Shown in pieces: positions 1 through 64,000 of a DNA stretch of 64,000 nucleotides. Location: assembly GCF_017377505.1 (NCBI RefSeq), contig NZ_JAFREN010000004.1, positions 62,001 to 126,000 of the forward strand, written 5' to 3'. The position numbers and the translations under genes were made by a program. Position 1 is the stretch's first letter. Each line of letters opens with the position of its first letter. This stretch comes from Enterococcus sp. DIV0212c (GTDB taxonomy: Bacteria > Bacillota > Bacilli > Lactobacillales > Enterococcaceae). Below the pieces are notes generated by a model. It had not been told where the DNA came from and searched no databases. It worked only from the letters and a program-made list of their open reading frames with translations.

Positions 1-623
1 ATTGCAACGACTAAAATATCTGCCTCTCTTGCAATAGCTGGTAAATCAACGGTTCTTGAGTGAGCAATCGTCACTGTAGCGTTTTTCATCATCATCAGTT
101 GCGCCATTGGTTTTCCAACAATATTGCTACGGCCGATCACGACTGCTCGTTTTCCTTCTAAATCAATATTATAGGCTTCAAACATTTTCATAATGCCATA
201 AGGTGTACAAGGAATCATCGTCGGCTCACCAATAAATAAGTGCCCCATATTCATCGGATGGAAACCATCGACATCTTTTTTGGGATCAACGGCTAACAAC
301 ACTTTTTCTTCATCGATGTGCTTGGGTAACGGCAGCTGAACTAATATTCCGTGGTATTCTGGATCTTGATTATATTGTTCGATCACAGCAAGCAATTCAG
401 TTTCAGAAATCGTTTCAGGCAAACGTTCGATTTTTGAACGGATACCGATTTTAGCAGCTGCTATGTCTTTATTTTTCACATACGTTTGACTGGCTGGATT
501 TTCTCCAACTAATAAAACAACTAAACCAGGATGAATGCCTTTTTTCTCAAGTTCTTGCACTTCTTCTTTGATTTGCGCCTGCATTTTGTCTGCTAGCTCG
601 CGGCCGTTGATTAACTCTCCCAT
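1..623 (-). CDS. folD: FolD, methylene-THF dehydrogenase/cyclohydrolase (3' part cut off)
   Basis: Bifunctional cytosolic enzyme that interconverts 5,10-methylene-THF and 10-formyl-THF using NADP. About 207 codons are visible of a family length near 284; the C-terminus lies beyond the left edge. The YVKNK catalytic motif (Tyr48, Lys52) and the dinucleotide-binding stretch [12 protein letters not shown] are intact. The ATG follows a GAGGAG ribosome site. It is the last gene of the Asp23-family/nusB/folD block, a conserved Firmicutes order, but the nusB terminator lies upstream, so it may have its own promoter. It complements fhs and the glycine cleavage operon elsewhere in the window by linking their folate products. 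Confidence 0.97.
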
Positions 624-796
624 TAAGATCACTCCTCATTTTTTCTGTATTGTTTTATTTTAGCATAATTCAGCTAGTCTTAACACTCTATAATCCTTTA
701 TCTCCTTGAATTGTATATCAATGAACCTTCTCTCACTTTGATCGCCAAGTATTGTTCATCATCTACTCTGGCTGAGCCAGTCGTAGTGATTCACAA

Positions 797-829
797 CAAA
801 AAAGATTCAAAGTATTTCTACTTTGAATC
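797..829 (-). terminator. Intrinsic terminator after nusB
   Basis: An 11-bp stem with a short loop (arms at 804-814 and 819-829) is followed on the minus strand by six T. The stem overlaps the nusB stop codon. It would end the asp23-like/nusB transcript before folD. Confidence 0.85.
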
Positions 830-1267
830 AATATCTTTCATTACATTGGCTAACACACCGTTAACGAATTTTCTTGAACGATCATCACTGTATTTTTTTG
901 CTAATTCGATTGCTTCATCTAAAGCAACTGTATTAGGAACATCACCAACATAAAGCATTTCAAAAATAGCCATACGTAAAATGATCAGATCCATCTTGGC
1001 AATACGCGAAATCGACCAATTGTTACCTAAATGTTTTTTGATAATCTCGTCAAGTTCTGCTTTTCGATCACAAACGCCGCCTACCAATAAATCTAAATAA
1101 GTTGGGACAAATTCTTCCCCATCTTCACTAATGATTTCTTGATTATCTAACTCTAATGCATAAGAAATCGCATCTTGTTTTGTTAAGTCAACATTAAAAT
1201 CTAAAGGAAATAACGCTTGAAGCGCCTTTTCACGAATCTCGTGACGAGTGAAACTTGGCTTACTCAT
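818..1267 (-). CDS. nusB: NusB transcription antitermination factor
   Basis: Small all-helical RNA-binding protein that, with NusE/S10, assembles the antitermination complex on rRNA boxA. The ATG before SKPSFTRHEIREKALQ gives 149 aa, close to the usual family length. An upstream in-frame ATG would only read through the previous gene's end. Conserved segments include the N-terminal RxxALQALF pattern and the C-terminal KFVNGVLA. The start overlaps the stop of the Asp23-family gene by 8 nt, so translation is probably coupled. Confidence 0.95.
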   Translation of the reverse strand: MSKPSFTRHEIREKALQALFPLDFNVDLTKQDAISYALELDNQEIISEDGEEFVPTYLDLLVGGVCDRKAELDEIIKKHLGNNWSISRIAKMDLIILRMAIFEMLYVGDVPNTVALDEAIELAKKYSDDRSRKFVNGVLANVMKDIDSK

Positions 1268-1685
1268 TTTCTCCCTCATCTTCCGGGAATAATTCATCAA
1301 AATCTGGTTCAGGTAGTTTTTCTGGGACTACTGCTACTACGTGAATATTGACTTCCACTAAATCGATATCTGTCATAAACAACACTTGCTGTTTCACACG
1401 ATCTTGCATTTCTAAAGCGACTTTAGGTACTGAAATACCATAATTTAAGTAACAGTAAATATCAACTTTAAGACCTTCTTCTTCAGCTCTTAAATAAACG
1501 CCTTTACCGTGAGCAGCACGGCCAAGAAATTCTGTTACATTATTAGCAAATGTTCCACGCATACCGTATACGCCATCTACTTTAGATGCTGCAATACCAA
1601 TAATGACTTCAATTACTTCCGGTGCGATAACAATCTCACCTAAAGCATCTTTTGTATTGATCACTAGATTTTTTTCTTCAGTCAT
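1260..1685 (-). CDS. Asp23/Gls24 family protein (YqhY-like)
   Basis: 141-aa cytosolic protein of the Asp23/Gls24 (DUF322) family. It shows the typical pattern GEIVIAPEVIEVIIGIAAS near the N-terminus and an acidic C-terminal tail. The start is chosen because AAGGAGGATTAAA precedes this ATG; an upstream in-frame ATG has no such site and runs into repeat DNA. Its place directly before nusB matches B. subtilis yqhY, whose loss has been linked to fatty-acid synthesis control. The exact role is not known. A hairpin repeat sits immediately upstream in what should be its 5' untranslated region. Confidence 0.92.
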   Translation of the reverse strand: MTEEKNLVINTKDALGEIVIAPEVIEVIIGIAASKVDGVYGMRGTFANNVTEFLGRAAHGKGVYLRAEEEGLKVDIYCYLNYGISVPKVALEMQDRVKQQVLFMTDIDLVEVNIHVVAVVPEKLPEPDFDELFPEDEGENE

Positions 1686-1707
1686 TTTAATCCTCCTTAT
1701 AATAAAA

Positions 1708-1820
1708 GCGTAGCGGACTCGTTCAGCTCTGACAGGAAAATAGGAAAATATGACTGAGGTGTTTTTTACCTCATTCATATTTTATCTTTTTCCCGAAGAG
1801 CTAGTCCACGAAGCTAGATA
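1708..1820. repeat. Hairpin-forming intergenic repeat, copy 1
   Basis: About 113 bp that starts with GTAGCGGA and ends with GCTAGAT. It folds on itself: AGCTCT pairs with AGAGCT, GAGGT pairs with ACCTC around a T-rich loop, and GGAAAA pairs with TTTTCC. The same plan is seen at 37946-38056 and three times at 42227-42580. A degenerate stretch continues to about 1930. It lies between the peptidase gene and the Asp23-family gene, just upstream of the latter's ribosome site. No open frame in it looks coding. Confidence 0.7.
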
Positions 1821-1979
1821 ATACATTGTAACAACGTTCAGTTCTGACAAAAAAATCAGAGAATTCCGTTTTTCGTCATAATTCATTTACCTACCTAAGT
1901 TGTCATTCCTCCCTAGTTTATCATTAAACAGCTTGTTTCGCTACCAAAAAAACTATGAGAAAATGAGTCAAAAACATTT

Positions 1980-3044
1980 TTATAATATTATTAATTCTTT
2001 AGGTGAGTGAGTCAAGACACGGTTGCCTTCTTTGGTAATCAATAAATCATCTTCGATTCTAACACCGCCAAGACCTGCTAAATAAATACCAGGTTCATCA
2101 GTAATCACGTTACCTGGAACAAATTGTTGATCTGCTCTAAAGGAAACATTTGGACCTTCATGAATTTCTAAGCCGATGCCATGACCTGTGCTATGACCAA
2201 ACGCTTCGCCATATCCGTAAGAAGCAATATGATCACGAGCAATTGCATCCAGCTGAATACCAGTTAATCCTGGTTTTGCTTCGTCTAACACTTTTAATTG
2301 TGCCTCTAGAACGATTTGATAAATGTCTTTCAGTTTACTATCTGGTTCACCGATCGCAAATGTCCGAGTCATATCAGAAACGTATCCTTGATAATAACAA
2401 CCAAAATCTAACGTAATCAAATCACCTTTTTCGATGATTTTCTCACTTGCAACACCATGAGGCATTGCGGAGCGAACGCCACTTGCAACGATTGTTTCAA
2501 AAGATACACCAGAAGCTCCTAAAGATCGCATATAAAAATCTAATTGGTTCGCAATTTCAATTTCTGTCATGCCCGGTTTGATAACTGTTAAAATGTGCTT
2601 AAAACCAAGATCTGCAATGCTGCAGGCTTTTTCGATGATCGCAATTTCTTCTTCATCTTTAACTTCACGTAACTCTTCGATTAAACCTGCTACAGGAATC
2701 AAATCGCAAGGTGTGATTTCTTCTAGTAAACTATATTCCGCAAAACTAACGTGTGTTTCTTCAAACGCTAAATTAGCTAATTGCTCTTTTTCTGCGATTG
2801 CTACAACTTCATCATAGATTGGACCAGTATTTTGAATGATTTCAAAGCCTTGCGCTTGCTCTGCTGCTTGTTCTGTATAACGAAAATCAGTTATAAAAAA
2901 CGCCTTATCTAAAGTAATTACAGCCAATCCAGTTGTTCCTGTAAAATTTGTTAAATAACGTAAATTATATGGGCTTGTAATCAGAAAACCTGAAAGATCA
3001 TTTTTTTTCATTAACGCTCTTAATTTATTTACTCTTACCATCAT
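1980..3044 (-). CDS. M24 family Xaa-Pro peptidase (YqhT/PepQ/PepP-like)
   Basis: 354-aa cytosolic metallopeptidase that removes residues next to proline or cleaves Xaa-Pro dipeptides. The N-terminal creatinase-like domain (about 1-130) is followed by the pita-bread catalytic domain. The metal ligands are visible: two Asp in LDFGCYYQGYVSDMTRTF, His in GHSTGHGIGLEIHE, Glu in DEPGIYL and Glu in RIEDDLL. The start is the first ATG of an ATGATG pair about 9 nt after GAAGG; earlier in-frame codons are less well placed. In many Firmicutes efp follows this gene; here it does not. Dipeptidase and aminopeptidase P cannot be told apart by eye. Confidence 0.93.
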   Translation of the reverse strand: MMVRVNKLRALMKKNDLSGFLITSPYNLRYLTNFTGTTGLAVITLDKAFFITDFRYTEQAAEQAQGFEIIQNTGPIYDEVVAIAEKEQLANLAFEETHVSFAEYSLLEEITPCDLIPVAGLIEELREVKDEEEIAIIEKACSIADLGFKHILTVIKPGMTEIEIANQLDFYMRSLGASGVSFETIVASGVRSAMPHGVASEKIIEKGDLITLDFGCYYQGYVSDMTRTFAIGEPDSKLKDIYQIVLEAQLKVLDEAKPGLTGIQLDAIARDHIASYGYGEAFGHSTGHGIGLEIHEGPNVSFRADQQFVPGNVITDEPGIYLAGLGGVRIEDDLLITKEGNRVLTHSPKELIIL

Positions 3045-3217
3045 TTTTTTCATCCTTCTTTCCAATATAAGTTCTTCTCTATTATAGCAAATAATAATTT
3101 TTAAAAACACCGAAGACTTACAACCTCTAAATTATTCTAAAGTTTCTCCATTATAAGCTGGATTTTACCTTTTTTTAATTTCTTTTCGTTATAGTGAGAT
3201 TCGAAAGTGAGGTACTA

Positions 3218-4027
3218 ATGAAAAAAAGATACTTTTTTTACTTAGTTTTATTAGCCATTATTGGTATAATTATCTACGCCTTTTTTATAGAGCCAAAAAG
3301 AATTGTTACTCATAACTATACACTTGGAAACAACGAGGGACAAAACCCAGTCAAAGTCGTCCAAATTTCTGATATTCATATTCAGGAAAAATATCCAGCT
3401 GCACAACTAGAAAAAATCGTTACAAAAGTCAATAACGAAAAACCCGACATCATTTTATTTACTGGAGATTTATTTGATAACTATGCCGTATATGGTCCTA
3501 CTGAAGAAGTGATTGCAGCTCTAAGCCGTTTAAACGCTCCTTTAGGTAAGTATGCCGTTTGGGGGAATCATGATTATGGCGGCGCAGCTGCTCATATTTA
3601 CCCAGAGATTCTCGCAGCAGCTGATTTTCAACTATTGGAAAATTCTGGTACCAACGTTTCATTCCCAAATGGAAAATCGATTTATATAGCCGGCTTGGAT
3701 GATTCTTTACTAGGAAACTCTTCTGTTACTGATGCACTAGCTGATCGTCAAAGTGAGTATACTATTTTACTAAGTCACGAACCAGACAAAGCAGATTCAG
3801 CACTTGATCAAAATGTTCAGTTGATATTATCCGGTCATAGTCATGGAGGCCAAGTTAAACTGCCATTTCTAACAATCAAAAATGTTATGGCTGAAAAATA
3901 TTTTGATGGCTTTTATAATTTAGCTAATGATACAACTTTGTATGTTAATACAGGATTGGGCACAACAAAAATTCAAGCTCGCTTTAGAGTACCACCGGAA
4001 ATTGCTGTTTTTGATATTTACGTTTAG
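3218..4027 (+). CDS. Membrane-anchored metallophosphoesterase (YkuE-like)
   Basis: 269-aa calcineurin-like phosphoesterase with one N-terminal membrane segment (about residues 5-23) and an outward catalytic domain. The five metal-binding blocks are all present: VQISDIH, FTGDLFDN, WGNHDYG, LLSHEPD and SGHSHGGQ. Relatives include B. subtilis YkuE and LpxH-like pyrophosphatases; the substrate here is unknown. The start is the ATG before KKRYFFYL, which follows GTGAGG, rather than the upstream GTG. It is a single-gene unit ended by the strong hairpin at 4039-4079. Confidence 0.9.
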   Translation: MKKRYFFYLVLLAIIGIIIYAFFIEPKRIVTHNYTLGNNEGQNPVKVVQISDIHIQEKYPAAQLEKIVTKVNNEKPDIILFTGDLFDNYAVYGPTEEVIAALSRLNAPLGKYAVWGNHDYGGAAAHIYPEILAAADFQLLENSGTNVSFPNGKSIYIAGLDDSLLGNSSVTDALADRQSEYTILLSHEPDKADSALDQNVQLILSGHSHGGQVKLPFLTIKNVMAEKYFDGFYNLANDTTLYVNTGLGTTKIQARFRVPPEIAVFDIYV

Positions 4028-4038
4028 ATACCTACTAC

Positions 4039-4079
4039 AAACGAGTACCCCGAAATGCAATTATTTCGGGGTACTCGTT
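4039..4079. terminator. Bidirectional hairpin terminator
   Basis: Perfect 17-bp inverted repeat (4039-4055 with 4063-4079) around a 7-nt loop, placed between converging genes. The T-tracts on both sides are short, so termination may be imperfect. Confidence 0.7.
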
Positions 4080-4097
4080 TCCTGTTAATATATCCAT

Positions 4098-4244
4098 TTA
4101 TCCAATTACTTTGACTCGACCGCCGATTTTATCAGCGAATTTTTCTGCATAATTTTTAGTTTGAAAGATTCGAACATGATTTTTATCTCTTGTACGTTGT
4201 CCGTCTTTACCAATATACCCATGTAATACTTTTACAGCGTACAT
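4098..4244 (-). CDS. Small basic protein, unknown function
   Basis: 48-aa protein that begins MYAVKVLHGYIGKDGQRT and ends KIGGRVKVIG. It is rich in Lys and Arg, with no signal or membrane segment. The start is set by AAAGGAGG 8 nt upstream; an ATG two codons earlier is too close to the site. I do not recognise a named family. It stands alone between two convergent or unrelated genes. The strong ribosome site is the best evidence that it is translated. Confidence 0.65.
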   Translation of the reverse strand: MYAVKVLHGYIGKDGQRTRDKNHVRIFQTKNYAEKFADKIGGRVKVIG

Positions 4245-4521
4245 CGTCATTCCTCCTTTCCTAACACAGATGAAAAACAAAAAAAGAATTGTCTGTCGTC
4301 TCTGTAGATTAACTATAACCAAAAATACTTAATTCAAACATAAAACTCTTTGAATAAATCATGAACTCTTATTAAGAAAAAATAAAAGTCTACAAAAATC
4401 ACGTAAAAAAAAGAATTAACCTTGAAAAAACAAAAAGAGTAGAGAACATCATGTAGCGTCTCAACTCCTTACATCATAAAATTATTAGATTCTATTTGAA
4501 CTTAAACAGCAGCTTCTGCCT

Positions 4522-4929
4522 CTAAACAATAATATCTTTCGTTTTTTTATCCATATGTATCCTAGCTGTCCATGTTTCAAAAGTAACTAGAACAGGGTCT
4601 TGGTGATTTAATTCTTTTTGATACGACGTTAATTTAGGTGTGATTGTCTCTAAAGATTCAATAGGTTCGGTCTTAAATTTCCCTTTTAAAAGTAGACTTT
4701 CATGTTCTATTTCCTCGTAACAGCAAACAGATCCATTCGGATTACATTGAATATTTTTAACTGTTTCACCATTTCCATCTAAGTAAAATTGTAATTTTAG
4801 CAGCCCTTCTCTCCATAACGGCTCAGAAACAGCGATAACCGTTGGGAAATCACGTTTATCAATTGTAGAAATCAAAAATACCGTACTTGAATTTAACAAT
4901 CGAACAATTCGCTCATGTATCTCCATCAT
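4522..4929 (-). CDS. Pyridoxamine-5'-phosphate-oxidase-like FMN-binding protein
   Basis: 135-aa split-barrel flavin-fold protein. The N-terminal helix MMEIHERIVRLLNSS is followed by strands with FLISTIDKRDFPTVIAVSEPLW. This resembles the general-stress-26/PPOX-like group rather than true PdxH, which is longer. The reaction is unknown; relatives bind FMN or F420 and act as small reductases. The start is the ATGATG pair after GAGGAGG. It is monocistronic. The 277 bp downstream (4245-4521) is AT-rich and I see no gene in it. Confidence 0.8.
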   Translation of the reverse strand: MMEIHERIVRLLNSSTVFLISTIDKRDFPTVIAVSEPLWREGLLKLQFYLDGNGETVKNIQCNPNGSVCCYEEIEHESLLLKGKFKTEPIESLETITPKLTSYQKELNHQDPVLVTFETWTARIHMDKKTKDIIV

Positions 4930-5083
4930 TGAAAGCCTCCTCAAACAAGATTCTACTAATTATAACAATTTTATAACTTTTTTGGAAAGCTGGACCCTTT
5001 TTTCTCTCAATTTTCTTAAAAAAATGAAAGAGGATGGAATATAACTCTATAAGTCACACCCCAACCTCCTTCATTTGATTTGT

Positions 5084-5560
5084 TTAATCATTCGTTGGGC
5101 TGTTTTCTTTCAACCAACTACTTTGTCGACTCACACTTAAGATCCTTCTGCAGATTGGACCCACAATTAATAATTGCAACGGCAAAGCCATGATCAAGTT
5201 TTTAGAAAATCCCTCAATATAATAACTTAAGAAATTTTCTGAAAAGCCAAATTGCATAACAACGCCATACATTGACATAAAAAAGACCATTCCTAAAACC
5301 ATACAGCTGGAAACAGCAATGATCATATGGATTTTTTTCTCTTTATTGATAGGTAAAGCAAAAGCAATTTTTTTAGCTGGCGACGAAACAATTAAGACGT
5401 CAAATATAAACGCTACAATGAATCCTGGGACCAATCCGACTAATAAATTACTTAATGAAAATTGTCCGTGTAATAAAAGATTATAGGCGCTCATTGAAAT
5501 CACCATAGAAAAACAGACAATCGTGGTAAAAAATATTCCTTCTTTTTTATTTTGCGGCAT
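5084..5560 (-). CDS. DUF2798 membrane protein
   Basis: 158-aa integral membrane protein with four predicted helices arranged as two similar halves. Each half has the DUF2798 pattern: one helix with a small-residue start (MSAYNLLLHG, then MSMYGVVMQFG) and a second helix containing a Pro-rich turn (VGLVPGFIVAFIFDVLIVSSP, then LPLQLLIVGPICRRIL). The function of the family is not established. It is monocistronic, with a GAGGAG-type site before the ATG. Confidence 0.8.
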   Translation of the reverse strand: MPQNKKEGIFFTTIVCFSMVISMSAYNLLLHGQFSLSNLLVGLVPGFIVAFIFDVLIVSSPAKKIAFALPINKEKKIHMIIAVSSCMVLGMVFFMSMYGVVMQFGFSENFLSYYIEGFSKNLIMALPLQLLIVGPICRRILSVSRQSSWLKENSPTND

Positions 5561-5686
5561 AAAACACTCTCCTCTATTTTTTGTAACAGAGTTTATGCTA
5601 CCATATAAAAAAAATTCTCGTAAGTTAAATTTTTTTAATTATTTTATAATGATATTTATTGGAGTATAATACGTGCCTAATGATGC

Positions 5687-5724
5687 AAAAAAAGCTCTAT
5701 CCTTTATGTAATAAAGGATAGAGC
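5687..5724 (-). terminator. Terminator of the rplU-prp-rpmA operon
   Basis: Stem arms at 5694-5705 and 5713-5724 are followed on the minus strand by seven T (5687-5693). It lies 15 nt after the rpmA stop. Confidence 0.9.
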
Positions 5725-5739
5725 CATTCAATTCAAAAA

Positions 5740-6030
5740 TTATTGAGCTACTGCTGGGTAAACAGACACTTGTTTTTTGTCACGGCCTTTACGTTCAAAA
5801 CGTACTACACCGTCTACTTTAGCAAATAAAGTGTCGTCGCCGCCAATACCTACGTTAGCACCTGGGTAAATTTTAGTTCCGCGTTGACGGTATAAAATTG
5901 ATCCACCAGTTACTGTTTGTCCATCAGCACTTTTAGCGCCTAAGCGTTTAGATTCTGAATCACGTCCGTTGGAAGTAGAACCTCCACCTTTTTTGTGGGC
6001 GAATAATTGTAAATTCATGTTTAATAACAT
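5740..6030 (-). CDS. rpmA: Ribosomal protein bL27, cleavable form
   Basis: 96-aa 50S subunit protein whose N-terminus reaches the peptidyl-transferase centre. The start [10 protein letters not shown] carries the Firmicutes extension that must be cut after Phe10, before AHKKGGGST, by the Prp protease encoded just upstream. AGGAGGTGCAGACT sets this ATG rather than an earlier one. The rest matches the family ([24 protein letters not shown]). It is the last gene of the operon; its ribosome site overlaps the end of prp. Confidence 0.98.
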
Positions 6031-6042
6031 AGTCTGCACCTC

Positions 6043-6387
6043 CTATTTTTCATTTATGGTTTTGACTTGAATAAATTCAAGATTTTCTTGCTCGACTGCT
6101 TGTAGACCTAATAATAGGTTTTCCAAGAGAATTTGGGCAATGTTGGTTTGTTCCTGATTAGCATTTGAAATCACTTCAACATAAAGGTAACCACCTTCAT
6201 CTTCGTTGGTTTCAACAATCGGTTCAAAACCAGCTAAAGCATCGATACCATTGACCGTGCTGATTGCTAAGGCAGACACAGCTGCACAAACAATATCACT
6301 GCCATATGGACCTGATTCAGCATGCCCTGAGACTTCAAAAGAAACGATTTGGCCTGCGCCATTTCGTTTAAAAGAACTTTTAATCAT
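6043..6387 (-). CDS. prp: Prp, ribosomal-processing cysteine protease
   Basis: 114-aa cysteine protease that trims the N-terminal extension of L27. The catalytic pair is clear: His22 in SGHAESGPYGSD and Cys34 in DIVCAAVSAL, the same positions as reported for the S. aureus enzyme. The start follows GAAAGAAGG; an ATG eight codons upstream lacks a site. The order rplU-prp-rpmA is the standard Firmicutes arrangement. Confidence 0.97.
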   Translation of the reverse strand: MIKSSFKRNGAGQIVSFEVSGHAESGPYGSDIVCAAVSALAISTVNGIDALAGFEPIVETNEDEGGYLYVEVISNANQEQTNIAQILLENLLLGLQAVEQENLEFIQVKTINEK

Positions 6388-6421
6388 TGATAGGCCTTCT
6401 TTCCTATGCAACTTAAAAGAA

Positions 6422-6730
6422 TTATGCGTTGATTGCGTTGATTACAACTTTTGTATATGGTTGACGGTGACCTTGTTTGCGGTGAGTGTGTTTTTTAGGT
6501 TTGTATTTGAAAGTCACGACTTTCTTTTGTTTGCCGTGTTTTTCTACAGTTCCTTCGACAGTTGCACCTGTGACAGTTGGAGCTCCTACTTTCGTAGATT
6601 CGCCACCCACTAAGATAACTTCGTCAAAAACAACTTTTTCGCCAGCTTCTACGTCTAATTTTTCAACGTAAATTGCTTGACCTACCTCAACTTTTACTTG
6701 TTTACCACCAGTTTTGATAATTGCGTACAT
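6422..6730 (-). CDS. rplU: Ribosomal protein bL21
   Basis: 102-aa 50S subunit protein that begins [11 protein letters not shown] and has the conserved C-terminal [17 protein letters not shown]. It is the first gene of the operon. AAGGAGG lies 11 nt upstream. A 115-nt leader between promoter and start is likely the site of autoregulation (see the L21 leader entry). Confidence 0.98.
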
Positions 6731-6845
6731 GCTATACAGCACCTCCTTCTTCTAGACTTAGACTCGCCATCCCAAGTGATGACTATTGTCATACTTACAA
6801 TACTTGTTCTGTGCGGTTGTAGCTGTGGAGTCCACAATTACAACA
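6731..6845 (-). promoter_or_regulatory. Structured leader of rplU (probable L21 leader)
   Basis: The untranslated leader is about 115 nt and contains GTGGACTCCAC and other inverted repeats. Firmicutes rplU operons often carry an L21 leader RNA; this region is placed and sized for it, but I assign it on position and hairpins rather than a full consensus match. Confidence 0.55.
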
Positions 6846-6850
6846 TTAAC

Positions 6851-6879
6851 ATCATATCAAAATAAGGCGCGAGAGTCAA
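6851..6879 (-). promoter_or_regulatory. SigA promoter of rplU operon
   Basis: TTGACT (6874-6879), 17-bp spacer, TATGAT (6851-6856) on the minus strand. Nearly consensus. Confidence 0.9.
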
Positions 6880-6948
6880 TAAAAACTTAGTGATTTAGCA
6901 ATATAAACTACTTTTTAAAAAAACTTTGTTGTTATTTCTAATTTATGA

Positions 6949-6977
6949 TTGACTTTGTTTTAGATGTTCATTATAAT
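6949..6977 (+). promoter_or_regulatory. SigA promoter of tRNA-Arg
   Basis: TTGACT (6949-6954), 17-bp spacer, TATAAT (6972-6977), ending 23 nt before the mature tRNA. Confidence 0.92.
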
Positions 6978-7000
6978 AAATTCTGTTGCGTTAACATTTT

Positions 7001-7074
7001 GCGCCAATAGCTCAGCTGGATAGAGCACTCGCCTTCTAAGCGAGCGGTCGGGAGTTCGAATCTCTCTTGGCGTA
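7001..7074 (+). tRNA. tRNA-Arg (UCU)
   Basis: Full cloverleaf: acceptor GCGCCAA/TTGGCGT, D arm with GCTCAGCTGGATAGAGC, anticodon stem CTCGC/GCGAG with loop CTTCTAA (anticodon UCU, reads AGA), T loop GTTCGAATC. The discriminator base is A at 7074. CCA is not encoded. A single-gene unit with its own promoter and terminator. No integrase or attachment-site duplication is seen next to it. Confidence 0.97.
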
Positions 7075-7097
7075 TTATTTAAACGTTTATAGCGAAA

Positions 7098-7130
7098 AAC
7101 ACCAACTAGTACTAGTTGGTGTTTTTTTAT
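7098..7130. terminator. Bidirectional terminator between tRNA-Arg and ABC operon
   Basis: 26-bp perfect palindrome (7098-7123) with seven T on the plus side and A-rich sequence that gives T on the minus side. It ends the tRNA transcript and the convergent ABC operon. Confidence 0.88.
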
Positions 7131-7135
7131 TTTTC

Positions 7136-9025
7136 TTATGAAAGTTCTACTTTCCCTGTATAGAGCTGATGATAAATTCCCTTTTCTGCAAGTAAATCTT
7201 CATGGCTACCTCGTTCAATAATACGTCCATGATCCATTACCATTATCGCATCTGAATTTTGAATTGTCGATAAACGATGAGCAATTACAAATACCGTTCT
7301 GCCCTTCATCAAACGATCCATTCCAGCTTGCACATGTTTTTCTGTTCGTGTATCAATACTAGAGGTTGCTTCGTCCAAAATCATTACTGGTGGATCCGCA
7401 ATCGCAGCTCGAGCAATGGACAATAATTGGCGTTGCCCTTGAGATAACCCTTCACCGTCCCCTGTGATCACTGTATCATATTTATCAGGTAGGTTATTGA
7501 TAAAATCCTCTGCGTTCGCTAATTGAGCCGCTTCAATCACAGCTTCATCAGATGCATCCAACTTACCATAGCGAATGTTCTCACGAATCGTGCCTGTAAA
7601 TAAATGAGTATCCTGTAAAACAATCCCTAATGATTTTCTTAAAGAACTTTTTTTGATTTTCTTCACATTGATTCCATCATACCGAATTTTTCCTTCTTGA
7701 ACATCGTAAAAGCGATTGATCAAATTTGTGATTGTGGTTTTTCCTGCTCCTGTTGCCCCAACAAATGCGACTTTTTGACCTGGTTCAGCATAAAGATTGA
7801 TATCTTTTAATACTCGACTTTTATCTGTATAACCAAAAGAGACATCTTCAAAACGTACATCACCAGTTAATTCCGTATAGGTCACTGTGCCATCATTATG
7901 AGGATGTTTCCATGCCCATAAGCCTGTCCTAATGTCACTTTCAACAAGTTTATTTCCTTGTCGCTTCACATGAACTAACGTCACATAACCATCGTCTACT
8001 TCTGGTTTTTCATCGATCAAATTAAAGATACGATCTGCTCCAGCTAACGCCATGATCACAAAATTGATTTGTTGAGAAACCTGACTGATTGGCATATTCA
8101 ATGAACGGCTTAATTGAAGAAAAGAAGCGATCATCCCAATCGTCAGACCCGAAACACCATAGACTGAAAAAATCCCGCCAACTACTGCTAAGAGTACATA
8201 TTGAATATTTAGCAAATTCATCATGATCGGCATCAAGCTATTCGCATATTTATTGGCTTGCGTAGCACTTTGCCGTAATTCTTCGTTGATGACTTTAAAC
8301 TGTTTGATTGTTTGTGGCTCGTGATTAAAAATTTTCACTACTTTTTGTCCATGCATTATTTCTTCGATAAACCCGTTCACACGTCCTAAATCCCGTTGTT
8401 GCTTCCCAAAATGACGACTACTACGTCCTGCAATCATCCGGATCGTCACGATCATTATGGAAACAGAGACCATCACAACTAAGGTCAGTGGAACACTAAT
8501 CGTGAACATGGCAATAAATACGCTGATAAAACTAACAACTGCTGCTACCAAATTAGGAATACTTTGTGAGATCATCTGGCGTAATGTATCTGTATCATTC
8601 GTAAAATGGCTCATGATATCTCCGTCAGAGTTCGAATCAAAATAGCGGATCGGCAGTGTTTCAAGATGGGTGAACATTTCATCCCTAATTGTTTTTTGCG
8701 TTCCTTCACTGATACGCACCATGATTAGGTTAAAACCTAAATTTGAAATAATTCCAACACCATAAATCAGCGCCATCGTTGTAATTGCCTTTAATAATCC
8801 AGAAAAATTAGGATTACTTTGGCCAAGTAGCGGTGTAATATAATCATCGATCACCACTTGTAAAAATAACGAGCCGCGAACATTGGCAAAGGTACTTAGT
8901 AAGATGAGAACCAGTACTAATATGAGCTGGAACTTGTAATTTTTAAACATATATGAAAATAGTCGTTTCAACGTTTTCACAGGATCTTGACTTTTGCGAA
9001 TTCCTTTTGTTTGTTCATCACGCAT
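7136..9025 (-). CDS. ABC exporter subunit, consensus-site half (LmrD/BmrD-type)
   Basis: 629-aa half-transporter with an N-terminal six-helix membrane domain (about 40-345) and a C-terminal nucleotide-binding domain. Walker A is GATGAGKTT, signature LSQGQ, and Walker B LDEATSS carries the catalytic Glu. It pairs with the gene upstream, whose Walker B has Asp instead, so the two form an asymmetric heterodimer like LmrCD, BmrCD or the enterococcal Efr pumps. The start ATGCGTGATGA overlaps the partner's stop by 8 nt; earlier Met codons lie inside the partner. Substrates are probably hydrophobic drugs or peptides, inferred from the family. Confidence 0.9.
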   Translation of the reverse strand: MRDEQTKGIRKSQDPVKTLKRLFSYMFKNYKFQLILVLVLILLSTFANVRGSLFLQVVIDDYITPLLGQSNPNFSGLLKAITTMALIYGVGIISNLGFNLIMVRISEGTQKTIRDEMFTHLETLPIRYFDSNSDGDIMSHFTNDTDTLRQMISQSIPNLVAAVVSFISVFIAMFTISVPLTLVVMVSVSIMIVTIRMIAGRSSRHFGKQQRDLGRVNGFIEEIMHGQKVVKIFNHEPQTIKQFKVINEELRQSATQANKYANSLMPIMMNLLNIQYVLLAVVGGIFSVYGVSGLTIGMIASFLQLSRSLNMPISQVSQQINFVIMALAGADRIFNLIDEKPEVDDGYVTLVHVKRQGNKLVESDIRTGLWAWKHPHNDGTVTYTELTGDVRFEDVSFGYTDKSRVLKDINLYAEPGQKVAFVGATGAGKTTITNLINRFYDVQEGKIRYDGINVKKIKKSSLRKSLGIVLQDTHLFTGTIRENIRYGKLDASDEAVIEAAQLANAEDFINNLPDKYDTVITGDGEGLSQGQRQLLSIARAAIADPPVMILDEATSSIDTRTEKHVQAGMDRLMKGRTVFVIAHRLSTIQNSDAIMVMDHGRIIERGSHEDLLAEKGIYHQLYTGKVELS

Positions 9026-10754
9026 CTTCTTCACCAAATCCTTTCTGTTGAGACTCATAAACTTCTTGATAAATCTGATTATTAGCCAATAATTCATCAT
9101 GCGTTCCGATAGCGTCGATCAAGCCTTTATCCATCACAATAATACGATCAGAATCTTGAACAGAAGAAACGCGCTGACCTATAATAAATGTCGTCGTTCC
9201 AGGAATTTCTTTTCTCATGCCTTCTCGGATCAAACGATCTGTTTTCGTATCTACGGCACTTGTTGAATCATCTAAAATCAAAATTTTCGGTTTTTTCAAC
9301 AATGCACGAGCAATACATAAACGTTGTTTTTGACCACCCGAAACATTATTTCCGCCTTGAGAAAGCATTGTGTCATATTTATCTGGAAATTCTTCGATAA
9401 AACTATCGGCCTGAGCAATTCTACACACTCTGATCAAATCCTCATCAGTCGCATCTTCATTTCCCCAACGCAGATTTTCTTTGATTGTTCCAGTAAACAA
9501 TACATTATTTTGCAAAACCATACTCACTTGATCACGCAATGATTTTAGATCGTAATCCCGTACATCATGTCCGCCAACTTCAACTGATCCTTGTGTCACA
9601 TCATATAATCTCGGAATCAACTGAACCAACGTCGACTTGGAACTACCTGTTCCACCAACAATTCCGATCACTTCACCTGATTTTATTTCCATATTTGCAT
9701 GCATCAAAGCCAGTTTTTCAAGATCATTGGCATAACTGAAACTGACATCTTTAAAACGAACAGAACCGTCTGGAATTTCATAAAGTGGATTTGCATTGTT
9801 TTTTAAATCACTTTCCTCTGATAAAACTTCTGTGATCCGCTCAGCAGAAGTCCGGGCAATCAGCACGATTACAAAAACCATTGATAACATATTTAAACTC
9901 ATTAAAATCTGCATTGTGTAGGTGAACATGCTGACTAATTCCCCAGTAGTTAACGTGCTTCCTACCACAAATTTTGCTCCTAACCATGAAATCAATAACA
10001 TACAGGTATAAACTGCAAACTGTAAAATAGGATTATTGAAAGCAACAATACTTTGCGCTTTTGAAAATGTTTTGTAGATATCTTTAGAAACAGATTTAAA
10101 TTTTTCATCTTCATGTTTTTCTCTCACATAAGATTTAACAACACGAATCCCTTGTAAATTTTCTTGTACAACGTTATTTAATTTATCGTAGATCCGAAAA
10201 ACCTTATTGAAATTCGGATGAGCAAAGTAAATAACTGCTGCTAAACCAATCATCAGAAATGGCACAACGCCTAAATAAATCAATGATAAATCCTTATTGA
10301 TACTATACGCCATCGCTAATGAAAAAATCATAATCAACGGACTACGAACTAAAAGTCGAATAATCATTTGATAGGCATTTTGAACATTGGTCACGTCCGT
10401 TGTCATCCGAGTAATCAAACTTGATGTAGAAAAACGATCGATATTTGAGAAAGAAAACCCTTGGATACGGACAAATAATTGATCTCGTAAATTTTTGGCA
10501 AAACCAGCAGAGGCAACAGCTGCGTAACGACCTGACATCGCACCAAAAAATAAAGCAATGATTGCACACACAAATAAAATTGCTCCATACATTAAAATAG
10601 CTTTTGTATCACCTTTTTCGATTCCATTATCGATCATCATCGCCATGACTAGGGGAATAATGATATCTAGGATCACTTCGCCTGTTACGTAAATCGGTGT
10701 AATGATGCTTTCTTTTTTATAGACACCTATATTGGCAATCAGTTTTTTTATCAT
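9018..10754 (-). CDS. ABC exporter subunit, degenerate-site half (LmrC/BmrC-type)
   Basis: 578-aa half-transporter. Six membrane helices are followed by an NBD with Walker A GGTGSSKST (Ser where Gly is usual), signature VSGGQ, and Walker B LILDDSTSA, where Asp replaces the catalytic Glu. That is the hallmark of the degenerate partner in heterodimeric exporters. It starts within the stop of the MarR gene (ATGA overlap), so regulator and pump form one coupled operon. Expected to sit in the cytoplasmic membrane with the following gene product. Confidence 0.9.
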   Translation of the reverse strand: MIKKLIANIGVYKKESIITPIYVTGEVILDIIIPLVMAMMIDNGIEKGDTKAILMYGAILFVCAIIALFFGAMSGRYAAVASAGFAKNLRDQLFVRIQGFSFSNIDRFSTSSLITRMTTDVTNVQNAYQMIIRLLVRSPLIMIFSLAMAYSINKDLSLIYLGVVPFLMIGLAAVIYFAHPNFNKVFRIYDKLNNVVQENLQGIRVVKSYVREKHEDEKFKSVSKDIYKTFSKAQSIVAFNNPILQFAVYTCMLLISWLGAKFVVGSTLTTGELVSMFTYTMQILMSLNMLSMVFVIVLIARTSAERITEVLSEESDLKNNANPLYEIPDGSVRFKDVSFSYANDLEKLALMHANMEIKSGEVIGIVGGTGSSKSTLVQLIPRLYDVTQGSVEVGGHDVRDYDLKSLRDQVSMVLQNNVLFTGTIKENLRWGNEDATDEDLIRVCRIAQADSFIEEFPDKYDTMLSQGGNNVSGGQKQRLCIARALLKKPKILILDDSTSAVDTKTDRLIREGMRKEIPGTTTFIIGQRVSSVQDSDRIIVMDKGLIDAIGTHDELLANNQIYQEVYESQQKGFGEEDA

Positions 10755-11212
10755 GTAATCCGTTCACCTTCCTTATTTATTTTTTTGCTGTTTTCTGATA
10801 GTTTTTCCATCATATTAAAAAAAATTGTTATGTGTTCTTCTGAAATTCCTTGAACTAATAATTCATCGAATTTATGTAGCTTCACGATGTTTTCCCTGAC
10901 TTTCTGTTGTCCTAGTTCAGTTAAAATAATCGTTTTGTAACGGTTGTCTTTTTCGCAACATTTTCTTTCGATGAATAAGCGTTTCTCCATGGTTTGTAAC
11001 ACGCCTGTCGCAGTGGACCGGCGAATATCAAATTCTTGCTCGATGTCTTTTTGATAAACGGGTACCTGTTGGCTATTACGGCGATGAATAAAATTTAGAA
11101 TACGCATTTGGATGCTCGAAGAAGCTTCGCCGTCTTCTTTTAAGATTTCTGCTGCTTTTCGATTAAGTTCATTGGCTAGGATTCTGATTCTTAGACCGAT
11201 TTTTCTGTCCAT
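10751..11212 (-). CDS. MarR-family regulator of the ABC exporter
   Basis: 153-aa winged-helix protein. The DNA-reading region is around IRRSTATGVLQTMEKRLFIE and the wing around KDNRYKTIILTELGQ. AAGGAGGT precedes the ATG. It is the first gene of the operon with the two ABC subunits. A palindrome overlaps the start region of its own promoter (11231-11250), so autorepression relieved by a ligand is likely. The ligand is unknown. Confidence 0.9.
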   Translation of the reverse strand: MDRKIGLRIRILANELNRKAAEILKEDGEASSSIQMRILNFIHRRNSQQVPVYQKDIEQEFDIRRSTATGVLQTMEKRLFIERKCCEKDNRYKTIILTELGQQKVRENIVKLHKFDELLVQGISEEHITIFFNMMEKLSENSKKINKEGERIT

Positions 11213-11230
11213 GATTTACCTCCTTGTCAA

Positions 11231-11250
11231 ATAGTTCGGTTCCTAACTAT
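11231..11250. promoter_or_regulatory. Candidate MarR operator
   Basis: 20-bp inverted repeat with outer arms ATAGTT and AACTAT, matching its own complement at 16 of 20 positions. It lies just downstream of the -10 of the MarR/ABC promoter, a position expected for repression. Confidence 0.65.
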
Positions 11251-11277
11251 GTTACGATAAGTGTTAGGGGCAGTCAA
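11249..11277 (-). promoter_or_regulatory. Promoter of MarR/ABC operon
   Basis: TTGACT (11272-11277), 17-bp spacer, TAACAT (11249-11254) on the minus strand. Confidence 0.75.
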
Positions 11278-11333
11278 GTAAGAATTTCTCGAATAAAGTC
11301 CTGTTAAACATATTTTTCTAGCATTAATTTACA

Positions 11334-11367
11334 AAAAGAGGCGCTCCAAATAGAGCACCTCTTACTG
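11334..11367 (-). terminator. Terminator of the tail gene cluster
   Basis: Stem AGAGGNGCTC with a hexanucleotide loop (11337-11362), one internal mismatch, followed on the minus strand by five T. It separates the tail module from the MarR operon. Confidence 0.82.
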
Positions 11368-11441
11368 CATTTATAGGTTTGTTCGACTTATCAACTATTA
11401 AAGATATTAAATTAACTACTTATAGTTTTATATCATTTTTT

Positions 11442-11960
11442 CTAATATTCATAAATTTCTGTTATAACTTGGATATTATTAGGTGCCTGTCCATTCAAAG
11501 AATGTCCTTTAATTTGAGTATCACTAATATAAAGATACTTCACACCCTTGGTAGTTCCATTATAATTAGATATCTGAAAAACTAACCCTCTACCGTTATA
11601 TTTAATTACATGACATTTTGGAACATGAAAATAGTGAAATGCAGAACTATTTATTGCTCCCTTATCATATTCTTGAAAAACCAATATCCAGCCTGTCTTA
11701 CAATCAGATAGTTTCTTTTTAGGTGTTATTGTTTGAAGCTCATTTAAAATCCAACCACCACTCCATAGAATTCCTGATTCCAGTTTAGTTTCAACTGATT
11801 TCCCATTTAATTGCAAATCATTTTTAAAATTCTTTACTCCAAAAATTTCTTCATTTCCATTTTTCTTCACAACTGTCTCATCAAAATTATCAATCGCACT
11901 CACATGCGTCTTCGGATAAAGTAAATTCCCTTTTTCTTCTAATTGTACGATATCTGCCAT
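11442..11960 (-). CDS. Tail fibre / receptor-binding type protein, PKTHVSAI module
   Basis: 172-aa protein, last gene of the tail cluster. The N-terminus DIVQLEEKGNLLYPKTHVSAI is clearly related to the start of the next upstream protein (DIVELKSDGAVVYPKTHVNAV), which suggests a shared docking module. The remainder (about 30-172) is beta-rich and does not resemble the neighbours, as expected for a variable receptor-binding head. It starts one base inside the previous stop (TAATG). The role in binding a target cell is inferred from position after Dit, Tal and BppU. Confidence 0.7.
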   Translation of the reverse strand: MADIVQLEEKGNLLYPKTHVSAIDNFDETVVKKNGNEEIFGVKNFKNDLQLNGKSVETKLESGILWSGGWILNELQTITPKKKLSDCKTGWILVFQEYDKGAINSSAFHYFHVPKCHVIKYNGRGLVFQISNYNGTTKGVKYLYISDTQIKGHSLNGQAPNNIQVITEIYEY

Positions 11961-12289
11961 TATACTGCTCCCACCTTACTAAAAGTTATTGTTGGTAATG
12001 TATCTAATTTTTTCTTGTCAGCAGCACTCATTAATCCATTGACTACTTGTGTTGCTGTAGCTGTCGTTGTAGCATTTGCTCCGGCTGGTCCTTGTGGGCC
12101 TGTAGCGCCAGTTGCACCTTTTAAACCTTGTGGGCCAACCGCTCCTGTTGCTCCTGGGGTACCTTGTGGCCCGGCTGGACCTATGTCCCCTTTTTCTCCT
12201 TTGATCGTTGTTAATCCTTCCACAGCATTTACATGTGTTTTAGGATAAACAACAGCTCCATCACTTTTTAATTCAACGATATCTGTCAT
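11960..12289 (-). CDS. Collagen-like tail protein with PKTHVNAV module
   Basis: 109-aa protein in three parts: the docking-type N-terminus ending PKTHVNAV, about 13 Gly-X-Y triplets in the middle (GPAGPQGTPGATGAVGPQG and onward), and a C-terminal segment ending TFSKVGAV. Collagen-like stretches in phage fibres form trimeric stalks. The start overlaps the previous stop by 4 nt (ATGA). The KVGAV ending parallels KVGTV and KVGSV at the ends of the two proteins upstream. Confidence 0.72.
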   Translation of the reverse strand: MTDIVELKSDGAVVYPKTHVNAVEGLTTIKGEKGDIGPAGPQGTPGATGAVGPQGLKGATGATGPQGPAGANATTTATATQVVNGLMSAADKKKLDTLPTITFSKVGAV

Positions 12290-12516
12290 ACTGTTCCCAC
12301 CTTATCTATTGTTATACTTGTACCTTGGACACCTAAATCTTTGGCCGTTAACGTGATGTCTCCCGTTTTTCCATTGATTGATGTCACACCTGTTCCTGTT
12401 GATTCGATTTTGTCTAAACCGAGAATTGCGCTGACATGTGTTTCAGGAAAAACTTGACGCTGTACACCAGATTCATCAGTTTCCATAACTTTTTTGATCT
12501 CTACTTCATTTGCCAT
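12286..12516 (-). CDS. Small tail appendage protein, PETHVSAI module
   Basis: 76-aa protein. The N-terminal part has QVFPETHVSAILGL, the same module as the next two proteins. Then comes TGVTSINGKTGDITLTAKDLG, a motif common in phage fibre and baseplate proteins. It ends TIDKVGTV. It has no catalytic features. Start and stop overlap its neighbours, so it is translated as part of the chain. Likely a structural adaptor in the baseplate or fibre. Confidence 0.68.
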   Translation of the reverse strand: MANEVEIKKVMETDESGVQRQVFPETHVSAILGLDKIESTGTGVTSINGKTGDITLTAKDLGVQGTSITIDKVGTV

Positions 12517-13391
12517 TACACTGAACCTACCTTTCTTAGGAAGAAAGTATTTTGTTTTTCACTGTCGATTTCAGCTATAACTAAAGCCGAAGCTTCTTTT
12601 TTGTGTCCTACTGTTCCTATTTTGGTCATACTATGATTCAAGCTGAATTTATCATCTTTGATCGTTCTAAGGATACCGGTTTCCCCACTTTTTAAAGTAA
12701 AATGAGCTTGTTTTAATTCATCGATTAGATTCAACAGATTACCAGCAGCATTTTCATCTAAAATTTCTTTGATCGTAGCAAACCACTTATCAAATTCTGC
12801 TCTTTGAGTGGTTGTCCATTGATCGTACCGCTCTTGATTTGTTGTGATCCATCCTTGAAACTCTGTAATGATACGTTTTAATTCCTCTTGTGCCACTATA
12901 TACCAGTCATCATAAACTTCTTGGCACGTCTTCACCCATTCTGTGAAATAGCGTAAAATTTCTTCAAACGTCCAAATATAGTTACTATCTTTGATTCCAT
13001 CATCATAAATACTTTCTTTAACTTGGTAAACAAAATCCCTTGTAGAAAATTGTTGGCGCCAACTTAAATCTTTCTGAAGTTCTCTAAAACTAAAGTAAGC
13101 AGTATTTTCTCCTACATTTTGCATATCATAATTTGTTAATGTGTATTGTAATTTTCCTTTTTTTGCATCAATGATTTTAGTGACTTTTTGCTCAGATAAA
13201 CCGAGTCCGGCATGATGTCCTTGTTTGACGCAGAAAAATGGGGTTAAATTTGAAATGTCTTTTGGTTTTCCGTGCTCTGTTACGGTCACATCCAAAACTT
13301 GCGTTCCTTCATCGAATTGACGAATCATGATTGATGGAATGTTATCGTTTGATTGTGTGATTGATAAAAAAATTGGATATACAATTGACAT
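12516..13391 (-). CDS. Phage baseplate upper protein (BppU N-terminal domain)
   Basis: 291-aa structural protein. The N-terminal 120 residues match the BppU-type beta-sandwich pattern (IRQFDEGTQVLDVTVTEHGKP, later DMQNVGENTAYFSF). The middle (about 140-220) is Trp-rich helical coiled coil, with repeats such as EFQGWITTNQERYDQW. The C-terminus ends FFLRKVGSV. BppU holds receptor-binding proteins on the baseplate of TP901-1-like phages. AAAGGAGTG precedes the ATG. It follows Tal by 26 nt. Confidence 0.82.
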   Translation of the reverse strand: MSIVYPIFLSITQSNDNIPSIMIRQFDEGTQVLDVTVTEHGKPKDISNLTPFFCVKQGHHAGLGLSEQKVTKIIDAKKGKLQYTLTNYDMQNVGENTAYFSFRELQKDLSWRQQFSTRDFVYQVKESIYDDGIKDSNYIWTFEEILRYFTEWVKTCQEVYDDWYIVAQEELKRIITEFQGWITTNQERYDQWTTTQRAEFDKWFATIKEILDENAAGNLLNLIDELKQAHFTLKSGETGILRTIKDDKFSLNHSMTKIGTVGHKKEASALVIAEIDSEKQNTFFLRKVGSV

Positions 13392-13416
13392 TTACTCACT
13401 CCTTTCTAAAAATTGA

Positions 13417-16224
13417 TTATTTTGGTGGGATGACGATTGAACTGATTTCGCTTGATCCGACCCAAGTACGTTCATATCTTTCGATAATTTGCCCTTTGCC
13501 AATATTTTGCTCATATGTTTGGAAACCACCATTTGTTAAACCTCGAATGACTCCTGTGTGACCGTAAGTATAGTCAACATTGAAGCCGCCAATATTTCCC
13601 CCGCGTTTCCAGTTGATTATGGCTCCTGTCATCAAGTCTTTATATTCAGGTTGATAGATAACTTTCCAACCGACTGCTGCCCAATCATATGAGCTGCCAA
13701 TATCAGCCGCAGCTTCAGTATTTCCGATTACATGACTTAATGGATAGCTCGTTTGAGCACCTAAACCACAGCCGCCCAAAAAACCTGAATATTCTGCTGG
13801 TACAGCATAACATTGACCATTGCCCCAATAGCGACCAACTAATGATTCTAAATGATCCAACCCTGCTTTGCCTGCTCCAGTTGATGGTTTTAAATCTTTA
13901 AATTTGTTAAACCATTCTTGGGCATAGCCCTGTCTTTCTGGATGTGCATTTTTAGGTCGTTCAAAATTCATTTCAAAAGCATACGCAGCTGTAGCTGGGT
14001 CTGTAATTGCCTTAAAACCACTAACACTCGTTGGATTAACCGCGCCGATCCACTGCCCATTGTACATACACCAATCAATTAATTTTGCTTGCGCTAATGT
14101 TGATTGGTAATCATTTGTAATACCAGCGGCTCCAATCAAACGTTTAACGTACTCGCGACCATCCCAAGTTGGACTGCCAATTAGTGGGTAGCTTGAACCA
14201 TCCCATTGCACTAAACCATAGGCTGGTCCACCGATTTGATCTGTGTCTGGATCCATCGTTCCACCAGTTTCTTGTTGAACGTTTCCTAAGATACCTGCAG
14301 CTGTGGCTTTGCTATAGCCATTGGAAGTTAGAAAACTCCACAAATCCCAAGCAAACTTGTCTGTTTGACTCGTTACTTCTGGTGGGTAACCACCACCAGT
14401 TCCACCACTACCGCCACTGCCATTTCCATTACCGGTGATTTCTTTGCCATTTAAGAATAATTTTCCTTTAATGTTTAGATTCCCATTAATGTTTAAGTCA
14501 CCATTAATTTCTCCTTGTCCATGTAATCGCCATATTTTCTTAGTTGCGTTTGATTCTTTAGGGATTTCAAAAATAGCACTTGGAGCTCTTTCGTCTTTTG
14601 ACACAGCGGACCCAATTGAAAACTGATAACCAGGAATTTGGCAAATTGCAACGCCTGCTGGTTCTTTGGTTTTTCCATCTACAACAGCACCAATCCACGC
14701 TTCTTCTTCGTTCTTTTTTTGATTTCTAAAAGCAATGGTTCCGTTTGACTGTAACTTGATTTGAAAATTATTATCTTTTTTTGTTTGAACAGTAACCCCT
14801 TCTAAGGTACCAGCTTGAATAAAATCAGCGTTAAATTTCCCATCAATCGTCCAAGCAGTTTTAGGTTTATTTGTAAATTTGTCTTTAACAAAACCTATTC
14901 CATCTGAGTTCATGATTAAAAAATGTTTACTATTCTCTAACGAACTCCCATTCATAAAGACTTGTTGATAGGGTTCTCGACTATTAGATTTCCCAGTCTC
15001 AATCCCGTTCATCAATTTTATCGAACCGCCTTTAGCACCACGGATAATATCATCTTGCCACTTAGAAATTTCTTCAGAATCATAAAAAGTCATCTTTTTC
15101 TCTTCTAAAGTATCGACATTGCCTTTTAACTCCGAAGTAGCTTTTGAAATGCTTTTCGTAATATTATCTCCTAAACCTGCTTCGACTTTTCCTGTTAAGC
15201 GATCGATTTTTACCTTGAAAATCCGAGTTTGATAATGATAGTTTCGATCATGGCGATGAATTGTGACTGTATTTCCAATTGTATCTCCACCTAAAATTTC
15301 TGTTTTAAATTGAACGAGTGGGCGAGAATATTCGATGAGTGAATCATATGTTTTTTTTAGTAATTTTTCTGGATTCTCTTCTTCATCAAATGTAATGACT
15401 TTTTCACGTCTTCTCATACCGCCGTTTTTGAGCGGAATGCCGTATTGTTTGGTCATTTCAGGAAATTCTAACCAGTTTTGTCCCTTTGGTTTATTCAAAG
15501 GTTTGCCATTTGCTTTTTTCCATTCAATAGATGTGAATTCAATACGCTTGCCTTTCCCATCACCAACGTCTTCTCCACGTCCGCGGCCGATCAAGCTTGT
15601 ATACACTTGATTACGATCTTGTTCTTTGACAATGCTTAATGCCTTTTCACCGTACGTAAAACGCTGCTTGCTTTGTTCACCGATTTCACGATAAACTTCT
15701 ATCCACTTGTCTGTAATGCCAATACCATCGATTTTATATTTAAATAGAATTTCACAGCCTTGTGCTTGAATGTTCTTTAACGCATCACGCACAGAAAGAA
15801 AACTGAAATCTTCTGTTATTGAAGGTAAATTTGAATCGAATTTCCCCAAGCGCCACTCTGTTTCTACCAACAGTTTTTGTAGCGTTGTTTTGATTGATTC
15901 ATTTTTCACTTGTACATTTTTGATAACATAGGAATCTAGCTCATCAGGTGCGAAACTAATCCCTACAAAAGACAATATATTTTCCGTTTCACTGTCTAAA
16001 ATAATTCTATACAAGCTATATGAAGATGATTCTTCTTTTACAGCCATGTAAGCTGCTTTTTTTAATTCCTCGTCATAAACGGCGGAGACATTTAGAGTAT
16101 CATTCATTAATTCATCTTTATTCGAAGTGATTTCTTTTTCTTGTATCACTTCTATCAGCTCATTTTCTTTAACGATCCGAAGTAAATGTTGGCGCTCATC
16201 AAAGAAATAAACACTGTTGTTCAT
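13417..16224 (-). CDS. Tail-associated lysin (Tal) with lysozyme-type and CHAP domains
   Basis: 935-aa tail tip protein. The N-terminal part (about 1-370) is the prophage tail endopeptidase/Tal hub fold. A middle region carries beta-helix-like stretches, and a Gly/Ser linker lies near residues 600-612. Two wall hydrolase domains follow. The first, about 615-770, has the phage-tail lysozyme pattern with the catalytic Glu in NVQQETGG. The second, about 785-935, is a CHAP amidase/endopeptidase with Cys in GNGQCYAVP and His in YGHTGVI. It would open peptidoglycan locally during tail docking. It overlaps the Dit stop by 4 nt. All catalytic residues look intact. Confidence 0.9.
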   Translation of the reverse strand: MNNSVYFFDERQHLLRIVKENELIEVIQEKEITSNKDELMNDTLNVSAVYDEELKKAAYMAVKEESSSYSLYRIILDSETENILSFVGISFAPDELDSYVIKNVQVKNESIKTTLQKLLVETEWRLGKFDSNLPSITEDFSFLSVRDALKNIQAQGCEILFKYKIDGIGITDKWIEVYREIGEQSKQRFTYGEKALSIVKEQDRNQVYTSLIGRGRGEDVGDGKGKRIEFTSIEWKKANGKPLNKPKGQNWLEFPEMTKQYGIPLKNGGMRRREKVITFDEEENPEKLLKKTYDSLIEYSRPLVQFKTEILGGDTIGNTVTIHRHDRNYHYQTRIFKVKIDRLTGKVEAGLGDNITKSISKATSELKGNVDTLEEKKMTFYDSEEISKWQDDIIRGAKGGSIKLMNGIETGKSNSREPYQQVFMNGSSLENSKHFLIMNSDGIGFVKDKFTNKPKTAWTIDGKFNADFIQAGTLEGVTVQTKKDNNFQIKLQSNGTIAFRNQKKNEEEAWIGAVVDGKTKEPAGVAICQIPGYQFSIGSAVSKDERAPSAIFEIPKESNATKKIWRLHGQGEINGDLNINGNLNIKGKLFLNGKEITGNGNGSGGSGGTGGGYPPEVTSQTDKFAWDLWSFLTSNGYSKATAAGILGNVQQETGGTMDPDTDQIGGPAYGLVQWDGSSYPLIGSPTWDGREYVKRLIGAAGITNDYQSTLAQAKLIDWCMYNGQWIGAVNPTSVSGFKAITDPATAAYAFEMNFERPKNAHPERQGYAQEWFNKFKDLKPSTGAGKAGLDHLESLVGRYWGNGQCYAVPAEYSGFLGGCGLGAQTSYPLSHVIGNTEAAADIGSSYDWAAVGWKVIYQPEYKDLMTGAIINWKRGGNIGGFNVDYTYGHTGVIRGLTNGGFQTYEQNIGKGQIIERYERTWVGSSEISSIVIPPK

Positions 16225-16988
16225 AGTTGTACCTCCCGATAAGAAATAATCATCTTGCCGTTGTTACAATGAACTGTTTGACCTTCTTTAATACTAAAAT
16301 TTTCAAAATCACTTTCTAAATCAAGTAAGAAAGTCTGATCAAGTTCATTTACATAGACCTTCCCTTTTAAGAAATCAACAACAACCTGATCCTCAGGACT
16401 TAAATTGTAGCTAGTGATTTTGATCGTCTTTTCTCCGTTTGTAATAACCAAGGGACCAAATACCGCAACAGTCACTGCAATTTTTTCAGGTATTGTTTGA
16501 TAGGGTAAGTATGTTGTAATATCTCCGTCTGTTTTTAATAAAACGGAGTATTTTTTGGGATCCGTGCAAAGAATTTCAAAACTTGCAATAATGCTATTGG
16601 TATCTCCGCGAACATCATCTGTAGTCATATATTGTCCGTGGTAATGATAATCTAAATCATCTTTAAAGCGAATTTCAACATCCGACTCTTTATAAAGCAA
16701 ACGCATCAATTGACGGTATTTTTTTTGTACATCTTTTGCATCTTTGCCAATCAATTGATAGGTCACTTTGATAGTTCGAGCGGGTAGCTTTTGATTTAGT
16801 TTGATACTTCCAACCTGAGTTTCTTGAGTTTCTATCGTAAGAGATAGCATTTCCCTACCCGTTACAGCCAATGTACGATAGCCATCGATCATTTTTTCGA
16901 GATAAACACCGTCATACATCATCGCTGAAGAAGGAAGAATCAAATCATCTTTGTGGACTTTTTTTGTTGTGTCTTCAAAATAATACAT
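16221..16988 (-). CDS. Distal tail protein (Dit)
   Basis: 255-aa phage tail family protein that forms the hexameric ring between tail tube and Tal. The N-terminal half (SLTIETQETQVGSIKLNQKLPARTIKVTYQL) is the Dit belt domain pattern, and the C-terminal half is the galectin-like part. AAGGAGGGG sets the ATG. It lies between the tape measure gene and Tal, the standard siphovirus order. It is shorter than Dit proteins with carbohydrate-binding insertions. Confidence 0.87.
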   Translation of the reverse strand: MYYFEDTTKKVHKDDLILPSSAMMYDGVYLEKMIDGYRTLAVTGREMLSLTIETQETQVGSIKLNQKLPARTIKVTYQLIGKDAKDVQKKYRQLMRLLYKESDVEIRFKDDLDYHYHGQYMTTDDVRGDTNSIIASFEILCTDPKKYSVLLKTDGDITTYLPYQTIPEKIAVTVAVFGPLVITNGEKTIKITSYNLSPEDQVVVDFLKGKVYVNELDQTFLLDLESDFENFSIKEGQTVHCNNGKMIISYREVQL

Positions 16989-17001
16989 TTTTCCCCTCCT
17001 T

Positions 17002-19002
17002 CTAAAAGGCTAAGTTAATAGCTGAATCTTGTCCCATTGCTTCAGAGATATCAGAAACAAAGGCTTTGAATTGTTGATTGCCGAGTTTTATGTTGAATGT
17101 TGCTGGTTGTTTTGTTTGGATCATCATTTGCTTACTGCTAGATTGGACAGATACATCTTGGACCGTTTCTAAATGTTGATCTAGGCTGTCTAAGCTAGGT
17201 AACATAATTTGAGAGGCTAGCTTGTCCATTGGTTGGTCAACTACATGGGTATTTCTTTCGATACCTACGGCTAAACCGGCTGGTAGCATTGCCCCGATTT
17301 CATCTCGCATCCAGCGTGATGGTGAGTGGATTTTGAACTTACCAGTAAAGAAATTTTGAATACTGCTACCAATATTCCCCAATGTTTTTAAAAGCCATTT
17401 AACTCCTGATTCGATCCCATCTATCAATCCTTGTATTATGTTCCCACCAATTTCAAATAAATCTACACCTGTAATTTCTTTGATTATTTCATTGGCCATT
17501 CTCCATCCTGCTGTGGCAATATCAGGTAAAAGTCCCATAATTCCTTCAATAAATGTCCATAACAACTTACCAGCAGCTAATAAAATATCAGGTAAACTAT
17601 CCCATAACCCTTTACACAAAGTTGCGACAATTTTTATGGCTGCATCAATTAAGGTTGGCAACTGCTCTAGTAGTGTTCCTACTAACGTTGCAATTGCTTC
17701 TATAGCGACTGGTATCAAGGTTGGCAATACAGAGGCGATACCTTCTGCAAGTTTTGTTAAAACTTCAACCCCTTTTTTAATAATCTCAGGTAATTTATTC
17801 GTAATATTTGTAGTGAACGCTTGGATAATATTTGTTACCGTAGTAATGATTTGATTTTTATTAGCCATAATCCCATCTACTAAAGCAATCAATAGATCTA
17901 ATCCGGTCATTAACAGCTGTGGCGCTGCAGATAATAAACTTGTCGCTAATGATTCAATCAACATTAAAGCGGCTGGGATAAGAGTAGGTAAGCTTTCGAT
18001 TACACCTTGAACTAGTGCGCCTATCAGGTCAACTGCACTTTGCATGATCACAGGTAGATTTACAGAGATAGCTTCTGCCAAGCCAGCAACTAGTTGTGTT
18101 CCTGAGGCTATTAAAGCTGGTAATTTTGAAATAATTCCATCCACAAATCCAGTAATAATTTCCGGGCCCTTTTCAATTGCCGTTGTAATCATCTCTTGTA
18201 ATTGACCACCAAATTTATTATTAACTAAACCTAGCCCCACAAGAGCTACTCCTAAAATAGCTGCTGGACCTAATGCTTTGAGTGCAAATCCAAAAACTGA
18301 GGTTAATCCTTGAACCATCGTACTCATAGCTGTTGTTCCCACACCTGCTGATTTCTGAATGCTTGAGCCTATTCCACCCAAAGATTTAGTTAGAAGCGGA
18401 ACATTTTGAGTGGCATTTTTCATTCCTTCAGAAACTGATTCAAAGAAAATTTCCGCGTCTATCGCTTTTAACCCTATTTTATCCATTGCTGACGCTACAC
18501 CAGTTTCCATGTTCAGCATAGATAGTACTGTTTTCGGAGCAAGATTACTGAACGTTCTAGCTACATCATTTGTAAAACCACTAACTTTACCTTCAATTAC
18601 GTCGAAAGCTGGCAAAATACTTCCTGGTATATTTTTAAAAGATGAGCCAACTTTACCAAAAATACTCCCAACTTTATCTGTTGCACTATTTGCTTTATCA
18701 GCAAATAGATCAAAAGTTCCTGCGGCTTTACCAATTTGTTCCTGTGTAATTCCTCCAAAACTAGTAATTAAACTCTGAACATTAGATAATCCAAACCCAT
18801 TTAGCAAACTATTTAGCGAGGTAAATGAAGCTTTTACTTCATTAAAATTTGCCGTAATTGTTGAAGAATCCATCGAGGAGTCAAAAAGTTTTACAATACT
18901 GTCATGTACTCTTTCAATATTTTCTAAAGCTCCATCAAGGGAAGTGTTCAATCCCATATCTACAGCTTTTAAAACCGCTATTACATCAATCTTTTTTTCC
19001 AT
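17002..19002 (-). CDS. Tail tape measure protein
   Basis: 666-aa protein. The N-terminal part is alpha-helical and rich in Ser and Phe. A hydrophobic segment (about 235-260) and a long series of similar hydrophobic helices follow (patterns such as LPTLIPAAL, LPTLIPVAI, LPTLIDAAI), and the C-terminal domain contains FKIHSPSRWMRDEIG. Tape measure length sets tail length at roughly 1.5 angstrom per residue, so about 100 nm is expected, short for a siphovirus. AAGGAGGGGGAA precedes the ATG. It lies 16 nt after the chaperone frameshift product. Confidence 0.88.
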   Translation of the reverse strand: MEKKIDVIAVLKAVDMGLNTSLDGALENIERVHDSIVKLFDSSMDSSTITANFNEVKASFTSLNSLLNGFGLSNVQSLITSFGGITQEQIGKAAGTFDLFADKANSATDKVGSIFGKVGSSFKNIPGSILPAFDVIEGKVSGFTNDVARTFSNLAPKTVLSMLNMETGVASAMDKIGLKAIDAEIFFESVSEGMKNATQNVPLLTKSLGGIGSSIQKSAGVGTTAMSTMVQGLTSVFGFALKALGPAAILGVALVGLGLVNNKFGGQLQEMITTAIEKGPEIITGFVDGIISKLPALIASGTQLVAGLAEAISVNLPVIMQSAVDLIGALVQGVIESLPTLIPAALMLIESLATSLLSAAPQLLMTGLDLLIALVDGIMANKNQIITTVTNIIQAFTTNITNKLPEIIKKGVEVLTKLAEGIASVLPTLIPVAIEAIATLVGTLLEQLPTLIDAAIKIVATLCKGLWDSLPDILLAAGKLLWTFIEGIMGLLPDIATAGWRMANEIIKEITGVDLFEIGGNIIQGLIDGIESGVKWLLKTLGNIGSSIQNFFTGKFKIHSPSRWMRDEIGAMLPAGLAVGIERNTHVVDQPMDKLASQIMLPSLDSLDQHLETVQDVSVQSSSKQMMIQTKQPATFNIKLGNQQFKAFVSDISEAMGQDSAINLAF

Positions 19003-19017
19003 TTCCCCCCTCCTTTC

Positions 19018-19700
19018 CTATGAATTAAAATTCGCGATCCAATTTTGAAGCTTCTCTTTATCAGGAGAAGTTCTTTTTTCTCTGCCAAGTATTTTCTCTT
19101 CTGCTTTGTGATAATCAAAGAATTTATCGAAAGTTCTAAAAACGGGTCTGCCTTTTCTTGTCTGTCCTGCCATGACTGTAGCCCACGCCTGCATATGAAT
19201 TTCATATTGTCGATCCAATTGCTTTAATTGATAGGCTTTCATTCGCAGCTCATAATCAGGCATCGTCAAACGATCTATTTCATTAAAATCTTCGATCCTC
19301 AAGAAACGTAAACAGTTTAAACGAACCTGCTCATATACTTCATCAAAATCTATGTTATTTACGCTTGTGCTTCTTCTAACATCTTGCTGGTCATCATTCC
19401 GGTATATTCCGACTTTTTTAGCTCATCAATCACTTCTTCAAATAAATCTTTTGTCCCTTTTTGTTCAACATAATCTTCTAAAAATTTGACTGTCATTCGA
19501 GGTTTCTCTGTCATATTTGCAATCAACAAAACTTCAAAAAGCGTATCTACATCTGATAAAAGGAGATTTGAAACGATTGCCCCAACTCCTAGTTTTAATT
19601 GCATGCCGCCGCGTTCTACTGAGTACCGTTTGTTGATTTCTTTTAGAAAACCATACCCGAATTTACAGTCAAAGTTTTTTTCATTCATTGATAATTCCAT
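19018..19700 (-). CDS. Tail assembly chaperone GT product, by -1 frameshift
   Basis: Long form of the tail chaperone made by slipping -1 at the AAAAAAG heptamer (19413-19419). Residues 1-96 come from the first frame. Then 131 codons are read in the -1 frame with no stop, giving about 227 aa. The new frame contains DFDEVYEQVRLNCLRF and RLTMPDYELRMKAYQLKQLD, a typical T-domain. The second frame has no ribosome site and only a TTG as a possible start, so frameshifting explains it better than a separate gene. GT proteins load tape measure protein in lambda-like tails. Confidence 0.85.
19359..19700 (-). CDS. Tail assembly chaperone G (short form)
   Basis: 113-aa unshifted product. It begins MELSMNEKNFDCKFGYGF and ends LEEAQA. 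AGGAGG precedes the ATG by 7 nt. It lies between the major tail protein and the tape measure gene, as in lambda G and its analogues. Most ribosomes should terminate here, with a minority shifting to make the GT form. Confidence 0.85.
   Translation of the reverse strand: MELSMNEKNFDCKFGYGFLKEINKRYSVERGGMQLKLGVGAIVSNLLLSDVDTLFEVLLIANMTEKPRMTVKFLEDYVEQKGTKDLFEEVIDELKKSEYTGMMTSKMLEEAQA
19413..19419 (-). other. Programmed -1 frameshift slippery site A AAA AAG
   Basis: The heptamer is read as A AAA AAG in the frame of the short chaperone, the same sequence used in E. coli dnaX. The -1 frame downstream stays open for 131 codons. Confidence 0.85.
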
Positions 19701-19805
19701 GTCATTTCCTCCTAATTTTAAAAACTACAATAATTGTCTCGCTACAATAAACTATATAAAAGAGGCTAGAATCTAACCTCTTTCAAGTATTTAAGTCTGG
19801 GATGA

Positions 19806-20315
19806 TTATGCTTTCGTTTCAACTTTTACAGTATCTTTAAATTCATAATCGCCACCGTCAGAAGTGTCCAATTCTAATGCCGCAAAACCATTCTTCCCAG
19901 CACCTTCGATTGCCCATTCTAAAGAATACTCCACTTTATTTTCAGCTGAATCCGTTTCTTCAAACGAAGTAAAGAAGCCTTCAAAATATTTTGCTTTGTA
20001 TTTCCCTTCGTCTTTACCAGTACCAATTTCTTTAGTATTAATACGCCAAATTTGAACACGTTTATTTTCATCCATTGCTGTTTCTAATTTATCGATTTGA
20101 GTCGAACCGATTTTATACAAAGTTGTTGCTGTAACCGTTGTTTCTGTTGCACCTGGTGTCACCACGCTGCCGTCTTTGGTCACAGTTGATTCACTTTCTT
20201 TTGATTTTGAATAACCATTTTCGGTACTGTAGGCTAAGCCCCACGCGCTTTCATTTCCTTCGTCTTCGGCTAAACGAAAACGCCAAACTACATCTACTCC
20301 ACTTAATGCTGTCAT
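19806..20315 (-). CDS. Major tail (tube) protein
   Basis: 169-aa tail tube subunit. It begins MTALSGVDVVWRFRLAED, contains TVTKDGSVVTPGATETTVTAT and ends with an acidic and Lys-rich tail. The pattern is that of TP901-1-like major tail proteins; the length and start also resemble my memory of the Listeria monocin protein LmaA, which should be tested. AAGGAGG lies 10 nt before the ATG. It overlaps the stop of the small upstream ORF by 4 nt. Confidence 0.85.
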   Translation of the reverse strand: MTALSGVDVVWRFRLAEDEGNESAWGLAYSTENGYSKSKESESTVTKDGSVVTPGATETTVTATTLYKIGSTQIDKLETAMDENKRVQIWRINTKEIGTGKDEGKYKAKYFEGFFTSFEETDSAENKVEYSLEWAIEGAGKNGFAALELDTSDGGDYEFKDTVKVETKA

Positions 20316-20530
20316 ATGTTGATTTCCTCCTTAGTATTTTGTTGCTGTTTTAGTTCTTTTAATTGAGAAGCAAGCTGATTTTTTCGTTGTTGTTCTGCTT
20401 TCACTCTTTTTTGCAGCTTCTTGATAACTTTCAACTGTTTTTTTATTGTCTTATCTTGCTGCTCAAAAGTTAAATGCCGGTTACTATCCAAATAAACACC
20501 GTTCAATTTTGCTTTGACATCCCCTCTCAT
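20312..20530 (-). CDS. Small coiled-coil ORF at the head of the tail cluster (possibly truncated)
   Basis: 72-aa Lys/Gln-rich protein. Residues 20-66 form a heptad-like coiled coil (KKQLKVIKKLQKRVKAEQQ). It carries the ribosome site of the tail tube gene inside its end. No good ribosome site precedes the ATG; instead a small hairpin with arms AAAGTC and GACTTT sits directly upstream. It may be the remaining 3' end of a longer phage gene, or be poorly expressed. It does not look like a tail terminator protein, which would normally be about 130-150 aa. Confidence 0.5.
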   Translation of the reverse strand: MRGDVKAKLNGVYLDSNRHLTFEQQDKTIKKQLKVIKKLQKRVKAEQQRKNQLASQLKELKQQQNTKEEINI

Positions 20531-20782
20531 TTAAAGTCACGGGCGACTTTGATAATTGAACTCTTACAGCTGTTATTACTTGACGAGCCTAGTATACAAA
20601 GAAATACCGATCACAAACTCCCAGTTTTCTGTTAAGATTATCCCAACTTTCTTTTACTTTCCTGTCACTATTTGGATTCTTGACACTTATTTTTTGCAGT
20701 CTTAACCACTTACTATGGTAGAATAATAGAAGTTCTTCCTGTTTTAGTTCAGGAAAATCATGTGTAAAGGGGTGTGCTAATC

Positions 20783-21283
20783 ATGTTGTTACAAAGATAT
20801 AACGATGGTTTTGCAAAGATGATCCAGCAATATCAATTAAATGACGAACAATTACTTTTTACTGGAACTCCTGAAAGACCGATCCAAATTTCTCAGTCAA
20901 CCCCTGCTATCCACCCGATTTTAGGAATAGACAACAACCGATTGACTAATTTTTTTGTTTTAGATGAAAAAAAAGATGTTGAGTTATATACAACAAATGA
21001 ACAAGCAATTTTATTAAGAACCTTCTCCACTGATGAACGCTATCAAGGACAAGGCTATGCAAAAGCAGTATTACATGCGTTACCTGAATTTGTTCGGCTA
21101 AATTTTCCAGATAGAACAGAGTTGATTCTTGCTGTAAATAAAAAGAACATCGCAGCTCAAAACCTCTATGAAAAAACTGGCTTTCAGCGCTTAGAAAAAA
21201 TTGTCCAAGGAGAATTTGGTCCATTGTATGTTATGACTATGAAGTTAGATTTTGATAAAAAGGAAGCGACAAGCAATGACTAA
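20783..21283 (+). CDS. GNAT family N-acetyltransferase
   Basis: 166-aa acetyltransferase. The acetyl-CoA loop is RYQGQGYAKAVLHAL, followed by NKKNIAAQNLYEKTGFQRLE. The start is the ATG after AAAGGGG rather than the GTG three codons earlier, which is too close to the site. The substrate is unknown. It overlaps the next acetyltransferase by 8 nt and is probably co-transcribed with it and the RpiR gene. Confidence 0.87.
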   Translation: MLLQRYNDGFAKMIQQYQLNDEQLLFTGTPERPIQISQSTPAIHPILGIDNNRLTNFFVLDEKKDVELYTTNEQAILLRTFSTDERYQGQGYAKAVLHALPEFVRLNFPDRTELILAVNKKNIAAQNLYEKTGFQRLEKIVQGEFGPLYVMTMKLDFDKKEATSND

Positions 21284-21800
21284 AATAATAATCGAAAATA
21301 AGCTACTTTATTTAAGAGAATTCACTCCAGATGATTTTGGGGATTTATGTTTGATTTTACAAGATGAGGAAACGATGTATGCCTATGAATCAGCTTTCTC
21401 AGAAGAAAAAGTAAGAGATTGGTTGAACTTGAATTTAAAAAGTTATCAAAAAAATGGCTTTGGTCTATGGGCTATCATCGATCAAAAAAGTAAAGCCTTT
21501 ATCGGCCAATGCGGCATTGTTTATTCTGATGTAGAAGATGAATCATTATTAGAAGTCGGCTACTTGGTTAACAAACGCTATTGGAATCAAGGCTATGCAA
21601 CTTCTGCTAGCCAATTATGTATTGCTTATGCAAAAGATGTATTAAACGCTAAGAAAATTTGTTCGATCATTCGAGATACAAATCTCTCTTCTCGAAAAGT
21701 TGCTGAAAAAAATGGAATGACTATTATCAAACAATTTGATAAAGATTATTCTGGTTTGCCAGTTCGACATTTTGTTTATAGTATTGATTTAAATAAGTAA
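21276..21800 (+). CDS. GNAT family N-acetyltransferase (RimJ/RimL-like)
   Basis: 174-aa acetyltransferase of the Acetyltransf_3 type. It has LREFTPDDFGDL at the start, EVGYLVNKRYWNQGYATSAS as the acetyl-CoA loop, and NLSSRKVAEKNGM near the end. The start is the ATG after AAGGAAG, overlapping the previous stop by 8 nt. Relatives act on ribosomal protein N-termini or small amines; the substrate here is unknown. Confidence 0.87.
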   Translation: MTKIIIENKLLYLREFTPDDFGDLCLILQDEETMYAYESAFSEEKVRDWLNLNLKSYQKNGFGLWAIIDQKSKAFIGQCGIVYSDVEDESLLEVGYLVNKRYWNQGYATSASQLCIAYAKDVLNAKKICSIIRDTNLSSRKVAEKNGMTIIKQFDKDYSGLPVRHFVYSIDLNK

Positions 21801-21808
21801 GGAAAGTA

Positions 21809-22570
21809 GTGGATATCTTGTTATTTTTAGATCACAGTCCTGATTTAAGTCCCATTGATTTAGAAATTTATAAATATGTTGCATCTCACATCGATGAAGT
21901 AGTTTACATGCGCATTCGTGAGTTAGCCAAAGAAACCCATAGCAGTACCGCCAGTATTTTGCGGTTTTGTCGAAAGTTTGAGTGTGAAGGGTTTTCTGAA
22001 TTTAAAATAAAATTGAATTTGTATCGAAAATCGTTAGCTGAACCTGTTACGACGCATGCTGTAGATGAAACATCTTTTACTAATTTTATCCAACGATCGA
22101 CCGAAGCTTTTTACCAAGAACGGATTCAAGCATCTGCAAAATTGTTGTCTGAAAAAGATCTTGTCTTGTTTATTGGGACAGGATCATCGAATATTATTGC
22201 TGAATATGGTGCGTTGTATTTTTCTTCTATTTTTAGTATGGCATTTCATATTGAAGATCCAATCAATCACCCTGTGAACTTTTTCAATAAAAGTATGGCG
22301 AAAAATGTTTGTGTGATCGCCCTTTCTGTTAGTGGAGAAAATGAAGCGATCATTAATTATCTAAATCATTTTATTACCAATGACAGCTCGATCATTTCGA
22401 TCACGAATAGTGAAAAATCACCGATTGCAGCCCTTTCTGATGTAAACATTCCATATTATATTTCAACGGAAAGAATTGGAGACAGCGACATTACGTCTCA
22501 AGTTCCTGCATTGTATACAGTGGAATACTTGGCCAAAGAAGTTCAAAAACAAAAACAAGACCACTCATAA
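21809..22570 (+). CDS. RpiR/MurR-family sugar-phosphate regulator
   Basis: 253-aa regulator with an N-terminal helix-turn-helix (about 1-77; IRELAKETHSSTASILRFCRK) and a C-terminal SIS domain (about 105-240; FIGTGSSNIIAEYGA, LSVSGENEAIINYL) that senses a sugar phosphate. The start is a GTG after AAGGAAAG. It converges on licH across a bidirectional terminator, so control of licH is possible but not shown by layout. Third gene of a likely operon with two acetyltransferases. Confidence 0.9.
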   Translation: MDILLFLDHSPDLSPIDLEIYKYVASHIDEVVYMRIRELAKETHSSTASILRFCRKFECEGFSEFKIKLNLYRKSLAEPVTTHAVDETSFTNFIQRSTEAFYQERIQASAKLLSEKDLVLFIGTGSSNIIAEYGALYFSSIFSMAFHIEDPINHPVNFFNKSMAKNVCVIALSVSGENEAIINYLNHFITNDSSIISITNSEKSPIAALSDVNIPYYISTERIGDSDITSQVPALYTVEYLAKEVQKQKQDHS

Positions 22571-22591
22571 AAATGAGAGGTCTTGTTTTTT
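22556..22591. terminator. Bidirectional terminator between the RpiR gene and licH
   Basis: Stem arms CAAGACC and GGTCTTG extended by CTCAT and ATGAG (22556-22585), with T-runs on both strands. Confidence 0.9.
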
Positions 22592-22594
22592 AGT

Positions 22595-23923
22595 TTATTT
22601 TCCTTCTTTAAAAAATGCTGGTAAATATTGTTTATGTGCTTCCAATAATTCATCCATCACTTCTTTAGCAACATCACCACTAGTGATCAGTGGATTCATC
22701 GTAAATGCTTGTAGCAACGTACCATAATCTCCAGTAACAGCTGCTTCGATTGTTAATTCTTCCATTGATTTCATCACTTGTAGTAAACCACGTTCTTGTG
22801 GTTTAAAGCTACCAAAGTTATAAGGAACTGGACCTTTTCCAGTGATCGTACATGTTACTTCTACTGCACTTTCAGCTGGTAAATCTGTGATTGTGCCATT
22901 ATTCCTAGTGCTGACAGTCATCGTTGTGCGTTTATCATTGTGAATTGAGTTGATAATTTCACACGCTGCATCGCTGTAGCGAGCGCCGCCGCGTTCTGCT
23001 AATTGTTTTGGTTTGTAATCTAAATTAGGATCTTTGTATAGTTCAAACAGTTCATGTTCGATTTCTTTTACCTTTTCAGCACGTGTGCCGTTGTTTTTAA
23101 AATCTTCCAATTCTTCGGCTAGCATTTTATCTGTATAATAGTAGTAATTATGATACGGACAAGGAACCATGTGTAGATTTTCAACTTGTTCCCAGATCAA
23201 GTTGTTGTCTTTAATGTTGGCTACAATTGATTTAGCATCGTCTTGTCCATACATCACTTTGATTAGCTCATCTGTACGGTCTTTACCATTTTTATCTGTG
23301 ATTGTATGCCAATGTAAATGATTGATTCCTGCAAACTGGAAGAATAGATCACGATTATTTTCACCTAATAATGCTGCTTCTTCAAACACAGCATTAACTG
23401 GAATGTTACATAAACCGACCACTTTATCCCAGTTACCATAACGTAAAACAGCTTCTGTTACCATACCTGCTGGGTTCGTAAAGTTGATCAACCAAGCATT
23501 TGGACAAAGTTCTTTCATATCTTCTACAATATCTAAAATCACTGGAACAGTTCTCAACGCTTTAAAAATACCGCCGGCGCCATTCGTTTCTTGTCCGATC
23601 AAGCCATGACTTAATGGAATGCGTTCATCTAAAATACGGGCATCTAAAAGTCCCACACGTAATTGTGTTGTAACAAAATCGGCATCTTTCAATGCTTCAC
23701 GACGATCTAACGTTAAATGAACTTCACAATCCACGCCTGCGGCTTTGACCATACGTTTAGCCATTGCTCCAACGATTTCTAGTTTTTCTTTTCCTGCTTC
23801 AATATCAACTAGCCATAACTCACGTACTGGCAATTCATCATAACGTTTAATAAACCCTTCAACTAATTCTGGCGTGTAACTTGATCCGCCGCCGATCGTA
23901 ACGATTTTAATTCCTTTTGACAT
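22595..23923 (-). CDS. licH: 6-phospho-beta-glucosidase, GH4 family
   Basis: 442-aa NAD- and metal-dependent hydrolase that splits phosphorylated beta-glucosides such as cellobiose-6-P. NAD site TIGGGSSYTPELVEGF at the N-terminus; metal ligands Cys near 172 (GLCNIP) and His near 202 (GINHLHW). The length equals that of B. subtilis LicH. It is a single gene with AGGAGGAAAAC before the ATG. No PTS genes for substrate uptake are next to it, so the sugar must come in through a transporter elsewhere. The convergent RpiR regulator may respond to its substrate. Confidence 0.93.
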   Translation of the reverse strand: MSKGIKIVTIGGGSSYTPELVEGFIKRYDELPVRELWLVDIEAGKEKLEIVGAMAKRMVKAAGVDCEVHLTLDRREALKDADFVTTQLRVGLLDARILDERIPLSHGLIGQETNGAGGIFKALRTVPVILDIVEDMKELCPNAWLINFTNPAGMVTEAVLRYGNWDKVVGLCNIPVNAVFEEAALLGENNRDLFFQFAGINHLHWHTITDKNGKDRTDELIKVMYGQDDAKSIVANIKDNNLIWEQVENLHMVPCPYHNYYYYTDKMLAEELEDFKNNGTRAEKVKEIEHELFELYKDPNLDYKPKQLAERGGARYSDAACEIINSIHNDKRTTMTVSTRNNGTITDLPAESAVEVTCTITGKGPVPYNFGSFKPQERGLLQVMKSMEELTIEAAVTGDYGTLLQAFTMNPLITSGDVAKEVMDELLEAHKQYLPAFFKEGK

Positions 23924-24066
23924 TTGTTTTCCTCCTATGCACTTTTCTTTGACTTAAGTATAGCTAGTTGCCAAGTTGTTGTACATGGATCACCGCACGA
24001 TTGTTACATATTTGAGAAAAGGTCACTTGTTTCTATATAGTTACAAGGCGTTACATTTTTAGTCAA

Positions 24067-25407
24067 TTACTCATTGATTATTTTTTTCTTAACTTCTCTT
24101 ATACTATAGAAAATCAACACAGTTGCCAAAATCAATAGACCTATTATCAATAATAGACGTTTGCTATTTTCGCCCAGCAAAGGTAACTTTTGTGTATTTT
24201 CAGTTAGCGTCTGGTGGACCACATTGGTTACTTTATTTTTTACATAGATACATCTCACCACTTGATTATGCACGGCATATTTACCGAAATGTTCATCCTT
24301 TATTTCTTTCAAGGAATATTCTGGTATTTCTTTAATATCAACGCTATATGTTTGTCCTAATGCACCATTTTTTATCATCTGTTCTGCAAGGACATTTCCT
24401 TGTTCATCTTGATAATCAATCGTAACAGTCGAATCAGATAGTTCATTTTTGACTTGTTCATATGTATAAACGATTGATTGACTCTCTGGTTTAAAGGCTC
24501 CCGTCTGTTCACCGGTAATATTTTTTAACGTATATCCTTCAAATTCTCTGGCTCCGATTTGGTATGTTTCATCGATCAGGCCTTGTTTTATGGTAGGCTG
24601 TTCTAAATCATTGCCAGCTTCATCCTGGTAATAAGCTGTTACAGTTCCAAACTTTTCTTTATTTTTAGAATAGAGAAAGGTCACTTCTTGTGGATCTTTT
24701 GTAAACTGTCCAGAAACTGCTCCTTGCACTTCCTTCATAGTATAGTGGTCAATTTCCTTTTCTGGGATAGAAAACATTTCTCCAACCTTACCTTTAATGA
24801 CCTCATTTTCTATGATTTTCTGCCCGTCTTCTGAAATATATCGGACGGTTACGGAAGAATCCATAGTTTGCGGAACTTCTTCTACGCCTTTACCTTCCAT
24901 TGAATAGCCTAATTTTAAGTACCCATTTTCCATCTTCTTGACATTATAATGAATCGTAATAGTATACGTAAAATCCGCTTCTGGAATAATCGTTTTCGTA
25001 TATACCTTATCTGATGGATATGTCTCTATTTCTGAATAAATCGTGTCACCGTTAAAATCAATCCAACCTCTTTGAGCTTCTTTAAATTGCATGGCATAAA
25101 TTAAATTGATTTTATACTCATATCCTTTTTTCAGAGGAATTGATTTAGTCGCCGTTAGTTCTGCATCCCCTATGTTCGCAAAATTATTAATCACCATTTT
25201 TTGATTTAGTGATTGATTGACATGATTTTGAACAAATATCGAATCTTTATCAATACTTGGAAAACTTGAATTAAACTCAATTGTCCAACCGTTTGAAATA
25301 TCTAACTCTACATTATTTTTATCGTCTTCAGCATAGCTGACTGATCCTATCGTTAAAAAAAATGAAATAATCAGCAAAGAAATAATCATGCACTTATTTT
25401 TTTTCAT
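24067..25407 (-). CDS. Surface protein with MucBP repeats and LPLLG anchor
   Basis: 446-aa secreted protein. The signal peptide ends near VSYAED. An N-terminal domain (about 35-175) is shared with the next protein. Then come three MucBP-type repeats (about 185-245, 255-320, 325-390), each starting with a YxDExG-like stretch. The C-terminus has LPLLGE, a hydrophobic helix and Lys/Arg residues, which is a sortase signal with Leu where Thr is usual. Last gene of a three-gene surface cluster. Likely anchored to the wall and binding mucin or another matrix, inferred from domain type. Confidence 0.82.
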   Translation of the reverse strand: MKKNKCMIISLLIISFFLTIGSVSYAEDDKNNVELDISNGWTIEFNSSFPSIDKDSIFVQNHVNQSLNQKMVINNFANIGDAELTATKSIPLKKGYEYKINLIYAMQFKEAQRGWIDFNGDTIYSEIETYPSDKVYTKTIIPEADFTYTITIHYNVKKMENGYLKLGYSMEGKGVEEVPQTMDSSVTVRYISEDGQKIIENEVIKGKVGEMFSIPEKEIDHYTMKEVQGAVSGQFTKDPQEVTFLYSKNKEKFGTVTAYYQDEAGNDLEQPTIKQGLIDETYQIGAREFEGYTLKNITGEQTGAFKPESQSIVYTYEQVKNELSDSTVTIDYQDEQGNVLAEQMIKNGALGQTYSVDIKEIPEYSLKEIKDEHFGKYAVHNQVVRCIYVKNKVTNVVHQTLTENTQKLPLLGENSKRLLLIIGLLILATVLIFYSIREVKKKIINE

Positions 25408-25477
25408 TCAATCTATTTCCTTTCTCACATATCTTAATTTTACTCGTTATTATTTACTGTTCATTTAGCTTTAAAGC

Positions 25478-25510
25478 CTGGAATAAAACGAAATAATCGT
25501 TTTATTCCAG
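25478..25510. other. Perfect hairpin between two surface-protein genes
   Basis: Stem arms of 14 bp (25478-25491 with 25497-25510) and a 5-nt loop. No T-run follows on either strand. It may process or attenuate the message rather than end it. Confidence 0.55.
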
Positions 25511-25551
25511 ACCCTAAATTTAAATATAATTCAATACAGATTTTCTTTTAC

Positions 25552-27183
25552 TTAAAAAGAAAAGACACCTTGGTAGATTGTTTCTGATTCCATCCCTAAT
25601 TCTTCCAGAACAGATTTGATTTCAACCGAATCTCCCACTGCCAACTCAAATGGTTTACTTTCATCATCTTTTAGCTCAATGATATATTCACCTTCTTCGT
25701 CTGTCATCACTTCAAATTGATACTCTTTTTCACCATGATGGACAACAGCTTTTATCTTAGCTTTTATATCTGCTTGTCCTGTAATTGACTGATCTCCAGC
25801 TGAAAGAGTTTTGATTGAAGGGGGTCTAGGAGCAACGATTGTTTCTGCTGTTTTACTTTGACCATACTCATCGATTACTTCCGCAGTTATTTCTGTTCCT
25901 ACAGGGTATGGTTGCGGTAAAGTTATCATAAATTTCCCGTCTTCATCAGAGGTTACTTTAAATACTCTAGAGTTGATTTTAATTTCAACTTCTACATTTT
26001 TTCTTGTTGTTTCTCCAACTAGTTCCACATCAGCACTTGTAATAGTATCCGTAAATTTTACGTTCAATTCTTTATCGTAAATAACGATCATTTCTGTTGA
26101 TATACTTACATTTCCAGCTATATCTTTAGCAGTTGCAGACACCTTAGTTCCAAAATCATAATTTTTATCTAAATAAATCGTGAAATCACCTTTGCTGTCA
26201 GCATGTTCTTGATAAATATCAGAATCCATGTTCAACGTTACCAAAGCATTTGGTTCAGCCTTTCCATGTGCTTCTTTGCTTTCGGTTGTTAGTTGTTCCA
26301 ATTTTGGTGCATCGGGTGCAATCGTATCAATCACTTTTGTTTCCGCCTCTTTACTGCGATCTCCTGATTCTGTGATTTGGACACCTTTGATTGTTTCATT
26401 ATAAATAAATGCTCGGCTAGCAGTTACAGCAAAACGTCCATCCGTATCTATTTTGCTTGTGCCCAAAATTTTTCCAAAAGCATCTTGGATTTCAATCTTA
26501 TTTCCAGATTGACCTTTTCCAGTAATAACTTTTTGATCTGCTTCTGGTGCATCTAATACCGGAGCTTCTAATTTAGATTTTTCTACAATACCACCTTCAC
26601 CATTTGTATCAAAAGCCAATTTTAAATAAACATTAGAAACCTTTGGAATCTTGTAATCAATTGTAATCACATAATCCATATCCTGTTCTGCGGTAAATGT
26701 TTTGGTATATAGATGATCTTTTGCATCATTTCCGTTTGGATCAGTGCTGGAAACTTTTTCACCATTAAAGTCAATTGATCCTGTGCCAGTTTTATTGAAC
26801 TGCATCGCATAGATTAAATTAATTTTATACTCATTCCCTTTTTTCATTGGGATTTTTTTTGTTGCACGTAAGGTTGCTTCACCTATATTTGCAGCGTTAT
26901 TGATGAGCATTTTCTGATGTAAAGATGCATTTTCTTTTCCTTCGATGAACACGTCTTCTACGTGGATATTAGGTAAACTACTTTTAAATTCAATATCCCA
27001 TCCAACTGTTACATCTAACGGATCAACCACTTTTTTTACGGGATCATTTTTGTGCAAAAAAGCATTAGTATGTGATCTATCTTTTTCTTGGTATTGTGCT
27101 GCTGAAACTTCAGTTGTATTCAATAAGTAAGCACCTAAAAGTACTACCATCGGAATCGCATATTGAATTGTTTTTTTCTTCAT
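25552..27183 (-). CDS. Secreted protein with Ig-like repeats, no wall anchor seen
   Basis: 543-aa protein. The signal peptide ends near EVSAAQ. The N-terminal domain (about 55-200, with EYKINLIYAMQF and IDFNGE) is homologous to that of the MucBP protein downstream. Four Ig-like repeats follow, with the ITGxAxxNxxV and DGxFxI patterns of the Big_6 group. There is no LPxTG motif or transmembrane tail, so it may stay bound through the shared domain or be released. AGAGGTG before the ATG. Middle gene of the cluster. Confidence 0.8.
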   Translation of the reverse strand: MKKKTIQYAIPMVVLLGAYLLNTTEVSAAQYQEKDRSHTNAFLHKNDPVKKVVDPLDVTVGWDIEFKSSLPNIHVEDVFIEGKENASLHQKMLINNAANIGEATLRATKKIPMKKGNEYKINLIYAMQFNKTGTGSIDFNGEKVSSTDPNGNDAKDHLYTKTFTAEQDMDYVITIDYKIPKVSNVYLKLAFDTNGEGGIVEKSKLEAPVLDAPEADQKVITGKGQSGNKIEIQDAFGKILGTSKIDTDGRFAVTASRAFIYNETIKGVQITESGDRSKEAETKVIDTIAPDAPKLEQLTTESKEAHGKAEPNALVTLNMDSDIYQEHADSKGDFTIYLDKNYDFGTKVSATAKDIAGNVSISTEMIVIYDKELNVKFTDTITSADVELVGETTRKNVEVEIKINSRVFKVTSDEDGKFMITLPQPYPVGTEITAEVIDEYGQSKTAETIVAPRPPSIKTLSAGDQSITGQADIKAKIKAVVHHGEKEYQFEVMTDEEGEYIIELKDDESKPFELAVGDSVEIKSVLEELGMESETIYQGVFSF

Positions 27184-27207
27184 AGAACACCTCTTCTTTT
27201 ATGTCTA

Positions 27208-28965
27208 TTACTGTACAGTTACAGTGATTGTATCGCTGTCTATCCCATTACTTGTTTGATAGATAGATAAAATATTTCCTTGTTTTAGGCCGCTTACTGG
27301 GATTCTAAAATTCCCAGCGTTATCTGCATTTCCTGAAAAAAATAACCCGTTATTTGAAAACACTTTAATTGAGGCATTTGAATCCGCTGTCCCGGTCACT
27401 TCTCTAGAAAGCTCATCCACTGTATTTACAGATGGAATTTTAGGATACACGATAATTTCCTTACTCTTTTTTGTACCATCTGGGAAAAATACTGACACTT
27501 CTACTTGAGTTGCAGCAGGGTAGGTTTTCCCATTCATATCTATTGTAAAATCTCCATTTGAATCTGATGTCCCCTCATAGATACGCGCTCGCATATTTTC
27601 AACGCTGACCTCTATCTTAGCGTTAGGAATTGTTTTACCTGTTATGATAGAATCTGATGTGTAAATTGGATTGATACCTATCTCATCATTAGCTGGTTTT
27701 ACAATTGTTTTGGTACTTTCACTTCTATTTCCTTTTTCATCCGTAATGAATGCCTCTACACCTGTGCCCGCAGGATAGGTATGATCAAGTGTAATAGAAA
27801 ATGTTCCGTCATTTTTTACTTTTTCACGATATTTTTCAACGCCCATGATCAAATCAACTTGTGTATTTGGTGCAGCGTTTCCTGTAACTGTCATATCTTT
27901 ATCTGTAATTTCATTTAGTACAGGTTTTTCTAATTCAGTATGAGTTGATTGAACAGTACTAAAAGCAATCTCACTTCGATCCCCTTGGTTATTTTCTACA
28001 AAAGATTCAATCTGAGTTCCAGCTGGATAGGCCTTTTCCAAATTAATAGAAAATTTACCTGATTGAGAAACTGTATCTCTATATTTCTCTTTACCAATCA
28101 TTACATTAATTGAGGTATTTGGAACAGCTGTTCCAGTGATCAAAGTATCTTTATCGGTCACAATATCCAATTTAGGTTTTTCTAACTGTTCAGATCCTGG
28201 TTTAAAAACAGTCACATTAATTGTTTTAGTCGTTGTTAAATTATTTTTATCTGTCACTGAATAGGTAACTAAATAGTTTCCTTCTTGTGCTGTATTGACC
28301 ATACCAGAATAGCTGATTGACTTAGAAATATCTTCTCCATCTTGATCATAAGCAGTGACACCATCCAAATAATCAAATGATGTGTTCAAAGGAACCCTAC
28401 GATCTTCAGCTTCAATTGTCGGAGGTAAAAGCGTCTCACCAGATGAAACAGTAAAATATCCTAATGGATAACTATCTGCAAGAATTCCTGTCAGTAACCA
28501 ACGTTCATTTGCAGCAAGTAAATAAGTTGTATTTGGTTTTAAAACTCCTGCTTTTAGTGAAATAAACGTTTCTTTTCCATGTACATTAATTCGCCCCACA
28601 GCATATCTAGTGTTTCCACTTTCATCCAAAATAATCACATCAATATATCGATCCCAATAACTATTCTGTTTCGTTACACGTATAGTTGACGTTCTAGTTG
28701 ATATTTGCCCATTATTTAAAAGGTCTCCTTCAAATACATCGTATTTATAGATAGCCCAATTTGCCGATTTCTGTATTTGTGCTTCAGAAATTGATGATCT
28801 TTTAGCGTTTTCTATATTCGTTGGTATATCAATGCTATCCTTTAGAGTATTCTGTTCGTTGATTGTTTCTGCATTCGCTTCATTTGCAATACCTCCGACA
28901 CTAAAAAAGCATATAAATAAAAAATATAAAAAAATCATTTTTGTTTCAATTCTTTCTTTAAACAT
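27208..28965 (-). CDS. Secreted protein with DUF5011 and Big_6-type Ig repeats
   Basis: 585-aa protein, first gene of the cluster. The signal peptide is at residues 1-32 (ends EANAET). A domain of about 140 residues that I do not recognise is followed by a DUF5011-type Ig domain (about 178-255; YDQDGEDISKSI, GNYLVTYSVTD). Four tandem Big_6-like repeats then run to the end, the first two very alike (ITGTAVPNTSINVMIGKEKY versus VTGNAAPNTQVDLIMGVEKY). No wall anchor is visible. GAAAGGA before the ATG. Probably an adhesin or matrix protein, inferred. Confidence 0.8.
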   Translation of the reverse strand: MFKERIETKMIFLYFLFICFFSVGGIANEANAETINEQNTLKDSIDIPTNIENAKRSSISEAQIQKSANWAIYKYDVFEGDLLNNGQISTRTSTIRVTKQNSYWDRYIDVIILDESGNTRYAVGRINVHGKETFISLKAGVLKPNTTYLLAANERWLLTGILADSYPLGYFTVSSGETLLPPTIEAEDRRVPLNTSFDYLDGVTAYDQDGEDISKSISYSGMVNTAQEGNYLVTYSVTDKNNLTTTKTINVTVFKPGSEQLEKPKLDIVTDKDTLITGTAVPNTSINVMIGKEKYRDTVSQSGKFSINLEKAYPAGTQIESFVENNQGDRSEIAFSTVQSTHTELEKPVLNEITDKDMTVTGNAAPNTQVDLIMGVEKYREKVKNDGTFSITLDHTYPAGTGVEAFITDEKGNRSESTKTIVKPANDEIGINPIYTSDSIITGKTIPNAKIEVSVENMRARIYEGTSDSNGDFTIDMNGKTYPAATQVEVSVFFPDGTKKSKEIIVYPKIPSVNTVDELSREVTGTADSNASIKVFSNNGLFFSGNADNAGNFRIPVSGLKQGNILSIYQTSNGIDSDTITVTVQ

Positions 28966-29089
28966 TTGATCATTCCTTTCAAGTTTGATAACACTACTTC
29001 TGTCACTTTTTAATCAGTCTCCGCCTTTCTTATTTTCTACAAATAGCTTTACAACATAATATTTATGAAAAAAATACTGCTGTATAATT

Positions 29090-29101
29090 TATATTAATAC
29101 A
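29090..29101. promoter_or_regulatory. Candidate regulator box upstream of the surface cluster
   Basis: Read on the minus strand as TTGTATTAATATAA (12-bp core), matching the perfect palindrome upstream of the divergent regulator at 11 of 12 core positions. A -10-like TAAATA begins 24 nt further in the minus direction, a spacing like that of PrfA-type activated promoters. Confidence 0.5.
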
Positions 29102-29106
29102 AAATA

Positions 29107-29147
29107 AAATAGCACAATGTTCCTCAGGAACTTTATGCTATTTTTTT
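29107..29147 (+). terminator. Terminator-like hairpin in the divergent intergenic region
   Basis: Outer stem AAATAGCA/TGCTATTT and inner stem GTTCC/GGAAC, followed on the plus strand by eight T. No plus-strand gene lies before it, so it may end a short transcript or shield the regulator from upstream reading. Confidence 0.6.
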
Positions 29148-29173
29148 AATCTTATTTAAATATACATCTAATT

Positions 29174-29200
29174 TTGTTATCTTTTTGAAAAAAATAACAA
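29174..29200. promoter_or_regulatory. Near-perfect inverted repeat upstream of the Crp-like regulator
   Basis: Two 13-bp arms around one central base, 12 of 13 matching, with outer TTGTTAT and ATAACAA. The half-site TGTTATCTT recurs at 29219-29227. It could be a second protein-binding site. Confidence 0.4.
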
Positions 29201-29238
29201 ACAAACGAACTAAAATGTGTTATCTTATTTTGTATGAT

Positions 29239-29250
29239 TGTATTAATACA
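29239..29250. promoter_or_regulatory. Perfect palindrome TGTATTAATACA at the regulator's promoter
   Basis: 12-bp palindrome 22 nt before the regulator's ATG, just after a TATGAT -10-like element (29231-29236). It is shared with the surface cluster box at 29090-29101, which suggests autoregulation and control of the divergent operon. Confidence 0.5.
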
Positions 29251-29272
29251 TCAATTACGCTGGAGGACAAGT

Positions 29273-29965
29273 ATGTTTATAGAAGATTTATTTAATTATC
29301 ACACTCACCTTAAAGAAACAAATTCAGCATTCATTTTGCGATTATCTGAAAAAGAAACAATTACAACGATTTGGGTTAATGAGCACACCAATTTTACCAA
29401 TAAAATTTTACCCAATCACTTATATTTTATTCAATCTGGCTATGTAAAATCTTCAGTAATCGATAAACAAGGAACCCTAAAATCCTTTGATTTATTAGGT
29501 CCTTCTGAATTTTTAGGATTAAATACTTTATTTCAAGTATCTAAATCAGACAGCCCTTGGTTATTTACATCTCTAGAAAAAGTCAAATTAGTAGTCATTC
29601 CTTACTACAAATTAAATTCTGCGGATAAAGAAATTTTTGATATGCTTTATAAAAATTTTTATCATCAGGCCCAGAAAGTCCATTTTTCTTGGTATATCTC
29701 TTCACTATCTGGTTATGAACGTGTCTTTACTTCACTTATTTTACTGGTTCATTATTTAGGTAAAAAATCTAAAAATTATTTTACATTACCTAAATTTGTA
29801 ACTCATTCCTTGTTAGCTGAATTTTCCAATGTTTCTCGTCCCTATGTCACAAAAGTCCTTTTACAACTTGAAAATAAACAACTGATTCGATACCGTCATC
29901 GTATTATTAAATTTTGCAACAACAGCGATCTCCTATCTAAATATTTGAACGACTTTCTTTTTTGA
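29273..29965 (+). CDS. Crp/Fnr (PrfA-like) transcription regulator
   Basis: 230-aa regulator. The N-terminal cyclic-nucleotide-type beta barrel (about 10-125) lacks obvious cAMP-contact residues. A long dimer helix and a C-terminal winged helix follow (about 180-215; HSLLAEFSNVSRPYVTKVLLQLE). GGAGGACAAGT sets the ATG, not the codon 13 residues earlier. It is divergent to the three surface genes and shares a palindrome with them. Control of those genes is inferred from layout. Confidence 0.85.
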   Translation: MFIEDLFNYHTHLKETNSAFILRLSEKETITTIWVNEHTNFTNKILPNHLYFIQSGYVKSSVIDKQGTLKSFDLLGPSEFLGLNTLFQVSKSDSPWLFTSLEKVKLVVIPYYKLNSADKEIFDMLYKNFYHQAQKVHFSWYISSLSGYERVFTSLILLVHYLGKKSKNYFTLPKFVTHSLLAEFSNVSRPYVTKVLLQLENKQLIRYRHRIIKFCNNSDLLSKYLNDFLF

Positions 29966-30152
29966 TACATACATACTATTTGGTAATAGAAACAACTTTT
30001 TTAGAATATAAGTTCTCCCAAAAAACTATTAATTATGTAACACAAATACTGTAAAAAACAGCCAGTTAGACTAATCTAACCATTGTTTGGGGCTCATAAC
30101 GGATAAAAATAATCCGCATAAATTTAAATTTTTTAATAACTCCGTCAAAAAA

Positions 30153-30188
30153 AAACATTTGACATCAATTGGATTGTCAAATGTTTTT
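30153..30188. terminator. Bidirectional terminator between the Crp-like and acetyltransferase genes
   Basis: Stem AAACATTTGACA with its complement around a 9-nt loop, with A and T tracts on both sides. The 187 nt between it and the regulator's stop holds two small hairpins and no gene. Confidence 0.85.
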
Positions 30189-30192
30189 TTCT

Positions 30193-30714
30193 TTAATCGA
30201 TCATCATACTCATTAAATGAACATCTAAAAATTCCCCATCATCAGTCTTCGCCCCACGAGACATAATCGCTTCTGTTTTAAATCCAATCTTTTCATAAAC
30301 ATGGACCGCACGTTGATTACGATGTTGAACAGTCAGTTCTAAACGACGAATCATTTCACTTTCTTTGGCCCACTCAATTAATTCCTCCATCATCAAGCTG
30401 CCTAAACCAAAACCCCAATAATCTTTTAGAATGCTAATTCCGATCTCTCCAATATGTTCCATACGATTTTTCGATGATGCTTTTACAGAAGCCGTACCAA
30501 TGACTTTCCCGTCTGCTAAAGCAACCATCAACACATTGTTCGGTGATTCATAGAGATTTGCTAAGTTCTCGCTCATCTCATCCGGTGTCATTTCCATCCC
30601 TTTTTCATCCATTACCAAGTATGGTGTTTCACTGCCAATAACTTTTACTGCATGTAAAATCTCTACTGCATCATCTGGAATAGCTTCCCGAATTGTAAAT
30701 TCAACCTCTGTCAT
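30193..30714 (-). CDS. GNAT family N-acetyltransferase
   Basis: 173-aa acetyltransferase. It has IGISILKDYWGFGLGSLMMEEL as the acetyl-CoA region and NQRAVHVYEKIGFKTE near the end. It overlaps tsaE by 4 nt (ATGA), so it is translated with it. Genes after tsaE are often rimI or other acetyltransferases; this one is longer than RimI and closer to the general Acetyltransf_1 type. The substrate is unknown. Confidence 0.85.
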   Translation of the reverse strand: MTEVEFTIREAIPDDAVEILHAVKVIGSETPYLVMDEKGMEMTPDEMSENLANLYESPNNVLMVALADGKVIGTASVKASSKNRMEHIGEIGISILKDYWGFGLGSLMMEELIEWAKESEMIRRLELTVQHRNQRAVHVYEKIGFKTEAIMSRGAKTDDGEFLDVHLMSMMID

Positions 30715-31184
30715 ATATTTTCCTCCACTTTTTTCTGAATACGTTTTAAAAAGTGCTCTGCCTGAGCGCCTATTGCCTGGATCGACAGTAATCGTTTTTC
30801 CATATCTTCAGAATCTTTTGCGATAGTGATATCCAAATAATCTGTTGGTAGAAATTCACCCAATAACTTTCCCCATTCAACAACAGATAACCCGTCTCCT
30901 TCAAAATATTCATCTAAGCCCAAATCATCCGCACCATTCTCGATACGATATACATCCATATGATAGAGTGGTAAACGTCCTTGCTGGTACTCACGAATGA
31001 TTGTATACGTGGGACTTTTGATCATTTGATCGATCCCTAATCCTAAAGCAATCCCTTTAGTCATCGTGGTTTTTCCTGCGCCTAAATCCCCAGAAAGGAT
31101 AATTGTATCGCCTGGATCAGCGACTAATCCAATCGTTTTTGCCAAAGCTTCCATCTCTTCAATATCATTGATTAAAATATCCAT
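30711..31184 (-). CDS. tsaE: TsaE, tRNA t6A threonylcarbamoyl complex ATPase
   Basis: 157-aa P-loop ATPase that drives turnover of the TsaB-TsaD-TsaE complex making t6A37 in ANN-decoding tRNAs. Walker A GDLGAGKTTMTKGIA; later SPTYTIIREYQ, LYHMDVYRI and VVEWGKLL, all typical. AGGTGA precedes the ATG. TsaB and TsaD are not in the window. Followed by an overlapping acetyltransferase gene. Confidence 0.95.
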   Translation of the reverse strand: MDILINDIEEMEALAKTIGLVADPGDTIILSGDLGAGKTTMTKGIALGLGIDQMIKSPTYTIIREYQQGRLPLYHMDVYRIENGADDLGLDEYFEGDGLSVVEWGKLLGEFLPTDYLDITIAKDSEDMEKRLLSIQAIGAQAEHFLKRIQKKVEENI

Positions 31185-31241
31185 TTGTTCACCTACCCAT
31201 TTGTTTAAACTTTCTATGTAGTGTAGTATACCGAATTATTG

Positions 31242-31298
31242 AAAAAAAAACTAGAGAATCAAAACAAAACGCTAATCGCTTTGTTCTGATTTTCTAGT
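31242..31298 (-). terminator. Terminator of pta
   Basis: Long imperfect stem with outer ACTAG/CTAGT and inner ACAAA/TTTGT, followed on the minus strand by nine T. Confidence 0.9.
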
Positions 31299-31306
31299 AC
31301 TCGTAA

Positions 31307-32287
31307 TTAGTTCATCAATGTTTGTGCAGCAGTAATGATTGATAATTTGTAGATATCTTCTTCATTTGCTCCACGAGATAAATCTGAAACTGGTTTGTTC
31401 AATCCTTGTAAGATTGGACCAATTGCCTCAAAGTTACCTAAACGTTGTGCAATCTTATAGCCAATATTTCCTGATTGTAATTCTGGGAAAACAAAGACTG
31501 TCGCTTGTCCTGCAACAGGTGAATTTGGTGCTTTTAATTGAGCAACTGACGCAACATATGAAGCATCAAATTGTAATTCACCATCGATTTCAAGTTCAGG
31601 CGCTAAGCTTTTAGCGATTTTTGTTGCTTCAACGACTTTATCAACTTCAGGTGCTTTCGCAGAACCTTTTGTTGAAAAGCTCATCATCGCAACTTTTGGA
31701 TCGATATCGAATAATTCAGCCGTTTTGGCACTATCGACTGCAATCTCAGCTAATTCTTGCGCTGTTGGGTTTACATTGATTGCGCAATCTGCAAAGATAT
31801 ATTTTTCTTGATCGCGACCACGAACCATGATCATTGCACCACTGGTACGGCTAACACCTGGTTTTGTTTTGATGATTTGTAGAGCTGGACGAACAGTGTC
31901 TCCAGTTGAGTGGATCGCACCACTGACCATACCATCAGCAAGGCCCATGTAAGTAAGCATTGTACCAAAGTAGTTTACGTCTTTTAAAATCTTACGAGCA
32001 TCTTCATCTGTCACTTTTCCATTGCGTCGTTCAACAAACGCAGCAACCATATCTTCCCATCCGTCATAATTGTCAGGATCAATGATTGTAAAGCCAGAAG
32101 CTTTGATTCCGCGAGCATGTGCTGCTTCCACAATTGCCTCTTGTTTACCGATCAAGATCGGTTCCATTAATTCTTCTGCTTTCAAGCGAGCTGCAGCCCC
32201 TAAAATACGAGGATCTGTTGCTTCCGGGAAAACAATTTTGATGTTACGGCGAATGACTTTAAATTTTAAGCTATCGAATAATTCCAC
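31307..32287 (-). CDS. pta: Phosphate acetyltransferase
   Basis: 326-aa cytosolic enzyme that converts acetyl-CoA and phosphate to acetyl phosphate, which acetate kinase uses to make ATP. Conserved stretches: MVSGAIHSTGDTVRPALQII, CAINVNPTAQELAEIA, FSTKGSAKAP and NIGYKIAQRLGNFEAIGP. The length is that of the short EutD/Pta type. Monocistronic. In fermentation it is the acetate branch beside the folate and glycine genes further on. Confidence 0.95.
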   Translation of the reverse strand: MELFDSLKFKVIRRNIKIVFPEATDPRILGAAARLKAEELMEPILIGKQEAIVEAAHARGIKASGFTIIDPDNYDGWEDMVAAFVERRNGKVTDEDARKILKDVNYFGTMLTYMGLADGMVSGAIHSTGDTVRPALQIIKTKPGVSRTSGAMIMVRGRDQEKYIFADCAINVNPTAQELAEIAVDSAKTAELFDIDPKVAMMSFSTKGSAKAPEVDKVVEATKIAKSLAPELEIDGELQFDASYVASVAQLKAPNSPVAGQATVFVFPELQSGNIGYKIAQRLGNFEAIGPILQGLNKPVSDLSRGANEEDIYKLSIITAAQTLMN

Positions 32288-32440
32288 GATATACCCTCCA
32301 ACTGATTATTTATACAAACTTATCATACACCATTCTTCAAGAAAATAACAGTTATTTCTAGCTGTATTAGTGTAAAAAATGCTTATTCTGATATTATTTT
32401 CACAAACTTCCCCCACTGCACTATAACAGAGCGGCCTGTT

Positions 32441-33124
32441 TTATGACACTGTATCAGGCAACTGCCAGTTAATTGGTGTCTCTCCCAATTGTTCCAAAGC
32501 TTGGTTAGTTTTTGAGAATGGCTTCGATCCAAAAAAACCACGGTGAGCAGCTAAAGGACTTGGATGTGGTGATTTAATAATGATATGTTTGCTCGTATCG
32601 ATCATCTTGATTTTTTCTTGCGCTGGTTTCCCCCATAGAATAAATACAATCGGTTTATCACGTTCGTTAAGTTTTTTTATAATCGCATCTGTTAGGTTTT
32701 CCCATCCTTGACCACGATGTGAATAAGCTTGTCCGTTGCGAACTGTTAAAACAGTGTTTAATAAAAGAACCCCTTGTTTGGCCCAGCTTTCTAAAAAACC
32801 GTGTGAAACTGGCGGATACCCTAAATCAGCTTGAAGTTCTTTGTAAATGTTCATCAAAGACGGCGGCGTTCTCACACCTGGCTGCACAGAAAAACTCAAC
32901 CCATGAGCTTGATTTGGCCCATGATAAGGATCTTGTCCTAATATCACGACTTTGACATCTTCATAAGGGGTTAATTCCAATGCAGAATAAATATGATACA
33001 TATCTGGGTAAATAGTTTGCTCACTATACTCTTGTTTTAAAAATTCTCTTAAATGTAAATAATACTCTTTTGTAAATTCTTCCTCTAAAACTTCCTGCCA
33101 ACTATTATGAATAATTGCTTTCAT
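32441..33124 (-). CDS. ung: Uracil-DNA glycosylase, family 1
   Basis: 227-aa base-excision repair enzyme that removes uracil from DNA. The catalytic Asp lies in [18 protein letters not shown], the uracil pocket contains [11 protein letters not shown], and the Leu-intercalation loop with catalytic His is [30 protein letters not shown] precedes the ATG. Monocistronic. Confidence 0.97.
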
Positions 33125-33312
33125 TAGTCGTCCTCCTTCATTTGATTCGTTTTTTAGGTATTAATAATTAATAGCTTTTATTCTGACGGCTTTTTTTTAC
33201 ACTTTTAGCATATCGGATTTTTAATGACGTGACAAGAGAATTTTTCTGCACTGAAACGGAAAAAACATGGTAAACTATAGATAAGTTAAATAAACGAGGA
33301 GTAGAAAATTTT

Positions 33313-34182
33313 ATGATTAAATTAATTGCTTCAGATATGGATGGAACTTTACTGGATTCAAAAATGGGTATTTCAAGCGACAATGCTTCTGCTATCAGAG
33401 AGGCTGAACGTCTTGGTATTGAGTTTATGGTTGCTACCGGAAGAGCTTATACCGAAGCTAAACCAGCTTTGGAAGAAGCAGGCATCGAGTGTGCAATGAT
33501 TACTTTAAATGGCGCTAAAGTATTTGACAAAGCGGGTAATTCACTTTTCACTGCAGGTATCGAGAAAAAAACAACTGCAGAAATTTTAGATATTTTAGAT
33601 GCTCATGATATTTATTTTGAAGTCTCAACCAACAAAGGAATTTATTCTGAAAGACAAGAAAAAAGAATTGAGAACTTTGCTGCACATATCGCAACGACTA
33701 TGCCACATTTGACATATAAAGTCGCTATTGCAATGGCTTCTGCTCACTTGTCTTTATTAGATATCACTTATATTGAAGATATGCGTTCTTTAATCAAACA
33801 AAATGATATTGAAGTCTTAAAAATCATTGGTTTCAGTATGGACGGTCCAAAAGTATTAGCTCCTGCAAGTACTCAAATCAGACAACTAGCAGATTTAGTC
33901 GTGACTTCATCTGCTCAAAATAATATTGAAATCAATCATAAAAATGCTCAAAAAGGAATCGCTGTTGCCCATGTTGCAAAAGATCGCGGAATTTCTGAAA
34001 AAGAAGTCATGACGATTGGTGATAATTTTAATGACGTTAGTATGCTCCAATGGGCTGATGTTAGCTTCGCCATGGGAAATGCCGAGTTGGAAGTCAAAGA
34101 TCATGCTAAATATGTTACATCGACTAATCTAGAAAATGGTGTTGGTGAAGCAATTTTACGAGCTATCAGAGAAGATTTATAA
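33313..34182 (+). CDS. Cof-type HAD hydrolase (YidA-like)
   Basis: 289-aa phosphatase. HAD motif I is DMDGTLLDS, motif II TLNG, and motif IV IGDNFNDVSML; the C2 cap lies between. Relatives remove phosphate from sugar phosphates or flavin intermediates; the substrate is unknown. ACGAGGAG lies before the ATG. It is followed by the LURP-type gene 41 nt later, likely co-transcribed. Confidence 0.92.
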   Translation: MIKLIASDMDGTLLDSKMGISSDNASAIREAERLGIEFMVATGRAYTEAKPALEEAGIECAMITLNGAKVFDKAGNSLFTAGIEKKTTAEILDILDAHDIYFEVSTNKGIYSERQEKRIENFAAHIATTMPHLTYKVAIAMASAHLSLLDITYIEDMRSLIKQNDIEVLKIIGFSMDGPKVLAPASTQIRQLADLVVTSSAQNNIEINHKNAQKGIAVAHVAKDRGISEKEVMTIGDNFNDVSMLQWADVSFAMGNAELEVKDHAKYVTSTNLENGVGEAILRAIREDL

Positions 34183-34223
34183 TCACTTAGACCGCTAAGC
34201 AATGATGAAAAGAGGTGAGATCG

Positions 34224-34742
34224 GTGTCTGAGTTTTTTATTCAAGAACAACAATTAAGTAATGTTACTAGAACCATTGTTAAAGACGAAGATGGCAAGTC
34301 TCTTTTCTTACTTGTCGGACGCTGGGGGACCAGAGGTGATGCCCTCTCTCTTTACACAATGAGCGGTGAACTCGTTGCCAGTATTAGACAAACTTCTTTT
34401 GCTTTTGGCTCACGTTTTGAACTCTACAAAGGTTTTGAAAAAGTTGGTGTATTACGAAAAATATTGAATTTAAATGCTGATTTTTACTATATTCAACACA
34501 TGCACTGGACCGTTTTAGGTGATATTAGAAATCATCGTTACTCTATTTATCAAGTCAATCATAAAATTATGGAGATGAGCAAAGCAACACTTTTCTCTGG
34601 TGATTATTTTAGTTTGAATGTTACAAATGATGAGGATGCACCATTATGTATTTGCGTAGCTGCTGTGTTGGATTATTGGCTGTATAATAAAAAGAAAAAT
34701 CAGAACCACAAGCCAAATATTGGTTGGGGCACGACTTGTTAA
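34224..34742 (+). CDS. LURP-one/tubby-like protein (YxjI-like)
   Basis: 172-aa protein of the LURP-one-related tubby-like beta barrel family. It has FFIQEQQ at the start, SLYTMSGELVASIRQ, and a short hydrophobic stretch near VAAVLDYW. The GTG is chosen at the position about 8 nt after AGAGG; another GTG three codons earlier overlaps the site. Function unknown; B. subtilis YxjI is the comparable protein. Confidence 0.75.
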   Translation: MSEFFIQEQQLSNVTRTIVKDEDGKSLFLLVGRWGTRGDALSLYTMSGELVASIRQTSFAFGSRFELYKGFEKVGVLRKILNLNADFYYIQHMHWTVLGDIRNHRYSIYQVNHKIMEMSKATLFSGDYFSLNVTNDEDAPLCICVAAVLDYWLYNKKKNQNHKPNIGWGTTC

Positions 34743-34752
34743 ATAAAATAAT

Positions 34753-34787
34753 AAAAAAATCAGCGAGGATTATTCGCTGATTTTTTT
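34753..34787. terminator. Bidirectional terminator overlapping the end of a GNAT gene
   Basis: Stem AAAATCAGCGA/TCGCTGATTTT with a 7-nt loop that contains the minus-strand stop codon. T-runs on both strands. Confidence 0.9.
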
Positions 34788-35339
34788 CTGCATATGATCG
34801 TATAAATGTCCGCTGATCATCATTTCAGCAACATCTTTAAATCCTTTACGACTATACAATTTCTTAGCATTAGGATTCCCTTTGTCTACACTTAATCCAA
34901 TGACTTCTTTGCCATCTCTTTTAGCCATTTTTGGTAAAGCATCTAATAATTTAGAGCCAATTCCAGAGCCACGATATTTTTCATCGACCGAAATAGAATC
35001 TAGATACCATTCATTCGGCAAAGTTTCCGGATCAATAAATATTCTGATTTCTTCATCCAAATTGTATTTGCGCAATACTTTTTTTAAGGGTTCATCAATT
35101 ATCGGTTCATCTTCATTTGGATACCCAAAGGCAATTCCAGCGACTTGTCCATCTTCTTCATAAACCAAACCTCGTTGATAACCGTAACGGTATGTTGGAT
35201 CAGCTACAGCTTCAGCTAAGACTGCTAAGAGTGTTTCTTCTGGAATGATTTCCAATAAAGGTAATTCCATATCTTTTAAAATAACTAGAATCAACGGAGC
35301 AATAGCCTTTCCGTCTTCTTTTGTTGCAAAACGAATCAT
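34770..35339 (-). CDS. GNAT family N-acetyltransferase
   Basis: 189-aa acetyltransferase. SVDEKYRGSGIGSKLLDALP is the acetyl-CoA loop and GNPNAKKLYSRKGFKDV the C-terminal motif. It begins MIRFATKEDGKAIAPLI. The substrate is unknown. Monocistronic; its 3' end lies in a shared terminator. Confidence 0.87.
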   Translation of the reverse strand: MIRFATKEDGKAIAPLILVILKDMELPLLEIIPEETLLAVLAEAVADPTYRYGYQRGLVYEEDGQVAGIAFGYPNEDEPIIDEPLKKVLRKYNLDEEIRIFIDPETLPNEWYLDSISVDEKYRGSGIGSKLLDALPKMAKRDGKEVIGLSVDKGNPNAKKLYSRKGFKDVAEMMISGHLYDHMQKKISE

Positions 35340-35508
35340 TGTTATTCCTCACTTTCTGTATTGAGTGTATCATTTATTCTTTGATAGCGCATTACATTCA
35401 CTTGTTTTTTATTTGGTTTTAATAATTCGGCTTCTAACAGTTGTATTAATAAAGATATAATACTACGATATCGCTATTAAACATTATTATTCTTACTTCC
35501 TAATTTAC

Positions 35509-35534
35509 AAAAAAAAGACACCCAATTGAGTGTC
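35509..35534 (-). terminator. Terminator of the 3D-domain protein gene
   Basis: Short stem GACAC/GTGTC with neighbouring pairs, then eight T on the minus strand, 10 nt after the stop. Confidence 0.8.
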
Positions 35535-35543
35535 CTAATCTTT

Positions 35544-36704
35544 TTATTGAATTGTTACTTTAACATTATTTCTGCGTCCCCAAGTCAAACATTGATCAAC
35601 AGATGGGAAATGTACATCAATAATGTTTCCTTTAATTGCACCACCAGTATCTCCAGCGACAGCAAATCCATATCCTTCTACTTCAACGAATGATCCCAAA
35701 GGAATCACACTTGGGTCAACCGCGATCACATTACTTTGTGAACGAAGATCGATCCCTGTTGCTGTAATGAATCCAGATCCAGCTTCTCTCCAAGAGTAAG
35801 CTGTTGATTGCATGTAAAGTACTCGACCATTTGCATTACCGTTACCAGCATTTCCACCAGTATTAGGTATTTCTTCTGGTTGAGATGGTGAAGTAATGGC
35901 CGGCGGTTCCTCGCTGCTTGAGCTTGAACTGCTGCTTGAATCACTACTTGAAGATGAACTACTACTTGAGCTTGATGCGGCAGTAGCCTCAGCTTTTCTT
36001 TGAGCTTCGGCAGCTGCTTCTTGTTGCTTTTTAGCTTCAGCGGCTTTCTTCTCATCAGTGATACGTTTTTCTTCTGTTTGTTTTTCGCTAGCGATTTGTT
36101 GTAATGCAGCTTGATTATCAGATAATTGCTGTTTTAAGGTTACAACTTGTTCATCCATTGCTGATGCTTCATCCTGTAATTTTGCTTCGTTGGTTTGTAA
36201 TTCTTCTTGTTTGTTTTTTACAGTTTCTTGAAGTTCAGACAATTTTTCTTTATCTTTAGATAGACGATCGATTTTTTCTTTTTCTGCATTTTGTAAAATT
36301 GTCATCGCATACGCTTTATTAAAGAAATCAGATACACTCTCAGCATCTAATAATACTTGCCATGTACGCTGTTCCCCACTTAGTTGGACATCTTTCATAC
36401 GATTTCCAACAACTTCTTTACGGCGTGCAATACTTTGTTCTGTCACTGTAATTTCAGCTTCAGAGTTCTTGATTGTTTCTTCAGCTTTTGAAATATCCAC
36501 TTTAAGTTTTTCAATTTCAGTGTATTTTTCATTAACATCATTCAAAGCTGTATTGATATCTTCGCTAAGTGATGCTCCTGTTTGTGCGGCTTGTGTCTCT
36601 TTATCCTTCAGCGCGTCTAATGACTCTGCTGCGGCACCCATTGGAAGAGCAACATTTACTAGCATGATAGCAGCTAAAAATGGTATCAATTTTTTTACTT
36701 TCAC
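35544..36704 (-). CDS. Secreted PcsB-like coiled-coil protein with poly-Ser linker and 3D domain
   Basis: 386-aa exported protein. The signal peptide ends near GAAAES. A long coiled coil (about 28-225), like the PcsB/SagA N-terminal domain, is followed by a Ser-rich linker (about 233-260, nearly uninterrupted Ser) and a C-terminal 3D domain (about 295-386). The 3D domain has the Asp residues in GDTGGAIKGNIIDVHFPS, known from lytic transglycosylase-like YocH and MltA folds. The start is taken as GTG before KVKKLIPF, 11 nt after AAAGG; an upstream GTG abuts the site. Probably acts on cell-wall glycan. Confidence 0.87.
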   Translation of the reverse strand: MKVKKLIPFLAAIMLVNVALPMGAAAESLDALKDKETQAAQTGASLSEDINTALNDVNEKYTEIEKLKVDISKAEETIKNSEAEITVTEQSIARRKEVVGNRMKDVQLSGEQRTWQVLLDAESVSDFFNKAYAMTILQNAEKEKIDRLSKDKEKLSELQETVKNKQEELQTNEAKLQDEASAMDEQVVTLKQQLSDNQAALQQIASEKQTEEKRITDEKKAAEAKKQQEAAAEAQRKAEATAASSSSSSSSSSSDSSSSSSSSSEEPPAITSPSQPEEIPNTGGNAGNGNANGRVLYMQSTAYSWREAGSGFITATGIDLRSQSNVIAVDPSVIPLGSFVEVEGYGFAVAGDTGGAIKGNIIDVHFPSVDQCLTWGRRNNVKVTIQ

Positions 36705-36942
36705 TGAATCCAACACCTTTCCTAACTAAATCCAACTCTACCTATTATACTAATCTATAAGGGTTATATTATTTCAATAGCGTTACAATTTATTACATTT
36801 TAGCGAAAACACCCTTTTTTCTGTAACATTGCAGAAGGAAATCTCCCTTATTTTGCTACCCTAAAACCCAAATTTTCCCTATCATATCAGCCTTTCTTTT
36901 ATGTTATAGCACACAGAAACAATCTGTTATACTTTATTAATA

Positions 36943-37788
36943 TTACTTAGTATTTTTTTGGTTTTTATTGATAATTTCTTGTACTTCTGAAGGATTTTTC
37001 ACATTTTTAAGCTTTAATTTAGGATAATTTCGTATCCAACGTCTCTGATTAAAGCTCATATGAGTAACTATTTTTTTGATTGTTGGTGTGTCTTTAAGTT
37101 CTTCTAACCAAGATGTCCATTCTGCATTTTTTACTTGTTTGCGCTCGTTGATTTCTCCTGATACGGACTCTTTTAGCTCAGAAATATTCACAGATAGTTC
37201 CTCACGTTTTTCATTTAAAACTGTAGATAATTCTTGTTTCCGCTCTTCAACAGCTGTGCTGATTTGAGTTGTAACCTTTTTGAATGACTGCATGTTGACT
37301 AATGTATAAATCAGATCGCTAATAATGATGACCAATAAAATAATTGGTAGAAACATGCCGAATTTCTCAGATAAAAACGTTTCAAACAGCATCACTTTTG
37401 GATGGATCACACGCACAATCAGCACACAACCAACACCCCAAAAAAGTGACACTGGCAGTGCAACACGGCCATTGATGTTAAACGGTACATCTTTATAATC
37501 CCACCAAGAAGCATGGAACAGCTTTTCCAATCCATAGCTAGTTAGATACTCTAAAATGGTTACTAGAACTGTTGATAATAAATACAAGACAATGATATTT
37601 TGTCTAAGTGGTTCTAAAAAGTAAAGAACACCTAAAATACCGAACCCATAAATTGGACAATAAGGCCCTACTAAAAAACCTCGGTAGATAAATTTTCCAG
37701 CTTTCAATGAACAATAAACAGTCTCCCACAGCCAACCGATAAATGAGTAGATGAAAAATAATAAAACGATTTTAATAAATTCATTCAT
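36943..37788 (-). CDS. Putative ABC transporter permease-type membrane protein (PF06541)
   Basis: 281-aa membrane protein with about five helices in residues 1-165, then a cytoplasmic tail with a Glu/Lys coiled coil (about 170-225). The start FIYSFIGWLWETVYCSLKAGKFIYRGFLVGP is split by conserved Trp and Glu residues typical of the CmpB family. The family name says permease, but no ATPase or binding protein is adjacent. Role unknown. Confidence 0.82.
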   Translation of the reverse strand: MNEFIKIVLLFFIYSFIGWLWETVYCSLKAGKFIYRGFLVGPYCPIYGFGILGVLYFLEPLRQNIIVLYLLSTVLVTILEYLTSYGLEKLFHASWWDYKDVPFNINGRVALPVSLFWGVGCVLIVRVIHPKVMLFETFLSEKFGMFLPIILLVIIISDLIYTLVNMQSFKKVTTQISTAVEERKQELSTVLNEKREELSVNISELKESVSGEINERKQVKNAEWTSWLEELKDTPTIKKIVTHMSFNQRRWIRNYPKLKLKNVKNPSEVQEIINKNQKNTK

Positions 37789-37945
37789 AGTTTTTCTCCT
37801 TTAAAATAGTATTTACTAGTTATTGTAACAAATAATCATGATTTTATGCGAGCAACTTTATTCTCATGAAGGATTGATATACAATAGAAGGAAAGTTTGA
37901 CTTTAGACATTACAGAGTGAAGCGAACGAAGCAACTCTAGCTTTT

Positions 37946-38056
37946 GTGCTATCTAACTTTACGGACTTCTCGGAAAAATGCTGAAGATTGAATGAAGCAA
38001 AAATCGTCTCAGTTGATTTTATTTGTTTTTAAGTTGAAACTGGTCAAGTCCGCTAC
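37946..38056. repeat. Hairpin-forming intergenic repeat, copy at the second ABC operon
   Basis: About 111 bp in the opposite orientation to copy 1: its complement begins GTAGCGGACTTG and ends GTTAGATAGCAC. The end segments match those at 1708-1820 and 42461-42580 (TTTTTCCGAGAAG near one end). It sits about 23 nt before the ABC gene. A partial unit precedes it (about 37905-37945). Confidence 0.6.
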
Positions 38057-38079
38057 ATTTTTAAATCAAGGAGGAACCT

Positions 38080-39798
38080 ATGATCCAATTACTGAAATAC
38101 GCAAAGAAGTATCGCAAGCAAATTATTCTTGGTCCATTTTTTAAATTTTTAGAAGCTTGCTTTGAATTAGTTTTGCCATTATTTATGGCTCGTTTAGTTG
38201 ATCAAGGTATTCGAAATAATGATTGGTCTTATGTTGTCCAGATGGCTGGTTGGATGTTTTTGATGTCAGTTATTGGGTTGATTTGCGTTTTGATTTGCCA
38301 ATACTATTCTTCAATTGCTTCACAAGGTTTTGGTACGGAGTTGAGAAATCAACTGATGAAGAAAATCAATCAGCTTTCACATGCTGAATTGAACAGCTTT
38401 GGGACCGACACATTGATCACACGTATGACCAACGATATCAATCAATTACAATTAGCATTGGCGATGTTGATTCGTCTGGTGATTCGAGCACCTTTTTTAA
38501 GTATTGGTTCAGTTATTATGGCTTTTTATATCAATGTACAAATGGGGTTGATTTTTCTACTCATGTTACCGATTTTTTGTCTAATTCTTTATTTCATTAT
38601 AAAAACAACTGTACCTTTATATAAAAAAGTTCAAGAAAAACTAGACTTATTAAACCGACAAATTAGCCAGAATCTAAGTGGCGTTCGGGTCATCCGAGCA
38701 TTTGCTAGAAAACAAACAGAAGAAAAGCATGTCAATGAAGTAACGGATGATCTTTCTACTATTTATATTCGTGTTTCTAATATTTCAGCTTTATTGACAC
38801 CTGCTACCACTTTAGTAATGAACCTTGGTATTTTGGCTTTGCTTTATCTTGGTGGGATCAAAGTCGAGATTGGTGGATTACAACAAGGTGAAGTGTTGGC
38901 TTTGATCAATTATATGAATCAGATGCTGCTTGCTTTGATCGTTGTTTCCAATTTAGTAATCATTTTTACACGCGCTTCAGCCTCTGCATCAAGAGTTCAG
39001 GAAGTACTTTCTGTCGTTCCTAGTATTCAACCAGATCTCGATAAAACAGCTTCTGAGAATCAATCAGAAGGAATCGTGTTCGATCATGTATCCTTCCGTT
39101 ATCAACCGACAGCAGGATTGGCTTTGACAGATATTTCATTAAAGATCCCCAAAAACTCAATTCTAGGAATCACTGGACCAACTGGCGGAGGAAAAAGTAC
39201 ACTAACTCAATTGATTCCGCGCTTTTATGATACGAGCGAAGGCAATCTCTTTGTCGATGGTATCAATGTGCGTGACTGGTCTATAGAAAAACTACGCAAA
39301 AAAATTGCGATTACACCTCAAACAGCGGTTTTATTTACTGGTACAATTAGAGAAAATCTCCAATGGGGCAAAACTAATGCGACTGACGAAGAATGCTGGC
39401 AAGCTTTGGAAACCGCTCAATGTAAAGATTTCGTCGAAAACCTAAGTGAAGGTTTAGATACACCAGTATACGAAGGCGGTAAAAACTTTTCTGGCGGTCA
39501 AAAACAGCGATTGACGATTGCCCGTGCGTTGATCCGTAAACCGGATGTGCTGATTCTAGATGATTCTTTAAGTGCCTTAGATTATCAAACCGATCTAAAT
39601 TTACGAACAGCTCTACAGCAGGATTTAACAGAAACAACCTTGATTTTGATTTCTCAACGGATCAGCTCGATTCAACAAGCAGATCAAATTTTAGTCTTAG
39701 CTAGCGGCAAACAAGTTGGGCTGGGCACTCATGAAGAATTGTTACAACATTCCACAGCCTATCAAGAAATCGTTGCTTCACAAAAGGAGGAGGATTAA
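38080..39798 (+). CDS. ABC exporter subunit, degenerate-site half (second pair)
   Basis: 572-aa half-transporter. Six membrane helices, then an NBD with Walker A GPTGGGKSTL, signature FSGGQKQR and Walker B LILDDSLSALD. The catalytic Glu position is Asp, marking the degenerate half. The next gene has the intact Glu, so they form a heterodimer. AAGGAGGAACCT before the ATG. Upstream lies a hairpin repeat rather than a regulator gene, unlike the first pair. Resembles EfrA-type drug exporters. Confidence 0.9.
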   Translation: MIQLLKYAKKYRKQIILGPFFKFLEACFELVLPLFMARLVDQGIRNNDWSYVVQMAGWMFLMSVIGLICVLICQYYSSIASQGFGTELRNQLMKKINQLSHAELNSFGTDTLITRMTNDINQLQLALAMLIRLVIRAPFLSIGSVIMAFYINVQMGLIFLLMLPIFCLILYFIIKTTVPLYKKVQEKLDLLNRQISQNLSGVRVIRAFARKQTEEKHVNEVTDDLSTIYIRVSNISALLTPATTLVMNLGILALLYLGGIKVEIGGLQQGEVLALINYMNQMLLALIVVSNLVIIFTRASASASRVQEVLSVVPSIQPDLDKTASENQSEGIVFDHVSFRYQPTAGLALTDISLKIPKNSILGITGPTGGGKSTLTQLIPRFYDTSEGNLFVDGINVRDWSIEKLRKKIAITPQTAVLFTGTIRENLQWGKTNATDEECWQALETAQCKDFVENLSEGLDTPVYEGGKNFSGGQKQRLTIARALIRKPDVLILDDSLSALDYQTDLNLRTALQQDLTETTLILISQRISSIQQADQILVLASGKQVGLGTHEELLQHSTAYQEIVASQKEED

Positions 39799-39800
39799 TC

Positions 39801-41564
39801 ATGATGACGAAAAAAACAGCCAATAATTCATTTAATCGCTTCATGCCTTATTTACTCCGTTATCCTAAGGAAATGATTGCTGCCGTTTTTCTTGGTATTC
39901 TTAGCGGTTTAACAACTGTTTTAATGACTTATTATATGGGAAAATCTGTTGATACCATGGTTGCACAAGGTCACGTTGATTTTTCACGTCTCTTGCAGCT
40001 CCTCAGTACATTAGCTGGTATTTTGATCATTACTGTTGTCAGTCAATGGCTGATCCAGCGCTTAGGAAATCGTGTGTCTTATCTTGCCGTTGCAGAACTA
40101 AGAAAAGATGCTTTTGCTCATTTAAATCGCCTACCTTTAAATTATTATGACCAGACTTCTCATGGAAATATCGTTAGTCGTTTTACTAATGATATGGATA
40201 ATATTTCAGTTGCCTGCTCAGCTGTTTTTAATCAGTTATTTTCTGGACTATCTGTGGTGATCATCGCATTTTTCTTTATGCTTAAACTTAGTCCTATACT
40301 CACAGCTGTCGTTTTGATTTCAACGCCAGTCATTTTTCTAGTCAACTGGGTCGTTGCAAAATCGTCTCAGAAAAACTTTTCTGCTCAACAAAAAATTGTG
40401 GGTGAAATTTCTGGCTACGTTTCTGAAATGGTTGGCAATCAAAAAATCGTTAAGGCCTTTCAACAAGAGCAAGTCTCTCAGCTACGCTTTGAGGCATTAA
40501 ATCAACAATTGTATGCGCGAGGACAAAAAGCTCAATTTTCATCGTCCCTAACAAATCCACTTTCTCGTTTTATTGACCATTTAGCTTATTTATCGATTGG
40601 TCTTGTTGGCGGATTATTATTATTAAGCGGTAATTCGGCTATTACGATTGGCGTGATTTCCAGTTTCACGATCTACTCCAGCCAGTTTTCTAAACCTTTT
40701 ATCGAGTTGTCAGGAATCACTACACAAATTCAAACAGCTCTAGCTGGATTAGATCGTACTTTTGAAATCATCAGCCAACCAGAAGAAAAACCAGATGGGA
40801 AGCATGCTTTTGTTTTAACTAATGTCGAAGGAAAAGTTGTTTTTGATCACGTCGATTTTGCTTATACACCTACAAAACCATTGATCCAAGACTTTAATTT
40901 GACAGCCTCTCCTGGTGAAACAATCGCAATTGTTGGGAAAACAGGCGCTGGCAAGTCAACCTTAGTCAATTTACTGATGCGTTTTTATGAGGTTGATAGT
41001 GGTCAAATTTTGATCGACGGTCATAACATCACACAGGTCACAAGAGATAGCTTACGTAAAAGTTTTGGGATGGTTTTGCAAGATACTTGGTTATTTGACA
41101 GCACTATTCGTGATAATCTGACTTACGGAAACGCTGAAGCAACGGATGAGCAAATCGAAGCAGCTATGAAAAAAGCCTATATTTTTGATTTTGTAACTCG
41201 TTTGCCTAAAGGATTAGATACAATGATCGGTGCTAGTGGGATCAAGATTTCCGAAGGGCAACGGCAATTGATGACGATCGCCAGAACAATGATCAGTAAT
41301 CCCCCGATGTTGATTTTAGATGAAGCGACTAGTTCTGTTGATACGTTGACTGAGAAAAACATTCAAGATGCTTTTTTACAAATGATGGACGGACGAACAA
41401 GCTTTGTGATTGCCCATCGCCTTTCAACGATCAAAAATGCAGACAAAATTTTAGTCATGGAACAAGGTTCTGTGGTAGAAATCGGGAGTCATGATGAATT
41501 GATCCAGAAAAAAGATGGTTATTATCACGCCTTATACGAAGCTCAATTTAAAAATCAAGTATAA
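39801..41564 (+). CDS. ABC exporter subunit, consensus-site half (second pair)
   Basis: 587-aa half-transporter. Walker A GKTGAGKSTL, signature ISEGQRQL, Walker B MLILDEATSSVD with intact Glu. It starts two bases after the partner's stop; GGAGGAGG lies inside the partner's end. The pair is likely a multidrug or peptide exporter. EfrB-like by layout; the name needs a search. Confidence 0.9.
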   Translation: MMTKKTANNSFNRFMPYLLRYPKEMIAAVFLGILSGLTTVLMTYYMGKSVDTMVAQGHVDFSRLLQLLSTLAGILIITVVSQWLIQRLGNRVSYLAVAELRKDAFAHLNRLPLNYYDQTSHGNIVSRFTNDMDNISVACSAVFNQLFSGLSVVIIAFFFMLKLSPILTAVVLISTPVIFLVNWVVAKSSQKNFSAQQKIVGEISGYVSEMVGNQKIVKAFQQEQVSQLRFEALNQQLYARGQKAQFSSSLTNPLSRFIDHLAYLSIGLVGGLLLLSGNSAITIGVISSFTIYSSQFSKPFIELSGITTQIQTALAGLDRTFEIISQPEEKPDGKHAFVLTNVEGKVVFDHVDFAYTPTKPLIQDFNLTASPGETIAIVGKTGAGKSTLVNLLMRFYEVDSGQILIDGHNITQVTRDSLRKSFGMVLQDTWLFDSTIRDNLTYGNAEATDEQIEAAMKKAYIFDFVTRLPKGLDTMIGASGIKISEGQRQLMTIARTMISNPPMLILDEATSSVDTLTEKNIQDAFLQMMDGRTSFVIAHRLSTIKNADKILVMEQGSVVEIGSHDELIQKKDGYYHALYEAQFKNQV

Positions 41565-41575
41565 GAAACAAAAAG

Positions 41576-41618
41576 CCTCAAACTTCCTTGGGATGTAGGA
41601 AAGTTTGAGGTTTTTTTT
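41576..41618. terminator. Bidirectional terminator between ABC pair and folT
   Basis: 14-bp stem CCTCAAACTT... with complement at 41597-41610, and eight T on the plus strand. Confidence 0.9.
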
Positions 41619-42153
41619 ATTTAAAATTGGTTAATGATCTATTCAAAAATTGCTTATAAGGAACTTTATTCCCTAAATAATAGGTAGCAACTACTTGTAT
41701 CGGGAAAAAGATGATATTCTTCACGATTCTAGGCGCCCACCAAGCGAGATTGGAAATATTTACACCATACATTAAACCAAGCCATAACGGTGTTAGGAAC
41801 ATGTGAATAATCAAGGTAACTGATAAAGTCGCCATAATTACTCTTTTCCAAGTTAATTCTTTCTTAAAATAGAAGAAACCATAAATCGCACCAGAGATAA
41901 ACGCATTCAACGTAAATCCAGGGAAATAAGGTCCTTTAGGAAATAACAGCATACCGACTGTATCCGCTACGGCACTACCGATTCCTGTCCAGAATGGGCC
42001 AAAAAGAATTCCCATCAATGATTCTGGAATAAAGGTCAAACTAATTCGTAAAAATTGGGTTTCAAACGAAATAAATCGTGTAAAAACCACCATTAACGCA
42101 ATCAATAAACTCATCAGCGTAATGGTCCGTGTATCAATTTTTCTTTTCTTCAT
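41617..42153 (-). CDS. folT: FolT, folate-specific ECF transporter S component
   Basis: 178-aa membrane protein with six helices that binds folate and docks on the shared EcfT-EcfA module (not in the window). FISFETQFLRISLTFIPESLMGILFGP and GMLLFPKGPYFPGFTLNAFISG are typical of FolT. The start is the ATG after AGAGGAG; an earlier ATG touches the site. The assignment is supported by the split THF riboswitch in its leader. It has its own promoter behind mgsA. Confidence 0.92.
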   Translation of the reverse strand: MKKRKIDTRTITLMSLLIALMVVFTRFISFETQFLRISLTFIPESLMGILFGPFWTGIGSAVADTVGMLLFPKGPYFPGFTLNAFISGAIYGFFYFKKELTWKRVIMATLSVTLIIHMFLTPLWLGLMYGVNISNLAWWAPRIVKNIIFFPIQVVATYYLGNKVPYKQFLNRSLTNFK

Positions 42154-42185
42154 TTCTAGCATCTCCTCTAAGAGCTGCTACACAA

Positions 42186-42216
42186 AATATGCAGCGAATG
42201 CGAAAACAAAACCGCG
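42186..42216 (-). promoter_or_regulatory. 3' half of the split THF riboswitch
   Basis: On the minus strand it reads CGCGG, a U-rich P2 strand, then CGCAUUCGCUGC. This aligns with the 3' part of the known aptamer (CGCGG...GCAUCCGCUCC). CUG pairs with CAG at 42653-42655 (P1), CAUUC pairs with GGAUG of loop 3 (pseudoknot, one G-U), and UUUUC pairs with the P2 strand of the 5' half. Directly after it GCUGC can instead pair with GCAGC near the ribosome site, a possible switch. Confidence 0.75.
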
Positions 42217-42226
42217 AATATAGAAA

Positions 42227-42340
42227 AGTGGAACGAACCGCTTATCTCTTTTGAAAATTAGGAAAGTAGCATTGAAACGTTCTTTGTTTCACTGATACTT
42301 TATCTATTTTCCTAAAGAGATGGTTCGTGCAACTAGATCA
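42227..42340. repeat. Hairpin repeat A inside the folT leader
   Basis: Starts GAAAAGTGGAACGAA, ends CAACTAGATCA. Internal pairs: AACC/GGTT, ATCTCTT/AAGAGAT, TAGGAAA/TTTCCTA, GAAAC/GTTTC around a short loop. Confidence 0.75.
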
Positions 42341-42460
42341 TAGAAAAGCGGAATGAAGCGTTTAGCCTTTTAGAAAGTTAGGAATCTGAACGTGGAACGC
42401 CTTTTGTTCCATGTGAAGATTATCTACTTTCCTCAAAGGCTGCTTCATGCAACTAGATCA
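42341..42460. repeat. Hairpin repeat B inside the folT leader
   Basis: Starts GAAAAGCGGAATGAAGC, ends CAACTAGATCAC. Internal pairs: GAAGC/GCTTC, AGCCTTT/AAAGGCT, TGGAAC/GTTCCA around GCCTTTT. Confidence 0.75.
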
Positions 42461-42580
42461 CTGAAAAGCGGAATGAACTCATTCAGCTTCAACTGAAAAA
42501 TAGGGAATACTGATTGTGGCGCTTTTTACCACTAGCATTATTCATCTTTTTTCCGAGAAGCTAGTTCATACAGCTAGATC
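42461..42580. repeat. Hairpin repeat C inside the folT leader
   Basis: Starts GAAAAGCGGAATGAAC, ends CAGCTAGATC. Internal pairs: GAACT/AGTTC, AGCTTC/GAGAAGCT with mismatch, GTGG/CCAC around a T-rich loop. Confidence 0.75.
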
Positions 42581-42597
42581 ACTTTTCTCATATATTC

Positions 42598-42660
42598 TTC
42601 GTCCGAAAGGCAACATCCCATCCTTTCGGCACTTAACGCTTTATTTCCTACTCTGTTTTA
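42598..42660 (-). promoter_or_regulatory. 5' half of the split THF riboswitch
   Basis: On the minus strand: CAGAGUAG, a P2 strand GAAAUAAAGCG, the conserved GUUAAGUG, hairpin P3 (CCGAAAGG/CCUUUCGG) whose loop has AUGGGAUG, then ACGAAG. This matches the tetrahydrofolate riboswitch consensus. The matching 3' half lies about 380 nt away beyond three repeats. Confidence 0.85.
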
Positions 42661-42681
42661 TTTAGGCCTAAGCCTAAAGGA

Positions 42682-42710
42682 AATATAGCATATTCCCCAC
42701 ATTGCTGCAA
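42682..42710 (-). promoter_or_regulatory. Promoter of folT
   Basis: TTGCAG (42705-42710), 17-bp spacer, extended -10 TGCTATATT (TATATT at 42682-42687), on the minus strand between mgsA and the riboswitch. Confidence 0.8.
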
Positions 42711-42730
42711 CTAACTTTGGCGAACTAACA

Positions 42731-43153
42731 TCAGAAAGACAAAGGCTTATTATCTAATTCATGAACGACATTTCTAAAGTCTGCAAAACCTGCTTGCAAT
42801 CCTCTCAATAAAATTTCAGCTGTTCCAATATTGGTCGCCAAAGGAATCTCGTAAACATCACTCAACCGAATCAACGCCGTAACATCAGGCTCATGTGGTT
42901 GTGCTGCTAATGGATCTCGTAAAAAAATCACCATATCCAGCTTATCTTCTGAAATCATCGCTCCAATTTGCTGATCACCGCCTAAAGGTCCTGATTTAAA
43001 CCGATATACTGGCAGGCCTGTAGCTTCCGAAATTCTCAAACCAGTCGTTCCTGTAGCAAATAGTTCATGTTCTTTTAATATCGGTTGATATGCCAAGGTC
43101 AATTTGACCATTAAATCTTTTTTTCGATCATGCGCTATCAATGCAATTTTCAT
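42731..43153 (-). CDS. mgsA: Methylglyoxal synthase
   Basis: 140-aa cytosolic enzyme that turns dihydroxyacetone phosphate into methylglyoxal, a relief route under phosphate shortage or sugar excess. The phosphate site and catalytic residues are in [18 protein letters not shown] and [15 protein letters not shown]. Length fits the family. It is divergent to the sugar ABC ATPase gene and followed by the folT leader. Confidence 0.96.
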
Positions 43154-43275
43154 CGTTGATCCCTCAATTCACTTATTTTCCCTATTATAACAAAATCTTC
43201 TACTATAAAGACAAAGGATTGTTTGAGATTTGTCACTTTGACGAAAAAATGAATTTTTTCTTGTGCAACCTTCCG

Positions 43276-43305
43276 TTGAGCATGTACAGCGCTTTCATTT
43301 ATACT
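43276..43305 (+). promoter_or_regulatory. Promoter with cre site upstream of msmX-type gene
   Basis: TTGAGC (43276-43281), 18-bp spacer, TATACT (43300-43305). The spacer region 43283-43298 read on the minus strand is ATGAAAGCGCTGTACA, matching the CcpA cre consensus at 14 of 16 positions, so glucose repression is expected. Confidence 0.65.
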
Positions 43306-43338
43306 ATGAATATAATAAAAAAGAAAAGAGTGACGACA

Positions 43339-44448
43339 ATGGTAGAAATGGCGTTAAAAAATGTCTATAAAAAATATGATAATGCAGAAAACTATTCTGT
43401 AACAGATTTTAACTTAGAAATTGCAGACCGTGAATTCATTGTTTTTGTAGGTCCTTCTGGCTGTGGTAAATCAACAACTCTGCGTATGATTGCAGGCTTG
43501 GAAGATATCACAGAAGGTGAACTGTCAATCGGTGATAAAGTAATGAATGATGTTGCACCAAAAGACCGAGATATTGCTATGGTTTTCCAAAATTATGCTC
43601 TTTACCCACATATGACTGTTTTTGATAACATGGCTTTTGGGTTGAAACTTCGTAAATATGACAAAGCTGAAATCAAACAACGAGTAGAAAATGCTGCTGA
43701 AATTTTAGGATTGACTGAATATTTAAAACGTAAACCTGCCGCATTATCTGGTGGACAACGCCAACGTGTTGCTTTAGGTCGGGCCATTGTTCGTGATGCA
43801 AAAGTCTTCTTGATGGATGAGCCATTATCCAATTTAGATGCAAAATTACGGGTAGCTATGCGTGCTGAAATCGCTAAATTACATCGTCGTTTGGAAACCA
43901 CAACTATTTATGTTACTCACGATCAAACAGAAGCGATGACTATGGCAGACCGAATCGTTATCATGAAAGACGGCTTTATTCAACAAATCGGGTCACCAAA
44001 AGAAGTCTACAATACACCGAATAATATCTTTGTCGCAGGCTTTATCGGATCCCCTGCCATGAATTTCTTTAATGTAACATTAAACAACGGAGTTATTCGT
44101 GACGGACATGGATTAGAATTAATAATTCCAGAAGGTAAAAACAAATTATTAGTTGAAAAAGGCTATGAAGGCAAACCAGTTATTTTTGGTATTAGACCTG
44201 AAGATATTCACAGTGAACAAGTTGCTTTAGATACAATGAATGATGCTGTCGTCCGCTCTGAGGTTGTGGTATCCGAACTATTAGGTGCTGAAACAATGCT
44301 TTATACAAAATTAGGTGACACAGAATTTATTTCAAAAGTGGATGCTCGTGATTTCCATAAACCTGAAGAAATGGTTGACTTAGCTTTCAATATTAGTAAA
44401 GCTCACTTCTTCGATCCAGAAACTGAACAAGTCATCAAATTACCTTAG
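43339..44448 (+). CDS. msmX: Multi-sugar ABC importer ATPase (MsmX/UgpC type)
   Basis: 369-aa ATPase that powers one or several sugar ABC importers. Walker A GPSGCGKSTT, signature LSGGQRQRVALGRA, Walker B VFLMDEPLSNLD, and a C-terminal regulatory TOBE domain (about 240-369). The start is the ATG before VEMALKNVYKKYD; the frame is open 66 codons further up through the promoter but that part is not coding. No permease or binding protein is nearby, as is usual for a shared MsmX-like ATPase. A cre site in its promoter supports a sugar role. Confidence 0.92.
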   Translation: MVEMALKNVYKKYDNAENYSVTDFNLEIADREFIVFVGPSGCGKSTTLRMIAGLEDITEGELSIGDKVMNDVAPKDRDIAMVFQNYALYPHMTVFDNMAFGLKLRKYDKAEIKQRVENAAEILGLTEYLKRKPAALSGGQRQRVALGRAIVRDAKVFLMDEPLSNLDAKLRVAMRAEIAKLHRRLETTTIYVTHDQTEAMTMADRIVIMKDGFIQQIGSPKEVYNTPNNIFVAGFIGSPAMNFFNVTLNNGVIRDGHGLELIIPEGKNKLLVEKGYEGKPVIFGIRPEDIHSEQVALDTMNDAVVRSEVVVSELLGAETMLYTKLGDTEFISKVDARDFHKPEEMVDLAFNISKAHFFDPETEQVIKLP

Positions 44449-44453
44449 ACAAC

Positions 44454-44491
44454 AAAAAATGAGCAGCGGACAAATTCGCTGCTCATTTTTT
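44454..44491. terminator. Bidirectional terminator between msmX and niaX
   Basis: Stem AAAATGAGCAGCG/CGCTGCTCATTTT with an 8-nt loop and T-runs on both strands. Confidence 0.92.
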
Positions 44492-45122
44492 ATTGCTGTG
44501 GTTCAATCTCTTGGGGAAGATCGTTCACCTTTACTTGTTCCAATTTTTTAGCTTGACTAAATACTGGAATATCAAATTGTTTACTTAATGCATTTGCCAC
44601 AAAATAAGCAATGTTGTAGTCGATTAAACTATGGATCAGTCCGCCAAGTCCCATCAATAAAAAGATCGAGTACATATATCCTTGTGTATAATATGTTTCC
44701 GGCATGTTCCCCATTGTATAAAAAACACTTACTACAGCTAATTCCGCAGCAGAATGTATTAAGCCAATCATTAAATTGAATAGCTGAAAATGCCCATTGA
44801 AGAAAACAACTTTATTTTTAGATAAAACAATTGTAGGATGCTTCTGCAAATAACGTGCACCTATTACTGCGAATAACAAATGAGAAAGTGCTCTTAAAGC
44901 AATAATTGGTGTTGCCGATAAGAAAAAACCAAATCCTGTTCCTAAACTTACCGCAACCGCTACACCTGGCGAAAAAAACATCGCTAGAAATAATGGTACA
45001 TGACTAGCTAAAGTAAAAGAAGCTGGTCCTATGGTGATTCTCGGCATCACCATGGGAATAATAATCCCCATCGCAACCAATAAAGCGGCAATCGTTAAAT
45101 GTCTGACTGAATTCTTTTTCAT
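44490..45122 (-). CDS. niaX: ECF transporter S component, probably niacin-specific (NiaX)
   Basis: 210-aa membrane protein with about six helices. IPMVMPRITIGPASFTLASHVPLFLAMFFSPGVA is split across helices 1-2 in the way seen in NiaX proteins. The promoter carries two TGTCTTGACA-type sites, matching my memory of the NiaR (niacin repressor) motif. It uses the shared EcfT-EcfA module encoded elsewhere. GGAGGAGAAC before the ATG. The vitamin assignment rests mainly on the operator and helix pattern. Confidence 0.78.
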   Translation of the reverse strand: MKKNSVRHLTIAALLVAMGIIIPMVMPRITIGPASFTLASHVPLFLAMFFSPGVAVAVSLGTGFGFFLSATPIIALRALSHLLFAVIGARYLQKHPTIVLSKNKVVFFNGHFQLFNLMIGLIHSAAELAVVSVFYTMGNMPETYYTQGYMYSIFLLMGLGGLIHSLIDYNIAYFVANALSKQFDIPVFSQAKKLEQVKVNDLPQEIEPQQ

Positions 45123-45132
45123 GTTCTCCTCC

Positions 45133-45201
45133 GATGTGTCTTGACATATCTGACATTTTTTATTTTACGAGAAAAAGCCAAAGGTGTCAAGACACATCTG
45201 G
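45133..45201 (-). promoter_or_regulatory. niaX promoter with paired NiaR-like operators
   Basis: TTGACA (45185-45190), 17-bp spacer, TAAAAT (45162-45167). Site 2 (45181-45201) reads GTGTCTTGACACC and covers the -35. Site 1 (45133-45156) has TGTCAAGACACAT downstream of the -10. This placement suits repression when niacin is plentiful. Confidence 0.65.
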
Positions 45202-45215
45202 ATTTATTTTAACCT

Positions 45216-45254
45216 AAAAACACCTCAACGATTCGATCATTAGAATCATTGAGG
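45216..45254 (-). terminator. Terminator of fhs
   Basis: Stem CCTCAA.GATTC/GAATC.TTGAGG (45223-45254) and then a T-rich run on the minus strand. Confidence 0.85.
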
Positions 45255-45285
45255 TATTTCTTATTCATCCACTGTACTTTTCAAC

Positions 45286-46950
45286 TTAGAATAAACCAAC
45301 AATCTTCCCATCAGAATCAACATCGATTTTTTCGTAAGCGGCTTTTTTCGGTAGTCCAGGCATCGTCATCACGGTTCCTGTGTAAGCCACAATAAATCCT
45401 GCACCTGCTGATATTTTAATATTACTGATGGTTATCGTAAAGTCAGATGGTCTTCCCAATTTTGTTTGATCATCTGAAAATGAATATTGCGTCTTAGCCA
45501 TACAAATCGGTAAATGACCAAATCCAAGTTTTTCCAATTTAGCGATTTCTCTTTCAGCAATCGGTTCATAGCGAACAGCATTCCCACCGTAAACTTTCTC
45601 TACGATTGCACTAATTTTTTCTTTGATCGACAATTCATCTGGATAAGCAAATGAAAAATGATTTTCCTGCTCTGATAGACGAACAACTTCTCTGGCTAAT
45701 TCTTCACCGCCAGCACCACCATGCGCCCAAACGTCTGAAAGAACCACATTTACATTGCGTTTTTCACATTCTTTTTTTACCAGCTCAAGTTCTGCATCTG
45801 TATCTGTAGGAAACTTGTTGATTGCAACAACCGTTGGTAAGCCAAAAACAGTCGTTGTGTTTTCGATATGTTTTAAAAGATTCGGTAAGCCTTTTGTTAA
45901 AGCAGCTACATTTTCAACACCTAGCTGATCTTTCGGTATACCGCCATGCATTTTTAACGCGCGAACAGTTGCAACTACTACAACTGCTGAAGGACGAATA
46001 CCAGATTTTCGACATTTGATATCAATAAATTTTTCTGCCCCTAAATCGGCACCAAACCCACCTTCTGTTACGACATAATCTGCTAATTTTTTAGCTGTAT
46101 TCGTTGCGATCACACTGTTACAGCCGTGAGCAATATTTGCAAACGGTCCACCATGAATCAACGCTGGATTATTTTCTAGTGTTTGAACTAAATTAGGTTT
46201 GATCGCATCTTTCAACAAAGCAGTCATTGCGCCTTGCGCATTTAAATCTCTGGCTGTAACTGGCTGATTGTCATAAGTATAGCCGATAATGATATTGGCT
46301 AGGTTTTCTTTTAGGTCTTCGATATCATTGGATAAACATAAAATTGCCATGATTTCTGATGCAACTGTGATTTCAAATCCATCTTCTCTAGGGACACCAT
46401 TGACCCTAGCACCTAGACCATCAACGATATGTCTTAATTGACGATCATTCATATCCACCGCTCTTTTCCAAGTGATTCGGCGATTATCGATGCCTAGCTC
46501 ATTCCCTTGAAAAATATGGTTATCAATAATTGCTGCTAACAAATTATTTGCCGCCCCAATGGCATGAAAATCCCCTGTAAAATGCAGATTGATATCTTCC
46601 ATAGGTACAACTTGAGCATAGCCGCCGCCTGCCGCTCCTCCTTTGATCCCGAAAACTGGTCCTAAAGAAGGCTCTCTTAAAGCAATGATTGTATCTTTTC
46701 CGATTCGATTTAAAGCATCTCCTAAGCCAACAACAGTTGTTGTTTTCCCTTCACCAGCTGGCGTTGGCGTAATTGCTGTGACCAAAATGACTTTCCCATT
46801 TTTATCTGCTTTAATTTTTTCAACTTCAATTTTTGCTTTATATTTTCCATATAATTCAAATTGATCTTCATTCAATCCGATTTTTTCTGCCACTTTGGTG
46901 ACTGGCAGCATCGTTGCTTCTTGCGCAATTTCAATATCTGATTTGACCAC
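45286..46950 (-). CDS. fhs: Formate-tetrahydrofolate ligase
   Basis: 554-aa cytosolic enzyme that makes 10-formyl-THF from formate, THF and ATP. P-loop [20 protein letters not shown]; conserved [20 protein letters not shown] and [17 protein letters not shown]. Length is the usual about 556. CGGAGGGG precedes the ATG. It follows the M20 gene by 35 nt and the glycine cleavage operon more distantly, placing formate-derived and glycine-derived one-carbon supply together with folT and folD in this window. Confidence 0.97.
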
Positions 46951-46985
46951 ATTTTCCCCTCCGTTTCACCATATCTTTAATAATG

Positions 46986-48173
46986 TCAGCCTTTTTTCAA
47001 CCAAGACATCGCTGTATCTGTATACACTTTTACACCTTCGACTAAGGCAGATTCATCAAAAACAATCGCTGGATTATGCAGATTGATATTTTCTTCTGAT
47101 GCAACCAAAAGAACAGTTGTCGTTGGAATCAATTGACTGATTTCGCCAAAATCCTCACTGCCCATAAGCGGCGTTGATGTAGGAATCGCAACAATTCGGT
47201 CAGCTCCAAAAGTCTCTGTTAATGATTTTTTAGTAAATGCTGTCAAGTCTGGATCATTCACATTCGTAGTACAGCCATTCGTGAAAACGACTTCTGCTTC
47301 TGCGCGAAAGGCCTTGGCAATATTTTCAGCCATTGCTGTCATGCGTTCTTTAACTTGTGTGCGTACCTCTTCTTTTAATGTCCGCAAAGTACCTTTCATC
47401 ACGGTTGTTTCTGGAATAATATTTGAAGCGCCTGGAGTTCCTCCAGTAAATTCACCGATAGTTAAAACAAAACGTTCTTCCGAGCCAATCTCTCTAGCTG
47501 AAAGTTCTTGTAAAGCTGTATAAATATGGACCGCTACATTGATTGGATCGATCGATGTCTCTGGTTGAGAGCCATGTCCGCCTCGTCCTTTGATATTGAT
47601 CTCAAACCAATCCGCACTGGCCATAAACGTTCCTGCGGGTGTCGGCATGATTTGTCCAGCTTTAAGTCCTTTAAAAGGAAAAACATGAATCATCATCCCT
47701 GCATCTACTTTAGGATTCTCTAGTACCTGATTTTCGATGCAATCTTTTGAACCTGAAAGAATTTCTTCACCTGGTTGAAATAGTAATTTTACTTGCCCTT
47801 CTAATTCATCTTCAAATTCTTTTAATAGTTTAGCCGCTCCCAACATCATCGTTGTGTGCATATCATGTCCGCAAGCATGCATATAACCATTTTCAGATTT
47901 AAACGGTAAATCAGTTAATTCTCGAATCGGCAATGCATCCATATCGCCACGTAATAAAAATGTTTTCCCACTCTTTTTACCAGCTAATGCTGTGACACCA
48001 GATTTTCCGCAAGGTTGGGGATCGTAGCCATATTCTGTGAGTTTTTCTTTTACAAAAGTAACGGTATTCGGCAACTCCATTCCAATCTCTGGATTCTGAT
48101 GAAGATGTCTTCTAATTTGAATCAGTTCTTCTTCTAAGCTATCGGCAAATCCTTTTTGTTTTTCTGTCAGCAT
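46986..48173 (-). CDS. M20 family amidohydrolase (N-acyl-amino-acid/hippurate hydrolase type)
   Basis: 395-aa metal-dependent amidohydrolase. The metal ligands are in CGHDMHTT, FQPGEE and NLHNPAIVFDE; the lid domain includes KGRGGHGSQPE. The start MLTEKQKG follows AGAGGAG, 22 codons inside the longest frame. Relatives free amino acids from N-acyl forms; if the substrate were hippurate, the product would be glycine, which would suit the neighbouring operon, but this is a guess. Confidence 0.88.
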   Translation of the reverse strand: MLTEKQKGFADSLEEELIQIRRHLHQNPEIGMELPNTVTFVKEKLTEYGYDPQPCGKSGVTALAGKKSGKTFLLRGDMDALPIRELTDLPFKSENGYMHACGHDMHTTMMLGAAKLLKEFEDELEGQVKLLFQPGEEILSGSKDCIENQVLENPKVDAGMMIHVFPFKGLKAGQIMPTPAGTFMASADWFEINIKGRGGHGSQPETSIDPINVAVHIYTALQELSAREIGSEERFVLTIGEFTGGTPGASNIIPETTVMKGTLRTLKEEVRTQVKERMTAMAENIAKAFRAEAEVVFTNGCTTNVNDPDLTAFTKKSLTETFGADRIVAIPTSTPLMGSEDFGEISQLIPTTTVLLVASEENINLHNPAIVFDESALVEGVKVYTDTAMSWLKKG

Positions 48174-48335
48174 TATTTTTTCTCCTCTTCTTTTAAAACT
48201 AAGCGACTTTTGATGGCTTTGTAAAAATAAATCGAGCATTCGTATTTATTATCAACCAATAATCAACCAAAGCTAACGATAAGAAGCTTCTCTTATTATA
48301 GTACCAAACATTTCAGATTATTTGCCATGTTTCTG

Positions 48336-49718
48336 TTATTTTTTCGGTATTGTGTGGATACCCAAACCTTGGAGATTTTCGTAAGCCTCTCCCACGCCTT
48401 CATTATACGTTGGATGTGGATGGATAATTGCAGTCACTTCATCAATCGTTAAACCGTTAACAATCGCAGTTGTAAATTCACTGATCATATCAGTTGCTCG
48501 ATCACACATTAACTGAGCACCAATGATTTTGTTATTATTTTCATCAGCAACAACTTTGATAAATCCTAACGAAGTCCCTTTGATCATTGTTTTTCCATTT
48601 CCAGCCATAGTATATTTACCGATTTTCACTGAGATTCCTTGATCTTTTGCCTCAGCTTCTGTAATGCCAACAGAGGCAATTTCGGGTGTTGTATAAATAC
48701 AAGATGGGCTATTATTTAAGTCATACTCTGGTGATTGCTGATTCATTGCCAAAACAGCATTTACCCCTTGCGCCGAAGCGACATGCGCCAGTTGTTCTCC
48801 ACGACTTGCGACATCTCCGATCGCATAAATTCCTTTGATCGATGTTTCAAATGTGTCATCTACCCAGATGCTTTGATTTTCTATTGTTATATTTAAGTTA
48901 GGCGCAAATATTCCCTCAAAACTCGATTTTCGACCTGTAGCAATCAAAACAGCATCACTTGTGACTGAGCTTTCTTTCCCTTTAATAGTATAGTTACAGG
49001 TCAACTGTTGTTCTTTGGTAATGCTGGTAACAATCGATTTGGTCGCTATTTTGATTCCTTGTTTTTTTAAAACCATTGCTAATTTTTTGGAAATCTCACT
49101 GTCAAAATTGGGAAGTAAGGTATCCGCCGTTTCGATAATCGTTACTTCACAGCCCAATGCATTAAAAATAGTTGCAAATTCTACACCGATCACACCACCA
49201 CCAATAATCGTCAGTTGCTTATAATTATTTGGCTGTGCTAAAAGCTCATTACTTGTCAATACACCTGACAAATCACTACCAGGAATTGGTGGAATCGCTG
49301 GTTTTGAACCTGTTGCAATCAGTATTTTTGCGGCTTTATATATTACGCCTGCAACATCCACTGAATCAGCGCTTATGATTTTAGCTTTTCCATTAATCAA
49401 TTCAATGTTATTTGCCTTAACTAAGCTTTCAATTCCCTGAACCAGATTATCGACTACTTGATTTTTATGGGCATAGATTTCATCCATATCGATCCGAATA
49501 TCACTAATATGAATGCCGTTTTTGCCAGCATTTTTTGCCTCATGAACAATTTCAGCAGAGTGTAACAAAGCTTTCGTTGGAATACAGCCTCGATTTAAAC
49601 AAGTACCGCCAACACGATCACTTTCAACTATAGCTACTTTCATTCCCAGCTGGGCAGCTTTGATTGCTGCCACATAACCACCAGGGCCTGCACCAATTAC
49701 AATTAGATCATACCTCAC
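48336..49718 (-). CDS. lpdA: Dihydrolipoyl dehydrogenase (glycine cleavage L-protein)
   Basis: 460-aa flavoprotein that reoxidises the lipoyl arm of GcvH, passing electrons to NAD. FAD site IGAGPGGYVAAIKAAQ; redox Cys40 and Cys45 in GGTCLNRGCIPTK; NAD site IIGGGVIGVEFA; C-terminal active-site His in HPHPTYNEG. The start is a GTG about 10 nt after GAGG; the longer frame would overlap gcvPB. Last gene of the gcv operon, so it probably serves glycine cleavage rather than a ketoacid dehydrogenase. Confidence 0.94.
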   Translation of the reverse strand: MRYDLIVIGAGPGGYVAAIKAAQLGMKVAIVESDRVGGTCLNRGCIPTKALLHSAEIVHEAKNAGKNGIHISDIRIDMDEIYAHKNQVVDNLVQGIESLVKANNIELINGKAKIISADSVDVAGVIYKAAKILIATGSKPAIPPIPGSDLSGVLTSNELLAQPNNYKQLTIIGGGVIGVEFATIFNALGCEVTIIETADTLLPNFDSEISKKLAMVLKKQGIKIATKSIVTSITKEQQLTCNYTIKGKESSVTSDAVLIATGRKSSFEGIFAPNLNITIENQSIWVDDTFETSIKGIYAIGDVASRGEQLAHVASAQGVNAVLAMNQQSPEYDLNNSPSCIYTTPEIASVGITEAEAKDQGISVKIGKYTMAGNGKTMIKGTSLGFIKVVADENNNKIIGAQLMCDRATDMISEFTTAIVNGLTIDEVTAIIHPHPTYNEGVGEAYENLQGLGIHTIPKK

Positions 49719-49735
49719 CTTTTCAACTCCTCTTT

Positions 49736-51175
49736 TCACTCCGTCTTAAAATCGTAACGAACGATTGGATGTCTCGCTGCTCTAACTTCGTCCACTCGAT
49801 GGATTTGAGCATGCAGCGGATATTCGTGGAACGCTTCTGGATTTTTATGGGCAGCTTCATATAGCTTACGATAAACCTTGATTGCATCATCCATTCGTTC
49901 TTTTGACTCAGTTTCAGGCGGCTCTATCATTAGCGCTTCCGGCACCGTCAAAGGGAAATACATTGTCGGCGGATACATCTTATAATCCAAAATCCCTTTA
50001 GCCATATCTAAAGCCGTGACCCCTGTTTCTTTTTTCAATTTATCCAAGCTGATAACAAATTCATGCATACATGTCTCGCCATACGGTACTTCAAATATGT
50101 CTTTTAATTCATGAAGCATATAATTGGCGTTCAATACCGCACCTTTAGAAGCTGAAGAAATTCCTTCTGATCCTAAAAATAATATATAAGTCAACGCACG
50201 TAAAAATACTGAAAATTGACCATAGAATCCTTTGACCATTCCAATTGAATATTCTGGTTCTGTAAATGTGATTTTATCTCCATTTTTTACTGGATAATAA
50301 TTAGGTAGGAAAGGTTTTAATATCGCTTTACACCCAACAGCACCTGAACCTGGTCCGCCACCGCCATGGGGTGTGGAAAAAGTTTTATGCAAATTTAAAT
50401 GAATAATATCAAAGCCCATATCGCCCGGTCGAGCGACACCCATAATGGCATTCAAATTCGCTCCATCATAGTAATTCAGCCCACCAGCATCATGAACAAT
50501 CTTCGTGATTTCTAAAATATTCTTATCAAAAATACCTGCTGTATTTGGATTAGTCAGCATCAACCCAGCCGTATCTTCACCCACAGCTTCTTTCAACGCT
50601 TCAATATCGACACAGCCGTATTTATCAGAAGGAATATTGACTGTGGTCATACCAGTCATTGCCACACTAGCAGGGTTTGTTCCGTGAGCCGAGTCTGGCA
50701 CAATAATTTTATTTCTTTGTGGCTGGCCATTTCTTTCATGATAGGCTTTGATCATCAATAAACTCGTAAACTCACCATGTGCACCTGCTGCGGGTTGAAA
50801 AGTAATCGCATTCATGCCAGTGATTTCTTTTAGTAGACTTTCCGCCATGGTAAAGACTTCTAATGAGCCTTGAACAGTATGTTCCGGCTGCAAAGGATGA
50901 ATAGATGCAAAAGCTGGATAGGCAGCCATTTCATCGTTGATTTTAGGATTGTATTTCATTGTACATGAGCCTAACGGATAAAAACCATCGTTGATCCCAA
51001 AAGTAGCATTTGCTAGTTCTGTATAATGTCGGCTGATTTCCGGTTGAGGCAGTGATGGTAAATGTAGTGTTTTTTTACGTTTCATTTCATCTGGAAGTGC
51101 AATAGTCGGCACATCACATGGGGAAATCATTTCATTATAGTAGCCTTCTGCACTGCGTTCAAAAATCAATTTCAT
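49736..51175 (-). CDS. gcvPB: Glycine dehydrogenase (decarboxylating) subunit 2
   Basis: 479-aa subunit that carries the pyridoxal phosphate. The PLP Lys lies in HLNLHKTFSTPHGGGGPGSG (about residue 265). It also has GSCTMKYNPK and PAAGAHGEFTSLL. Together with GcvPA it decarboxylates glycine and transfers aminomethyl to GcvH. AAGGAGGCGTG before the ATG; overlaps gcvPA by 4 nt. Confidence 0.97.
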   Translation of the reverse strand: MKLIFERSAEGYYNEMISPCDVPTIALPDEMKRKKTLHLPSLPQPEISRHYTELANATFGINDGFYPLGSCTMKYNPKINDEMAAYPAFASIHPLQPEHTVQGSLEVFTMAESLLKEITGMNAITFQPAAGAHGEFTSLLMIKAYHERNGQPQRNKIIVPDSAHGTNPASVAMTGMTTVNIPSDKYGCVDIEALKEAVGEDTAGLMLTNPNTAGIFDKNILEITKIVHDAGGLNYYDGANLNAIMGVARPGDMGFDIIHLNLHKTFSTPHGGGGPGSGAVGCKAILKPFLPNYYPVKNGDKITFTEPEYSIGMVKGFYGQFSVFLRALTYILFLGSEGISSASKGAVLNANYMLHELKDIFEVPYGETCMHEFVISLDKLKKETGVTALDMAKGILDYKMYPPTMYFPLTVPEALMIEPPETESKERMDDAIKVYRKLYEAAHKNPEAFHEYPLHAQIHRVDEVRAARHPIVRYDFKTE

Positions 51176-52488
51176 TGATTACACGCCTCCTTTACCAATG
51201 ATACAACTTCATCCATTTGCTCTTTCGTGTTCATTTCCGTTACACACCATAATAACCCTTGATCAGTCGGATAGCCGCCAAGAATATCGTGTTCTTCTAA
51301 TTTGGATAGTATAACGGTATCTGCTACAGGAAAAGTCATTGTAAACTCATGGAAAAAAGGACTGTCATTGGTTCGTTCAACACCTTTTATTAGGACTAAT
51401 TGATCTGCTAAGTAATGAGCTTTACTATAACATTGCCCAGCCACTTCTTGAATACCTCTAGCGCCCATCGTACTCATATAAGCTGCATTCGTTAACGCAC
51501 ATAAAGCTTGATTGGAACAAATATTCGATGCTGCTTTCTCTCTACGAATATGTTGCTCACGTGCCTGCAAGGTCAAAACAAATGCTCGATCGCCAGCTTC
51601 ATCTACCGTTTCTCCAGCAATACGCCCAGGTAATTTACGAATCATCTTCTCTTTAGTCGCAATAAAACCAATATAAGGACCACCAAAAGCCAATGGTAAG
51701 CCAAATGGCTGTGAATCTCCAACAGCAATATCTGCATTGACTTCCCCAGCAGTCTGTAAAACTGTACTCGCCACAGGATTTACATTCATAATAAATTTAG
51801 CTTTAGCCTCATGAACCAATTCTGCCATGGCTTCAACCTTTTCAATCCCACCATAATAATTTGGTTGTTGAACAATAAAACAAGCACTTGTATCATCCAA
51901 CTGTTCTCTTAAAACAGACAAATCAGTCAGCCCATTTTTTTCTGGAATCCTCACAAATTCAATATCTCTAGAACTAAAATATGTTAACGCCGTCTGAATC
52001 GTCATCGGGTTTGTGGTCTCTGAAATCAAGACTTTCAAACGTTTTTTCTCTAAACACATATTGATTGCTTCAGCTGTGGCTGTTGCTCCGTCATAAACAG
52101 AAGCATTCGTTGCATCCATTCCAGTTATTTCACAAATCATGGTTTGATATTCAAAAATAGACTGCAACAAGCCTTGACTGATCTCAGGTTGATAAGGCGT
52201 ATAAGATGTCATGAACTCTTCTTTTGCTGCAATTTGCTTAACAATCGCAGGAATATAATGATTGTATGCACCAGCACCACGAAAAATAGTTGAGAATACT
52301 TTATTTTTCTTGCCCATATTTTCCAAAATACGCCGAACCTCAAACTCTGATTTTCCAGCTGGGATATCAAGTTTTTCCACCAGCATTTCTTTGGGGATAT
52401 CTTGGTAGAGCTCACTCATATTTTTTAGACCAATTGTTTCAAGCATTTGTTGTTGTTGTTGTTCTGTAGAGCCAAGATAATTTCCCAT
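51172..52488 (-). CDS. gcvPA: Glycine dehydrogenase (decarboxylating) subunit 1
   Basis: 438-aa N-terminal half of the P-protein, split as in B. subtilis. MTSYTPYQPEISQGLLQ and NASVYDGATATAEA are conserved. The N-terminus has five Gln in a row (residues 10-14). GAGGAGGCG precedes the ATG. It starts 3 nt after gcvH and overlaps gcvPB. Confidence 0.96.
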   Translation of the reverse strand: MGNYLGSTEQQQQQMLETIGLKNMSELYQDIPKEMLVEKLDIPAGKSEFEVRRILENMGKKNKVFSTIFRGAGAYNHYIPAIVKQIAAKEEFMTSYTPYQPEISQGLLQSIFEYQTMICEITGMDATNASVYDGATATAEAINMCLEKKRLKVLISETTNPMTIQTALTYFSSRDIEFVRIPEKNGLTDLSVLREQLDDTSACFIVQQPNYYGGIEKVEAMAELVHEAKAKFIMNVNPVASTVLQTAGEVNADIAVGDSQPFGLPLAFGGPYIGFIATKEKMIRKLPGRIAGETVDEAGDRAFVLTLQAREQHIRREKAASNICSNQALCALTNAAYMSTMGARGIQEVAGQCYSKAHYLADQLVLIKGVERTNDSPFFHEFTMTFPVADTVILSKLEEHDILGGYPTDQGLLWCVTEMNTKEQMDEVVSLVKEACNQ

Positions 52489-52491
52489 TCA

Positions 52492-52875
52492 TTACGCCTC
52501 CTCAGATTCTTCGCAGAATGTCTTATATTCGGCAGCTGTTAATAGCTCTTCAGTTTCTTCAACGTTCTCCACTTCGATTAACCATGAATCCAAAGGTGCT
52601 GAATTGATCAACTCTGGACTGTCCATCAGTTCTTCATTGATTGCAGAAACGGTACCAGTTATTGGAGAATACGCTTCTGAAACGGCTTTAACAGATTCAA
52701 TATCAGCGAATGATTCTCCTTTTGTGACTTCATCACCTTCATCTGGAAGATCGATAAAAACAATATCACCTAGCTGATCCTGCGCGTAATCAGACAATCC
52801 TATTTTCACTTTGTCCCCATCAAAAAGTACCCACTCATGTGATTTTGAAAATTTCATTTCTTCTGCGTTTGCCAT
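52492..52875 (-). CDS. gcvH: Glycine cleavage H protein
   Basis: 127-aa lipoyl carrier. The lipoylated residue is Lys63 in ESVKAVSE, in the usual beta-hairpin. The start MANAEEMKFSKSHEW follows AAAGGGGAC; the frame is open seven codons earlier but without a better site. Needs lipoate attachment enzymes, which are not in this window. Confidence 0.97.
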   Translation of the reverse strand: MANAEEMKFSKSHEWVLFDGDKVKIGLSDYAQDQLGDIVFIDLPDEGDEVTKGESFADIESVKAVSEAYSPITGTVSAINEELMDSPELINSAPLDSWLIEVENVEETEELLTAAEYKTFCEESEEA

Positions 52876-52897
52876 AATAAATGTCCCCTTTTTCAAA

Positions 52898-53983
52898 TTA
52901 TTTTTTTATAAATGGTAATGCTACGACTTCAGCTGCAATTTTCTTGCCCCTGACTTCTACTTCAACAGGTGAACCAATTTCTACAAAGCCCTTCTCAACT
53001 AATGCCATTGCACAAGCTTTATTAATAAACGGACACATTGTACCTGAGGTTGTTTGTCCAATTTTCCTTTCATTAAAATAAACATCCGCGCCTTCACGGA
53101 CAATTCCTCGTTCGGTCAATTCTAAGCCGATTCGAGTAATTTTGGGTTCGCCTTTGTCATTCAGTGCTTTTTTACCTATAAAATCTGCTTTTTTCATTTT
53201 GACTGCAAAAGCTAAATCTGTTTCAAAAGGTGTGATCTCTTCATTCATTTCGTGCCCATAAAGCGGCATGCCTGCTTCTAAACGTAACGTATCACGAGCA
53301 CCTAAGCCACAAGGAATAATGCCGTATTCTTTGCCTGTTTCCAATAAGATACTCCATAATTTGATACCATCTTCAGCCTTACAGTACAATTCATACCCAA
53401 ATTCTCCTGTATAACCCGTACGTGATAAAATACAAGTTACGCCGCCAACATTCGCCTCTTCCGTGAAACTATAATATTTTTTAGGTATTTCTGCTGCTGG
53501 AGTCAATTTTTCAATAATTTCTTTTGCATATGAACCTTGTAGAGCAAGTTGAGCAAAGTCATCTGACTGATCTGTACATTCAACTTCACCGAATAAATGC
53601 TGTTTCATCCACGCAATATCTTTCTCTTTATTTGCTGCATTGATCACTAATAAATATTTTTCCTCATCACATTTATACACTAATAAATCATCAATCACAC
53701 CGCCATTTTCATTACACATTAACGTGTATCTGACGCGGCCTATTTCTAAATTACTAAAATCATTTGTTAACAAATACTGCAAATTCGCCAAGGCATCTTT
53801 TCCTTCATATACGACTTCACCCATATGGGAAACATCGAATAATCCTACTTGATTCCGAACAGCTAAATGTTCTTTGATCACACCGCCATCTTTGTATTGG
53901 ACAGGCAGAGTGTATCCTGCAAACGAAACCATTTTCCCGTTTGCTAAAAGATGTGCATCGTATATAGGTGTTTTTAAATCCAT
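52898..53983 (-). CDS. gcvT: Aminomethyltransferase (glycine cleavage T protein)
   Basis: 361-aa folate-binding protein that releases ammonia and forms 5,10-methylene-THF from the aminomethyl arm of GcvH. HLAVRNQVGLFDVSHMGE is the N-terminal signature; also LSRTGYTGEFGYEL and GLGARDTLRLEAGMPLYGHE. First gene of the operon gcvT-gcvH-gcvPA-gcvPB-lpdA, directly after the glycine riboswitch. Confidence 0.97.
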   Translation of the reverse strand: MDLKTPIYDAHLLANGKMVSFAGYTLPVQYKDGGVIKEHLAVRNQVGLFDVSHMGEVVYEGKDALANLQYLLTNDFSNLEIGRVRYTLMCNENGGVIDDLLVYKCDEEKYLLVINAANKEKDIAWMKQHLFGEVECTDQSDDFAQLALQGSYAKEIIEKLTPAAEIPKKYYSFTEEANVGGVTCILSRTGYTGEFGYELYCKAEDGIKLWSILLETGKEYGIIPCGLGARDTLRLEAGMPLYGHEMNEEITPFETDLAFAVKMKKADFIGKKALNDKGEPKITRIGLELTERGIVREGADVYFNERKIGQTTSGTMCPFINKACAMALVEKGFVEIGSPVEVEVRGKKIAAEVVALPFIKK

Positions 53984-54064
53984 CTTTTTTACTCCTTTGC
54001 TTCTTCGTATTTTGAATCTGTTTTTAGTAATTTTTTAATGACCCCTCCAAGTCATAAAAGTATA

Positions 54065-54109
54065 TAAAAACAGAGGAGCGGGCATCTGAAAAAAATGCCT
54101 GCTCCTCTG
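54065..54109 (-). terminator. Riboswitch-controlled terminator of the gcv operon
   Basis: 15-bp stem (54095-54109 with 54071-54085, one mismatch) followed on the minus strand by five T. It lies right after the second glycine aptamer, so aptamer folding can decide between termination and reading on. Confidence 0.9.
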
Positions 54110-54110
54110 T

Positions 54111-54282
54111 ACAAAACCTGAGAGATTCGTCTTCGATTTGAAGAGTTGCTCCTTCGGTGCTTTCGCTTTCCAGAGTGATGTCCAATTACGGTCCTTTGTA
54201 CCTGAGATCTTCATAATCAATCGTTTGCGTCACTTGATTATTTATTCCTTCGGTGCTATGACTAGTCTCTCCCGTAATTTTC
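54111..54282 (-). promoter_or_regulatory. Tandem glycine riboswitch
   Basis: Two aptamers in series. Aptamer 1 (about 54192-54282) has GGGAGAGAC, CACCGAAGGA and CUCAGGUACAAAGGACCG. Aptamer 2 (about 54111-54187) has GGACA...CUCUGGA, GCACCGAAGGAGCAA and CUCUCAGGU. These are the conserved gcvT-type motifs in the correct order. Glycine should raise gcv expression by preventing the terminator. Confidence 0.95.
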
Positions 54283-54316
54283 TTCCATCTAATCTAATTT
54301 TATATATCTGCAATAC

Positions 54317-55309
54317 TTAGTCTTTTTTAGTTATTGAATAATAGTGTTGTTCTTTTTTTAAATCAAAATATTGAGGTGCAGAACTATCCAGTATGCCTTC
54401 GATTAATGCTAGTCTTTGAATCATACGATTCTCATATAAATGAATATACATTACTTTTTCTTTGCTGTCATAGGCGCTGGTATATTGTGTATACTGTATA
54501 TCTTTATCATTGCTAACTTTAACAACACCTTTAGGGATATCGAAACTGTTTAGAATATGAAAAATTTGTTCAACTGCTAAATCATCACTGACCGATTCTG
54601 AAAAGTGTTTTAAATAGGTAGCTCGAACAAATCGTGATTGCGGTGTAAAATCCCCTGGAATTCCCCGTAAACCTGAGCCTTTTCCATTTGAAAAAACATG
54701 CAGATCTTCCAACTGAATATCTGGTGCTATCTGATCACTAAGTCCCACATAATTTTGAAGATTAGTTAAATGCCAATCAAATTTAGGGCTATTGGTAAAA
54801 ACACCTACAGGATTGTCATAAATCTCATATCCTCCATCAACAGAAGGTTCAACAACTACTGAACATCCAGATTCATCTTGAAATACATAATGTTGTGGTA
54901 TCCCAAAAAAGTTATCCACGATTGCTACCGCCGTATCTTGATTTACTCGCTCTTTAAGCTCTTCAACGGAAGCATAATTCGTTAATGCGTACGTCACAAA
55001 TTCAGCGCCTGCTAATGGTAATTTATCCATCGCACGAATCTGCTCTGCTTCAATATAACGATTATAATTACCAAAGTAAAAAGAACCGCCCATCAAGCCT
55101 TTTTCATTCACGCCATCCACTAATAATGGGTTGCCTCCGACAGCTACCCCCATTGCCGCATAACGGGTTTTAAAACGATCTAAAGAAACAGCCAAATCAT
55201 AGTTTCTTGGAATAATAGCTCCGTCATACGCTAGTTCTACATTAAATTCCTGCGTTCGTCCCCAATAGCTATTTCCTTCCTTTGAAGTAATCGTAATGCC
55301 TGTACACAT
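54317..55309 (-). CDS. Linear amide C-N hydrolase (choloylglycine hydrolase/penicillin acylase family)
   Basis: 330-aa Ntn hydrolase. After Met removal Cys2 is the nucleophile (MCTGITI); other active-site residues are Arg18 (GRTQEFN), Asn in FTNSPKFDWH and Arg in SRFVRATY. Position 21, Asp in classical bile salt hydrolases, is Glu here, so the substrate may not be a bile salt. The start follows AAAGGGATG; nine codons upstream are discarded because Cys must be second. It follows an MFS transporter gene by 42 nt, likely in one operon. Confidence 0.88.
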   Translation of the reverse strand: MCTGITITSKEGNSYWGRTQEFNVELAYDGAIIPRNYDLAVSLDRFKTRYAAMGVAVGGNPLLVDGVNEKGLMGGSFYFGNYNRYIEAEQIRAMDKLPLAGAEFVTYALTNYASVEELKERVNQDTAVAIVDNFFGIPQHYVFQDESGCSVVVEPSVDGGYEIYDNPVGVFTNSPKFDWHLTNLQNYVGLSDQIAPDIQLEDLHVFSNGKGSGLRGIPGDFTPQSRFVRATYLKHFSESVSDDLAVEQIFHILNSFDIPKGVVKVSNDKDIQYTQYTSAYDSKEKVMYIHLYENRMIQRLALIEGILDSSAPQYFDLKKEQHYYSITKKD

Positions 55310-55351
55310 TTTCTCACATCCCTTTAATTTTTTCAAAAATTGAATTTATCT

Positions 55352-56545
55352 TTATTTGTTTTTTTGGATCAGCAATGTAATTGCCCCAGAAATAACGTAT
55401 GAAATACCGATAAACAAGAAAGAGCTGAAGAAGTTTCCATCTGATAATTGAACCAGTGCACCAATAATCGTTGGCGCTACAAATCCGCCAGATACACCGA
55501 TCGCATTAATTGTGGCATATTTTGCTGAAACTTCATCTGAAGGAAATATTTTTACTGGTAGACTCATAAGTGTAGCAAAAGCCAAACTAGAACAAGCCAC
55601 AGCTAAAGCTAAAAAAATCATGCTTAGTAAAAATGTTCCTACAACTGAAATCAAAATAGCAAAAAAACCTCCTCCAATCGTGGCAGCAAAAATCACTTTT
55701 TTCTCTTTGCCAACAAAAAATTTATTGACCATGAGCCCTCCAAACATTGCCGCCATCATTGTAAAAAAACCAATAATTGCAGTAACATATGCAGTTTGGG
55801 TCAACGCAAGTCCATGAGCTTCCACAAGGTACGTTGCCATCCAGCCATTAATTCCATATATTGCAGCATTAATAAAAAATGCCGCAAAAATCAAAATCCA
55901 GACATTTTTATCTTTCAAAACTTCACGAAATGAAATACTATTATTCTTTTTTAAATGCTCTTTTACTCCACCAAATTCTTTTGGAATCACCAAATACATC
56001 ATAACAGCTACAAGCATCACTGCGGCACCTAAAAAATAATACGTTTTATGCCAACCGACTTGCAACAATAATGGAGCAATCAACAACGGCCCGACAATCG
56101 CAGCAAAACCAGAAGAAGCGATCATCGTAGATTGTGCTGGTCCCCGTTTTTCTAAGGGTAATTCTTGAGAAATAAACGTACTGACAGATGCCGGATAACC
56201 CGAATGAGCAAACGATCCTGTCATAAAGCGAATGAAAATCAAGTATAATAAAGAAAAACCAAAGCCAAATAAAAAGAGGAAAATCCCCACTAAAAAAACA
56301 GAAATAATCATCATCTTTCGTGTTCCGATTTTATTAGACAAGTACCCAAATGGAATTTGAAAAATCGTATAACCTAGAAAAAAAGCACTAAGGACAAGCC
56401 CTTTTTGTTGCGGCTCAAAGCCTAAATCATTTGCAATAGTAACCAGCGACATGCCAATTGTCGTTTTATCCACATAAATACATGTGTATCCAAGAAAAAT
56501 AGCTATCAACATCCAACGAATATGTCTAGTTTCACTTTTTTCCAA
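55352..56545 (-). CDS. MFS transporter (12 helices)
   Basis: 397-aa major facilitator with twelve predicted helices. The loop 2-3 motif is GYLSNKIGTRKMM, and the FVDKT-like start (YVDKTTIGMSLV) resembles the anion:cation symporter or hexuronate/glycerol-phosphate groups. The start is a TTG about 8 nt after AAGGAG. A perfect cre site lies between promoter and start, so it is probably repressed by CcpA together with the amidase gene downstream. Substrate unknown; maybe the amide or its product. Confidence 0.85.
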   Translation of the reverse strand: MEKSETRHIRWMLIAIFLGYTCIYVDKTTIGMSLVTIANDLGFEPQQKGLVLSAFFLGYTIFQIPFGYLSNKIGTRKMMIISVFLVGIFLFLFGFGFSLLYLIFIRFMTGSFAHSGYPASVSTFISQELPLEKRGPAQSTMIASSGFAAIVGPLLIAPLLLQVGWHKTYYFLGAAVMLVAVMMYLVIPKEFGGVKEHLKKNNSISFREVLKDKNVWILIFAAFFINAAIYGINGWMATYLVEAHGLALTQTAYVTAIIGFFTMMAAMFGGLMVNKFFVGKEKKVIFAATIGGGFFAILISVVGTFLLSMIFLALAVACSSLAFATLMSLPVKIFPSDEVSAKYATINAIGVSGGFVAPTIIGALVQLSDGNFFSSFLFIGISYVISGAITLLIQKNK

Positions 56546-56562
56546 CTAATCACTCCTTTTTA

Positions 56563-56576
56563 AGAAAGCGCTTTCT
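56563..56576. promoter_or_regulatory. cre site upstream of MFS/amidase operon
   Basis: Perfect 14-bp palindrome AGAAAGCGCTTTCT, 18 nt before the TTG start. A TTGACT -35 lies upstream on the minus strand (about 56608-56613). A roadblock or repression site for CcpA. Confidence 0.75.
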
Positions 56577-56711
56577 ATATATAATTATGCTTGTTATTTT
56601 GGAAAAGTCAATAACTCATTTCAATTATTATACATAAAGTCGCAATAAATATTTTTTCCTACTTATTTTGAGGAACTCCTTATCAATCATTCTTTTGAAA
56701 TGGATACAACT

Positions 56712-56756
56712 AAAAAGCAGGAAAGCAAATTCATCCTATTTGCTCCACCCGCTTTT
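56712..56756 (-). terminator. Terminator of tatD-rnmV-rsmA
   Basis: Stem AAAAGC.GG..AGCAAAT with its complement and a 6-nt loop, followed by T-rich sequence on the minus strand, 24 nt after the rsmA stop. Confidence 0.8.
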
Positions 56757-56779
56757 AGCTAAATTTATACTGCTCTATG

Positions 56780-58271
<1,492 letters not shown>

Positions 58272-58275
<4 letters not shown>

Positions 58276-59042
58276 TGGTCTAACCTGAACAAACGGTGAG
58301 CATTCTTTGTTGTTTGTTGTGCGATTTCTTCAAACGGAACTTCACGAAGTTCTGCGATTTTTTCCACTACATAACGAGTATAGCCTGGTTCATTACGTTT
58401 GCCTCGATAAGGAACTGGTGCTAAATACGGTGCATCTGTCTCAACTAATAAACGATCTAAAGGAACAACTTTAGCAACTTCTTGCACTTCCCATGCTTTT
58501 TTAAAGGTCACAACACCGCTTAGAGAAATATGCATGCCCATATCTAAAAATTTTGCCATCCACTCAGGATCCCCACTAAAGCTGTGCATGATCCCACCAA
58601 TATCACGGATATCTTCTTCTTTTAAAATCTTGTAGGTATCTTCCATCGCATCTCGAGTATGAATACTGATGGGTAGATTCATTTCTTTGGCGATTGCGAT
58701 TTGACGTCGAAACACACGATCTTGGACTTCCTTAGGATCTTCCATCCAATAATAATCTAAACCAATTTCACCTAATGCAACCACTTTGGGTGTTGTTAAT
58801 AATTGCTGCAGCTTTTTTTCGATATCAGGCGTATAGCTTCCTGCTTCGGTTGGGTGCCAGCCGATGATACTTTGGATTTCTTTATATTGTTGGCTAAGTT
58901 CTAGAGACTTTTCGATCGTCGGTGTATCAAAACCAACCACCGCCATCTCTGTGACACCTAACTCTTTAGCACGTTCGATTGTTTCTGGAATATCTTCATT
59001 AAATTGTTCTGCGTTTAAATGGGTATGAGAATCAAAAATCAA
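58272..59042 (-). CDS. tatD: TatD family metal-dependent DNase
   Basis: 256-aa TIM-barrel hydrolase. Metal ligands in [36 protein letters not shown] and [12 protein letters not shown]. subtilis YabD holds the same place before rnmV. Likely 3'-5' exonuclease on DNA, inferred from E. coli TatD. Confidence 0.95.
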
Positions 59043-59129
59043 GTAAACCCCTCCTCTATCTTCTATACTTTATCACATTTTAACCAAAATCTGAATGGAC
59101 AGCACTGATAAATTATCAGCTTCTTATTA

Positions 59130-59158
59130 TTGCATTATCTTAAAAAATAGCTTATACT
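59130..59158 (+). promoter_or_regulatory. Promoter of helD
   Basis: TTGCAT (59130-59135), 17-bp spacer, TATACT (59153-59158). A 15-bp palindrome CTGATAAATTATCAG sits just upstream (59105-59119), between tatD and helD, and could be an operator. Confidence 0.75.
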
Positions 59159-59194
59159 ATTCGGTCACGGCAATTCATGTCAGGAGGAACCTAT

Positions 59195-61369
59195 ATGTCC
59201 AATGATCGTACACAAGAAACCCATCATTTACACCAGATTTACCAAGAATTAAGCCAAGCAAAAGATACCTATCAAACCGCTATTGATGAAGTCAACACCA
59301 CAGGAAAATCGGTGCTGGACCAATTTAGTGGTGATACCAAACTAAATTTTGATAGTTACTCAGATAACCTAGAGACTTTTGCCATGATGGAAATGAAAAA
59401 TAGAGAAATCGATCAGTTAAACATTCAAAATGCGACTGCTGCTAAGCAATTAGAAAAAGTCGAACGACTACTGAAAGTTCCTTATTTTGGAAAAATCGAT
59501 GTAACGTTTTTAGATGCCGATTCTGATCGTGATGTTTTTTATATCGGTATGAATGATTTTACCAACCTAGAAGGTGAATCACGAATCTATGACTGGCGTT
59601 CACCGATTGCTTCCCTCTTTTATAATAATGTTTTAGGCGACAGCAGTTACCACGTTAATGAAATGAAAATTCCCGTTACATTGAATTTAAAAAGACAGTT
59701 GATTATTGAAGAAGATCGTTTGCTCAACTTTTTTGATACTAGTCTTGCGATTCAAGATGATATTTTACTGCACTCATTAGAAGCTGATTCTTCTCAGTAT
59801 ATGAAAGATATCACGACAACAATTCAACAAGAACAAAATGAGATCATTCGTGACGAAAGCCATCCCTTGCTTTTGGTTAATGGGATTGCAGGGAGCGGAA
59901 AAACTTCGGCGATCATGCAGCGAATTGCTTATTTACTTTATAATCATCGGAGACAAATTACTGCCGATGATATTTTACTGCTCTCTCCTAATTCGACCTT
60001 TATTGATTATATTTCTCAAGTATTACCCAATTTAGGTGAGCGTAATCCTTTGAATTTAACGTTGTTGCAGTTTCTTAAATTTACCTTTCGTGAAAAAGCA
60101 CCTATCGAAAGTGAGACAGCTTATTTCAATCGGATCACTGCAGAACAAGTGAATGCCCAACAAAGAGTGATTCAATCACAGAAATTTGTTGCGTTCATTC
60201 AATCTTTTCAAGATGCATCTTTGATTCAACAATCATTATTTCAACCAATCTTATTCAAACGTAAGCCGATATTTTCTGCTGAATTGATTTTTAATTTATA
60301 TCAAGAAACCCCAACGACTTTATCAATCAGGGATCGACTTTCAGCGACGAAAGAAAAATTATCAAGTTTGTGGAATCGTTATTTGATCAAACAATCAAAA
60401 TCTAAACAAATGATCGATCAGATGCAAGACTTGACTGAAGCCGAACAGTTACGCTATTTTGACACAACATTTGCGGAAGAAGATGAGGAACAATTAACCG
60501 AGTTTGCACTTCAACGGTTGCAGCAAAAATACCGCAAAGTAGTGGATGCGATCGCTGATTTTGCTTGGTTTGATCAATGGTTGCTTTTTGAGGCATTGTA
60601 TCAGCATTATCAACAAGATACGTATGAAAGAACAACGGCTGCTTACACAGCTGATGAAGTGGTGGTCTTATTGCTGATCAAAGATACCTTTATTGAAGAT
60701 TTATCGAATCGACAAATGGCCTTTATTTTAGTGGATGAAGTACAAGATTATACAGAAGCCCAAATTCTCTTATTGCTTAAATTATTCCCACAAGCAAACT
60801 TTACTTTAGCAGGAGATGAAAATCAGGCGATTTTTAATACATCGATCAGTTTTATGAATCTAAAAGAGTTATTATCTGCTTCTAGCCGTTCGGTTACGTC
60901 TTATCAGTTATTAAATAGTTACCGCTCAAGCAAAGAAATCACACAGCTCTTTCAAACTTTAGTGACAAATCATGAGAAACTCAAGATTGTATCGATCCGA
61001 AAAGATGGTGAGAAACCAGCGTTTATTTATTGTAAAGATCAAGAAGCATACCTAGATACCCTGACTTCACTTTTGGATTCATTAACACAAGCAGAAGATA
61101 CTGCGGTTATTACAAAAACAGCAGCAGAGGCAGAATTATTGAAACAACAGCTTCTACAAAAAAATAGTGCGATTGAGGCTCAAATTCTTTCGATCGATAT
61201 GGCTAAAGGACTTGAATTTGATAATGTGATCATTCACGATCCTTCAACATCCCGTTATGGAACAACCGAAAGAGAGAAGAAAATTCTTTATACGGCGATT
61301 TCTCGTGGAATGAAACAAGTGTTTCTGCCTTATGTTGGAGAGCTTTCTGAATTGTTTAAGCTGGAGTAA
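59195..61369 (+). CDS. helD: HelD-type RNA polymerase recycling ATPase
   Basis: 724-aa SF1 (UvrD/Rep-like) ATPase. The N-terminal helical arm (about 1-110) is followed by Walker A GIAGSGKTSAIMQR (about 229-237), Walker B ILVDEVQDYTE (about 510), the SYRSSKEI motif and LYTAISRGMK near the end. HelD proteins pull stalled polymerase off DNA. The start is the ATG after CAGGAGGAACCT. Monocistronic with its own promoter. Some Firmicutes have two HelD copies; which class this is needs a search. Confidence 0.92.
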   Translation: MSNDRTQETHHLHQIYQELSQAKDTYQTAIDEVNTTGKSVLDQFSGDTKLNFDSYSDNLETFAMMEMKNREIDQLNIQNATAAKQLEKVERLLKVPYFGKIDVTFLDADSDRDVFYIGMNDFTNLEGESRIYDWRSPIASLFYNNVLGDSSYHVNEMKIPVTLNLKRQLIIEEDRLLNFFDTSLAIQDDILLHSLEADSSQYMKDITTTIQQEQNEIIRDESHPLLLVNGIAGSGKTSAIMQRIAYLLYNHRRQITADDILLLSPNSTFIDYISQVLPNLGERNPLNLTLLQFLKFTFREKAPIESETAYFNRITAEQVNAQQRVIQSQKFVAFIQSFQDASLIQQSLFQPILFKRKPIFSAELIFNLYQETPTTLSIRDRLSATKEKLSSLWNRYLIKQSKSKQMIDQMQDLTEAEQLRYFDTTFAEEDEEQLTEFALQRLQQKYRKVVDAIADFAWFDQWLLFEALYQHYQQDTYERTTAAYTADEVVVLLLIKDTFIEDLSNRQMAFILVDEVQDYTEAQILLLLKLFPQANFTLAGDENQAIFNTSISFMNLKELLSASSRSVTSYQLLNSYRSSKEITQLFQTLVTNHEKLKIVSIRKDGEKPAFIYCKDQEAYLDTLTSLLDSLTQAEDTAVITKTAAEAELLKQQLLQKNSAIEAQILSIDMAKGLEFDNVIIHDPSTSRYGTTEREKKILYTAISRGMKQVFLPYVGELSELFKLE

Positions 61370-61390
61370 TTTTTCAAGATCACACAGTAG

Positions 61391-61434
61391 AAAAAACGTG
61401 GATGCCTTTAATTCTTTGGGCATTCACGTTTTTA
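61391..61434. terminator. Terminator of helD
   Basis: Stem AAAACGTG.ATGCC with complement around an 11-nt loop and five T on the plus strand. Confidence 0.85.
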
Positions 61435-61578
61435 ATTACTGTTTATTATCAATTGTTTATTTAACTAAATCTTAAAAACATCCGCCTAAAAGACAGACTT
61501 TAGCCCGATGTTTTTTCTCCTATTCAGCAGTAAACTTAATTCCAATCTGATTTTCAAATTGATAGGAGTGAGTGCTAT

Positions 61579-62169
61579 TTGAAAAATTTCTTTGAAGAAT
61601 CTGACTTTCTAAAATCTACGATCCAAAAGAACGTAACGATTCAAAGAAAACCACAAGTCAATACGGTCTGGCACTGGATTTTACTGATTCTCTTTGGTTT
61701 ACTAGCTTACGGAACTATGACTCAGCAATTTATTCTAATTGCGATTTTTGTTGCCCTTGCAGCTATTGTAAAAGGACCATTGATGATTTTATGGGGTGCT
61801 ATTTATTCAGTTTTGATCGCTTTTTTTCCACCGTTAGGAATCGTGTTGTCTATCCTATTTTTCTTAATAAACCTTGGAACTATAGCAAAAAGTTGGCGGA
61901 TTTCCTTAACAAGTGCTTATTTTTATTTAGTGCCTCTCATCGGCGGCATCCTTCGAACTGTCGTAAAAAATGAACCTACGTATGCTGTTCTGATTTTTGT
62001 TGCTCTTAGTATATTAGGGCTGCATTTTTTACTTAACTGGTTATACAAAAACAATAGTTTGAGTCGAACTTTGACTTGGTCGATCATTAGCGTACCTTAT
62101 GCGATATTGATCCTATTTTTACCGACTCGTTTCCGTAAGTTTAAATCAAATAAAAAACTAAAATTTTAG
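61579..62169 (+). CDS. Membrane protein of unknown function
   Basis: 196-aa protein with a soluble N-terminus of about 30 residues and six predicted helices, ending in a Lys/Arg-rich tail (RFRKFKSNKKLKF). The start is a TTG after AGGAGTG. I do not recognise the family. The 209 nt before it contain the helD terminator and AT-rich sequence. Monocistronic, with a terminator-like hairpin after it. Confidence 0.7.
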   Translation: MKNFFEESDFLKSTIQKNVTIQRKPQVNTVWHWILLILFGLLAYGTMTQQFILIAIFVALAAIVKGPLMILWGAIYSVLIAFFPPLGIVLSILFFLINLGTIAKSWRISLTSAYFYLVPLIGGILRTVVKNEPTYAVLIFVALSILGLHFLLNWLYKNNSLSRTLTWSIISVPYAILILFLPTRFRKFKSNKKLKF

Positions 62170-62212
62170 TAGATACTCCAACGAAGTATAGAAAAAGGTG
62201 AGTTGGATAAAC

Positions 62213-62278
62213 GGTGGGAACAGAAGCTATCCCTGATTATTTGTCGGGATTAAACACTTCTGTCCCACCCTCATTTTT
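62213..62278 (+). terminator. Terminator-like double hairpin
   Basis: Outer stem GGTGGGA.CAGAAG/CTTCTG.CCCACC (62213-62269) encloses a second small stem with CCC/GGG. Five T follow on the plus strand. Confidence 0.7.
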
Positions 62279-62282
62279 CTGA

Positions 62283-62786
62283 TTATAACTCAATCCAATA
62301 TCTCTGAATCATTTCTCCTTCAATCAAATATTCATCAGATAAAATACCACCATTTTTCTGGATTGTTTTTTGTGAGCCTATATTCTTTTTATCACACGTA
62401 AGCATTACTTTAGAGAAACCACGTTTGTGAAAAATAAGTAGAGCTTGTGCAAGTATCCAATTCGCATATCCCTTTCTTCTTTCGGAAGGAACAATTCCGT
62501 AACCAATATTCCCACCGATTTGTAGCAGTTTATCTGTTAATTCATATCGCAACTGAACAGCGCCAACCAACTTTCCTTCTACTTCAAGAAACAATGTATC
62601 TGCTGGAACAAACGAATTATTGATAGTACTTTTATCTTTTTTCAGTTTATTTAACCATTCTTGAAAAGTAAGCCCATTTAAATTAGCCGATGTTGGCGTT
62701 ATTTGAGACACTCCTGAAGCTATCCATTCATTTATAAAATCTGAGTAGCGTTGTTCATCTGCTAACGTTAATTCTTTTAAAAGCAC
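62283..62786 (-). CDS. GNAT family N-acetyltransferase
   Basis: 167-aa acetyltransferase. GYGIVPSERRKGYANWILAQALL is the acetyl-CoA region (given here in parts: IVPSERRKGYANW), then LTCDKKNIGSQKTIQKNGG. The GTG start follows TGGAGGGAA; an ATG 30 codons upstream would read through the neighbour's terminator. The substrate is unknown. Confidence 0.8.
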   Translation of the reverse strand: MLLKELTLADEQRYSDFINEWIASGVSQITPTSANLNGLTFQEWLNKLKKDKSTINNSFVPADTLFLEVEGKLVGAVQLRYELTDKLLQIGGNIGYGIVPSERRKGYANWILAQALLIFHKRGFSKVMLTCDKKNIGSQKTIQKNGGILSDEYLIEGEMIQRYWIEL

Positions 62787-62844
62787 TGCATTCCCTCCAT
62801 TTTGAATCATTATACCTAAATTCTTTAAATCTGAACACATTGCT

Positions 62845-62907
62845 AAAAAAAACGATGTTCTCTCCATGCTAACCAAATCTAAGATTTGAGCACAAAAAAC
62901 ATCGTTT
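62845..62907 (-). terminator. Terminator of the lipoprotein-like gene
   Basis: Stem AACGATGTT/AACATCGTT (62851-62859 with 62899-62907) with a long loop that overlaps the next gene's upstream region; six or more T follow on the minus strand. Confidence 0.75.
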
Positions 62908-62921
62908 CTTTTACTTTTATT

Positions 62922-64000
62922 TTAAACTGTTCCAGCTTTTAACGCTTTGTCTAAAGCCTCATTTAATTTTTTCATTTGCTCTTCATTAAAAATTTCTTTC
63001 GCACCTTCGCGCGCTTCTTTTGCATTTTCTTCTGTTACAGCGCTAGGATTGGCTTCGATTTGTTTGATCATTTCATCTAATTGCTCGTCCATCAACTTTT
63101 GAATTTCTGGATCATCTTTTAAACCACTATAATCAACCGAATCATCATCTAAATCTAGGTCTGAATCATCTGAAGTTGTTCCTGTAATATTCGATAAAAT
63201 ATCTTCCAATTCATCTTGGCTGATGATTTCTTTCTTACTTGGCATTTTGATGTTTCCGTTATTTTTTTGCGGTGTAATAGAAAGTGTCAGAACCATGCTC
63301 ATTTTAGCATCTTCTTCATCTACACTTGCTAAAGACATTTCCATATCAATGACGTTTGTCTTTTGGTTAATACTGACTTTTACATCCATTTTATCCATAT
63401 CATTTTTTAATGACTTGATGGCATCTTTTATTTCTTTCGAATCACCTGATTTTTTGTAATCTTTATCTTCTTTGGCAATTTCATCGAATTTTTCCATCAT
63501 TTTGATGATTTCTTTTTTAGTAAATGTATGTGTCACGACATCTTTGTCTTTTTTAAATGATTTTTTATCGAAGCTTTCGATTAGCTTTTTCATTTCTCTG
63601 CCCATTTTAGAATTTTCGGCATTTGTAAATGTCTTATCTTTCAATGGATTTGATTTTTTATCATTCTTGTCTGAAGTTAGTGTGTCGCTGGCTTCAGCAA
63701 TATCGATATATTTTCCTTTTAGTTTATTCAAGTCACTCTTGCTTAGTTCCAATGGATAATCAAAAGAATTGGCTAAATCCATTATCCCTGTAACAAAGCT
63801 AGTCGACATATAATACTTGTCTTTATTACCAACAAATTGGAATGGGATTTTCTCGCCAAATAGATTCGCTGTAATTTCCATTTCCATCGTGTCTTTTTTA
63901 TCATCCATCGCATATTTCCCATCGATGCTCATATCTTTTAATTGACTGACCAACATTTTTGCATATGCTCCACCTTCGTCACCATCGTAAGTTAAATCTT
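62922..64000 (-). CDS. Lipoprotein-like secreted protein, 5' end cut off by the window
   Basis: At least 358 codons. The frame is open to the right edge, so the true start and any lipobox are outside. Visible sequence is Lys/Asp/Met-rich with repeats of beta-type stretches (MEMEITANLFGEKIPFQFVGN; VIDMEMSLASVDEED) and an Asp run near DDSDLDLDDDS, then a charged helical tail. It resembles DUF6612-like lipoproteins, low certainty. The ATG at 63956 is internal and not the start. Confidence 0.7.
   Translation of the reverse strand, partial: DLTYDGDEGGAYAKMLVSQLKDMSIDGKYAMDDKKDTMEMEITANLFGEKIPFQFVGNKDKYYMSTSFVTGIMDLANSFDYPLELSKSDLNKLKGKYIDIAEASDTLTSDKNDKKSNPLKDKTFTNAENSKMGREMKKLIESFDKKSFKKDKDVVTHTFTKKEIIKMMEKFDEIAKEDKDYKKSGDSKEIKDAIKSLKNDMDKMDVKVSINQKTNVIDMEMSLASVDEEDAKMSMVLTLSITPQKNNGNIKMPSKKEIISQDELEDILSNITGTTSDDSDLDLDDDSVDYSGLKDDPEIQKLMDEQLDEMIKQIEANPSAVTEENAKEAREGAKEIFNEEQMKKLNEALDKALKAGTV

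Follow-up and report, generated by a model that had tools for sequence, protein, structure and literature searches.

An apparently intact folT tetrahydrofolate riboswitch with tandem copies of a dispersed hairpin repeat in its P4 arm in Enterococcus

Introduction

Upstream of folT in Enterococcus sp. DIV0212c the two halves of a tetrahydrofolate (THF) riboswitch aptamer lie on the minus strand with repetitive DNA between them, raising the question of whether the gene is still preceded by a working riboswitch, and of what the intervening DNA is. The locus is part of a stretch of 64,000 nt (contig NZ_JAFREN010000004.1, positions 62,001 to 126,000), which was analysed as a whole and is called the window here. 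An initial annotation of the window described the aptamer as split by three hairpin repeats with its core pairings kept, and proposed that the aptamer could be intact, with the insert as one long closed arm. We have followed up this proposal by comparing folT leaders across enterococci, and other species show the arrangement too.

Results

A THF-I aptamer with an expanded P4

Both aptamer halves are found within positions 42186-42660, where they were first placed, and the gap between them measures 381 nt in the window leader (L060), as reported. In all the sequence features open to testing, the leader is a THF-I riboswitch: P1, P2, P3, the P3-loop pseudoknot and a P4 between CGAA and the P2 3' strand are all recognisable, the conserved THF-I junction letters are present, and folT lies directly downstream, so that the aptamer occupies a folate-gene position (Table 1). 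The 5' half runs from the P1 5' strand CAG through the P2 5' strand and the P3 hairpin, whose loop supplies the pseudoknot partner GGAUG, to GACGAA before P4, and the first C of the 3' half closes P4. The folT start was chosen by eye as the in-frame ATG at 42153, whose spacing from AGAGGAG is better.

Table 1. Features of the folT leader, and other arrays of the repeat, in window coordinates.
Feature	Position	Strand	Basis or detail
Likely promoter	42682..42710	-	TTGCAG, 17 nt, TATATT, TG before -10; by eye
THF-I aptamer 5' half (folT)	42598..42655	-	RF01831 match, 40.6 bits
P4 base 5' arm GAAUAUA and array 5' end (UGA, GAAAAGUG)	42580..42597	-	By-eye pairing with 42216-42230
Repeat unit 1	42465..42578	-	Unit model R1, 121.6 bits, positions 1-114 of 114
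Repeat unit 2	42345..42457	-	R1, 96.3 bits
Repeat unit 3	42225..42337	-	R1, 106.5 bits
Array 3' end CACUUUUC and P4 base 3' arm UAUAUUC	42216..42230	-	By eye, covariation
Aptamer 3' half	42192..42216	-	P2 3' strand, CAUUC pseudoknot partner, P1 3' strand CUG
Likely expression platform	42158..42195	-	Hairpin GCUGCAUA/UGUGUAGC, then hairpin covering Shine-Dalgarno AGAGGAG
folT, folate ECF transporter S component	41617..42153	-	ORF 41617-42162
Non-folT array	1705..1818	-	
Non-folT array	37952..38061	+	
76 further non-folT arrays in this genome (G000)			L234-L312 minus folT

A cmscan search placed RF01831 at 42657-42569 on the minus strand with 40.6 bits, above the cut-off of 36. In this match the alignment is correct for the 5' half only; the 3' half is forced wrongly into the repeat, and the true 3' half, CGCGG...CGCAUUCGCUG, sits past the gap. 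The RF01831 model has a hairpin, P4, at the site of the gap, truncated by a local end in the cmscan alignment. The gap is thus P4, an arm of the family model, and the aptamer has been expanded rather than cut at a random point; the insert does lie between the halves, but to call the aptamer split is an overstatement. The spacing of about 8 nt that had been expected between ACGAAG and CGCGG does not hold either, since P4 is anywhere between 9 and 428 nt long in the 67 family loci, out of 73, that fit our search pattern (the six off-pattern loci, L118, L125, L129, L131, L132 and L133, were dropped before counting, and several of the 67 duplicate a species that is present in two collections, with 42 distinct pairs of halves overall). 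Parsed leaders from outside the repeat-bearing clade have a P4 of 9-30 nt, or of 81 nt in the single case of L137; loci L052-L059, which are not enterococcal, were inspected by eye only. The window leader shares its helices, pseudoknot partners and position upstream of folT with other RF01831 leaders, and differs from THF-I leaders outside the clade in a P4 of 381 nt that holds three dispersed repeat units.

A second, uninterrupted aptamer nearer folT was found neither in a scan of the window nor in the 22 genomes of the genus, each of which has one RF01831 match (E up to 0.001). The match scores above the cut-off in 20 of these genomes and below it in two; because the covariance model misplaces the 3' half of an expanded aptamer, such switches score low. 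Elsewhere on the minus strand of the window are a glycine riboswitch aptamer (54179-54284) and a ribosomal protein L21 leader (6750-6828).

Conservation of the aptamer and of the P4 base

The preservation of P1, P2 and the pseudoknot noted for the window leader extends to its insert-bearing relatives: all 527 of 527 aptamer pair cells are kept in the repeat-bearing leaders of 17 species (P1 51, P2 221, P3 170, pseudoknot 85, all of them standard pairs). P1 and the pseudoknot are invariant in the counted leaders and so provide no covariation, their letters having been fixed in part by the search pattern, which all 22 genus genomes match; among the 17, every change in P2 and P3 is one-sided. Two-sided changes in these helices do appear in the 50 remaining parsed leaders, with 20 of 500 P3 cells unpaired, although in these leaders changes in the fixed parts of the pattern (CAGAGTAG, GACGAA, CGCGGT and CGCATTCGCTG) would be invisible. 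Pairwise divergence is 0.027 in the 5' half and 0.012 in the 3' half, where 24 of 25 columns are invariant across the 17 repeat-bearing species, compared with 0.479 at folT fourfold sites and 0.057 at folT codon positions 1 and 2.

These values bear on the alternative that the insertion broke the riboswitch, leaving folT free of folate control and the two halves as relics. The failure of cmscan to place the 3' half would fit such a loss, as would a core that is disturbed in the predicted folds of four of 14 leaders (see below), but the low divergence of the aptamer beside that of the fourfold sites, the complete retention of its pairs, and changes at the P4 base that preserve pairing make a broken switch very unlikely. 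A decayed riboswitch was accordingly rejected on the conservation of aptamer letters and pairs.

The closing stem proposed for the ends of the insert, 15 bp with a 3-nt bulge, can be seen by eye as GAAUAUA-UGA-GAAAAGUG paired with CACUUUUC-UAUAUUC. Its P4 base pairs in 111 of 119 cells across the 17 species, with A-U, U-A or G-C at position 2, A-U or U-A at position 3, U-A or C-G at position 4, A-U or G-C at position 5, and U-A, A-U or C-G at position 6. An arm pairs with its own partner at 6.53 of 7 positions, against 5.35 when arms are permuted between species, and none of 20,000 permutations gave a value as high; the permutation ignores relatedness, but the result also holds on the 10 distinct arm pairs (6.2 against 4.76, again with none of 20,000 as high). 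Covariation at the P4 base, together with the kept core pairs, supports the proposal of an intact aptamer with a long closed arm.

It could be objected that this stem is made of the ends of the repeat itself and is uninformative on the aptamer. The array ends do add an 8-bp stem of their own (GAAAAGUG/CACUUUUC), and the EFAR elements of enterococci reportedly keep pieces of a target stem at their ends. Repeat-free P4 stems are nevertheless present at the same site (GGAUAAG/CUUAUAC in L077, GGACAA/UUGUUC in L040), the stem persists in leaders without a complete unit (L064, L071, L075), it varies in sequence between repeat-bearing species while largely staying paired, and most other arrays end at Shine-Dalgarno sites, so that we regard an origin of the stem from the repeat as highly improbable. 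Selection at the RNA level on the aptamer core and P4 base in the clade appears to be the best explanation of these patterns.

The insert is an array of a dispersed repeat

The three hairpin repeats described in the insert are borne out by three full-length matches, of 96-122 bits, to R1, a covariance model of a hairpin of about 114 nt that was built from 25 units of this genome, these three among them. Apart from the aptamer, the insert has no match in Rfam at cut-off, and a consensus scan listed no intrinsic terminator or promoter on its transcribed strand. Unit 3 has 92-97% identity to the folT arrays of four other genomes (G020, G009, G010 and G001). The leader of 516 nt folds 5.5 s.d. below 100 shuffles, and as a BLAST query it has at least 52 matches in the genome, itself counted, with 40 of 81 candidates scored.

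In an alignment of 83 units, which was fitted to the hairpin model, 95.6% of cells pair and 26 of 29 pairs have two-sided changes; none of 500 shuffles reaches any of five measures, and pairing falls to 49-53% if the hairpin is slid by one base. The aptamer helices of the 42 distinct leaders contain 188 G-U, no A-C and 13 other non-Watson-Crick cells, and the hairpins of the 83 distinct units contain 67 G-U, 64 A-C and 41 other. Since selection on RNA tolerates G-U and rejects A-C, the aptamer helices look selected as RNA. The counts for the repeat suggest that complementarity between its arms is maintained on the DNA, through a process such as arm-to-arm correction or mobility by way of a hairpin. 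Their even ratio of G-U to A-C favours the reading of the array as a passenger and sets aptamer and repeat apart as two layers of a composite RNA.

At least 126 units are present in this genome (150 of 3,762 candidates scored, E up to 1e-4), which we grouped by hand into 79 arrays. Units are found in all 22 genus genomes and in at least 44 of 105 family genomes, with at most 35 candidates scored per genome; one unit, used as a query, gave no match on plasmids. In searches of the open-licence PMC literature we recognised no description attributable to the repeat family. Downstream of 67 of the 78 non-folT arrays, no more than 45 nt away and on the same strand, lies a Shine-Dalgarno-like motif together with a start codon and an open frame, the distance from array to Shine-Dalgarno having a median of 7 nt and a range of 0-43, and 167 of 4,000 random window positions, genes included, satisfy the same Shine-Dalgarno criterion (4.2%). 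The folT array is an exception, being located in P4 and away from folT's own Shine-Dalgarno.

An example of the usual position is the locus at window 1300-2300, where the gene after the array looks by eye like a member of the Asp23 family. Units lie upstream of the Shine-Dalgarno in L314, L315, L316, L318 and L325, and no unit precedes it in G017, G018 and G021. We note that L328, L329 and L330 have no unit before the same gene start, that L314-L327 carry whole or partial repeat sequence, and that several of the latter have a common extra stretch, AACACAGTGAATGAA...GCGGAACGTTGTTACC, which may be a further module or repeat. At another locus (L313, G000:C40:281600-282400) a T-box leader is followed after about 20 nt by a two-unit array and then by the next start codon. 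Among 20 repeat loci of 30 fetched, each taken with 1.5 kb on either side, no other Rfam RNA reached its gathering score.

Distribution and history in the genus

P4 is 36-428 nt long in 17 of the 22 genus genomes and 9-23 nt in five. Fourteen of the 22 have one to three complete units in a P4 of 140-428 nt, the 17 species comprising three with no complete unit, five with one, six with two (among them L076, which carries a further partial unit) and three with three. The P4 arms of the three species that have none are 36, 41 and 55 nt long with short repeat-like ends by eye, and look like repeat remnants. In a folT tree of 28 rows the 17 species with an enlarged P4 form one clade (support 98/99), and a single change accounts for the enlargement, against a mean of 8.3 with shuffled labels; the E. 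faecalis-like row falls outside every group and its placement is unsure. The history is most simply read as a single ancestral insertion followed by gain and loss of units. The sister genomes G006 and G013, which differ at 4 of 76 folT fourfold sites, have a P4 of 175 and 55 nt respectively, a difference of one 120-nt unit, and aptamers that are identical letter for letter.

The presence of an enlarged P4 in all 17 sampled species of the clade is also what would be seen if the array were a functional part of the switch, its length, its processing (e.g. by RNase III cleavage of the long hairpins) or a bound protein altering the manner or timing of aptamer closure, for example through a delay in making the 3' half. 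In 90 of 90 species pairs, moreover, similarity is higher between units than at fourfold sites (mean best match 81% against 52%, for pairs with a matching stretch of at least 90 nt and with a choice of best match that inflates similarity), which exceeds the expectation for a neutral passenger unless recombination refreshes the units, and closure of P2, P1 and the pseudoknot has to wait until 381 nt have been transcribed. We nonetheless consider a functional array unlikely, since the number of complete units varies from none to three and is zero in three species, the aptamers of G006 and G013 are the same despite the difference of a whole unit, and the repeat hairpins are without an RNA-type wobble bias.

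The 81-nt P4 of G022 (L137), a genome whose FolT is identical to that of E. faecalis in PDB 4z7f over residues 2-180, may be a separate case. This arm has GTTCAGCTTTTTA near its 3' end, as in the repeat units. No second copy of the 81-nt insert was found in G022, and there was no unit-model match among 35 candidates scored and no match to the DNA of one unit among 8 candidates scored. A 13-base pattern with one mismatch allowed has 37 sites in G022, against 15 for a reversed control, and the contexts of those sites revealed no second array.

Predicted folding of the leader, and its flanking signals

In equilibrium predictions, made without ligand, pseudoknot or co-transcriptional folding, the ensemble of the window leader has 15.5 half-to-half pairs, 6.1 of 7 P4 base pairs and 0.03 cross-talk bases, against means of 6.5, 1.2 and 25.4 with 12 shuffled interiors. 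In 11 of the 14 leaders with inserts of at least 140 nt, the aptamer halves are better paired with the native insert than with at least 11 of the 12 interior shuffles. The predicted folds of the other three are without clear shielding of the aptamer, 2 of 12 shuffles equalling the native insert in L066 and 6 of 12 in both L072 and L074. A disturbed core is predicted for these three and for L069, with half-to-half pairs of 2.1 in L072 (P4 base 0.05 of 7), 6.5 in L074, 7.0 in L069 and 7.6 in L066 (P4 base 0.03). During transcription, P3 and the hairpin of each unit could already fold while the 3' half is still to be made.

The sequence of the platform region is kept in relatives (a divergence value for it is inflated by a one-base indel and was left unused), and the downstream hairpin region is alike, by eye, in the window leader and in enterococcal folT leaders with a plain P4. 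The first platform hairpin, GCUGCAUA/UGUGUAGC, has CUG in common with P1, and the platform hairpins may have a switching role. An anti-sequester exchange was dropped as a model of the platform because the hairpin that competes with P1 and the one over the Shine-Dalgarno are both present in the minimum-energy fold. Their co-occurrence also counts somewhat against the explanation favoured below, in which P1 would affect access to the Shine-Dalgarno. Upstream of the aptamer, the likely promoter is absent from the consensus-scan list, and its -10 region reads TG[CT]TATATT in 18 of 22 leaders and TGCTATAGT in the remaining four.

Discussion

The explanation that we favour, and hold to be probable, is that the folT leader is an intact THF-I riboswitch, that its P4 was colonised by a dispersed tandem repeat in the ancestor of the 17 species, and that the array is a passenger. 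The array is most likely an expansion segment that folds on itself and is tolerated by a switch that still works. A tandem hairpin repeat would have entered the variable arm P4 once, in the ancestor of the 17 sampled Enterococcus species, and the array would then have gained and lost whole units of about 120 nt, to reach its present range of zero to three complete ones.

Transcription would start near the kept -10 element just upstream; P3 would fold first, the units next, one by one, and the 3' half last, and the P4 base, P2, P1 and the pseudoknot would close once the 3' half arrives. The self-folding units would form a branched arm above the P4 base, so that the halves could meet as they do with a short P4. 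Repression by folate is typical of folT leaders, and folate binding would here stabilise P1 and the pseudoknot, change the hairpins beside the Shine-Dalgarno and reduce FolT synthesis. We infer ligand binding, switching and its direction, the exchange of platform hairpins and the passenger status of the array from the sequences compared.

In searches of the open-licence PMC literature, covering titles and abstract openings, we recognised no repeat inside a riboswitch aptamer, which is weak evidence of absence. The nearest precedent that we found is the pneumococcal trp operon, where, according to PMC3049150, a BOX element lies between two T-boxes in one long leader whose parts are thought to fold independently. 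As described there, a modular hairpin repeat is likewise combined with structured leader RNA, a likeness in modularity only; the streptococcal BOX element stands between two complete T-boxes, whereas the folT repeat stands inside one aptamer, between its halves. The T-box leader with an array at L313 resembles the pneumococcal composite.

EFAR elements are reportedly modular and insert into DNA with stem-loop potential, part of whose stem they retain; entry into stem-loops in this manner would explain P4 as a target. The repeat described here is, like EFAR, dispersed, palindromic and enterococcal, but the unit model has no copy among the 35 candidates scored in G022, which leaves identity with EFAR as no more than a possibility. 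EFAR elements of enterococci are named among bacterial MITEs in PMC3733652. As to MITE features, the ends of the folT array pair, and unit-free sites exist at folT and at window 1705-1818; no target duplication was established. A further likeness is to the expansion segments of 5S rRNA, which as presented in PMC7812874 also place extra RNA on a conserved structure, but the folT addition, unlike those segments, is a tandem dispersed repeat that changes in unit number.

A more speculative and quite improbable idea is that the array acts as a timer by copy number, with the count of units in P4 setting how long the aptamer stays open during transcription, or that its hairpins are cut to leave a two-piece switch held together by P2 and P4. 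If that were true, gain and loss of units between species would tune folate control. On the favoured explanation of a tolerated passenger, the vitamin-sensing switch probably still works, with an unusually long and changeable arm. The folT leaders of this clade then amount to a natural experiment on the capacity of an aptamer, in which 36 to 428 nt of foreign RNA, in amounts that differ even between sister genomes, have been placed in one arm with the core untouched, and they make aptamer modularity, the delay of co-transcriptional folding and the fate of inserted repeats directly testable in natural leaders.
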